Shown here piece after piece: positions 1 through 32,904 of a stretch of DNA of 32,904 nucleotides. A program made the translations under genes and the position numbers. This stretch comes from Nitrososphaerota archaeon (GTDB lineage Archaea; Thermoproteota; Nitrososphaeria; Nitrososphaerales; Gagatemarchaeaceae), in the NCBI GenBank assembly GCA_027887005.1, contig JAPCJI010000013.1, positions 1 to 32,904 on the forward strand, given 5' to 3'. The notes beneath the pieces were generated by a model. It was not told where the DNA came from. It worked only from the letters and a program-made list of their open reading frames with translations, and searched no databases. The first letter of the stretch is position 1. Every line of letters starts with the position of its first letter.

Positions 1-47
1 CGCTCCTCGAGCAGTTCGCCCGCTTCGCAGTAGAGCGGGAATGGTAG
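1..47 (+). CDS. C-terminal end of a probable polyprenyl (GGPP) synthase, partial
   Basis: The window opens inside a reading frame that encodes LLEQFARFAVEREW and stops with TAG at 45-47. A short helical tail of this style (aromatic residue, then V-x-R-E) resembles the C-termini of archaeal geranylgeranyl diphosphate synthases, which are often found directly before gltX. The stop overlaps the ATG of the GluRS gene at 41, a tight operon junction that supports a real gene end. Only 14 codons are visible, so the family assignment rests on the tail and on gene order. Confidence 0.4.
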   Translation, partial: LLEQFARFAVEREW

Positions 48-1765
48 ACAAGAAGCCGCAGCTGTCCGAGAAGGTCCTTTCCTCCATCGAGGAAGGGGCC
101 TTGCTGAACGCCACAAAGCACGGTGGAAAGGCAGAGGTCGGCGCCGTCATCGGTCGGGTCCTGGCCGAGTTCCCCGAATTGAGGTCGAACCCTTCCGAGG
201 TCTCGAAGGAGGTGGTCTCGGTCGTTCGGAGGGTCAACTCGATGTCTGGTCCGGTGCAGGCAAAAACGCTGGAGAAGAAGTACCCCGCGGCCCTGGTCAC
301 GGGGCCCAGGCCCCCGGAGGTCAGGAAGCTCCCCCCGCTCGCGAACGCGGTGAAAGGCAAGACCGCCTTCAGGCTGCCACCGGAGCCCTCGGGATTCATG
401 ACGGTCGGCCACGCCATGGCCTTCACCATCAACTACCTCTACAAGGAGGAGTACGACGGGGAGCTCTGGCTCCGCTTCGAGGACACCAACCCCCGCAAGG
501 TCGCCCCCCGCTACTACGAGTCCTTCCGGACGGGGTCAAAGTGGCTTGGGATCCAGTGGGACCACGAGAAGAGCGTCTCCGACGACATGGAGGTCATCTA
601 CTCCTACGGAAGGAAGCTCCTCGAGCAGGGCAAAGCCTACGCGTGCTCCTGCGACGCCGAGAAGGTCAAGAAACTGCGCTTTGAAGGGACGGCCTGCGAG
701 CACAGAGACTCATCCGTGGAGGTGAACCTCCGGGTCTGGGACGAGCTCCTGGCCAAGAAGCACAAGGAGGGGGAATACGTCATCAGGTTCAAGGGGGACA
801 TGCAGAACCTGAACTACTCCCTGCGCGACACAAACATCTTCCGTGTGATCGACCATCCTCATCCCCTCACAGGGAGCAGGTACTCCCTCTGGCCGACCTA
901 CGACTTGGCCAACGCGGTCGAAGACGAGATGTGCGGCATAACTCACATCCTTCGGAGCTCCGAATTCCGCAACGAACTGCAGCAATTGATCAGGGATGCC
1001 CTCTCCTTCAGGAGTCCTGAGGTCATCCAGTTCTCGAGGTTCAACTTCAAGGGGACCCCGGTTGCGAAGCGCCTCCTCAGGCCCCTGGTCGAGCAGAAGC
1101 TCGTCTCAGGATGGGACGACCCGAGGATGCCGACCGTCGAAGGAGTCAAGCGCAGGGGGATCGTCCCCGAGGCCATCCGTGAGTTCACCGTCCACGTCGG
1201 CTACACCAAGACCGAGCACGAATATGACTGGAGCATCCTCCTCTCGATCAACAGGAAACTCCTGGACCCTGTGTCAAAGAGGGTCTTCTTCGTCCCAGAC
1301 CCGGTGGAGCTCAAGGTACACGGAGCGCCAAAGAGAGACGCAGCCATTCCCTTCCACCCAGAGAAGGACCTCGGGCACAGGGTGATCGAGACCGATGGGA
1401 AGTTCTTCGTCTCGAAGAGCGACCTGGAGGCCCTGAAGGGGCAGAAGTTCAGGCTGATGGACCTCTACAACGTCGAACTCAAGCCTGGCAGAGGGAAGCC
1501 AGCCGCCAAGTATTCTGGTGAAGCTCTCGTCAGGGAGATGAGGAAGGTCCAGTGGGTGACCGACGATGGAGTAGAGGTGAAGCTCATTGAGCCGGGCCTT
1601 CTGTTCGGCGACGACGGCTCGTTCAGCAAGGACAGCCTAAGGACGACCACAGGCCTTGCGGAGGCCGCATTCGACAGGCTGAAAATCGGTGAAATCGTCC
1701 AGTTTCCACGAGTGGGGTTCTGCAGGGTAGACTCCCCGCGCACCTGCATCCTCACGAGCAGGTAA
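41..1765 (+). CDS. gltX: Glutamyl-tRNA synthetase, archaeal type
   Basis: This 574-residue class I synthetase charges tRNA-Glu, and probably tRNA-Gln for later amidation, in the cytosol. A helical N-terminal extension (about 1-95) precedes the Rossmann catalytic core. The HIGH-type motif is PSGFMTVGHA at 117-126. The archaeal/eukaryotic block GWDDPRMPT lies at 357-365, just after the region equivalent to KMSKS. The C-terminal third is the beta-barrel anticodon-binding domain of the GlnRS/archaeal GluRS type. The KMSKS-equivalent reads VAKRL (341-345), where relatives usually have SKRKL-like residues. The ATG at 41 overlaps the stop of the upstream gene, which fixes the start and suggests co-transcription. 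Confidence 0.95.
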   Translation: MVDKKPQLSEKVLSSIEEGALLNATKHGGKAEVGAVIGRVLAEFPELRSNPSEVSKEVVSVVRRVNSMSGPVQAKTLEKKYPAALVTGPRPPEVRKLPPLANAVKGKTAFRLPPEPSGFMTVGHAMAFTINYLYKEEYDGELWLRFEDTNPRKVAPRYYESFRTGSKWLGIQWDHEKSVSDDMEVIYSYGRKLLEQGKAYACSCDAEKVKKLRFEGTACEHRDSSVEVNLRVWDELLAKKHKEGEYVIRFKGDMQNLNYSLRDTNIFRVIDHPHPLTGSRYSLWPTYDLANAVEDEMCGITHILRSSEFRNELQQLIRDALSFRSPEVIQFSRFNFKGTPVAKRLLRPLVEQKLVSGWDDPRMPTVEGVKRRGIVPEAIREFTVHVGYTKTEHEYDWSILLSINRKLLDPVSKRVFFVPDPVELKVHGAPKRDAAIPFHPEKDLGHRVIETDGKFFVSKSDLEALKGQKFRLMDLYNVELKPGRGKPAAKYSGEALVREMRKVQWVTDDGVEVKLIEPGLLFGDDGSFSKDSLRTTTGLAEAAFDRLKIGEIVQFPRVGFCRVDSPRTCILTSR

Positions 1766-1876
1766 TTGTAGGCAGAGAGCGATTGAGACCAGAAGATTGG
1801 AGTTGGCATTTATCCGCGGGCCCAATCGATTAGGATGTTGTTGCCACTGGCCGAAAGGGTTAGGTTTTCGCCATTC

Positions 1877-1886
1877 TATTTATAAC
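1877..1886 (+). promoter_or_regulatory. TATA promoter of rpl7ae-rps28e
   Basis: TATTTATAAC is centred about 26 bp before a predicted transcription start near 1907. This gives a leader of about 16 nt with a GGGAG-like element before the ATG at 1923. It lies in the 157-bp gap after gltX. Confidence 0.65.
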
Positions 1887-1922
1887 GGGGTCTCGAAAGG
1901 CGGGTCTGGGAGATACGAGAAG

Positions 1923-2303
1923 ATGACCCCTAAGCCCTACTACGTCAAAGTTGAAACCCCGAAGGAAGTGGCCGAGGCCGCCTACGAGGTCCTGAGACAG
2001 GCGTCACGCAGTGGGAAGGTCCGCAAGGGGACCAACGAGACCACCAAGGCAATCGAGAGAGGGATGGCCAAACTCGTGGTGATCGCGGAAGACGTCACGC
2101 CCCCCGAAGTGGTCGCCCACCTGCCGATTCTTTGCGAGGAGCGGAAGATTCCGTTCGTCTTCGTCCCTTCGAAGGACCAGATCGGGCCAGCCATAGGCAT
2201 CGACGTGTCGACGGCCTCTGCCGCGGTCCTGGACGCGGGTGAAGGAGCCCAGATTCTGGAACAGGTAACCCAAGAGCTGGCGAGGCTGAAGAAGCCCGCA
2301 TGA
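1923..2303 (+). CDS. rpl7ae: Ribosomal protein L7Ae
   Basis: This 126-residue protein is L7Ae, a kink-turn RNA-binding protein. In archaea it serves in the large ribosomal subunit, in C/D and H/ACA RNPs and in RNase P. The RNA-contact signature is visible as [13 protein letters not shown] (residues about 38-50), followed by [10 protein letters not shown] and the conserved IPFVFVPSK strand. The frame is open upstream to 1797, but that part contains the promoter, so the ATG at 1923 (MTPKPYYVK) is chosen and gives the usual family length. Its TGA overlaps the ATG of rps28e (ATGA), so the two are translationally coupled. Confidence 0.95.
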
Positions 2304-2515
2304 GCAAGCGAGAAGTCGAGACCCTAACCCCGGCCGAAGTTGTTCAGATTGTCGGCAGGACCGGCGTGGCTGGAGAGATAACTCAGGTGCGCGTTAAGAT
2401 ACTCGAAGGCAAAGAGAAGGGGAGAATCCTTACCAGGAACGTCAAGGGTCCGATCAAGCTTGCCGACGTACTCGTTTTGAGAGAAACGGAGCGCGAAGCC
2501 CGAAAGCTCAAGTGA
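2300..2515 (+). CDS. rps28e: Ribosomal protein S28e
   Basis: This 71-residue OB-fold protein of the small ribosomal subunit has the family core [17 protein letters not shown] and the family-typical end [13 protein letters not shown]. It starts in a 4-bp ATGA overlap with rpl7ae. The order L7Ae-S28e-L24e-NDK-aIF5B is a classic archaeal translation cluster, so both identity and start are secure. Confidence 0.95.
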
Positions 2516-2595
2516 CACTCCACGTCTTACTGGTCCAACTCCGCCACTCCCAACCCCATCTATTGGAGAGACGACGAGCTGCGATTTACAGACGG

Positions 2596-2604
2596 CTTTA
2601 TATC
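2596..2604 (+). promoter_or_regulatory. TATA promoter of rpl24e-ndk
   Basis: CTTTATATC is centred near 2600, giving an expected start near 2626 and a leader of about 24 nt. A purine-rich AAAGGGG stretch near 2629-2635 lies within that leader. Confidence 0.65.
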
Positions 2605-2649
2605 CCAAGATTCAAAGGCCATGAAAGGAAAGGGGTGCGGTAGTCTGAG

Positions 2650-2832
2650 ATGTATGTTCCAAAGAAATGTGCTTTCTGCGGCAAAGAGGTTCGCCTCGGC
2701 GCCGGCATCATGTTCGTAAAGAACGACGGCTCCACTCTGTCCTTCTGCTCCTCGAAGTGCAAGGTTAACGAGCTGAAGCTGGGCCGCGACCCGCGGAAGC
2801 TTAAGTGGGCAAGGAGCGGCAGGGAGCAATGA
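2650..2832 (+). CDS. rpl24e: Ribosomal protein L24e
   Basis: This 60-residue zinc-ribbon protein belongs to the large ribosomal subunit. Four cysteines form the metal site: CAFC (residues 8-11) and CSSKC (33-37), spaced as in the family. The [16 protein letters not shown] block is characteristic. The last codons overlap the ndk start (ATGA at 2829-2832), so the two genes are coupled. Confidence 0.95.
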
Positions 2833-3248
2833 CCGAAACTGAAGACACACTCATCGTAGTCAAACCCGACGCTGTGAAGCGGGGTCTGGTCGGGGAGATC
2901 ATAGGGAGGTTCGAAGCCAAGGGCTTCGCCGTCAAGAAGTTGCACATGCTCAGAATGACCAAGGCCCAGGCCCAGGAGTTCTACAGCGTCCACAGCGCCA
3001 AACCCTTCTTCGGGGAACTCGTTACTTTCATCACTTCGGGACCCGTGGTCGGCGCGGTCCTCTCAGGGCGAGACGCTGTCGCGACCGTGAGGAGGATGGT
3101 AGGGGCGACGAAGAGCTGGGAGGCGGCTGCAGGCACGATACGAGGCGACCTCGGGCTCGGCCTGACCGACAACGCGATACACGCGTCCGATTCGACGGAG
3201 AGCTTTACCAAGGAGCAGGCCGCCTTCTTCGGCAAGTCGAATGGGTGA
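2829..3248 (+). CDS. ndk: Nucleoside diphosphate kinase
   Basis: This 139-residue enzyme balances NTP pools by phosphate transfer through a phospho-histidine. The active-site block reads NAIHASDS, with the catalytic histidine at about residue 115; many family members have HGSD here, and Ala is a common archaeal variant. The N-terminal strand [18 protein letters not shown] is typical. The frame is open back to 2805, but the ATG at 2829 overlaps the rpl24e stop and follows a GGGAG ribosome-binding site, so it is preferred. Confidence 0.95.
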
Positions 3249-3277
3249 GGGCGAAATACCGGGAGAGTTGATGGACC

Positions 3278-5071
3278 ATGCCGGAACCGAAACCACGGCT
3301 GCGCCAGCCGATTGCCGTAGTGCTGGGACACGTCGATAGCGGCAAGACCAGTCTTCTGGACGCACTGCGTGGCACGGCAGTCCAGGCGCGCGAGGTCGGA
3401 GGCATAACCCAGGAAATCGGGGCCAGCTTCTTCCCGCTGGAGACCCTCGAGCAGATCTGCGGTCCGCTCCTTTCTCGGGCAGGTGGAGGCTTCGAGATCC
3501 CGGGGCTCCTCATGATCGACACTCCTGGCCACGCTGTCTTCTCCAACCTACGCTTAAGGGGCGGGTCCGCGGCAGACATAGCCATCGTGGTCGTCGACGT
3601 CCTCAAGGGCCTCGAGAACCAGACCCTCGAGAGCATCGACATCCTGAAGCAGCGGAAGGTCCCATTTCTGGTAGCGCTGAACAAGATCGACATGATCAAG
3701 GGGTGGAAGAAGGGGAGCCAGGGCGCGCTCCTGAACGTCCTCAAGGATCAACCCCCAGAGTGGAACGACGAGCTGGAGGAGAGGCTGTACAACGTGGTGG
3801 GGGGGCTCTCGAGGCTCGGGTTCCAGTCGGACGCCTACTACCGGGTCAAAGAATTCCGCGAGCAGGTGACCGTGGTCCCGGTTTCCGCGAGGACCAAGAC
3901 TGGCATCCCAGAGCTCCTCGCAGTACTCATCGGACTCTCCCAGCACTTCCTGAAGGGCAAGCTCCAGGTCGTCGAAAACGCGCCTGGAGGTAGGGGAATC
4001 ATCCTCGAAATGCAGGAAGAGACCGGTATCGGAGAGACAGCCAACGTGATCCTCACCGAGGGGAGGCTCAAAGTAGGGGACTCAGTAGCCCTCGTGAGGA
4101 AGGACGGGGCCTTTAAGTCGAAGGTCAAAGCCCTGTTCATGCCGAAGGCCCTGGACGAGATGCGGGACCCCAGGGACAAGTTCACAGCCGTCGACGTGGT
4201 CTACGCGGCGGCGGGGGTCAAGCTAGTCTCTGCCGACCTTGAGGGGGTGGTCGCTGGAACCTCCGTGGCGTCGTTCAGGACGGACGGACAGTTCCGGGCG
4301 CTCAAGACCGAGATGGAGAAGGAGCTCTCCAGCATAGTCGTCAGGACGGACAACATGGGGGTCATCGTGAAGGCGGGGAGCGTCGGAGGCCTCGAGGCCC
4401 TCCTCCGCATGCTCGAAGAGAGGGGCGTACCGGTCAGGCAGGCAGACATCGGAGACATCTCGAAGAACGACATCGTCGACGCCGAGGTGGTCGGGGAGCA
4501 CGACCCCTACCTCGGAGCGATCCTCGGTTTCGATTCCAAAGTGCTCCCGGAGGCGAAGGAGTTCGTCGGCCAGACGCCGATCTTCGTCTCAGGCATAATC
4601 TACGAAGTGATTGACAACTACGTCAACTGGTCCCTGGCCAAGAAGGAGGCCGACGAGAAGGCAGCCCTCTCCAACCTCACCCGCCCCTGCAGGCTCAAGG
4701 TCATCCCCGGGACCTTCTTCCGGAGGAACGACCCAGCGGTCTTCGGGGTAGAGGTTCAGGCTGGGATCCTCAAGCCGAAGGTGAAGCTGATGTCCAAGGA
4801 GGGGCAGGATATCGGCCTCGTTGAGCAGGTTCAGGACGGGGGCAAGCCAATCACCGAGGCAAAGCAGGGAGAGAAGGTCGCGGTCTCCGTGGACGGCCCC
4901 ACCCTCGGAAGGCAGGTGAAGGAAAACGACATCCTCTACACCCTCCCTAAGAGCCACGAAGCCAGGCTCCTGAGGAAGAAGCTCTTGGGCTCCATGACCG
5001 AGGACGAGCGCCAGGCCTTGGAGGAGATAGTCGAGATAAGATCTAAGACCGACCCCATGTTCGGCTTCTAA
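3278..5071 (+). CDS. infB: Translation initiation factor aIF5B (IF2-like GTPase)
   Basis: This 597-residue translational GTPase promotes ribosomal subunit joining at initiation. G1 is GHVDSGKT (17-24), G2 lies in GGITQEIGA (41-49), G3 is DTPGH (81-85, keeping the catalytic His) and G4 is NKID (135-138). The length fits the four-domain archaeal IF5B without the long eukaryotic N-terminus. P-loop residue 21 is Ser where many relatives have His. It lies 29 bp after ndk in the same cluster. Start codon ATG at 3278. Confidence 0.96.
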   Translation: MPEPKPRLRQPIAVVLGHVDSGKTSLLDALRGTAVQAREVGGITQEIGASFFPLETLEQICGPLLSRAGGGFEIPGLLMIDTPGHAVFSNLRLRGGSAADIAIVVVDVLKGLENQTLESIDILKQRKVPFLVALNKIDMIKGWKKGSQGALLNVLKDQPPEWNDELEERLYNVVGGLSRLGFQSDAYYRVKEFREQVTVVPVSARTKTGIPELLAVLIGLSQHFLKGKLQVVENAPGGRGIILEMQEETGIGETANVILTEGRLKVGDSVALVRKDGAFKSKVKALFMPKALDEMRDPRDKFTAVDVVYAAAGVKLVSADLEGVVAGTSVASFRTDGQFRALKTEMEKELSSIVVRTDNMGVIVKAGSVGGLEALLRMLEERGVPVRQADIGDISKNDIVDAEVVGEHDPYLGAILGFDSKVLPEAKEFVGQTPIFVSGIIYEVIDNYVNWSLAKKEADEKAALSNLTRPCRLKVIPGTFFRRNDPAVFGVEVQAGILKPKVKLMSKEGQDIGLVEQVQDGGKPITEAKQGEKVAVSVDGPTLGRQVKENDILYTLPKSHEARLLRKKLLGSMTEDERQALEEIVEIRSKTDPMFGF

Positions 5072-5074
5072 GGG

Positions 5075-5083
5075 CTTATATCC
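5075..5083 (+). promoter_or_regulatory. TATA promoter of rps6e
   Basis: CTTATATCC is centred near 5079, directly after the infB stop. The predicted transcription start is about 5105, only 2 nt before the ATG at 5107, so the mRNA is probably leaderless or nearly so. Confidence 0.6.
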
Positions 5084-5106
5084 ACGGAAAATTCGGAGGC
5101 CCTGAA

Positions 5107-5466
5107 ATGGCTTCGTTCAAGCTTGTCCTCTCAGACGCCAAGACGGGCAAGTCGGAAGTGCAGGAGCTGAAGGACGAGACCGCCCAACCCCTTTTGGGTC
5201 GCAAGGTCGGCGAAGTCCTGGACGCGACCTCTCTTGGCCTCACCGGCACGATCAAGATAACGGGCGGGAGCGACAAGGCAGGCTTTCCCATGAGGGGGGA
5301 CGTCCTAGGGAGCGGGAAGAAGTACGTCCTCATGAGCAGGGGAATCGGGTACAAGTCGAAGGAGGAAGGTTCGAAGAAGAGGAAGTTGGTCAGGGGCGGC
5401 ACGATTAGTGAAGAGGTCTACCAGGTCAACGCAGTGCGGGTAGAAGCGAAATCCGCGGTAGCGTAG
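5107..5466 (+). CDS. rps6e: Ribosomal protein S6e
   Basis: This 119-residue small-subunit protein shows the family signatures LLGRKVGEVLD and ITGGSDKAGFPMRGDV. It ends after the conserved RGGTISEEVYQVN block, as in the short archaeal form that lacks the eukaryotic phosphorylated tail. It follows infB with its own promoter. Confidence 0.95.
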   Translation: MASFKLVLSDAKTGKSEVQELKDETAQPLLGRKVGEVLDATSLGLTGTIKITGGSDKAGFPMRGDVLGSGKKYVLMSRGIGYKSKEEGSKKRKLVRGGTISEEVYQVNAVRVEAKSAVA

Positions 5467-5516
5467 TCCTCCAGACATAGGCAGTCCCGTGAGCTCGGGT
5501 CAATCCGGCTGAAAAG

Positions 5517-5526
5517 CAAAAATATC
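5517..5526 (+). promoter_or_regulatory. TATA promoter of the Lrp-family gene
   Basis: CAAAAATATC is centred near 5522 and predicts a start near 5548 with a 13-nt leader before the ATG at 5561. The flanking CTGA (5509-5512) and TCAG (5525-5528) form a short imperfect inverted repeat that could be an autoregulatory site; that last point is inference. Confidence 0.5.
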
Positions 5527-5560
5527 AGCGCGGGCTTCCCAAATCCAGAAGAAGTGTATC

Positions 5561-6019
5561 ATGGCAAGGCTCGACAACATCGATATGCAGATTCTCTCCG
5601 CTCTATATCAGGACGCATCGGTCTCCGTCCCAAGGCTCAGCAAGCAGCTGGGCGTCAACCTTTCCGTCACCTACAGCAGGATAAAGCGGCTTCAGAAGAG
5701 GGGGGTCATAGAGAAGTTCACCGTGATAGTGAACGAGGACAGCCTCGGGATGAAGGCGGGCGCCCTCGCAGGCCTCAACATCGACCCGAAGCTGCGGGAG
5801 ACCGTGCTCGGAGATATCGAGAAGGTGGAGGGGGTGAGGCTGATCCGCGAAGTCACCGGGCGCTTCGACATAATCGCGAACCTGAAAGGACGGTCGCTGG
5901 ACGAGCTGCACAGGGCCGTCTACGACGTCATAGGGAAGATCCCCGGAGTGCTGCACGCAGAGATTTTCATGGAAGTCTCCAGGCGCTATCCGTCAATAGC
6001 CTTCAAACTCGCGGACTGA
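5561..6019 (+). CDS. Lrp/AsnC family transcriptional regulator
   Basis: This 152-residue DNA-binding regulator has two domains. An N-terminal winged helix-turn-helix occupies about 5-55 (LDNIDMQILSALYQDASVSV, then PRLSKQLGVNLSVTYSRIKR). A C-terminal RAM ligand-sensing and oligomerisation domain runs from about 65 to 150, with VRLIREVTGRFDIIA in the effector-binding region. Family members respond to amino acids or other small metabolites, but the target here cannot be read from the sequence. It is a single gene with its own promoter. Confidence 0.9.
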   Translation: MARLDNIDMQILSALYQDASVSVPRLSKQLGVNLSVTYSRIKRLQKRGVIEKFTVIVNEDSLGMKAGALAGLNIDPKLRETVLGDIEKVEGVRLIREVTGRFDIIANLKGRSLDELHRAVYDVIGKIPGVLHAEIFMEVSRRYPSIAFKLAD

Positions 6020-6028
6020 GTTCCCAAG

Positions 6029-6038
6029 ATTATTAAGA
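6029..6038 (+). promoter_or_regulatory. TATA-like promoter of the HEXXH protein gene
   Basis: GATTATTAAG is centred near 6034 and predicts transcription from about 6060, one base before the GTG start at 6061. The transcript is probably leaderless. Confidence 0.45.
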
Positions 6039-6060
6039 GCGATAGCCCGGCGTCGAAATC

Positions 6061-6744
6061 GTGGACCCCCTTATCCTTCTCGACCAGGCGGTTGCGCAAG
6101 AGAAGGTTCCGAGGGCCATGGCAAAGAAGGTCCGGCTTCGGATGAAATACGTCCAGGGCGCCGTCGCACGCGTGGAGAAGGCGAGCGGACTAAGATACCC
6201 GCCCTACTACATCGAGCCCACACTGACCCTGTCGAGGTCCGGGGCCGAATACGGTGAGACAGGGGTTCATTACGCACGGGTCTCTCCCATGGTGGCCTCT
6301 AGTGGCCTGGTGATTCTGGTCCAGTTCTCAGCCGCCCTGGTGGCCTTCGGCTCGAAGGGTACGATCGAAGCGGTCGCAGCCCACGAGTTCACGCATTACG
6401 TCGAGCTCGTCAGGAAGCTTAGCAGGACCAACGTGATGAGCGACGAAAGCGCGACGACACTCTACGAGGCGTCCTTTGCGGACAGCGAAAGGACTGTGCC
6501 AGCCAAGCTTCTGTTCTCTGAAAAGGCCCTCGCGACCCTGATAGCCAGGAAGTTCAAGCCCAACCTGTCCGACCCGAGCCTGAACAAGAAGGCCGGAGAC
6601 GCCTGGATAGCGAAGAACCTTCCAGTCACCTGGGTCGCCCCCGAGGTGAAAGCCAAGATTGGCATCGAAGCTGTGGCGTCCGCCAGGTTTGACCCCGATG
6701 TGCTTGCGAAGGCAGCCGAGATAGAAAAGAAGATGAAATCCTGA
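6061..6744 (+). CDS. Putative zinc metallopeptidase-like protein (HEFTH), unknown role
   Basis: This 227-residue protein has a clear HEXXH motif (HEFTH, residues 108-112) in an AVAAHEFTHYVELVRKL helix, the hallmark of zincin metallopeptidases. Possible third ligands are acidic residues in the following helix (for example LYEASFADSE, about 138-147). No signal peptide is visible, so it is probably cytosolic. The GTG start at 6061 coincides with the predicted transcription start. Its stop lies within the extended frame of the nucleotidyltransferase-kinase gene, suggesting joint expression. I do not recognise a named family, and peptidase activity is inferred only from the motif. Confidence 0.65.
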   Translation: MDPLILLDQAVAQEKVPRAMAKKVRLRMKYVQGAVARVEKASGLRYPPYYIEPTLTLSRSGAEYGETGVHYARVSPMVASSGLVILVQFSAALVAFGSKGTIEAVAAHEFTHYVELVRKLSRTNVMSDESATTLYEASFADSERTVPAKLLFSEKALATLIARKFKPNLSDPSLNKKAGDAWIAKNLPVTWVAPEVKAKIGIEAVASARFDPDVLAKAAEIEKKMKS

Positions 6745-6812
6745 GGCTCTCGCAGGACGAAGGCTCGCTGCTCTCAGGCATCGCCACATCACTGGTTGAC
6801 CCATCTTCAATT

Positions 6813-8366
6813 GTGGGTCTTGCTGCCTACGGTTCGAAGGTCGCCGGATACGCTCGCCCCGACTCGGACTACGACCTGATCGTGGTCTCGAAGCGGTTTG
6901 GAGAGGGGGTCAGGTACAAGTACGTTGAGAAGCCTGTCGCCGCCTCGGCCCTGATCGTCGACCAGGAGCTACTCATGCAGGACGCCAAGACGGCTTATCT
7001 CGGAGAGTTCGTTGTAGGCAGACTCCTGAACGCCCACGAGGCGATCAGCAACCCTGAGCTCTTCCGCTCCGCCGAACTCGAATACAAGAAGCGGGTGATC
7101 GTTGAGGCGCTCCTCGAACTCGCCTCGGACTACGGTGATTTCTGCAGGAACCTCATCGTCCCCTACGACTACTTCCTGTTCGACAAGCTCTCCAAGAGGG
7201 CAGCCATCTATCCTCCGGCGCTCTACAGCTACGTGAAGACCTACAGCTGCGCCCAGGCAGGAGAAAACCGGGCTGAATCCATTCAGGGGTTTGCTTCTGC
7301 CGCATCATCCATCGCTCCCCGGGGCTTCCTGACCGAAAGCTACCAGGGGGTAAGGATGGTCCCCGAGAAGATGCGTGGCGACGCCTTCACCAAAGTCCAT
7401 TCTATCTTCACTCTGACGACCAGAGGAGTAACACAATATGCTGTCCATGGATATGCAGGTAGGGTGGGGCTCTCCGTCTACAGGCGGGAGGCCCAGTCGA
7501 AGCTCAAGAGGATAAGGGAGGCCCCAGAGCCCCTCCCGGAACTGCAGAGGCCCCGCTCGCTCCTCGAGCTCGAAGAGGGCGCCTTCATATCGGATGCCTC
7601 GCTCCTCGAAAACACTCTCGCGATGATCTTGGGGTTCTCCTCCCACACGATGAGGGAGCGCGACATCGGCGAGCCCTATTCCACCACACGCGTCCACAGC
7701 TTCCGCGACGGGGACAGGGAAGCCTCCGTGGTTGTCAAGAACTATGCGGACGTTCGGTCCCTGAAGTGGGCCCTCCTCGGACTCTGGGCGGCAGCGGCCA
7801 ACAGGTTCAGCATGTCGCCCATGGCGAGGCTGGACAGGGAATATGCCATGACCAGGGCCCTCAGAAACATCGGAGTCCACGTCCCCTCCATCGTCGCGGT
7901 CGCGCCAGGGGAAAGGATTCTTGTCAAGGAGTTCGTCGCCGGCCCGACCATCTCTACCGTCATAGACGACCTGCTGAAGGGGGGCATGGAGGGGCTTGAG
8001 AGCGTCTCGGCCTACGCAGAGTTGATGGCGAAGGTACACGGAGAGGGGATCGCGCTGGGGGACTCCAAGCCCAGTAACGTTGTAGTCTCGCCCCAGGGGC
8101 TCTATCTGACGGACCTTGAGCAGGCCTCCCAAGGAGGGGACAGGGCATGGGACCTGGCTGAGTTCCTGTACTATACCGCGAAGCTTTCGAACCGCCAGGA
8201 GGCGATGGAGAAGGTAGCCAGGGCATTCCTCAGGTCCTACGCCGCCCTGGGAAGCAGGGAGACGGTGTCGACCGCGAAGGGGCAGAAGTATTTCAGGCCC
8301 TTCCAGCCTTTCCTGACCCCGGGGATGTCGAAGATGCTGAGGGATCTGATGACCGAGTTTTCCTAA
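6813..8366 (+). CDS. Nucleotidyltransferase-protein kinase fusion
   Basis: From the GTG at 6813 the product is 517 residues. The N-terminus is a minimal nucleotidyltransferase: YGSKVAGYARPDSDYDLIVV has the GS and D-x-D catalytic pattern. The C-terminal part (about 300-500) resembles Bud32/RIO-type atypical kinases: HGEGIALGDSKPSNVV is the catalytic loop and LYLTDLEQA the DFG-like metal site. The 517-residue start is doubtful because the GS motif would fall at residue 7. The frame is open back to 6693 and encodes a plausible helix (LRLSQDEGSLLSGIA) but has no ATG, GTG or TTG. A CTG at 6741 overlapping the upstream TGA is a candidate start. The substrate is unknown. Confidence 0.8.
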   Translation: MGLAAYGSKVAGYARPDSDYDLIVVSKRFGEGVRYKYVEKPVAASALIVDQELLMQDAKTAYLGEFVVGRLLNAHEAISNPELFRSAELEYKKRVIVEALLELASDYGDFCRNLIVPYDYFLFDKLSKRAAIYPPALYSYVKTYSCAQAGENRAESIQGFASAASSIAPRGFLTESYQGVRMVPEKMRGDAFTKVHSIFTLTTRGVTQYAVHGYAGRVGLSVYRREAQSKLKRIREAPEPLPELQRPRSLLELEEGAFISDASLLENTLAMILGFSSHTMRERDIGEPYSTTRVHSFRDGDREASVVVKNYADVRSLKWALLGLWAAAANRFSMSPMARLDREYAMTRALRNIGVHVPSIVAVAPGERILVKEFVAGPTISTVIDDLLKGGMEGLESVSAYAELMAKVHGEGIALGDSKPSNVVVSPQGLYLTDLEQASQGGDRAWDLAEFLYYTAKLSNRQEAMEKVARAFLRSYAALGSRETVSTAKGQKYFRPFQPFLTPGMSKMLRDLMTEFS

Positions 8367-8632
8367 GACTTCGAAGTATACGTCGTGTATCCGCAGTTCC
8401 CGCAGGTGAGCCTGCCTTCGTGCTGGGCCATGAAGTACCCCCTGCCACATCTCGGACATTCCTTCCTGAGCCTCGTCAGGGTGTCGCCCTCCACCTTGTA
8501 GAGCTTGTGGACCTGGATGCGCCTCTTCGGCGCCTTCACTTTCACTTTCTTCTCTGGCTTCTTCTCCTCTACGGGTGCAGCCTCGGCTGGCATGGGCGCC
8601 GGAGCGGGTGGAGCGGGCTGTTGCTTTGACAT
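8363..8632 (-). CDS. rps27ae: Ribosomal protein S27ae
   Basis: This 89-residue small-subunit zinc-ribbon protein has CPRC (about 60-63) and CGNC (78-81) as the metal site, with the typical KLYKVEGDTLTRLRKECPRCG segment. The first 40 residues are an extra Pro/Ala-rich then Lys-rich tail (PAPPAPAPMPAEAAP, then EKKPEKKVKVKAPKRR). Most archaeal homologues are nearer 50-65 residues. It starts directly after the rps24e stop (TAGATG). It is last in the rpoE operon and overlaps the 3' end of the convergent kinase gene by 4 bp. Confidence 0.93.
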   Translation of the reverse strand: MSKQQPAPPAPAPMPAEAAPVEEKKPEKKVKVKAPKRRIQVHKLYKVEGDTLTRLRKECPRCGRGYFMAQHEGRLTCGNCGYTTYTSKS

Positions 8633-8986
8633 CTACTTCTTCGTCTCCGCCGGAGGTGCGGCCGTCGCTGCCTTCTTCCTTTCCTGCCTCAGCTTCTCTC
8701 TCTCTTCCTTTGTGAGCATCCTCTCCTCGAGATATCTGGGGTGGACTCGCTTCTTTGCTTCCGCCGAAGAGTAAACGTAGAACCTACCCGAGACGTCGGT
8801 GGTACCAGCCCGGCCGTCCAGGCCGACTATACCTATGTTCTCGGGCGCGACGCCCAGCTGCTCGGCGACCGCGGCGATTGCCTCCTTCCTTGTTAGCTTC
8901 CCCGCCCTCCCCTCAAGTTTCATTTCGACATAGGACCTTCCTAGGACCTTGGACTCGGATTTCTTCTCTGCCTGCAAGTCGAACAT
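8633..8986 (-). CDS. rps24e: Ribosomal protein S24e
   Basis: This 117-residue small-subunit protein shows the core KLTRKEAIAAVAEQLGV and the basic tail HPRYLEERMLTKEEREKLRQ typical of S24e, plus an Ala/Pro/Lys extension. The frame is open to an ATG at 9013, but its first codons carry a TATA-like element (9001-9010), so the ATG at 8986 (MFDLQ) is preferred. If that element is a real promoter, initiation near 8979 would favour the TTG at 8977 instead. It lies between the dephospho-CoA kinase gene and rps27ae. Confidence 0.92.
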   Translation of the reverse strand: MFDLQAEKKSESKVLGRSYVEMKLEGRAGKLTRKEAIAAVAEQLGVAPENIGIVGLDGRAGTTDVSGRFYVYSSAEAKKRVHPRYLEERMLTKEEREKLRQERKKAATAAPPAETKK

Positions 8987-9021
8987 CCCTGCCCCGTGGG
9001 GGATATAAATCAAACACGCGG

Positions 9022-9543
9022 TCAGCGTATTTCCGGAATCCCCATCTCGGAGAGGATGACCCTGTTCCTCGTCTTGGACTCCTTGTCAACTTTCACGGCC
9101 ACGATGCCCTCCCCCGGCTGGCCGTAGAAGACCATGGCAGAGTCGGGTGCGACCGCGATGGCCGGGATCGCCAGCAGGTCCTCCTCGCCTTCGACAAGGA
9201 CCCTTACAGGCTTATTTCCCCTAAAGGCCTCCCTTATCCCATTGATGGCCTCATCCGTCACCGTCCCCGCCGGGTTGTGCACATCGATCTGGCGAACATA
9301 CTCAACTTCTGGGAGCGCCCTCTCACGCCTGTTCTCCTTGCTGTCGACCACCTGGACGTCCGGTGCCCTCCCCATGGCCCCGAGAGTTTCGGTGACACGG
9401 TCCCCGACGCTTATTACGAAAGCAGAATCCCGCACGAGTTCTGCGAAGGAGTGGCCCCTAACCTCCTCCCCCGAGTAAAGGTGGCCCAGCGGTTTCGCGA
9501 GTCTGGGCCTGAGGGTCACTGGTAGCTTGTACACATTCGGCAA
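9022..9543 (-). CDS. GTP-dependent dephospho-CoA kinase (DUF359 family)
   Basis: This 173-residue protein matches the archaeal DUF359 family, shown in Thermococcus to phosphorylate dephospho-CoA using GTP as the last step of CoA synthesis. Recognisable blocks are VISVGDRVTETL, QIDVHNPAGTVT and the strongly conserved VEGEEDLLAIPAIAVAP followed by VFYGQPGEGIVAV. The conserved location between spt4 and rps24e in archaeal genomes supports the call. It starts 4 bp after the spt4 stop, inside the rpoE operon, which ties CoA synthesis to transcription and translation genes. Confidence 0.92.
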   Translation of the reverse strand: MPNVYKLPVTLRPRLAKPLGHLYSGEEVRGHSFAELVRDSAFVISVGDRVTETLGAMGRAPDVQVVDSKENRRERALPEVEYVRQIDVHNPAGTVTDEAINGIREAFRGNKPVRVLVEGEEDLLAIPAIAVAPDSAMVFYGQPGEGIVAVKVDKESKTRNRVILSEMGIPEIR

Positions 9544-9547
9544 GCAG

Positions 9548-9733
9548 TCAGCTTACCTTGAGGGCGTATCGGCCGGGCTTGGTGATTCCTAGGGTCTTCG
9601 CCACCTGGGACTTTTCTGGGTTGAGTACTATGATGAGGCCGGACCACTCGTTGCTTAGCTCAGTGGAACCGTCGTTGGGGCAGGCCTTCTCTGTAGTCAA
9701 TATCTTGCACTTCCTACAGGCGAGTTCTTTCAA
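9548..9733 (-). CDS. spt4: Transcription elongation factor Spt4 (RpoE2)
   Basis: This 61-residue zinc-binding factor partners Spt5 on RNA polymerase to promote processivity. The first metal half-site is CRKC (residues 6-9). Only one further cysteine (CPNDG, about 18) is seen where many members have CxxC, so the second half-site is incomplete. The core SNEWSGLIIVLNPEKSQVAKTLG is characteristic. It lies 11 bp after rpoE, the normal archaeal order. Confidence 0.92.
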   Translation of the reverse strand: MKELACRKCKILTTEKACPNDGSTELSNEWSGLIIVLNPEKSQVAKTLGITKPGRYALKVS

Positions 9734-9744
9734 GGTTCTTCTCT

Positions 9745-10329
9745 CTACTTGGCGGCCCGCTCTTCGACCTTCCGCGACTTCTGGGCCTTGGCGACCTCGT
9801 CATCGATCCATTCGAGGGCTCCCAGGAAGGGCTGTCTGCAGGTCACTCCTATTTTTCCCATGGAGATTCCATGTCCAAGGCTGACCGCGGTTATCCTCAC
9901 TCTGACCTTGCTCCCTACCTTCAGGGACCGCTTGCTCTGCGAGGCGGTGATGATCCCAGATTTCACATCGCTCGTCAGGTAGTCATCCATTATCTGGCTG
10001 AGGTGCAGGAGAGCATCGGCAGGCCCGATCCTGACGAAAGCCCCGAAGTCCGTCACCTCGACAATCTCCCCTTCCACGAGCTCCTGCTTGAGGGGGTAGA
10101 AGGACAGGACTTCGAACTTGACCCTGTGGTAGGTCGCTCCGTCTCCGGCGATGATCTTGCCTACTTTGTCCACTTCGACCTTGGTAACTAGAATGAGGTA
10201 CCCATGGTCGGGGTTGATTGTGCTTTCGTACTTCAGCTTCAGGAGGTCGAGCGCCACCTTCTCGAGAGGGGAGCCGAACTTGTCAGGTGGAACGCGGACT
10301 ACGTCTTCAAGGTTGACGAGTTGAAACAT
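9745..10329 (-). CDS. rpoE: DNA-directed RNA polymerase subunit E' (Rpo7)
   Basis: This 194-residue protein is the archaeal Rpb7 homologue. With Rpo4 it forms the stalk of RNA polymerase and binds emerging RNA. Residues 1-80 form the tip domain and about 80-165 the S1 RNA-binding domain (GEIVEVTDFGAFVRIGP, then LLHLSQIMDDY). A short Lys/Glu-rich tail follows. It is the first gene of the minus-strand operon rpoE-spt4-dephospho-CoA kinase-rps24e-rps27ae. Start codon ATG. Confidence 0.95.
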   Translation of the reverse strand: MFQLVNLEDVVRVPPDKFGSPLEKVALDLLKLKYESTINPDHGYLILVTKVEVDKVGKIIAGDGATYHRVKFEVLSFYPLKQELVEGEIVEVTDFGAFVRIGPADALLHLSQIMDDYLTSDVKSGIITASQSKRSLKVGSKVRVRITAVSLGHGISMGKIGVTCRQPFLGALEWIDDEVAKAQKSRKVEERAAK

Positions 10330-10364
10330 GAATGTTCAGGAACGGCCCCTCGCTTTGGGTAGCC

Positions 10365-10374
10365 GATATTAATC
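10365..10374 (-). promoter_or_regulatory. TATA promoter of the rpoE operon
   Basis: Read on the minus strand, GATTAATATC is centred near 10370. It predicts a start near 10344 and a leader of about 15 nt before the rpoE ATG at 10329. Confidence 0.55.
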
Positions 10375-10401
10375 TTTAGTTAGCATGAAACGAGTTCCCT
10401 G

Positions 10402-11187
10402 TCAAATCCGGGCCAGCGACGGGGGTAGCGCCCTCTTGTGTGCCGACCGCCTGTGCATCCCTATCACTTCCCTCACAACCGCGGGACTCACCTTCGCCTT
10501 GGAGGCCGCCGCCTTCGGTGAGACCTTCAGGTCAAAGAGGCAGTGAAGCACGACGTCGAGCTTCTCGTAGGCCGCCGGAAGCTCTTCTTCGGCGGTATGA
10601 CCAGGCCAAAGTTGAGGGGAAGCTGGTTTGTCGACGATTCTTTTGGGAAGACCTAGGGAACTGCTCAGAAGTCTCACCTGGGTCTTGTACAGGTGGGCGA
10701 TTGGAAGGAAATCTACTCCTCCGTCGCCCCACTTCGTAAAGAAACCCAGTAGTTCCTCCGACCTGTCGCCGGTCCCGGCCACGAGGAGACCCCTACTGTT
10801 CGCGATCAGATACAGAATAATCATCCTTGTCCTCGCCTCCACATTTGCCTTCGCAATTCTGCCTCCCTTTTCTCCGACAGTTGCGTCCAACGCATCCACC
10901 AGGGGCGATATTGACACCCTCACAGTCTCGACTCCCCAACGAGAGGCAAGAGCTTCACCGTCCCTGAGGTCGTTCTTTGGGGTGTGATTCGATGGCATAA
11001 GCGCTGCGACGACATTTTGAGGCCCCAGCGCCTTCACGCAGAGGGACCCTGCGAGAGCGCTGTCGACCCCCCCACTAACTCCGACCACCACTCCTCTGGC
11101 TCCTGCATCCCTGACGACCTTGCGTATGAAGGTGGTTATCCTCCTTTCTTCCTTCGTCGGTTCTATCGAACGGGAGTAGCCTGCCAT
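10402..11187 (-). CDS. nadE: NH3-dependent NAD+ synthetase
   Basis: This 261-residue N-type ATP pyrophosphatase amidates deamido-NAD+ to NAD+. The P-loop is VGVSGGVDSA (about 35-44). Further conserved blocks are AGTGDRSEELLGFFTKWGDGG and FLPIAHLYKTQVR, and the C-terminal EEELPAAYEKLD. There is no N-terminal glutaminase domain, so ammonia is the expected donor. The frame extends back to 11268, overlapping the PIN gene, but the ATG at 11187 follows a GAGG element and gives the family's usual length. It is downstream of aIF2-gamma and the PIN gene on the same strand. Confidence 0.93.
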   Translation of the reverse strand: MAGYSRSIEPTKEERRITTFIRKVVRDAGARGVVVGVSGGVDSALAGSLCVKALGPQNVVAALMPSNHTPKNDLRDGEALASRWGVETVRVSISPLVDALDATVGEKGGRIAKANVEARTRMIILYLIANSRGLLVAGTGDRSEELLGFFTKWGDGGVDFLPIAHLYKTQVRLLSSSLGLPKRIVDKPASPQLWPGHTAEEELPAAYEKLDVVLHCLFDLKVSPKAAASKAKVSPAVVREVIGMHRRSAHKRALPPSLARI

Positions 11188-11233
11188 GTCCTCTGAACCT
11201 TGGCGCGGGCGCCTTAACTCCTTTTTCAGATGT

Positions 11234-11599
11234 CTAGCGAACGGTGACTCTTCCTGAACTGAGCCCAATCACCTTGACATGCTGCGCTTTCAGAATCCGC
11301 CCCAGTCTTTTGTCGATTGTGGCGACCGGAGAATCATTGGTCACTGCCGCCGATATGATTTCGTCGTCCACACTCGCTTCCCCGCAAGATTGGCTCTTGA
11401 AGGCATCAGACAGGGTTAGGGCGACGGAGGCATACCTGGCCTTCCTCCCCTGTCGCCTTGAGAGAAGGCCAAGTTCGCCCCTCACACAGTCCAAGAGCAC
11501 TGGCTCGAACTTCCCTAGTATCTCGGTCATGTCCTCGAACCAGGTGGTCGGACGCTCGACCACAGCCATCAGAAAGCTTGTGTCGAAGATGACTTTCAA
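11234..11599 (-). CDS. PIN-domain protein linked to aIF2-gamma (Fcf1-like)
   Basis: This 121-residue PIN-fold protein has the expected acidic residues: FDTSFLM at the N-terminus, a mid-sequence Glu in VRGELGLL, ASVDDEIISAA, and VATIDKRLG near the end. PIN domains are metal-dependent ribonucleases. Archaeal relatives next to aIF2-gamma are usually classed with the Fcf1/Utp23 rRNA-processing group rather than toxins. No antitoxin gene is adjacent, which fits. It starts with TTG, 3 nt after the aIF2-gamma stop, so it is co-transcribed and probably translationally coupled. Confidence 0.82.
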   Translation of the reverse strand: MKVIFDTSFLMAVVERPTTWFEDMTEILGKFEPVLLDCVRGELGLLSRRQGRKARYASVALTLSDAFKSQSCGEASVDDEIISAAVTNDSPVATIDKRLGRILKAQHVKVIGLSSGRVTVR

Positions 11600-11602
11600 A
11601 CG

Positions 11603-12868
11603 CTACTTGAGGACGCCCGAGCCGATAAGCCGCCACCGCTCTGCGATTCTCCTGCTTACCGCCGCTCTCATGCCCGGGTCGACCGCGACCGGTTTCTTCA
11701 GGTCGACCTCGATCACGTCCACCCGCGCTGAAGTGACCACCGCCGGAGTTGATGCAGTTCCCAGGTTAAGGCGAAGGTTCTCGCCAGGCCGCACCTTGTC
11801 GACCTTGACCAGCTCAGCCGACCCCACGGCAGTCTCGAACAGGTCCAGGTCCAGCGTGATGTGTTCCCATATGGGTGGCAGTTTCCCCGGTTTCCCAATA
11901 ACGCTCCCGACCATCTGGTCGCCCTTGGTGAACGTCGGGTCTAGGTGCGTCCCTACGGCGATGAGGCCTCCCGGACCCACCTTCTGTGCCTTTCCTGCGC
12001 CAGTCTCGAGGGAGGATACCTTCGTCACCACCGGGATGTACTTGGAGCTCCTTTCGTCTAGCATCCCGGGCCTGAGCTCGACTTCCTGACCCTCTACAAG
12101 TTCGCCTCGGACCAGGCTTCCGCCGAGCACCCCTCCGTTGAGGACGGAGACCTCGTCCCCGGGCCTGTTCACGTCGAAGCTTCTTACCACGTACATGAGC
12201 GAGTCGGCCGACGCGTCGCGTTTGGGGGTGGGGATTGCGTCCTCCAAACCCTCGATCAGGACGTCAATGTTGAGCTTCTGCTGGGCGGAAATGGGAATGA
12301 TCGGCGCGTCAGCGGCCACAGTGTTTTTCACGAACTTCTCTATCTGCTCCAGGTTCTTCTTTGCCTCCTGGTCGGTCACCAGGTCGACCTTGTTCTGTGC
12401 GATCACAATCTTGTCCATGCCGAGCATCTGGAGGGCCTGAAGGTGCTCCCTCGTCTGAGGCTTCGGCACTGGCTCGTTGGCGGCGATCACCAACATGGCT
12501 CCATCCATGAGGAAGGCGCCAGCCAGCATGTTGGTCATGAGGCTCTCGTGGCCTGGTGCATCCACGAAGCTGACCGCCCTGAGGAGCTGGGTCTTCCTGC
12601 CGTCATGCGGGCAGATAGAGCTCGTGGAGAAAGCGTCGGGGGGAGAGTCCTTGGCGCACCGGTAGAACGCAGCGTCCGCATAGCCGACCTTGATCGTGAT
12701 CCCTCTCTTGAGCTCCTCACTGTGGGCGCTGGTCCAGACTCCAGTGATCGCAGAGACCAGGGTGCTCTTGCCGTGGTCCACGTGCCCCGCCGTGCCGATG
12801 TTGACTTCTGGCTGCCTGGGGAGGAGGGGCCGACCAATGGGGGGCTCTGAAACGAGCTTCTGCGCCAA
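11603..12868 (-). CDS. eif2g: Translation initiation factor aIF2 subunit gamma
   Basis: This 421-residue GTPase subunit of aIF2 delivers initiator Met-tRNA to the small ribosomal subunit. G1 is GHVDHGKS (28-35), the switch I region contains RGITIK (55-60), G3 is DAPGH (103-107) and G4 NKVD (159-162), followed by two beta-barrel domains. The zinc-knuckle insertion is degenerate: CAKD (71-74) and CPHD (86-89) have Asp in place of the second Cys of each CxxC. It starts with TTG at 12868, preceded by a strong GAGGAGG site, and no in-frame ATG lies upstream. It leads the aIF2-gamma/PIN/nadE group. Confidence 0.96.
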   Translation of the reverse strand: MAQKLVSEPPIGRPLLPRQPEVNIGTAGHVDHGKSTLVSAITGVWTSAHSEELKRGITIKVGYADAAFYRCAKDSPPDAFSTSSICPHDGRKTQLLRAVSFVDAPGHESLMTNMLAGAFLMDGAMLVIAANEPVPKPQTREHLQALQMLGMDKIVIAQNKVDLVTDQEAKKNLEQIEKFVKNTVAADAPIIPISAQQKLNIDVLIEGLEDAIPTPKRDASADSLMYVVRSFDVNRPGDEVSVLNGGVLGGSLVRGELVEGQEVELRPGMLDERSSKYIPVVTKVSSLETGAGKAQKVGPGGLIAVGTHLDPTFTKGDQMVGSVIGKPGKLPPIWEHITLDLDLFETAVGSAELVKVDKVRPGENLRLNLGTASTPAVVTSARVDVIEVDLKKPVAVDPGMRAAVSRRIAERWRLIGSGVLK

Positions 12869-12892
12869 ATCGAACCTCCTCTCTTCATCTGA

Positions 12893-12902
12893 CCTTTTTA
12901 AG
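12893..12902 (-). promoter_or_regulatory. TATA-like promoter of aIF2-gamma
   Basis: Read on the minus strand, CTTAAAAAGG is centred near 12898, about 30 bp before the TTG start at 12868. The GAGGAGG site lies at 12876-12882, so the leader would be very short if this box is used. Confidence 0.5.
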
Positions 12903-12906
12903 TCCG

Positions 12907-13293
12907 CGCGTTTCGTTTGAACTTTGAAAGCGGACAGGCCTACCCACGGATCACCTCGGTCCCGGGAATGAATGCGATCCCGTCAGATTCTTTGCTGCGC
13001 CGACCGCCGCCGGATTCTCAACGTATCTGTGGTGGAAAGCAGAACGTCAGTCGGGATGACGCCCATCTCAAAGGCAGACTCTTGATTCTGACACCAATTG
13101 GTCGGTTCCAAGCCCAATTAGGTGGACCAGAGCAGGCACATTGAATCTTGGAAAGGGGATGCATACATCGCCCCTGGCGTCATTCTTACCGGGAGTGCGT
13201 CGCACTTTCGGGCTCTGAGCAACAGAAGTGGCATAGGAGTAAGACAACAGAACAAGTGGCATTTGCCTAGGAAATGGCGTTCTCATGAGTAGA
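12907..13293. other. Gene-free intergenic stretch
   Basis: About 390 bp between the divergent aIF2-gamma promoter and the next promoter. Short open frames here show no family resemblance. A small hairpin (CAGA at 13074-13077 with TCTG at 13086-13089) was checked as a possible anticodon arm, but no acceptor, D or T arm could be built around it. Base composition is less GC-rich than in the flanking core genes. Confidence 0.5.
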
Positions 13294-13301
13294 TGTATAT
13301 C
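13294..13301 (+). promoter_or_regulatory. TATA promoter of a small membrane protein gene
   Basis: TGTATATC is centred near 13298 and predicts a start near 13324, leaving a 25-nt leader before the ATG at 13349. Confidence 0.5.
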
Positions 13302-13348
13302 TAGTGGGCACCGTTTGGTTGCTGTTGAGTTCAGGTAGGGGCGAGAAA

Positions 13349-13588
13349 ATGAAAAAGAGGAACCTCGCGATTGTCCTTGTCATCATCTACGTAGCAGTTG
13401 TGGTGGTTGCTGGAAATTCCGTTACTTTCACGTGCTTTCCAGAGACGACCAACTGCCAAAGTTACTCCCCCGTTGATACTCTGTTACTCTTCTCGATTCC
13501 TGCTGCATCAATGGTCGCATTGTACTTAGTCGTGCCGAGGACTTTCCCCAAGGCATTCGCCAATCACTCAACCGCTCAGGGAAGTTAG
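13349..13588 (+). CDS. Small two-helix membrane protein, unknown
   Basis: This 79-residue protein has two hydrophobic segments, about 6-23 (LAIVLVIIYVAVVVVAG) and 45-62 (LLLFSIPAASMVALYLVV). They are joined by a short loop with two cysteines (TCFPETTNC) that could form a disulphide outside the cell. The Lys/Arg-rich start (MKKRN) suggests the N-terminus is inside. A TATA box 51 bp upstream and a GGGGCGAG purine stretch before the ATG support this start over the GTG at 13304. No family is recognised. Confidence 0.5.
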   Translation: MKKRNLAIVLVIIYVAVVVVAGNSVTFTCFPETTNCQSYSPVDTLLLFSIPAASMVALYLVVPRTFPKAFANHSTAQGS

Positions 13589-13649
13589 CGGCATTCTGGC
13601 GATTGAACCAACATAGATACTTCGTTCTCCAGCGATCGGTTCGGAAATT

Positions 13650-13709
13650 GGATTCGCTTAATTTCTTAAGCGCATACCACCGGGCCCGCTTAGAATTCTA
13701 AGCGAATCC
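13650..13709. repeat. Nested inverted repeats
   Basis: An outer 11-bp inverted repeat (GGATTCGCTTA at 13650-13660, TAAGCGAATCC at 13699-13709) encloses two inner ones. The first is a 7-bp stem with 4-nt loop at 13655-13672 (CGCTTAA, TTTC, TTAAGCG). The second is a perfect 18-bp palindrome at 13687-13704 (CGCTTAGAATTCTAAGCG). A CGGGCCCG palindrome lies between them. The CGCTTA word occurs four times in alternating orientation. It is non-coding; see the findings. Confidence 0.85.
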
Positions 13710-13784
13710 TTACAAAACAAACGTGCATTATTCTATGCCACGCAGATTGTACAGAAGAAGTTGCGCCACCTATTTTGCACAGAA

Positions 13785-13866
13785 CCCACTTTCGGTGCCG
13801 TTGGATATGAAGAAAGTGGGACTGGTCTGTTCGATTCGACCGCCAAAAGTGGGACTTTGCGGGACA
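13785..13866. repeat. Cluster of short GTGGGACT repeats
   Basis: AAAGTGGGACT occurs directly at 13813-13823 and 13846-13856, exactly 33 bp apart. The inverted partner CCCACTTTC lies at 13785-13793, and a looser copy GCGGGACA at 13859-13866. Spacing near three helical turns is the kind expected of a protein-binding array or a transposon end. No transposase frame is present nearby. Confidence 0.6.
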
Positions 13867-13946
13867 AATTCTGACTTTCATGACGGCACGAAATTGGTTA
13901 TCATTGCTCGTACGAGGGGTGGACAAAATCGCCTTTCCTATCAAAC

Positions 13947-13955
13947 CGTTTATAG
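13947..13955 (+). promoter_or_regulatory. TATA promoter of the anchored cupredoxin-like gene
   Basis: CGTTTATAG is centred near 13951-13952. The predicted start is about 13978, coinciding with the TTG start codon at 13980, so the mRNA is probably leaderless. Confidence 0.55.
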
Positions 13956-13979
13956 TTCCATGTCTCGAAGAAGTTCCCC

Positions 13980-14558
13980 TTGAAGCGCAGAGGTAAGAAG
14001 AGGTTCGGAAACCTGGCCTTCTTCGTCCCGGTGGTTCTCCTGGTGGCTGTAATCCTGTTCGGCCTCTATCAGAACTTGGGAAGCGGGAACGGAACGCTCG
14101 TAGTCGAGGCACAGAGCTCCTACGGGTCATCGTCACATTTTATCTCGGCCTTAGCAACGGTCTCCGGCGCCACCAAACAAACCCCGTTCAGCCTAAGCGT
14201 CAAGCCGGGCCCGTACACGGTAACGTATGGTGACCTTCAGTGGTATTGGTCGCCACCCCCCAAGACTGTGACAGTCCTCGGAGGGACCAGCGCCTATGCG
14301 GTGGGTGTTTACGTCCCCATTCCGGTTATCGTCGGGGTGAACGGACCTGGGTTCAACGTGACGCAGGTCAATGCAAAGAGTGGGATAACTCCGCTGGTCT
14401 GGATTGACACGACTGTTCGTGCGGTCCAGCTGAAGAGCAGTATGTTCAACGTGATGTTGTCTCCTGGGCAGAACTACACACGGGTCTTCACGGTCTCGGA
14501 AAAACTGATCGTAACCATCCCTGACACTGGAGCAACGATGACTGTGAACGTAGCATAA
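13980..14558 (+). CDS. Membrane-anchored extracytoplasmic protein with cupredoxin-like C-terminus
   Basis: This 192-residue protein has a basic start (KRRGKKRFGN) and one N-terminal membrane helix (about 12-30), which places the rest outside the cell. Residues about 35-115 look like a small beta-sandwich of the surface-protein type. The C-terminal ~75 residues have the rhythm of a cupredoxin (ITPLVWIDTTVRAVQL, LSPGQNYTRVFTVSE, TGATMTVNV). However, the His, Cys and Met copper ligands are absent, so metal binding is unlikely. The TTG start matches the predicted transcription start. It lies 420 bp before the S-layer pair. Function unknown; the fold call is inference. Confidence 0.7.
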   Translation: MKRRGKKRFGNLAFFVPVVLLVAVILFGLYQNLGSGNGTLVVEAQSSYGSSSHFISALATVSGATKQTPFSLSVKPGPYTVTYGDLQWYWSPPPKTVTVLGGTSAYAVGVYVPIPVIVGVNGPGFNVTQVNAKSGITPLVWIDTTVRAVQLKSSMFNVMLSPGQNYTRVFTVSEKLIVTIPDTGATMTVNVA

Positions 14559-14938
14559 GATTGTGAGGGATCCCGCTTCAGAGCTGGATGAGAGACATCT
14601 GCCGGAGTGCTATCGAGGCAGAATCATGCGTTTCGGCGCTGTTTCTCAGCTCAGCCGTTGCAAAATCAGGTTGCGACGACCCCCCGAGGTAGAAGTTTAG
14701 AACCGCAAAGTAAAAGGCCCGAATTCTGGGCCTTGAAGAGGGCGAGATACCTGATTCGGTCTGGGTTTCGCTTCCTGTGCGAGCAGAACGACGCAACATC
14801 GGCCTGCTGGGGAGAAAGTGGACTTGGAATCAAGACTTGGAAACTGTATCTGCTCTGTTCCTCTGCCCGGCTGCTAGACGAGCGGTATTCCGGGTCCTTC
14901 CGGGCCAAAGGAGTAGAAATGGACGATTTATCCACCGC
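14559..14938. other. Long non-coding stretch before the S-layer genes, with a hairpin
   Basis: No convincing coding frame is seen in about 380 bp. A hairpin at 14714-14734 pairs AAGGCCC with GGGCCTT around a GAATTCT loop. On the minus strand it is followed by a TTTTACTTT run, terminator-like, but no minus-strand gene feeds into it. The S-layer promoter is at the far end of the stretch, so this is not its leader. It could hold a small RNA or upstream regulatory sites. Confidence 0.5.
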
Positions 14939-14948
14939 CTTTATATAC
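14939..14948 (+). promoter_or_regulatory. TATA promoter of the S-layer operon
   Basis: CTTTATATAC is one of the best TATA boxes in the window. Centred near 14944, it predicts a start near 14970, eight bases before the ATG at 14978. A strong promoter fits an abundant surface protein. Confidence 0.65.
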
Positions 14949-14977
14949 TTGGACGCGAAGGCTTTCTTGAAAATATC

Positions 14978-17900
14978 ATGAATACGTATACGAATGCGTA
15001 TTATAAGAAAATTAGCTCAGGAACTATACTGGCGCTGTTGGCGCTTTCAGGACTCGTCGTCCTAGTGCCGGCGGTATCAGTAGTTCATGCTTCAAACTCT
15101 TCTCTACCAACCATATCTCATGAAACTCCAAACCCAATCTTCGGAGCGGCGGGCCAAGCCCTAACGTTCAAAGTCACTAACCCGTCATCCAACTCATATG
15201 CCTTGACTGGCATAAACCTAGTTGCTCCATCTGGCTGGACCATAACTGGATGTGCTGCTGGCGTGCTCTTCAACGCAGTAACATTTGCGTCGGGAGCCTG
15301 TCAGTTCACCTATGGAGCGGGCGGCGCAACGATAAACCCAGGCAGTACCGATAGTCTGGGTGTCACCGTTACTCCAAAGGCCTCCGCGACCCACCCAATC
15401 TCGGGCACGTTCACCACAACGGTGCAGGATGCATCATCCGCAGCGTTCTATGTGGGCCCAAGTTTCGGTGTCCAGGTAATGGCAGCTGGGACAACGGTTG
15501 CGATAACCGTGACCCCAGGTGGTACAAACACTAATGTACAGTACACAGCAGGGACGGCGGTCTACGCAGTCTCTGTCTTGGTGGCACCAGTACAAGCCGG
15601 CCTGACAATAAACTGGTCAGACGCGGGAACAGGTGCTGCTGACGCCTCATATCCATCAAGCTTCGCTGCTGCGTCGAGCACAACTGCTTCTGACGGCACA
15701 GCAAGCACGACCTACCAGCCAAGCGAAACGCACGCAAAAACCGGAATCCCCACTGCGACGATAGGGACTTCCGCGGTTTCTAGTGCCGACGCTTCCACGA
15801 TCGTCACCGTGGCGGGTGCCCCAACAGGGCAATCGATCTCCTTCGCTAGCACCGACGCGACAAGCGGCAACCACTACATTATCAACTCCGGTACGACGGT
15901 GAATCATTTCGCAACTGCATTCTCTGGAGCCACAGAAGCCGGCGCCTTCTTCAGCATCAGCCTGACGGATGCCTTCAGCAATCCGGTTCTGCTTAACGTG
16001 GCAGGCCTGACGGCATGGTCAGTCAGAATCGTTGCTGGATCGGGAGGTATGTTCGATGCTTCTGACGCTGTATTCAACCTTGCAACGACTCTGTCGTGCA
16101 GCAATGGCGGCAACTGGCAAGATGGATCCGGGAACAATCTGGCACCACTGACAGCGTGTCCGGGCGGTGCAATTTCATCCTTCCCCATTCCCTTCGCCTA
16201 CTTCCAATCTAGAACCTATGGCTTTGCTAACGTGATCAACGTAGCCTTCCATGGTACATTCAATACAGTCGCCTTCACTCCAGCTGGAACGACGAGCACT
16301 CAACTCATCACCTCAGCCCTAGGGGGCGTGGGCACTGTCCACGTCTATGACCCAGTGGCTGTGGCGACCGACCCTGCGGCAGTGGTGGCTGGCGGGAGCG
16401 TAATAGTTTACGCCAACCTCACCTACGCCCAGGCCGGAGTTCCGGTGAACTTCACATTGAGTACCTCATCCGCCGGCTACGCTGGTACATTCTCGAATGG
16501 CCTGCAAACGATAATCGTGTCCTCGACAAAGACTGGGACCTACGGTAGCGCACAGGCAACATTCGCAATCGACACCGACGCCAATACCCCCGCAAGCACA
16601 GGGTTCTCCGCAAGCAACAACGAGCCCATCGACGGCTTAGTACCCAACTGGCAGGCGCCTGTTGCTACAATAGGTGTCACTACGACATCCGTTGCTGCAG
16701 CCGCGGCACTCGCCGTTAGGACCTACTTCACCAGTGCAGGCACCATCCCTGCGATATTCACACAGCCAACTTCACATTCAGTCGCTGGACTAACTCTTCA
16801 AGTCGACGTACAGCTCCAAGACGCCTATGGCAACTTCGTCATTTACACGGGGCTCAACCAGCTCCAGGTGACGCTCTCAGCGTCGGCTGGACTGCTTGGA
16901 GCGACAACCGTGTACATCAAACCAGGTGGATCTACCACAGGAACCTCGTACGGTTCAATCGCCTGGACCATGCCTTCTTCCGGTTCAACGGTCTCGCTCT
17001 CTGCTAGTGCGGTAGTCGGCGGCCACCAATTGACCGGAATGAAGACAGTCACCATAGTCAGCAAGACACCTACGTTCTTGCTCACCGCTCCCACCGCGAC
17101 CGCGGGGGTCTACTATTCCAAGGGGACCTTCGTGCAGTTCGCTGGAGGAGCCAACTCATCGCTCGGCTATCCAGTCAGTGACGTGATTGCATCTGTCGGC
17201 TACTCCATCGCTGGAGGCGCCCACCAATACGTCGCTGGATTCAGCCCCATGAACAAGGCGACATTCAACCTTCCACTCACCTTGTCCACCGGACTCACTA
17301 GCATCACCTTCAACGCCACCGACAGCCACTCAAACACAGTCACAAGCTCACCACTAAGCGTACTCGTTGATCCAACAGGACCAACCATCACATTCCCAAC
17401 AGCCCCGATAAGCCTCTCAAACGGCTCACCGCTGGCTGTGACAGTAGTCTCGGCCCAGGGTGACCTGAACGTCTCGTCTATCCACGCGTGGTACAACGGT
17501 ACCGCGATTGCGGCATCGGCGATAACGGTCACAGGTACAAACACTCTTGGCTCCAGCAGCTCGTTCACAGTCACCATTGGCGGGATCCCATCAGGGACCT
17601 CGACCGTTAAGGTGTCTGCGAGCAGCTATTCGGGAATAACCAACACCAAGTCCGCTTCAGTCACTATCATAGTCGCCTTCGCGACCTCAGTGGTCGTCAG
17701 CGGCTCGCCATCCAAGACAACCATCGGCGGTTACACTGGCATCTCGGCCACATACACTAACGGCTGGTCATCCTCGCAAAGCTTGATAATGTTCGCCGTC
17801 TGGAAGAACTCCGCGGGTCAAACCGTGGCAGTCTCCACGGGCGGACTGACGCTTGCTGCGGGAGCATCCGGATCAGCCTTCGCGCCACTGTTGGCGCCGC

Positions 17901-17992
17901 TGCCATCTGGAAGCTACACGGTCAACGTCTTCGTGTGGACCACGAACAACCTCTCCGTATCATCTACGAGCACAATCACCGTCACCGTCTAA
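14978..17992 (+). CDS. Secreted S-layer lattice protein (SlaA-like)
   Basis: The 1004-residue product has a signal peptide: a KK-containing start, a hydrophobic stretch at about 15-36, and likely cleavage after VVHA (38). The mature part is rich in Thr, Ser, Ala, Gly and Val and poor in charge. It is built of repeated beta-sandwich, Ig-like segments (for example LTFKVTNPSSNSYALTGINL near the start, DPTGPTITFPTAP near 870), with scattered N-x-S/T glycosylation sequons. There is no C-terminal membrane helix, so it needs a separate anchor, plausibly the next gene. The frame is open to 14777, but promoter position and signal peptide fix the ATG at 14978. Base composition and codon choice differ from the neighbouring core genes. 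Confidence 0.8.
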   Translation: MNTYTNAYYKKISSGTILALLALSGLVVLVPAVSVVHASNSSLPTISHETPNPIFGAAGQALTFKVTNPSSNSYALTGINLVAPSGWTITGCAAGVLFNAVTFASGACQFTYGAGGATINPGSTDSLGVTVTPKASATHPISGTFTTTVQDASSAAFYVGPSFGVQVMAAGTTVAITVTPGGTNTNVQYTAGTAVYAVSVLVAPVQAGLTINWSDAGTGAADASYPSSFAAASSTTASDGTASTTYQPSETHAKTGIPTATIGTSAVSSADASTIVTVAGAPTGQSISFASTDATSGNHYIINSGTTVNHFATAFSGATEAGAFFSISLTDAFSNPVLLNVAGLTAWSVRIVAGSGGMFDASDAVFNLATTLSCSNGGNWQDGSGNNLAPLTACPGGAISSFPIPFAYFQSRTYGFANVINVAFHGTFNTVAFTPAGTTSTQLITSALGGVGTVHVYDPVAVATDPAAVVAGGSVIVYANLTYAQAGVPVNFTLSTSSAGYAGTFSNGLQTIIVSSTKTGTYGSAQATFAIDTDANTPASTGFSASNNEPIDGLVPNWQAPVATIGVTTTSVAAAAALAVRTYFTSAGTIPAIFTQPTSHSVAGLTLQVDVQLQDAYGNFVIYTGLNQLQVTLSASAGLLGATTVYIKPGGSTTGTSYGSIAWTMPSSGSTVSLSASAVVGGHQLTGMKTVTIVSKTPTFLLTAPTATAGVYYSKGTFVQFAGGANSSLGYPVSDVIASVGYSIAGGAHQYVAGFSPMNKATFNLPLTLSTGLTSITFNATDSHSNTVTSSPLSVLVDPTGPTITFPTAPISLSNGSPLAVTVVSAQGDLNVSSIHAWYNGTAIAASAITVTGTNTLGSSSSFTVTIGGIPSGTSTVKVSASSYSGITNTKSASVTIIVAFATSVVVSGSPSKTTIGGYTGISATYTNGWSSSQSLIMFAVWKNSAGQTVAVSTGGLTLAAGASGSAFAPLLAPLPSGSYTVNVFVWTTNNLSVSSTSTITVTV

Positions 17993-18005
17993 TCAAGTGG
18001 CCAAC

Positions 18006-18827
18006 ATGAAATCACTCCCAACAATCGCCGCAGTCGCGATCGCACTGACTCTGGTCCTGTCTCCTATAGTTGTCAACGCCGCTGGTACGATATCGTTCAC
18101 CAGCCCCGTTAGCGGCAGCTACAAGGGGTCCCAGAGTTACACGATCTCCGGCACAGTAAGCCCTGCTCCAAGCCAAGCTGACAATGTGGGTATCACCGTC
18201 AAGAACCCATCCGGCCAACCGGTAGACGTCGGAAACGTCCCAGTCGCATCTGGAGCGTTCTCCTACTCAACCGCGGTCGGCGGCTCGAGCTTCTGGACGT
18301 CAGGGACTTATACAGTAACGGCCACTGATTCACTCGGCGCAACGGGCACAACCACGTTCCAATATTCAGCAACATCTTCGGCAACCTACAACTCGACGAG
18401 GGCGTTCCTCAACGTCTTGGGGAATCTAACCCAGATTGAGCACTCACTCACAGCTATGAACAGCAGCCTCAATGCCAAACTGAATACTCTGACGGCGCAG
18501 GACGCCACTGAGGCGTCTGACATCGCCGCCTTGAAGGCTTCAGTCGCAACTCTCGGCACTTCCATAGCATCCATCAACAGCCAGCTCACAGCAATGAGCG
18601 GCTCCCTGACCACGATGCAGAACTCTCTAACGAGCATCTCATCGCAAGTCAGTACCATCAACACTGCAGTAAGTTCCTTGGGTACTCAGGTAGCAGCAGC
18701 ACAGACCGCGGCAACCAACGCAAACAACGCTGTGTCTAGTACACAGACGTATGTGCTGGTAGTTGCAGTCCTAGCAGCAATCACCTTAGTTCTCGAACTG
18801 GCAATATTAGTTAGAAAGATATCCTAG
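18006..18827 (+). CDS. Coiled-coil membrane stalk protein (SlaB-like)
   Basis: This 273-residue protein has a signal peptide (1-25, ending VVNA) and one Ig-like domain (about 27-121). A long heptad-like region follows (about 135-245: LTQIEHSLTAMNSSLNAKLN, LGTSIASINSQLTAM, LTSISSQVSTINTAV), then a C-terminal membrane helix (249-268) and the short tail RKIS. This layout (lattice-facing head, coiled-coil stalk, membrane anchor) is that of Sulfolobus SlaB, though sequence homology is not shown. It starts 13 nt after the S-layer gene's stop, so the two form an operon. Its last codons lie in the left arm of a terminator hairpin. Confidence 0.78.
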   Translation: MKSLPTIAAVAIALTLVLSPIVVNAAGTISFTSPVSGSYKGSQSYTISGTVSPAPSQADNVGITVKNPSGQPVDVGNVPVASGAFSYSTAVGGSSFWTSGTYTVTATDSLGATGTTTFQYSATSSATYNSTRAFLNVLGNLTQIEHSLTAMNSSLNAKLNTLTAQDATEASDIAALKASVATLGTSIASINSQLTAMSGSLTTMQNSLTSISSQVSTINTAVSSLGTQVAAAQTAATNANNAVSSTQTYVLVVAVLAAITLVLELAILVRKIS

Positions 18828-18857
18828 AGCTAGGATATCTTTCATCCTTTTTCTTTT
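18814..18857 (+). terminator. Intrinsic terminator of the S-layer operon
   Basis: GAAAGATATCCTAG (18814-18827) is perfectly complementary to CTAGGATATCTTTC (18830-18843) with AG between: 14 pairs, about 12 with a realistic loop. A T-rich run follows (18848-18857). The left arm includes the stop codon TAG and the last four codons of the stalk gene. Confidence 0.85.
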
Positions 18858-18909
18858 CAGGACAACCAGACGATACTCCGCACGCCTAAATCATTCATGC
18901 CGCCACCTA

Positions 18910-19686
18910 ATGGAAGAGAAATACAGAGGCGCACTACGAAGTCTTTATGAGCTCTCCAAGGCTGCCACTACTTTGCCGGGTCATCTCGAATTGAAAGCCA
19001 TACTCTTGGCTGGCGGGCAGGCGATGCGGCTGAGGCCGCTCACCGACGACAAACCCAAGGCTCTAATCGAGGTGAGGGGAAGGCCAATCTCAGAATACCA
19101 AATCGATTGGCTTGTGAAAGAAGGCGGAATCGATTCTGTGACATTCGCCTGTGGTTACAAGTGGGAGAGACTCAAGGATCACTTCGGCTCAAGCTACAAA
19201 GGCACCCCAATTGAATATTCGCCTGAGCAGGAACCATTAGGGACTGGCGGTGCCATCAAGCGGGCCGCGTCAATGCACCAATCAGAGTCCATGCTTGTGG
19301 TAGCCAACGGCGACATCATCACCGACCTACCGCTTGGCAGGATGATTGATGCACACAGGCAGGCGGGAGACATGACAGCTTCGATGCTGGTGGTCCCCTA
19401 CCGTTCCCGGTTTGGTGTCGTCAAGATAGACAAGTTGAAAATGGTCCGGGGGTTCGAGGAGAAGCCCGTGTTCCCTGACGTCTGGATTAACGGCGGAGTC
19501 TACGTTCTCAACGCGCGAAAGGTCATGAAGTCCCTTCCTGACAAAGGCGACATCGAAAGAGAGACATTCCCGAAGTTGGTTAGCCACGGAGAACTCCTGT
19601 CCTATCCTCACTACGGGGATTGGTGGTTCCTCGACTCGATAAAAGACCTGAAGGAACTCGAAGAATCGATGCCGAAGGCTCGATAG
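18910..19686 (+). CDS. Sugar-phosphate nucleotidyltransferase (NDP-sugar pyrophosphorylase family)
   Basis: This 258-residue enzyme transfers a nucleotidyl group to a sugar 1-phosphate, making an activated sugar for glycans. The signature is ILLAGGQAMRLRPLTDDKPK (about 31-50). EPLGTGGAIKRA, VVANGDIITDLPLG and GFEEKPVFPDVWINGGVYVL follow as in mannose/glucose-1-phosphate nucleotidyltransferases. There is no left-handed beta-helix domain. The ATG at 18910 adds 27 residues before the core; a TTG at 18991 would give the usual family start. Lying just after the S-layer genes, it may supply sugars for surface glycosylation (inference). Confidence 0.85.
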   Translation: MEEKYRGALRSLYELSKAATTLPGHLELKAILLAGGQAMRLRPLTDDKPKALIEVRGRPISEYQIDWLVKEGGIDSVTFACGYKWERLKDHFGSSYKGTPIEYSPEQEPLGTGGAIKRAASMHQSESMLVVANGDIITDLPLGRMIDAHRQAGDMTASMLVVPYRSRFGVVKIDKLKMVRGFEEKPVFPDVWINGGVYVLNARKVMKSLPDKGDIERETFPKLVSHGELLSYPHYGDWWFLDSIKDLKELEESMPKAR

Positions 19687-19723
19687 AGAAAGATTTTGTC
19701 CAGACTGGCACGGTTCCCCACGC

Positions 19724-20035
19724 ATGAGTGAGTTCAGGAAGGCGGTCGAAGCTTCGAAGGTTCCTCCCGGGTCGATGATGACCGTGGAGGTGGACGGGGA
19801 GTCGGTTCTCATCGCAAACGTCGACGGTAAGTACTACGGAATCGGAGCCATCTGCAAGCACGAGGAATGGGACCTGTCAGAAGGCACTCTCGAAGACACG
19901 ACCGTCACCTGCGCGGGACACGGGACGGTTTGGGACATCAAGACCGGGAAGGGGGTTTTTGACGAGCCTTTGGAGGACGAGCCAGTATACGATGTGAAGG
20001 CCGAAGGCGAGGTCCTCTTCGTGAAGAAACGCTAG
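19724..20035 (+). CDS. Rieske-type [2Fe-2S] ferredoxin
   Basis: This 103-residue soluble Rieske protein has cluster ligands in CKH (C44, H46) and CAGH (C63, H66), 16 residues apart, which is the canonical spacing. There is no membrane helix or Tat signal, so it resembles ferredoxins of oxygenase or nitrite-reductase small-subunit type rather than the bc1 Rieske subunit. The disulphide cysteines of high-potential Rieske proteins are absent. It is alone between the nucleotidyltransferase and the transporter, so its electron partner is not evident. Confidence 0.9.
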   Translation: MSEFRKAVEASKVPPGSMMTVEVDGESVLIANVDGKYYGIGAICKHEEWDLSEGTLEDTTVTCAGHGTVWDIKTGKGVFDEPLEDEPVYDVKAEGEVLFVKKR

Positions 20036-20068
20036 TCAAGATTCTCCATCAGTCACTCCCGCATTCTT

Positions 20069-20076
20069 CTTATAGG
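20069..20076 (+). promoter_or_regulatory. TATA promoter of the MMPL transporter gene
   Basis: CTTATAGG is centred near 20072 and predicts initiation near 20098, on the TTG start codon at 20097. The transcript is probably leaderless. Confidence 0.5.
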
Positions 20077-20096
20077 ATAAATGGACGGGCCGATTA

Positions 20097-23051
20097 TTGC
20101 AGCAGGGCCCCAGTAAGGCTAGCTCGACACCTTTCAAGAGGCTTGGGCGCGTCGTTTACCGCAGAAGGAAGTATGTCATCATCGCCTGGCTCGTCGTCCT
20201 CCTCGCGCTGATTCCGATAATCGAGAACGCCGCAAAGTACGAATCACTCCAGCAGGGCTCGGCTACGGGCAGCAACCTCGAATCCGTCAAGGCTGACGAC
20301 CTCGTCTCGACTCAATTCGGGAAGACAGTCCCGAACAGTTCACTTCTCGTTGTCATATCGGGCGCGAACGTCTCCTCTCCGGCCACCCAGACCCTGATTA
20401 GGCACATCCTGGCCTCGGTGAAGACCAACTCGAGCATAGTCGGGCTCAATCAGACGGCCAACGTCTTCTCCCCGCTCTACGCCGCAATCACGAGCGTCAA
20501 CAAGGCTGTCTACTCGACTCTGAAGGGTGCGAACGGGACGAGCCGACTCTTGCTTGGAGTGCCGGCCCTTTACTTCGGAGCGTGGGAGAAGGCCTTTGGT
20601 TCGACTTATAACGTGACTGAAGCCAACGCCGTTGCCAACCGCACAGCCGCAACAACACTCAACAGCGCTAACTCCACAGCTTATGCCCTTTACTCTTCTC
20701 GCGTTCTTTCATCGTTCTATTCCTCGTGGGTCTCGAGCTGGACTAACCCCGCGAATGCGAACGTAAGCCTGCTGGCGCGGGCTACTGAATCCGCCCAAAC
20801 CGCCGACGCCTCGTACCTGGCGACCCATGCGGCCAAGTCAAGAGCCTTCAGCCAGGCAGTACTGGAATCAGTAACCTTAGGCGACTTCCTTTCAGACAAT
20901 CAGACTCAGGCGTCCTCACGCCTCTCGAAGTTCTCCGTAGGGTATCTCGCAAACGAGACCTCTCTCTCGACGAAGTTCGTCAATTCTACCTACTCACTGG
21001 GAAGAGGCTATGTCAACAGCACCCTCGACGCCCTTGCGGGGAACATGGTTTGGAAGCCGTCGAGGTACGGGCTAGACCAGGACCTTTCCACGCTAATCTC
21101 CTCCTTCGTCTCGCCGGGGCGAGACACCACCATAGTCTCCTTCGGGTTCAACCTCTCATCGAACAGCAACATCCTCGCGGTACGGTCAATCGCCCATTCG
21201 GCCGTGACGGAGGCTGGTTCCGCCTCCGGAGTCCAGTCTGCACTAGTCACCGGTGGGGACGCCATCTCCTACGACTTCGGGAACTCTACCCAGGCCGACC
21301 TCGCCCTCATACTCCCAGTGACAATCGCTCTCCTAATCATAGCCACCGGCCTCTTCTTCCGCTCCGTCCTGACGCCCTTCATCACCCTGGGGACAATCGG
21401 GGTCGCCCTCGGGATTTCGCAGGTCTTTATCGTGCTCGTGGGCGAATTCGTGGCAAAGGTCGACTTCACCGTACCGACTGTGCTCCTCACAATCTTGATC
21501 GGTGTCGGGACCGACTACAGCGTCTTCGTGATCGCAAGGTACAGGGAGGAGAGGATGAACGGACTGTCAGTCCAGGAATCAGTCGAAACCTCGGTCACCT
21601 GGGCGGGTGAGAGCATCGCCACCAGTGGCGCGACTGTGATAATATCCTTCCTCGCACTTACATTGACGACGGTCACATTCCTCAGGACTATTGGGTTTGT
21701 GGTAGGCCTCGGAGTGTTGGTCGCCCTTTCGGTCGCCCTGACCCTGGTCCCTGCCATAGTCGGGGTCGTCGGAGGGAGGACCTTCTGGCCCAACTCTGGG
21801 GAGAGGTTCGCCCGCTACTCCGCGTCTGTCCTGTCCAAGCTCGAGAAGAAGAGGGGATACTTCTCTAGGAGCGGCGCGTTCGCAGTAAAGAGGGCCAAGA
21901 TTCTGATTGTCCTGGCTATCATCGTTACTGTCCCAGCAGTCTACGTATACAGTACTACCACCCCGACCTACGATTTCCTCTCGGCAGCTCCTACGAATCT
22001 CGAGTCGTTTTCAGCGTCGAGCCACCTTACCTCGGCCTTCGGCGGGGGGAGGCTGTTCCCGACCTACGTGGTGGTCACCTTCAGCCAGCCCCTGGTCGTC
22101 GGTCGAAGTTTCAATTCTACTGAAATGGGGGCGCTCGAAGCGATGTCTACACACATCTCAGGGATCAGTGACGTCAGAAACGTCACAGGACCGACCCGAC
22201 CGAACGGGCTGGTGGTCACATATTCCAACCTCGCGCTTTCAAGAGCGGCAGACAACAGGACTTTCTCATCAATACTTCGAGCGGTGGGGCAGAACAACAA
22301 GACCGCCCTCATTACAGTCAACTTCGGCATAGATCCATATTCGACGGCGGCGATTTCGGACGCCCAGTCAATGCGCCAGTACCTGCATGGCAGTTTTGAC
22401 CAGGTGGCAGGAGTGACCGGAGACTACATTGGAGGGGCCTCCGGCTCGATCTTAGATACGAAGAACGTTTTCGATGCGCAGTTCAACTCCGTTGTACCCC
22501 TGGTGGCAGTAGGCGTCGCCCTAGTATTGCTGGTTGTCCTCGGTTCCCTCTTTCTCCCGATTTTCGCGGTCTTCTCCGTCCTGATGAGCATTGTCTGGAC
22601 CTTGGCAGCGACAAGACTCGTCTTCCAGGTCTACTTCAACTACCAGATACTTTTCATCACCCCGTTCTTCCTCTTTGTCACCCTGCTCGGGCTGGGAATG
22701 GACTACAACGTTTTCATCCTTACGCGAATCAGAGAGGACGCGACCAAGGGGCGACCACTTAACAACGCAATAGTGAGTGCCATCGAGCAGACCGGCGGGA
22801 TCATCACCGCAGCCGCGATCATCCTGGCGGGCTCCCTGGGGGCCCTCATGCTGTCAAGCGACCTATTCCTGAAGCAACTTGGCTTCGCATTCGCATATTC
22901 GATTCTCATAGACGCACTAATAGTAAGGACTTACCTTGTCCCTGCGGTAATGTCCACTGTCGGGAAATGGAACTGGTACAGTCCGATTCCATTTCTCAAC
23001 CGGTCCCACGCCCTCTTCAAGAAGGGGAACGAAAAGGCTGCTCAGGCTTAA
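20097..23051 (+). CDS. MMPL/RND-family membrane transporter
   Basis: This 984-residue protein has two repeated halves, each a lone helix, a large external domain and a five-helix block. TM1 is about 27-43. The first loop is long (about 44-400) and followed by helices about 400-555. TM7 is about 600-620, the second loop about 620-795, then helices to about 955. Family residues appear as LIGVGTDYSVFVIARYREER and its repeat LLGLGMDYNVFILTRIRED; the Asp in each is the usual proton relay. The external loops carry many N-x-S/T sequons. Relatives export lipids or hydrophobic compounds by proton antiport. The substrate is unknown. TTG start. Confidence 0.88.
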   Translation: MQQGPSKASSTPFKRLGRVVYRRRKYVIIAWLVVLLALIPIIENAAKYESLQQGSATGSNLESVKADDLVSTQFGKTVPNSSLLVVISGANVSSPATQTLIRHILASVKTNSSIVGLNQTANVFSPLYAAITSVNKAVYSTLKGANGTSRLLLGVPALYFGAWEKAFGSTYNVTEANAVANRTAATTLNSANSTAYALYSSRVLSSFYSSWVSSWTNPANANVSLLARATESAQTADASYLATHAAKSRAFSQAVLESVTLGDFLSDNQTQASSRLSKFSVGYLANETSLSTKFVNSTYSLGRGYVNSTLDALAGNMVWKPSRYGLDQDLSTLISSFVSPGRDTTIVSFGFNLSSNSNILAVRSIAHSAVTEAGSASGVQSALVTGGDAISYDFGNSTQADLALILPVTIALLIIATGLFFRSVLTPFITLGTIGVALGISQVFIVLVGEFVAKVDFTVPTVLLTILIGVGTDYSVFVIARYREERMNGLSVQESVETSVTWAGESIATSGATVIISFLALTLTTVTFLRTIGFVVGLGVLVALSVALTLVPAIVGVVGGRTFWPNSGERFARYSASVLSKLEKKRGYFSRSGAFAVKRAKILIVLAIIVTVPAVYVYSTTTPTYDFLSAAPTNLESFSASSHLTSAFGGGRLFPTYVVVTFSQPLVVGRSFNSTEMGALEAMSTHISGISDVRNVTGPTRPNGLVVTYSNLALSRAADNRTFSSILRAVGQNNKTALITVNFGIDPYSTAAISDAQSMRQYLHGSFDQVAGVTGDYIGGASGSILDTKNVFDAQFNSVVPLVAVGVALVLLVVLGSLFLPIFAVFSVLMSIVWTLAATRLVFQVYFNYQILFITPFFLFVTLLGLGMDYNVFILTRIREDATKGRPLNNAIVSAIEQTGGIITAAAIILAGSLGALMLSSDLFLKQLGFAFAYSILIDALIVRTYLVPAVMSTVGKWNWYSPIPFLNRSHALFKKGNEKAAQA

Positions 23052-23079
23052 TACTTCGAAGTAGGTCGGTACGGTTAGA

Positions 23080-23580
23080 ATGTCCCCTTCTCCCGACCCG
23101 GAGGTCAGCGAGGAAATCTTGGAGGAGGGCTACTACTACCTGTCGCAGGTTGGGCTGACAGATCTGCAAATCGCGGGCCATTTCGAAACGTCGGCCAAGG
23201 TCGTGAGGACGCTTATCGAGTCCTACTCTGAGAAGTTGAAGTCGGGAGAGGTGGCAGCAGGGGAATTCGACAAGGTATTCTGGGAAGACGTCAAGAAGGA
23301 GGCGGAAGGAGACGTCAAAGTAACCTTCGTCTCCGAGAAGGGGTTCCACCACTCCTGGAAGTCGGAACTCCAAAGGCTGGATGGTGGGGCCCTGATGTCT
23401 ATCTACGAGGCGAGCAAGGATTTCCTGAGCACGGACCCCAACGAGAAATTCCTCGACTACCCTGCGCCGAAGGGTTACGACCCCCTCGCCATGGATCGCG
23501 AAGTCCGGAAGGCGGTCGCGGTCATCGGGGAGTTGTTAGAGAAGAAGTGGAAAGAGGAAGGACACACCGCGAAGCGTTGA
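23080..23580 (+). CDS. Conserved-looking protein with N-terminal HTH-like region, unknown
   Basis: This 166-residue soluble protein begins with an acidic tail. A helix-turn-helix-like stretch follows at about 20-55 (YYLSQVGLTDLQIAGHFETS), reminiscent of DNA-binding or sigma-type helices. The rest is mixed alpha/beta, with a WEDVKKEAEGDVKVTFVSEK strand and a Lys/Glu-rich end. A TATA-like CTTAATACTT at 23047-23056 is placed for initiation just before the ATG at 23080. I do not recognise a family; DNA binding is only a suggestion. Confidence 0.65.
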   Translation: MSPSPDPEVSEEILEEGYYYLSQVGLTDLQIAGHFETSAKVVRTLIESYSEKLKSGEVAAGEFDKVFWEDVKKEAEGDVKVTFVSEKGFHHSWKSELQRLDGGALMSIYEASKDFLSTDPNEKFLDYPAPKGYDPLAMDREVRKAVAVIGELLEKKWKEEGHTAKR

Positions 23581-23632
23581 CAAAGTTCACGAAACTTAAG
23601 TAGTGCTGGATGGAAGACAACTTCGAAAAAGG

Positions 23633-24673
23633 ATGCCCCTGGAAACGGTCGACAAGGAAAATCTGACTGCGCTCCTCAAGAAATTCCAGGGACGCAAGGT
23701 GCTTGCTGTCGGAGACCTGATAGTAAGCAGATTCGTGGAGGTCGCTGCTCGGAAGCTGTCTCGGGAGGCCCCAGTCCCAGCGGGTGACTACGTCGGTGAG
23801 ACATTCCTGCCGGGAGGGGCGGCCAACCTATCACGCGAGTTGGTCTCTCTGGGCGCTTCCGTGAGCCTTGTCGGACTCATGGGCTCGGACGAATACGGCG
23901 CCTGGCTGAAGTCAGAATTTACGAGGAGCGGAGTTGCCCACGCGGGGGTCGTCACGGACCCCACCCGCCCCACGTCGCTCAGGACCTGGATCATGGTCAA
24001 CACCTTCCACATGCTTAGGATTGACAGAGAGGACAGGAGAGACGTCCCCCTCCCCATGGCGAAGAAGCTGCTAGCCGAGGCGCAGCCTCTCATCAAGGAC
24101 GCCGACGTCGTCATCCTTTCCGACTACGACAGGGGGGCCATTACTAGTTTTCTGATTAGCGGCGTCGTCGAGGCTGCGCACGACGCGGGGAAGATTGTCG
24201 TCGCACAGCCAAAGATGCACCACTACCTCGACTTTTCCGGCGTGACCTACGTCAAGTCGAACATGGAAGAAGCGGCCCACGCGACCGGGATGGCGATCGT
24301 GAACGAGACCTCGTTACGGAACATGGCCGTCAACCTCCTCAGCCGTCTCGACTGCAAGGCAATCCTCCTGACGAGGGGCGAACAGGGAGTCGCCCTTTTC
24401 GACAAAGACAACATGACCCTCTTCCCGCCGATGGGGGGCAAGAAGAACCTGTTCAGCAAGGTCGGGGTCAGAGACGCCATGACCGGAGTATTCGCCTTGG
24501 CTGTCGCTTCGGGCGGGAACGCCTATCAGGCTTCGGTCCTGAGCGATGTCGCTGGCCAGGCTAGGAGCGAACTTCAGAGGAATGCTTCCTTGTCTATGCA
24601 CGACCTTGAAGCCAGAGCCCAGGGCACCGACGACTTCGTCCAGAGAATCATCCAAGCGCCGGTGAGACGCTGA
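23633..24673 (+). CDS. PfkB-family sugar kinase, RfaE/HldE-like
   Basis: This 346-residue ribokinase-fold enzyme most resembles the kinase half of heptose-phosphate kinase RfaE: FLPGGAANLSRELVSLGASV (about 58-77), RTWIMVNTFHMLRIDRED (117-134), VILSDYDRGAIT and ILLTRGEQGVALF. The PfkB C-terminal signature, normally D-T-x-G-A-G-D, reads SKVGVRD (275-281). The presumed catalytic Asp281 is kept, but the anion-hole glycines are altered. The ATG at 23633 is preferred over the GTG at 23603 because a TATA-like CTTAAG (23595-23600) suits it. Its TGA overlaps the transketolase ATG, which places it in a sugar-phosphate operon. The substrate is uncertain. Confidence 0.82.
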   Translation: MPLETVDKENLTALLKKFQGRKVLAVGDLIVSRFVEVAARKLSREAPVPAGDYVGETFLPGGAANLSRELVSLGASVSLVGLMGSDEYGAWLKSEFTRSGVAHAGVVTDPTRPTSLRTWIMVNTFHMLRIDREDRRDVPLPMAKKLLAEAQPLIKDADVVILSDYDRGAITSFLISGVVEAAHDAGKIVVAQPKMHHYLDFSGVTYVKSNMEEAAHATGMAIVNETSLRNMAVNLLSRLDCKAILLTRGEQGVALFDKDNMTLFPPMGGKKNLFSKVGVRDAMTGVFALAVASGGNAYQASVLSDVAGQARSELQRNASLSMHDLEARAQGTDDFVQRIIQAPVRR

Positions 24674-25491
24674 TGGAGGCGGGGCAAGAGGTCATCAGGC
24701 TAAGGGAAATCGCCAGAACCACGAGGAAGTTAATCCTTGAGAGCCTCGCCGAAGCTGGCTCAGGGCACCCGGGCGGCTCCCTCTCCGCGGTGGAACTTCT
24801 GGTGACGCTCTTCTTCAGTGTCATGCACCATGACCCGAAGAACCCGTCCTCCCCGGACAGGGACCGGTTCTATCTGAGCAAGGGGCACGCGGCGCCTCTC
24901 CTCTATGCCATCCTCGCGGAGGCGGGCTATTTCCCTGTCGAGGAGTTGATGACTCTCAGGAAGATGGGTTCCAGGCTTCAGGGACACCCGTCCATGGGAG
25001 TCCCGGGGGTCGAAGCTCCGGCTGGTTCCGAGGGAATCGGCCTCTCCCTCGGGGTGGGCACGGCCCTCGCGGCGAAGCTGGACAGGAAGAGCTACAGGAC
25101 TTACGTGTTGATGGGGGACGGCGAACAGCAGGAGGGCCAGGTCTGGGAGGCAGCCATGAGCGCGTCGAAGTACAAGCTCGACAACCTTACCGCAATGATC
25201 GATAGGAACGGGATACAGCAGGACGGGCTGACCGAGCAGATCATGCCTCTGGAGCCTCTGGCCGCGAAGTGGAGGGCGTTCAACTGGAACGTCATCGAGG
25301 TCGACGGGTACGACTTCTCTCAGCTCCAGGACGGCTTCGACCTTGCGGCGAGCACGCGCAACAGGCCTACGGTGATAATCGCCCATACGGTGAAGGGAAA
25401 AGGAATTTCCTTCATGGAGTGGTCCCCCCACTACCACGGCACGGCGCCGACTAAGGACAAACTATCTTCGGTGCTGAGCGAGCTTAGGTGA
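24673..25491 (+). CDS. Transketolase, N-terminal subunit
   Basis: This 272-residue thiamine-diphosphate half-enzyme of split transketolase has active-site histidines in GSGHPGG (H32), SKGHAAP (H72) and LQGHPS (H105). The cofactor motif starts at GDGEQQEGQVWEAA (148-161). It covers only the pyrophosphate-binding domain; the pyrimidine-binding half is encoded two genes on. Together they move two-carbon units between sugar phosphates in the non-oxidative pentose phosphate route. The ATG overlaps the kinase TGA by one base. Confidence 0.93.
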   Translation: MEAGQEVIRLREIARTTRKLILESLAEAGSGHPGGSLSAVELLVTLFFSVMHHDPKNPSSPDRDRFYLSKGHAAPLLYAILAEAGYFPVEELMTLRKMGSRLQGHPSMGVPGVEAPAGSEGIGLSLGVGTALAAKLDRKSYRTYVLMGDGEQQEGQVWEAAMSASKYKLDNLTAMIDRNGIQQDGLTEQIMPLEPLAAKWRAFNWNVIEVDGYDFSQLQDGFDLAASTRNRPTVIIAHTVKGKGISFMEWSPHYHGTAPTKDKLSSVLSELR

Positions 25492-25495
25492 CCAG

Positions 25496-26182
25496 ATGAA
25501 ACAAGTCCGGATCGCTCCTTCCATTCTGGCCTGGGACCTAGGAAACCTTGAGGAGGGGGTGGAAATCTCCGTTAAGGGTGGTGCAGACCAGCTTCATCTC
25601 GACGTAATCGACGGGCACTTCGCTCCAAACATAACCTTCGGCCCCGGGACCGTGAAGGCCCTGAGGAAACGATGCGACCTCATGTTTGACACTCACTTGA
25701 TGATAGATGAGCCCCACGCCTACGCGGAGAAGTTCCTGGACGCGGGGTCAGATCTCCTAACGGTCCATGCCGAAGTCTTGGATGGGGGGAAGTTTGACGA
25801 ACTTCATGCTATGGTTAGGCGGCGAGGTAAGCAAATGGGGCTAGCTATCAAACCTACGACCGAGTTGCCCGATTGGGCAGTCGAACGCCTCGACAAGTTG
25901 AGCGCGCTGGTGGTGATGACTGTCGACCCCGGCTTCAGCGGGCAAACAATGGACATGTCGGTAATGCCAAAGCTCGAAAGGATCAGTCGGCTCTTCAAGG
26001 AGAACGGCTCAGGGCCGGACATCGAAATCGACGGCGGGGTGGAACCAGAGAATGTTCACGAGGTTGTCGGTCGGGGTGGAAACGTCCTCGTGGCTGGCGC
26101 AGGCGTGTATGCGAAGAGCGATCCAGTGCGGGCGATCGCGAACCTTCGAGAGAAGGCAGAACGCGCGAGGGGAGGGCCCTAG
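25496..26182 (+). CDS. rpe: Ribulose-phosphate 3-epimerase
   Basis: This 228-residue TIM-barrel enzyme interconverts ribulose 5-phosphate and xylulose 5-phosphate. Metal ligands are in LHLDVIDGHFAPNITFGP (H34, D36) and DTHLMI (H67). The mobile-loop block VMTVDPGFSGQ and the phosphate-side EIDGGV are present. The N-terminal strand reads APSILAWD where many enzymes have APSILSAD. It starts 4 nt after the transketolase N half and ends 2 nt before the C half, so it lies within the split transketolase operon and supplies xylulose 5-phosphate to it. Confidence 0.93.
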   Translation: MKQVRIAPSILAWDLGNLEEGVEISVKGGADQLHLDVIDGHFAPNITFGPGTVKALRKRCDLMFDTHLMIDEPHAYAEKFLDAGSDLLTVHAEVLDGGKFDELHAMVRRRGKQMGLAIKPTTELPDWAVERLDKLSALVVMTVDPGFSGQTMDMSVMPKLERISRLFKENGSGPDIEIDGGVEPENVHEVVGRGGNVLVAGAGVYAKSDPVRAIANLREKAERARGGP

Positions 26183-26184
26183 AA

Positions 26185-27126
26185 TTGTCCGTGCTGGCGA
26201 CGATGCGTGATGCCTACGGAGAAGCGCTCCTGGAGCTTGGCGCTTCGAACCCCGCAGTGGTGGTGCTCGGCGCCGACACCACGGGCTCACTAAAGTCCGG
26301 GGTCTTCGCCACGAAGTACCCCGAGCGGTTCTTCAACGTGGGCATCGCCGAGCAGAACCTCGTAGCCATTGCCGCTGGGTTCGCCCTCGCGGGCAAGGTT
26401 GCCTACGCAGGGACCTACGCGATCTTCGTCCCTGGCAAGTGCGTGGACCAGATACGCAATAACATCGCCTATCCGAACCTCAACGTCAAGATCATCTGCT
26501 CCCATGGCGGAATATCGGTTGGTCCAGACGGGGCCTCTCATCAGCAGGTCGAAGACATCGCGATCATGAGGTCGATTCCCAAGATGAAGGTGATCGTCCC
26601 TTCCGATGCGGTGTCGACCAAGGCCGTGGTCAAGGCGATCGCAGGGATCCCGGGACCGTTCTACGTCAGGCTCACCAGGCCGAGCACTCCCGTCGTCTAC
26701 GGGAATGGTTTCGAATACAGGCTCGGGAAGGCCAACGTCATCGCCGACGGAAGTGATGTCGCCATCTTCGCCTGCGGCATAATGGTCCCCGAGGCGGTCA
26801 AGGCAGCGGGCTCACTCAAGGCCAGGGGCGTCTCTGCCGCGGTGATTGACCTTCACACCATCAAGCCCATCGACACCGACACTATAGTCAGCTTCGCGAA
26901 GAAGTGCGGGAAGGTGGTGACTGCTGAGGAGCACAACATAATGGGCGGCATGGGGTCAGCGGTTGCGGAGGTCCTCGGCGAGGCGCGCCCGACCCTTATG
27001 AAGCGCGTGGGGGTGATGGACACCTTCGGAGAAAGCGGGGAGGCGGGGGAGCTCCTCAAGAAATACGGGCTTACTGCGTCTAACATCGAGGCCGCGGCCG
27101 ACGGGCTGCTCATAGAAAAGCCCTAG
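26185..27126 (+). CDS. Transketolase, C-terminal subunit
   Basis: This 313-residue partner of the N-terminal subunit carries the pyrimidine-binding domain. The catalytic Glu is in VGIAEQNLVAIAAGFALAG, and HGGISVGPDGASHQQVEDI is typical. The C-terminal transketolase domain follows (LHTIKPIDTDTI, VTAEEHNIMGGMGSAVAE). The frame runs far upstream through the epimerase gene, but homology begins at LSVLATMRDAYGEAL. The TTG at 26185, with GGAGGG at 26171-26176, is the best start; the GTG at 26191 and ATG at 26203 are alternatives. Confidence 0.92.
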   Translation: MSVLATMRDAYGEALLELGASNPAVVVLGADTTGSLKSGVFATKYPERFFNVGIAEQNLVAIAAGFALAGKVAYAGTYAIFVPGKCVDQIRNNIAYPNLNVKIICSHGGISVGPDGASHQQVEDIAIMRSIPKMKVIVPSDAVSTKAVVKAIAGIPGPFYVRLTRPSTPVVYGNGFEYRLGKANVIADGSDVAIFACGIMVPEAVKAAGSLKARGVSAAVIDLHTIKPIDTDTIVSFAKKCGKVVTAEEHNIMGGMGSAVAEVLGEARPTLMKRVGVMDTFGESGEAGELLKKYGLTASNIEAAADGLLIEKP

Positions 27127-27136
27127 GCTTTATAGC
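27127..27136 (+). promoter_or_regulatory. TATA promoter of the transaldolase gene
   Basis: GCTTTATAGC is centred near 27132, directly after the transketolase stop. The predicted start near 27158 is practically the TTG codon at 27161, so the mRNA should be leaderless. Confidence 0.6.
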
Positions 27137-27160
27137 GCAGAATCCTCCCGGGCCTCATAC

Positions 27161-27826
27161 TTGAAGCTCTTCCTCGATACGGCGAACCTCGAGCGAATCC
27201 GGAAACTGAACAAGATGGGGATCGTGGACGGCATTACTACTAACCCGACTCTGGTCGCAAAGGAGCTAGGGGAGTTCGAAGAGATCATAGTCAGCATCTG
27301 CCGCGAGGTCAAGGGGGACGTCAGCGCTGAAGTGGTGAGCACCGACCACGACGGCATGGTCGCCGAGGCGAAGCACCTTTCGACCCTGGCGCCCAACGTG
27401 GTGGTGAAGATTCCAATCATCCCGGAAGGCCTCAGGGCCACGAAGACCGTGAGTTCCCTCGGAATCAGGGTCAACATGACCCTGGTCTTCTCTGCCAACC
27501 AGGGGCTCCTGGCCGCCAAGGCGGGAGCTTCTTTCATCAGTCCCTTCATCGGCAGGCTGGACGACATAGGGCAGAGGGGGATGGAGGTGGTGGAAGACCT
27601 GGTGAAGATCCGGGACAACTACAGACTGAAGTCGGAAGTCCTTGTGGGGAGCATCAGACACCCTCAGCACGTGGTCGAGGCCGCGAAGATAGGGGCGGAC
27701 ATCGCCACCATGCCTCCGGAAGTAATGGAGAAGATGATGCAGCATCCTCTCACCGATTCTGGGCTCAAGCGGTTCTTGGACGACTGGCAGAAGGCCAAGA
27801 AATCGAAACCCTCGATCACCGTCTAG
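27161..27826 (+). CDS. tal: Transaldolase, MipB/TalC type
   Basis: This 221-residue short transaldolase, or fructose-6-phosphate aldolase family member, starts MKLFLDTANLERIRKLNK. It contains GITTNPTLVAKE (24-35), the Schiff-base lysine K83 in NVVVKIPI, NMTLVFSANQ and SPFIGRLDD. It completes the carbon-shuffling set with the upstream transketolase halves and epimerase. Whether it acts as transaldolase or as fructose-6-phosphate aldolase cannot be told from these motifs; its neighbours favour transaldolase. It has a TTG start and its own TATA box. Confidence 0.93.
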   Translation: MKLFLDTANLERIRKLNKMGIVDGITTNPTLVAKELGEFEEIIVSICREVKGDVSAEVVSTDHDGMVAEAKHLSTLAPNVVVKIPIIPEGLRATKTVSSLGIRVNMTLVFSANQGLLAAKAGASFISPFIGRLDDIGQRGMEVVEDLVKIRDNYRLKSEVLVGSIRHPQHVVEAAKIGADIATMPPEVMEKMMQHPLTDSGLKRFLDDWQKAKKSKPSITV

Positions 27827-27839
27827 CAGGCGCTCGACC

Positions 27840-28112
27840 TTGAGGTATATCGTCGACCAGATGCTCAGCGGCCTCGCCAAGGAGCTGACAGCCAGCGGGG
27901 TCGATTGCGCCACGGTCCAGAAGGCCATACGCGGTGATGAGGATTCGAGCAAAGCTATCGACGACGACCAGATCTTCGAGTACCTGATGAAGAACAGGGG
28001 CACGGTGACGCTGATTACCGTCGACAAGGACCTAGCAAAGTATTGCAGGAGGTTCAACCTCCCGTGTATAAGCATCCAGGACGCGGTCCTCAAGGTAATT
28101 CAGTCTTCGTGA
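27840..28112 (+). CDS. Small PIN-like (DUF5615/Mut7-C type) protein
   Basis: This 90-residue protein has the PIN-like arrangement of acidic residues: RYIVDQMLSGLAKEL at the start, IDDDQIFEYLMKNRGTVTLIT in the middle and VDKDLAKYCRRFNLPCI near the end. Related small proteins are predicted nucleases, some in toxin-antitoxin pairs, but no antitoxin gene lies next to it. It starts with TTG 13 nt after the transaldolase stop, so it is probably co-transcribed. An ATG at 27861 is an alternative but would cut off the first acidic residue. Confidence 0.7.
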   Translation: MRYIVDQMLSGLAKELTASGVDCATVQKAIRGDEDSSKAIDDDQIFEYLMKNRGTVTLITVDKDLAKYCRRFNLPCISIQDAVLKVIQSS

Positions 28113-28132
28113 AGAGGCATCCCGGAAGGCAA

Positions 28133-28142
28133 GATTTTTATT
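28133..28142 (+). promoter_or_regulatory. TATA promoter of the superoxide dismutase gene
   Basis: GATTTTTATT is centred near 28139, predicting initiation close to the ATG at 28165, so the mRNA is probably leaderless. Confidence 0.55.
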
Positions 28143-28164
28143 GAGTCAATGGAGTTAGTCATAC

Positions 28165-28770
28165 ATGGCTAAGACATACACGCTGCCACCACTACCCTAC
28201 GACTACAAGGCGCTAGAACCACACATCTCGGAGCAAATCATGAAGCTTCACCACGACAAGCATCACCAAGCTTACGTCACAGGTGCAAACGCGGCCCTCG
28301 ACAAGCTCGAGAAGGCCCGCAACGGTGAACTCCAGATCGACATCAGAGCCGTCCTCAGGGACTACAGCTTCAACGTCGACGGTCACATCCTCCACTCCAT
28401 CTTCTGGCCCAACATGGCTCCTGCGGGGAAAGGCGGAGGAAGCCCCGGGGGTGCGATCGGTGATTGGATAACCAGAGACTTCGGAGGCTTCGACAAGTTC
28501 AAGGCCCAGTTCAGCGATGCCGCCAAGACCGTTGAAGGAAGCGGCTGGGCGCTCCTGCTGCACGACCCCTGGACAGACTCCCTGGTCCTGACCCAGGTGG
28601 AGAAGCAGAACTTCATGCATCTCGCACAGATGACCATCCTTCTAGGGCTGGACGTTTGGGAACACGCGTACTATTTGCAGTACTGGAACGACAGGGCGAA
28701 GTACGTGGAGGCCTGGTGGAACGTCGTCAACTGGTCAGACGTTGACGCGAAACTCTCGAAGGTCAAGTAA
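28165..28770 (+). CDS. sod: Superoxide dismutase, Fe/Mn family
   Basis: This 201-residue cytosolic enzyme converts superoxide to oxygen and hydrogen peroxide. The four metal ligands are visible: H29 (KLHHDKHHQ), H77 (HILHSIFW), D163 and H167 (LDVWEHAYYL). The gateway and C-terminal blocks are normal (WWNVVNW). Iron or manganese preference cannot be decided by eye. It has its own promoter and converges with the aminotransferase gene, 15 bp away. Confidence 0.95.
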   Translation: MAKTYTLPPLPYDYKALEPHISEQIMKLHHDKHHQAYVTGANAALDKLEKARNGELQIDIRAVLRDYSFNVDGHILHSIFWPNMAPAGKGGGSPGGAIGDWITRDFGGFDKFKAQFSDAAKTVEGSGWALLLHDPWTDSLVLTQVEKQNFMHLAQMTILLGLDVWEHAYYLQYWNDRAKYVEAWWNVVNWSDVDAKLSKVK

Positions 28771-28785
28771 AGACCTTCGACCCCC

Positions 28786-30096
28786 CTATTTTGAGCGCCG
28801 ATTCTTCAATGATGTCGCGAAGCCCCGGGTCTCCGAGACCAGCTGCTCGATATCCTTGGCCGAATGAACAGTAGAAAGTCCCCCCAGGTGGCCTGGAAGC
28901 GAAAACACTCCCTTGGACATCAGGTACAGCGCGTAGTCATGCCCTTTGGTCCTGTCAGCTGAACTCGCCTCTTCTGCCCTCCTGGGTCTGGCGCCGAAGT
29001 GCGTGAGGAAAAGCGAACCCATGCCAGTCGTGCTCGCCTGAATGCCCTCTTCTGAGAAGGCCAGGTCGACATTCTTTCTCAGTCTATCCCCCATCCTCTC
29101 CAAACGCGGATAGACTTCGTCGGCGTTCTTCTTCAGGTAGCGAACTGTCGCCAGGCCCGCTGCCATTGTCAGGGGGTTCTCGGAGAAGGTTCCACCTCCG
29201 ATTGAGACGAATCTCTCCTTTCTCGACGGGTCGGCCAAGGACAGGATCTCCTTCGTTCCGCACGCGAGCCCAAGCGGGAGACCCCCGCCCGCCACTTTCC
29301 CCAGGGTGGCAAGGTCTGGCTCCACTCTGTACAGCCCCTGGGCTCCGCCAAGCGATAGCCGGAAGCCCGTGATGATCTCGTCGAAGGCGAGCAGGACCCC
29401 CGCCTTCTCTGTCATCTCCCTGAGGCCCTTCAGGTACTCCCTATCAGCGGGGATGCACCCGCCCGCGCCCAGAACCGGCTCCAGGAATATCGCGGCCACG
29501 TCACCTCTGGTGTCGGCGACAGCCTTCCTTGCTGCTTCGAGGTCGTTGAACCGGACCGACCTGACGTAGGCCTGCTCCTCTGGAAGGATCCCCGCGCCCT
29601 CTGACCTGTCGAAGGGTGACCTGACGCCCTTGTTGAGCTCGGTGTTGTACCCGTGCCAGCCTCCGGTCATCTTGATAATTGTCCGCTTGCCCGTGTAGGC
29701 CCTCGCCAGCCTGACCAGGTACATGGTCGCCTCGGCCCCCGTGTTGCAGAAACGCATCATCTCGGCGCAGGGCACCGTGGATTGGATTTCTTCCCCCAGT
29801 TCAACAGAAAGCTCGCTCCCCATTCCGTAGTGCGTTCCTTGGGCTGCCTGGCGTTCCAGCGCACGGACCACGGGAGCCGGAGAATGGCCGAGGATTAGCG
29901 CCATGTGTCCCATCCAGTAGTCTGTGTATCTGTTGCCGTCCTCGTCCCATATGTGCTGTCCCTTCGCCCTCCTCACGAAGATGGGATAGGGTTCGTAGAA
30001 CCTCGCGTTGTGGTTGACCCCGCCTGCGAAGACCTTCTTCGCCCTGTCGAAGAGGCCTCTTGACCGCCTGGTCCTGGCTTCGTAGTCCCCTGTCAA
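28786..30096 (-). CDS. Class III PLP aminotransferase, HemL-like
   Basis: This 436-residue fold-type I enzyme has the cofactor lysine K267 in LGKVAGGGLPLG and the ring-nitrogen Asp239 in FDEIITGFR. FCNTGAEATMYLVRLARAYTGKR is the PLP phosphate region. VFAGGVNHNARFYEPYPIFV resembles glutamate-1-semialdehyde 2,1-aminomutase, which makes 5-aminolevulinate for heme. The match to the strict HemL pattern (GGVNSPVR, swGp) is only partial, so a related aminotransferase is possible. It starts with TTG at 30096; a weak TATA-like TTTGAAATAG (30119-30128) would allow a leaderless mRNA. It is divergent from the glycosylase gene. Confidence 0.82.
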   Translation of the reverse strand: MTGDYEARTRRSRGLFDRAKKVFAGGVNHNARFYEPYPIFVRRAKGQHIWDEDGNRYTDYWMGHMALILGHSPAPVVRALERQAAQGTHYGMGSELSVELGEEIQSTVPCAEMMRFCNTGAEATMYLVRLARAYTGKRTIIKMTGGWHGYNTELNKGVRSPFDRSEGAGILPEEQAYVRSVRFNDLEAARKAVADTRGDVAAIFLEPVLGAGGCIPADREYLKGLREMTEKAGVLLAFDEIITGFRLSLGGAQGLYRVEPDLATLGKVAGGGLPLGLACGTKEILSLADPSRKERFVSIGGGTFSENPLTMAAGLATVRYLKKNADEVYPRLERMGDRLRKNVDLAFSEEGIQASTTGMGSLFLTHFGARPRRAEEASSADRTKGHDYALYLMSKGVFSLPGHLGGLSTVHSAKDIEQLVSETRGFATSLKNRRSK

Positions 30097-30178
30097 CGGG
30101 GAGCAACATGAAACGTCCCTATTTCAAATGTCCTCCGGGCAAAGAGTCAATTAACGCGCCTCTCACGGTGCGCTGCAA

Positions 30179-31105
30179 ATGGAGTTCACCATCGCCCTGG
30201 AGTCGCCCTTCAGCCTCGACTTGACCCTCCAGAGCGGCCAGGTCTTCAGGTGGGAGAACAGAGGCGAATGGTGGTACGGAGTCGTCTCCGGCGGGGTCAT
30301 CAAGATGAAGCAGGAGGGCGATTCGCTGCGGTGTATCTCGGGTTCGGACCTGCTGAACGGCGCCTTCGTGAGGAGCTACTTCCGGCTGGACGACGAGCTC
30401 GAGCAGATCCTCGGTTCGGTGATGAAGGAAGACAGGATGACCCAGGCGGTCCAGAAGTTCTACGGGCTCCGCCTGATCAGGCAGGAGCGCTGGGAGTGCC
30501 TCGCGTCCTTCGTACTGGCTACGAATTCCAACATCCCAAGGATCAGGAAGATGGTGGAGGCCGTCTGCTCGAAGTATGGCGAGCCTCTTGTATTCGAGGG
30601 GATCCGCTACAGCTCGTTCCCGAAGCCCGAAGTGCTGGCCGCGGCAACCGTGGCCGAGCTCAGGGAGTGCGGGCTGGGGTACAGGGCGCCCTTCCTGAAA
30701 CACGTCGCCTCTTCCATCGACGAGGGTAAGGTCGACTTCAGCGAGCTGACCCTCCGCGACTACGAGGATGCGCGCAAGATCCTGCTGACCAAGCTCTTTG
30801 GAGAAAAACTCCTGCTTGGCGTGGGACCCAAGGTCGCGGATTGCGTCCTCCTCTATTCCTGCGAGAAGGACGAGGCATTTCCGATCGATGTATGGATAGC
30901 CCGGGAACTGGCGACTTCGTACCCGAACCTTCTCACCAAGGAACTAAAGAGAAAGCTAGGCCCCGAGCGCAAGTCAAAACTGGGGAGGGGGGACTACGAG
31001 CGGCTGTCCGCCTCGGTCCGTTCATACTTCGGAGAACACGCGGGCTACGCCCAGCAATACCTCTTCATGATGGCCAGGGCCGAAGGGGCTAGGAAGCCTT
31101 CTTAA
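30179..31105 (+). CDS. ogg: 8-oxoguanine DNA glycosylase, OGG1 type
   Basis: This 308-residue base-excision repair enzyme removes 8-oxoguanine from DNA and nicks the strand. The N-terminal OGG_N domain (about 1-100) contains the typical LTLQSGQVFRW. The helix-hairpin-helix GPD domain contains LLGVGPKVADC with catalytic Lys218, and FPIDVW with Asp237. The full-length two-domain form, as in human OGG1, is kept. A TATA-like CAATTAAC (30148-30155) puts initiation next to the ATG. Its 3' end overlaps the convergent L13e gene by 17 bp. With superoxide dismutase nearby it fits oxidative damage defence. Confidence 0.93.
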   Translation: MEFTIALESPFSLDLTLQSGQVFRWENRGEWWYGVVSGGVIKMKQEGDSLRCISGSDLLNGAFVRSYFRLDDELEQILGSVMKEDRMTQAVQKFYGLRLIRQERWECLASFVLATNSNIPRIRKMVEAVCSKYGEPLVFEGIRYSSFPKPEVLAAATVAELRECGLGYRAPFLKHVASSIDEGKVDFSELTLRDYEDARKILLTKLFGEKLLLGVGPKVADCVLLYSCEKDEAFPIDVWIARELATSYPNLLTKELKRKLGPERKSKLGRGDYERLSASVRSYFGEHAGYAQQYLFMMARAEGARKPS

Positions 31106-31571
31106 CTGGCGGGCTCTTCTTTCTGGCCCGCGACTTCATGGGCTGCTCGACCTTCTCGACAACTTCCTCCTCGACCTTCTTGACCTCCTTCTTCAACTTG
31201 GCCGCTTCTTTCTTCACAACCTTTTCTACCTTGATGACTTCCTCCTCGATCTTCCTGATCTCGCCCTCGGGTTTCCTGACCGTTCCCGCGTGCCCGGCCC
31301 AGTCCTTCACCGATGTCACGTTGGCCTCGAGGATGCTCCTCCTCCGGTAGTCCAACGGCAGGCCCCACTTCCTGGCCAATCTGAGCGGAATCCCGGAGCT
31401 GCTGACCTCCCCCTTTGAGAATCCCTTGGCTGCCCGCGTGACCAAGCCTTCACCATGCCGTGAGACGACGTTTGCCGTCGGGCTGTGCCCTGTCGGCTTG
31501 TTGGCTGCAGGTGAGGCGGGTTTCGGTTCCTTCATGGCGGCAGACTTCGTCTTCTTTGGCTTCTGGCTCAA
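31089..31571 (-). CDS. rpl13e: Ribosomal protein L13e with charged coiled-coil tail
   Basis: The protein has 160 residues, and its core (about 34-92) matches L13e: RAAKGFSKGEVSSSGIPLRL, ARKWGLPLDYRRRS and ANVTSVKDW. L13e is a large-subunit protein known from eukaryotes and TACK archaea. A basic N-terminal tail precedes the core. After it comes a long Lys/Glu region (about 100-145, with repeats such as VEKVVKKEAAKLKKEVKKVE), which should form a coiled coil or single helix, and a basic end. The TTG at 31571 coincides with the predicted transcription start. Confidence 0.85.
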   Translation of the reverse strand: MSQKPKKTKSAAMKEPKPASPAANKPTGHSPTANVVSRHGEGLVTRAAKGFSKGEVSSSGIPLRLARKWGLPLDYRRRSILEANVTSVKDWAGHAGTVRKPEGEIRKIEEEVIKVEKVVKKEAAKLKKEVKKVEEEVVEKVEQPMKSRARKKSPPVKKAS

Positions 31572-31596
31572 CCTATTTCTGACCCTTCAACGCTCG

Positions 31597-31605
31597 CAAT
31601 AAAAC
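31597..31605 (-). promoter_or_regulatory. TATA promoter of rpl13e
   Basis: TTTTATTGC on the minus strand is centred near 31601, predicting a start near 31575, four bases before the TTG codon. The mRNA should be leaderless or nearly so. Confidence 0.55.
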
Positions 31606-31625
31606 AGTTGCCCGTCGACGGGGGG

Positions 31626-32084
31626 TTAGGCGGACCTGGGCTTCTTCAGACCCCAGCCCATTGACAACCCGCCCGCGGCCGTCAGCAGGATTCCTGCCAG
31701 TTCGTACCAGGGGTTCTTGAAGACCAGGTAGGCCGGGACCAGGACCGCGTCAACCCCTATGAGAAGCAGTATCAGGCCGAAGGCGAAGTAGCTGCCGCTC
31801 TGGATCAGGATAGGAGAAATGACCCTCCCGCCCGGCAACACCTTAGGCGCCCCGGGTCCCCTTCGGAAGGATGGCAGCCCGCCCTTCATCAGGCCCATCG
31901 GAAAGAACGCGACTCCCAGAGCGAGGAAGATGCTCGACGTGCCCTGGCCCGCAGACGGCTCGGGGCTGGGGATGAGGCAGTAGCAGGAATCTCCTGAGGG
32001 GGTGAGCGGGCCGGTGAACAAGATAATCCCAGTGAGTCCGAGGACCATGAAGACGATAGAAAGGGCCAGGAACTCTGAATCCAA
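31626..32084 (-). CDS. Four-helix membrane protein, unknown
   Basis: This 152-residue protein has hydrophobic segments at about 6-25, 49-66, 88-115 and 120-146. The loop after helix 1 contains two cysteines (DSCYCLIP) with prolines and would face outside. The start is a TTG at 32084. A TATA-like CGCTTAAGAAA (minus strand, 32112-32122) would initiate near 32091. No family is recognised. It neighbours another small membrane protein and a heme O synthase-like gene, so a link to the respiratory chain is possible but unproven. Confidence 0.65.
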   Translation of the reverse strand: MDSEFLALSIVFMVLGLTGIILFTGPLTPSGDSCYCLIPSPEPSAGQGTSSIFLALGVAFFPMGLMKGGLPSFRRGPGAPKVLPGGRVISPILIQSGSYFAFGLILLLIGVDAVLVPAYLVFKNPWYELAGILLTAAGGLSMGWGLKKPRSA

Positions 32085-32140
32085 AGCTCAGAACTTCCGG
32101 ACCCTTCACCTTTCTTAAGCGTTTCGAGTGAAGCGATGAA

Positions 32141-32332
32141 CTACTGGGGCGGCGTAGCCCGTCGGAGGATGACCCCGGCCGCGACGATGCCCAAGAGGAC
32201 GGCCGCCAGGCCCACTGAGTTGACGAGCCCGAACGTACCCGCTCCCGGGGCTCCGAGGTTGCTGATCATGTAGAAGAAGGCATAGCCGACGATTATGACG
32301 CTTCCCAGCGCAAGAGGGACCCAGAACTTCAT
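32141..32332 (-). CDS. Small two-helix membrane protein, unknown
   Basis: This 63-residue protein has two hydrophobic segments (about 4-25 and 35-57) joined by a Gly/Pro-rich turn (LGAPGAGTFG), ending in a short basic tail (LRRATPPQ). A TATA-like CCTATAGGG on the minus strand (32356-32364) is 28 bp from the ATG at 32332, so the mRNA would be leaderless. The size and shape are like small accessory subunits of membrane complexes, but no family is recognised. Confidence 0.55.
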   Translation of the reverse strand: MKFWVPLALGSVIIVGYAFFYMISNLGAPGAGTFGLVNSVGLAAVLLGIVAAGVILRRATPPQ

Positions 32333-32449
32333 TCAAGCACGACCCCCCGCGTCCCCCTATAGGCGTTGCGAGAGAGGTTTTGGGAGGGCGTCAGACAGAC
32401 TCGGTTGGCTTACCTTAGGCCAGGAACCTTGGATGTCCCGCAGGTCGGA

Positions 32450-32470
32450 GACTCAGGACGCGCTCGTCCT
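32450..32470 (-). other. tRNA-Tyr intron 3, T loop at 59/60 (21 nt)
   Basis: This is a strict bulge-helix-bulge: outer helix GTCGG/CCGAC (the T stem itself), central helix CTCA (32476-32473) with TGAG (32455-32452), bulges AAA (32472-32470) and TCT (32451-32449), inner helix GGACG/CGTCC and loop AGCG. Splicing yields the 7-base T loop CTCAAAT. Confidence 0.93.
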
Positions 32471-32492
32471 TTTGAGCCGACGACACTCCGGT

Positions 32493-32537
32493 GACTGTGG
32501 CCTGAGTAGGCTGGACGGGTCAGCCGATAGCCGACCT
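32493..32537 (-). other. tRNA-Tyr intron 2, canonical 37/38 position (45 nt)
   Basis: This is a strict bulge-helix-bulge: outer helix TCCGG/CCGGA, central 4-bp helix CTGT (32543-32540) with ACAG (32498-32495), three-base bulges AGA (32539-32537) and TCA (32494-32492), and an inner helix starting GG/CC. Cutting after the second bulge base on each side leaves the 7-base loop CTGTAGA. Confidence 0.93.
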
Positions 32538-32552
32538 CTACAGCCGGAAGCT

Positions 32553-32570
32553 TTTGGCACCTTTTCAGGT
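32553..32570 (-). other. tRNA-Tyr intron 1, D arm (18 nt)
   Basis: Removing these 18 nt turns an imperfect D stem into GCTC/GAGC and restores a single base 26. A relaxed bulge-helix-bulge is possible: TGGT (32576-32573) with GCCA (32558-32555), a right bulge AAA (32554-32552) and a short inner ACC/GGT helix. The boundary is ambiguous by one base (G22/A23 or A23/G24), with the same mature product. Confidence 0.8.
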
Positions 32571-32612
32571 CTACCAGGCTGAGCTACTGCGGGACGGACG
32601 ACCGAGACCCGA

Positions 32613-32623
32613 AGATTTCTTAA
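32613..32623 (-). promoter_or_regulatory. TATA promoter of the tRNA-Tyr gene
   Basis: CTTAAGAAATC on the minus strand is centred about 26 bp before the first base of the mature tRNA (32593), the distance expected for an archaeal promoter. Confidence 0.6.
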
Positions 32624-32696
32624 GGGTTTTCCGTAGAGAAAGCAAACCCAAAATAGGCCATAGAGCCCCGCCGACACAGGAACGGTAGAGGTTCGT

Positions 32697-32904
32697 TTGA
32701 GTTTCTCTGACTACGTTGCACTCACCAAGCCGAAGATTATCCCCCTCCTTCTCATGGTTGCGCTGGGTTCGGCCGTGGTGGCAGCCAGGACGCTCCCACC
32801 GCTCGTTACTCTCTTCGGGGTGCTCGTCGGGGGTACCCTCGCCTCGGCCGGGGCGCTCACGCTCAACAGCTACTTGGAACAAGAGATCGACTCGAAGATG
32901 AAAA
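32697..32904 (+). CDS. ctaB: Heme O synthase-like UbiA prenyltransferase, N-terminal part
   Basis: The first 69 codons are visible and the gene runs off the window. The start SFSDYVALTKPKIIPLLLMV is typical of protoheme IX farnesyltransferase (CtaB), which farnesylates heme b to heme o for terminal oxidases in the membrane. A second helix leads to LNSYLEQEID, matching the N-x(3)-D/E-x(3)-D prenyl-diphosphate site, followed by SKMK. The TTG at 32697 is the only start after the in-frame TAG at 32661; GAGG at 32688-32691 is its ribosome-binding site. Other UbiA members (for example geranylgeranylglyceryl phosphate geranylgeranyltransferase) cannot be fully excluded from this part. Confidence 0.85.
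   Translation, partial: MSFSDYVALTKPKIIPLLLMVALGSAVVAARTLPPLVTLFGVLVGGTLASAGALTLNSYLEQEIDSKMK

Follow-up and report, generated by a model that had tools for sequence, protein, structure and literature searches.

A three-intron tRNA-Tyr gene in a Nitrososphaerales archaeon, with a conserved intron that may fold back on its own tRNA

Standard annotation would leave the genome of this Nitrososphaerales archaeon apparently without a tRNA-Tyr. Does the genome carry such a gene in a form that the usual programs cannot read, and if so, why are the sequences that hide it kept? The locus in question lies in the window, the whole stretch of 32,904 nucleotides that was analyzed. An earlier note had claimed that a tRNA-Tyr with anticodon GUA emerges here only after removal of 18, 45 and 21 nt, and the claim was borne out. 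Cutting out the three segments (84 of 158 nt) left the 74-nt sequence CCCGCAGTAGCTCAGCCTGGTAGAGCTTCCGGCTGTAGACCGGAGTGTCGTCGGCTCAAATCCGACCTGCGGGA, in which 21/21 cloverleaf pairs formed and the anticodon was GUA. The pair C1-G72 and the base A73, which the note had listed as identity elements, are both present. The gene reads on the minus strand, an orientation that the note had left unstated, with C1 at 32593 and A73 at 32436. Its parts are as follows.

32436-32593, minus strand: tRNA-Tyr(GUA) gene, 158 bp, four exons and three introns
32571-32593, minus strand: exon 1, positions 1-22 (5' strand of the acceptor stem, 5' strand of the D-stem, D-loop and G22), the same in the congener L057
32553-32570, minus strand: intron 1, 18 nt, in the D arm at 22/23; central helix UGGU/GCCA with 4/4 pairs, bulges AG^A and AA^A
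32538-32552, minus strand: exon 2, positions 23-37, with anticodon GUA at 32541-32539 and U35 at 32540
32493-32537, minus strand: intron 2, 45 nt, at the canonical site 37/38; central helix CUGU/ACAG, bulges AG^A and UC^A, inner helix GGU/GCC
32471-32492, minus strand: exon 3, positions 38-59
32450-32470, minus strand: intron 3, 21 nt, in the T loop at 59/60; central helix CUCA/UGAG, bulges AA^A and UC^U, inner helix GGACG/CGUCC
32436-32449, minus strand: exon 4, positions 60-73, CCA not encoded
32614-32624, minus strand: CTTAAGAAATC, 21-31 bases upstream of C1, likely TATA-box region

The intron borders were set by the bulge-helix-bulge (BHB) rule and scored by the pairs in the central, inner and outer helix. 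Two 3-nt bulges flanking a 4-bp helix were found at all three sites. Introns 2 and 3 form complete motifs (4/3/3 each), the T stem serving as the outer helix of intron 3. Intron 1 is relaxed (4/2/2), with its inner helix CCU/AGG offset by one and a hairpin ACCU-GAAA-AGGU abutting the central helix. One intron in the D arm and one in the T loop had been predicted, and both are there, with the third in the anticodon loop. A match to intron 3 on contig C20, considered as a sign of intron spread, was rejected as chance in a stretch without tRNA exons. The genome encodes two EndA paralogues, each carrying two EndA domains. The protein at C1:347223-347468 keeps the Tyr/His/Lys triad and is close to the Aeropyrum and Pyrobaculum subunits, and the one at C2:88640-88894 aligns to the Methanocaldococcus EndA and lacks the His. 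Two paralogues, one of them without the full triad, is the gene content expected of an (alpha-beta)2 enzyme. Thaumarchaeota are known to have EndA of this type, which has been linked to non-canonical introns (PMC4090602, PMC4033280). Most likely an (alpha-beta)2-type EndA formed from the two would cut each BHB, after which the exons would be ligated to the 74-nt tRNA.

The upstream element CTTAAGAAATC was kept in nearly all congeners amid differing flanks, and is therefore likely the TATA region from which the gene is presumably expressed. A 103-aa open frame (32571-32882, minus strand) that overlaps the gene and its promoter matched no Pfam family and is most likely spurious. When the spliced 74-mer was submitted to ARAGORN, it was called tRNA-Tyr(gta). 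The unspliced gene received no ARAGORN call, even with introns of 0-200 nt permitted in the anticodon loop, and was also missed in an ARAGORN run on the window. An Rfam search of the window did not see it either, even at E <= 10 around the gene; the expectation that standard scans could miss it was thus correct for both programs. Only 29 hits in the genome passed the Rfam tRNA cut-off. A search with the spliced sequence for any other tRNA-Tyr, a check proposed in the earlier note, found no second locus with Tyr exons in the 1.6-Mb draft assembly (96% complete). The closest match, C4:43076-43160, was rejected as a tRNA-Phe(GAA) with a D-arm intron, and 0/38 other tRNA-like matches, TGTA(A/G) sequences included, had GUA at the anticodon place. 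That tRNA-Phe(GAA) gene (minus strand, L030/L061) has the same TGTCG variable region as the tRNA-Tyr. Many further tRNA genes of the genome also look interrupted (L008, L015, L020-L028, L094-L100), among them a tRNA-Asn in the D-loop, several for Leu and Arg, and others.

The tRNA-Tyr gene was matched in 55/61 related genomes and so is not a chance assembly of tRNA-like pieces, and 176 loci (duplicates included) splice to near-identical cloverleafs. Within the genus, three introns were present in 21/27 genes, a tally that includes some near-identical species. The T-loop intron was missing from four genes, the D-arm intron from one, and both from one (L057). By locus, intron 1 is missing in L057 and L058, and intron 3 in L057, L038, L041, L044 and L045. 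The mature sequence is unchanged in the congeners without introns 1 and/or 3. L057 equals the predicted spliced 74-mer exactly apart from its 37/38 intron, and with this intron alone it scored 48.9 bits against the Rfam tRNA model. The earlier note had regarded three introns as unusual for a genome of this gene content; this view did not hold, and the three-intron state is ordinary for the lineage.

The intron at 37/38 behaved differently from its two neighbors. A pattern of tRNA-Tyr with a 37/38 intron matched in 328/400 genomes of the order. No intronless tRNA-Tyr was seen among 38 order genomes without a pattern match (draft assemblies or variant bases), and those of their genes that were readable had the 37/38 intron. 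Every tRNA-Tyr gene of the order that could be read carried it, as did seven further families sampled from the phylum; the named relatives that carry it are Thaumarchaeota/Nitrososphaerales assemblies. These comparisons indicate that introns 1 and 3 turn over readily and that intron 2 is conserved order-wide. In Nitrososphaera-type loci (L088, L090, L214-L243), tRNA-Tyr combines a T-loop intron of 28-32 nt, at 58/59, with a 37/38 intron of 55-67 nt whose splice helix stands apart from the ACA trinucleotide described below.

Some relatives have more introns still. At least seven, from several families, carry four BHB introns in tRNA-Tyr, and each of these genes gives a perfect cloverleaf once spliced, with BHB motifs present. 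The sites are 30/31, 37/38, 53/54 and 59/60 in L078, L181 and L353, and 22/23, 37/38, 53/54 and 59/60 in L348, L349 and L360, whose genomes are 0.8-1.0 Mb; the seventh, L297, belongs to another order of the phylum. L357 has four insertions too, with less clear borders in the T arm. A fourth insertion at 42/43 in L060 has a poor BHB, may be a variable-loop hairpin, and was left uncounted. The earlier note had described multiple introns, including non-canonical ones, as established for Thermoproteales. They are known there, and passages of the tRNAscan-SE 2.0 paper report multiple non-canonical introns for Thaumarchaeota as well, with up to three introns in an archaeal tRNA (PMC8450103). Fujishima and Kanai likewise give three as the maximum (PMC4033280), a number that the four-intron relatives exceed. 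Our search of the open-access literature found no published four-intron tRNA and no conserved archaeal tRNA-Tyr intron.

What distinguishes intron 2 is a conserved element, laid out here as follows.

32518-32536, minus strand: conserved hairpin of intron 2, GGUCGGCU-AUC-GGCUGACC
32509-32513, minus strand: CAGCC of intron 2, complementary to G30 G31 C32 U33 G34 (32545-32541)
32500-32504, minus strand: CAGGC of intron 2, complementary to D-loop G15 C16 C17 U17a G18
32496-32498, minus strand: ACA of intron 2, here overlapping the BHB central helix
32573-32579, minus strand: D-loop positions 15-20, partner of intron 2 in the predicted precursor fold

The hairpin is maintained, with a sequence that differs widely between families. 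The order CAGCY, then R(G/A)GC, then ACA was found in intron 2 of 118 distinct genes, and the element recurs in seven other families of the phylum with quite different hairpins. A further locus that fits the phylum pattern, L330, was rejected as a chance hit, with a different D-loop and no CAGCC. The bases paired by CAGCC, 30-34, lie directly 5' of U35, and the first base of CAGCC lies 15 nt 5' of ACA. Counted from the C of CAGC, ACA lay 15 nt away in 102/117 genes and 14 or 16 nt away in nine; the few longer distances are partly a search artefact, starting at an earlier CGGC. ACA itself was lost in only 1/118 genes (L150).

Both pairings were then followed across 149 genes. CAGCC formed at least 4/5 pairs with positions 30-34 in 134/149, and was weak in one genus (f25 g101). 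The exon side of this helix is invariant and changes are G-U only; because the exon side never varies, the case for the pairing rests on conservation. The helix between D-loop positions 15-19 and intron 2 had 6/6 pairs in 144/149 genes, and 0/149 in each of nine slid registers. It also covaries: D-loop C17 goes with an intron G and U17 with an A (12 genes), a U-G intermediate occurring once (L256), and position 20 is found as U20-A, C20-G or A20-U, with a single uncompensated case (L194). The C17/U17 switch is found both between families and within two of them (f9 and f13), and is therefore not one event. In a 52-sequence subset with a 2-nt spacer, which was picked for good pairing so that the 149-gene count is the unbiased one, 99.5% of cells in the D-loop helix were paired, and two pairs had changes on both sides. 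Such changes fell in 13 cells of this helix; after shuffling, the mean over the entire structure was 2.3. A hairpin inside the intron, GCCU/AGGC, was rejected as the cause of the conservation: 91% of its cells were paired against 99.5% for the D-loop helix, and it is mismatched in the U17 lineages.

From these pairings we propose that intron 2 is retained because it folds back on its own tRNA before splicing. CAGCC would pair with positions 30-34 and the next nucleotides with D-loop 15-20, ACA would follow 1-2 nt beyond the D-loop helix, and the fold would present U35, which is known to become pseudouridine in archaeal tRNA-Tyr, to a pseudouridine synthase. Conservation and covariation make a role of intron 2 in the precursor probable; that this role is formation of pseudouridine 35 seems to us about as likely as not. 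Two points count against such a modification role: this genome has TruD/Pus7, the enzyme that usually makes pseudouridine 35 in archaea, and intron 2 shows no evident K-turn. In two relatives in the phylum, L306 and L309, the D-loop of tRNA-Tyr is itself interrupted at 15/16, by introns of 54 and 21 nt; these split the D-loop that would pair with intron 2, and would therefore need earlier removal.

Archaeal H/ACA guides keep 14-16 nt between the ACA and the target pocket; pseudouridine 35 of pre-tRNA-Tyr is the product of an H/ACA RNP in Sulfolobus, and of Pus7/TruD elsewhere (PMC7991803, PMC6313347, PMC4652768). Intron 2 resembles such a guide in three respects. In most genes ACA lies 14-16 nt from the guide base beside the target U, CAGCC is complementary as a 3' guide to the bases 5' of that U, and a lower stem stands directly 5' of ACA, formed in cis with the D-loop. 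No upper stem with a K-turn or K-loop and no separate 5' guide were found in intron 2, the hairpin being judged by inspection; for this reason we do not file it as an H/ACA RNA, and it may only work like one. An H/ACA-like role is a tentative idea, in which our confidence is low. Under it, the 37/38 intron in Thermoproteota could, at a similarly modest likelihood, be an in-line pseudouridylation element that, ahead of splicing, guides Cbf5 to U35 in its own molecule. The tRNA's own D-loop would be the 5' strand of the lower stem, with ACA at 15 nt, and such guidance would account for an intron that is kept while its neighbors are gained and lost. Cbf5-family proteins were found in 11/11 genomes tested. 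Two further genes of the window (1797-2303 and 31089-31571) encode the guide-RNA-binding protein L7Ae and a protein with a match to ribosomal L13e. A box C/D guide reading was rejected, since the intron sequences have no box C (RUGAUGA), and the box D sequence CUGA falls within the hairpin stem.

A substantial competing possibility, to which we give somewhat less than an even chance, is that the 37/38 intron is kept only for a good BHB that assists EndA, the other conserved bases aiding folding with no link to modification. In most lineages (74/117 genes) ACA does lie within the BHB central helix, as ACAG; introns at the canonical site are generally old, and the D-loop pairing could serve folding alone. 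However, a BHB needs neither CAGCC, nor a fixed spacing, nor a D-loop complement, and introns 1 and 3 do without all of these. Moreover, in about 40 genes (f2, f8, f9, f16, f17 and one f1 genus) ACA is maintained although it stands apart from the splice helix, which sits a few nt downstream, and it still follows RGC by 1-3 nt. ACA therefore seems to be kept for its own sake and not only as part of the BHB.

The intron might instead make the precursor a substrate for the stand-alone enzyme TruD/Pus7, as in the intron-dependent pseudouridine 35 of eukaryotes, which we consider unlikely. The Pus7 motif is UNUAR. U33-G34-U35-A36-G37 fits it, U35-A36 would sit between two helices in the predicted fold, and TruD was found in the present genome and in 75/101 relatives. 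Against this, TruD/Pus7 gave no match in several genomes more than 90% complete (f13, f9, f17 and part of f14), the rest of the order being mostly positive, and f13 (4/4 checked genomes, 94-96% complete), f9 and f17 keep the full intron element. The fixed ACA spacing also plays no part in Pus7 recognition. The converse idea, absence of TruD as the simple reason for the element, was rejected as not general, because TruD is present here and in most relatives. Lastly, a decayed tRNA pseudogene whose insertions only resemble introns is scarcely credible, even though insertions make up more than half of the gene and standard scanners are blind to it, for there are no stem mismatches once it is spliced, all three sites have a BHB, the mature sequence is identical in many species, the upstream element is conserved, no other tRNA-Tyr was found in the genome, and the intron-poor orthologues refute the idea in practice. 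Within the explanation that we favor overall, from fold-back of the precursor to ligation of the exons, this Nitrososphaerales locus is almost certainly a functional tRNA-Tyr(GUA) gene.

Across the genus this gene is seen with one, two or three introns while its tRNA stays unchanged, a natural series well suited to the study of intron gain and loss. The fold-back of intron 2, on the D-loop and beside U35, would explain directly, and in a way open to testing, how a tRNA intron comes never to be lost. Should this fold-back direct pseudouridine 35, tRNA-Tyr would have, for pseudouridine, an equivalent of the box C/D intron found in tRNA-Trp. Two points should interest specialists: the relatives with four introns, and the conserved intron whose pairing partner is the D-loop.

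Among known systems, eukaryotic pre-tRNA-Tyr, with its intron-dependent pseudouridine 35 made by Pus7, likewise has a 37/38 intron that pairs with the anticodon region; no D-loop pairing or ACA is known there, and its conserved sequence is unrelated. The H/ACA sRNA of Sulfolobales and Aeropyrum (Muller et al. 2009, as cited in passages of PMC6313347 and PMC7991803) shares the target U35 and a guide 14-16 nt from ACA, but that guide acts in trans, whereas here a possible guide lies inside the intron and has no recognizable K-turn. In archaeal pre-tRNA-Trp the intron acts as a box C/D guide on the tRNA that contains it, and is similar in its 37/38 site, its self-pairing and a conservation beyond the needs of splicing; intron 2 of tRNA-Tyr differs in having no box C/D pair, and instead an ACA-type spacing and D-loop pairing whose function we infer. 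The non-canonical introns of Thaumarchaeota reported with tRNAscan-SE 2.0 (PMC8450103) belong to the same broad lineage and are of the BHB type; the passages concerned name neither this genus, nor a four-intron gene, nor the 37/38 element of tRNA-Tyr. Also comparable are the multi-intron tRNAs of Thermoproteales (Pyrobaculum, Thermofilum), with up to three BHB introns at canonical and non-canonical sites and an (alpha-beta)2 EndA. In contrast to these, the host here is one of the Nitrososphaerales, its relatives reach four introns, and, within a single genus, introns 1 and 3 vary in presence whereas intron 2 is always there.
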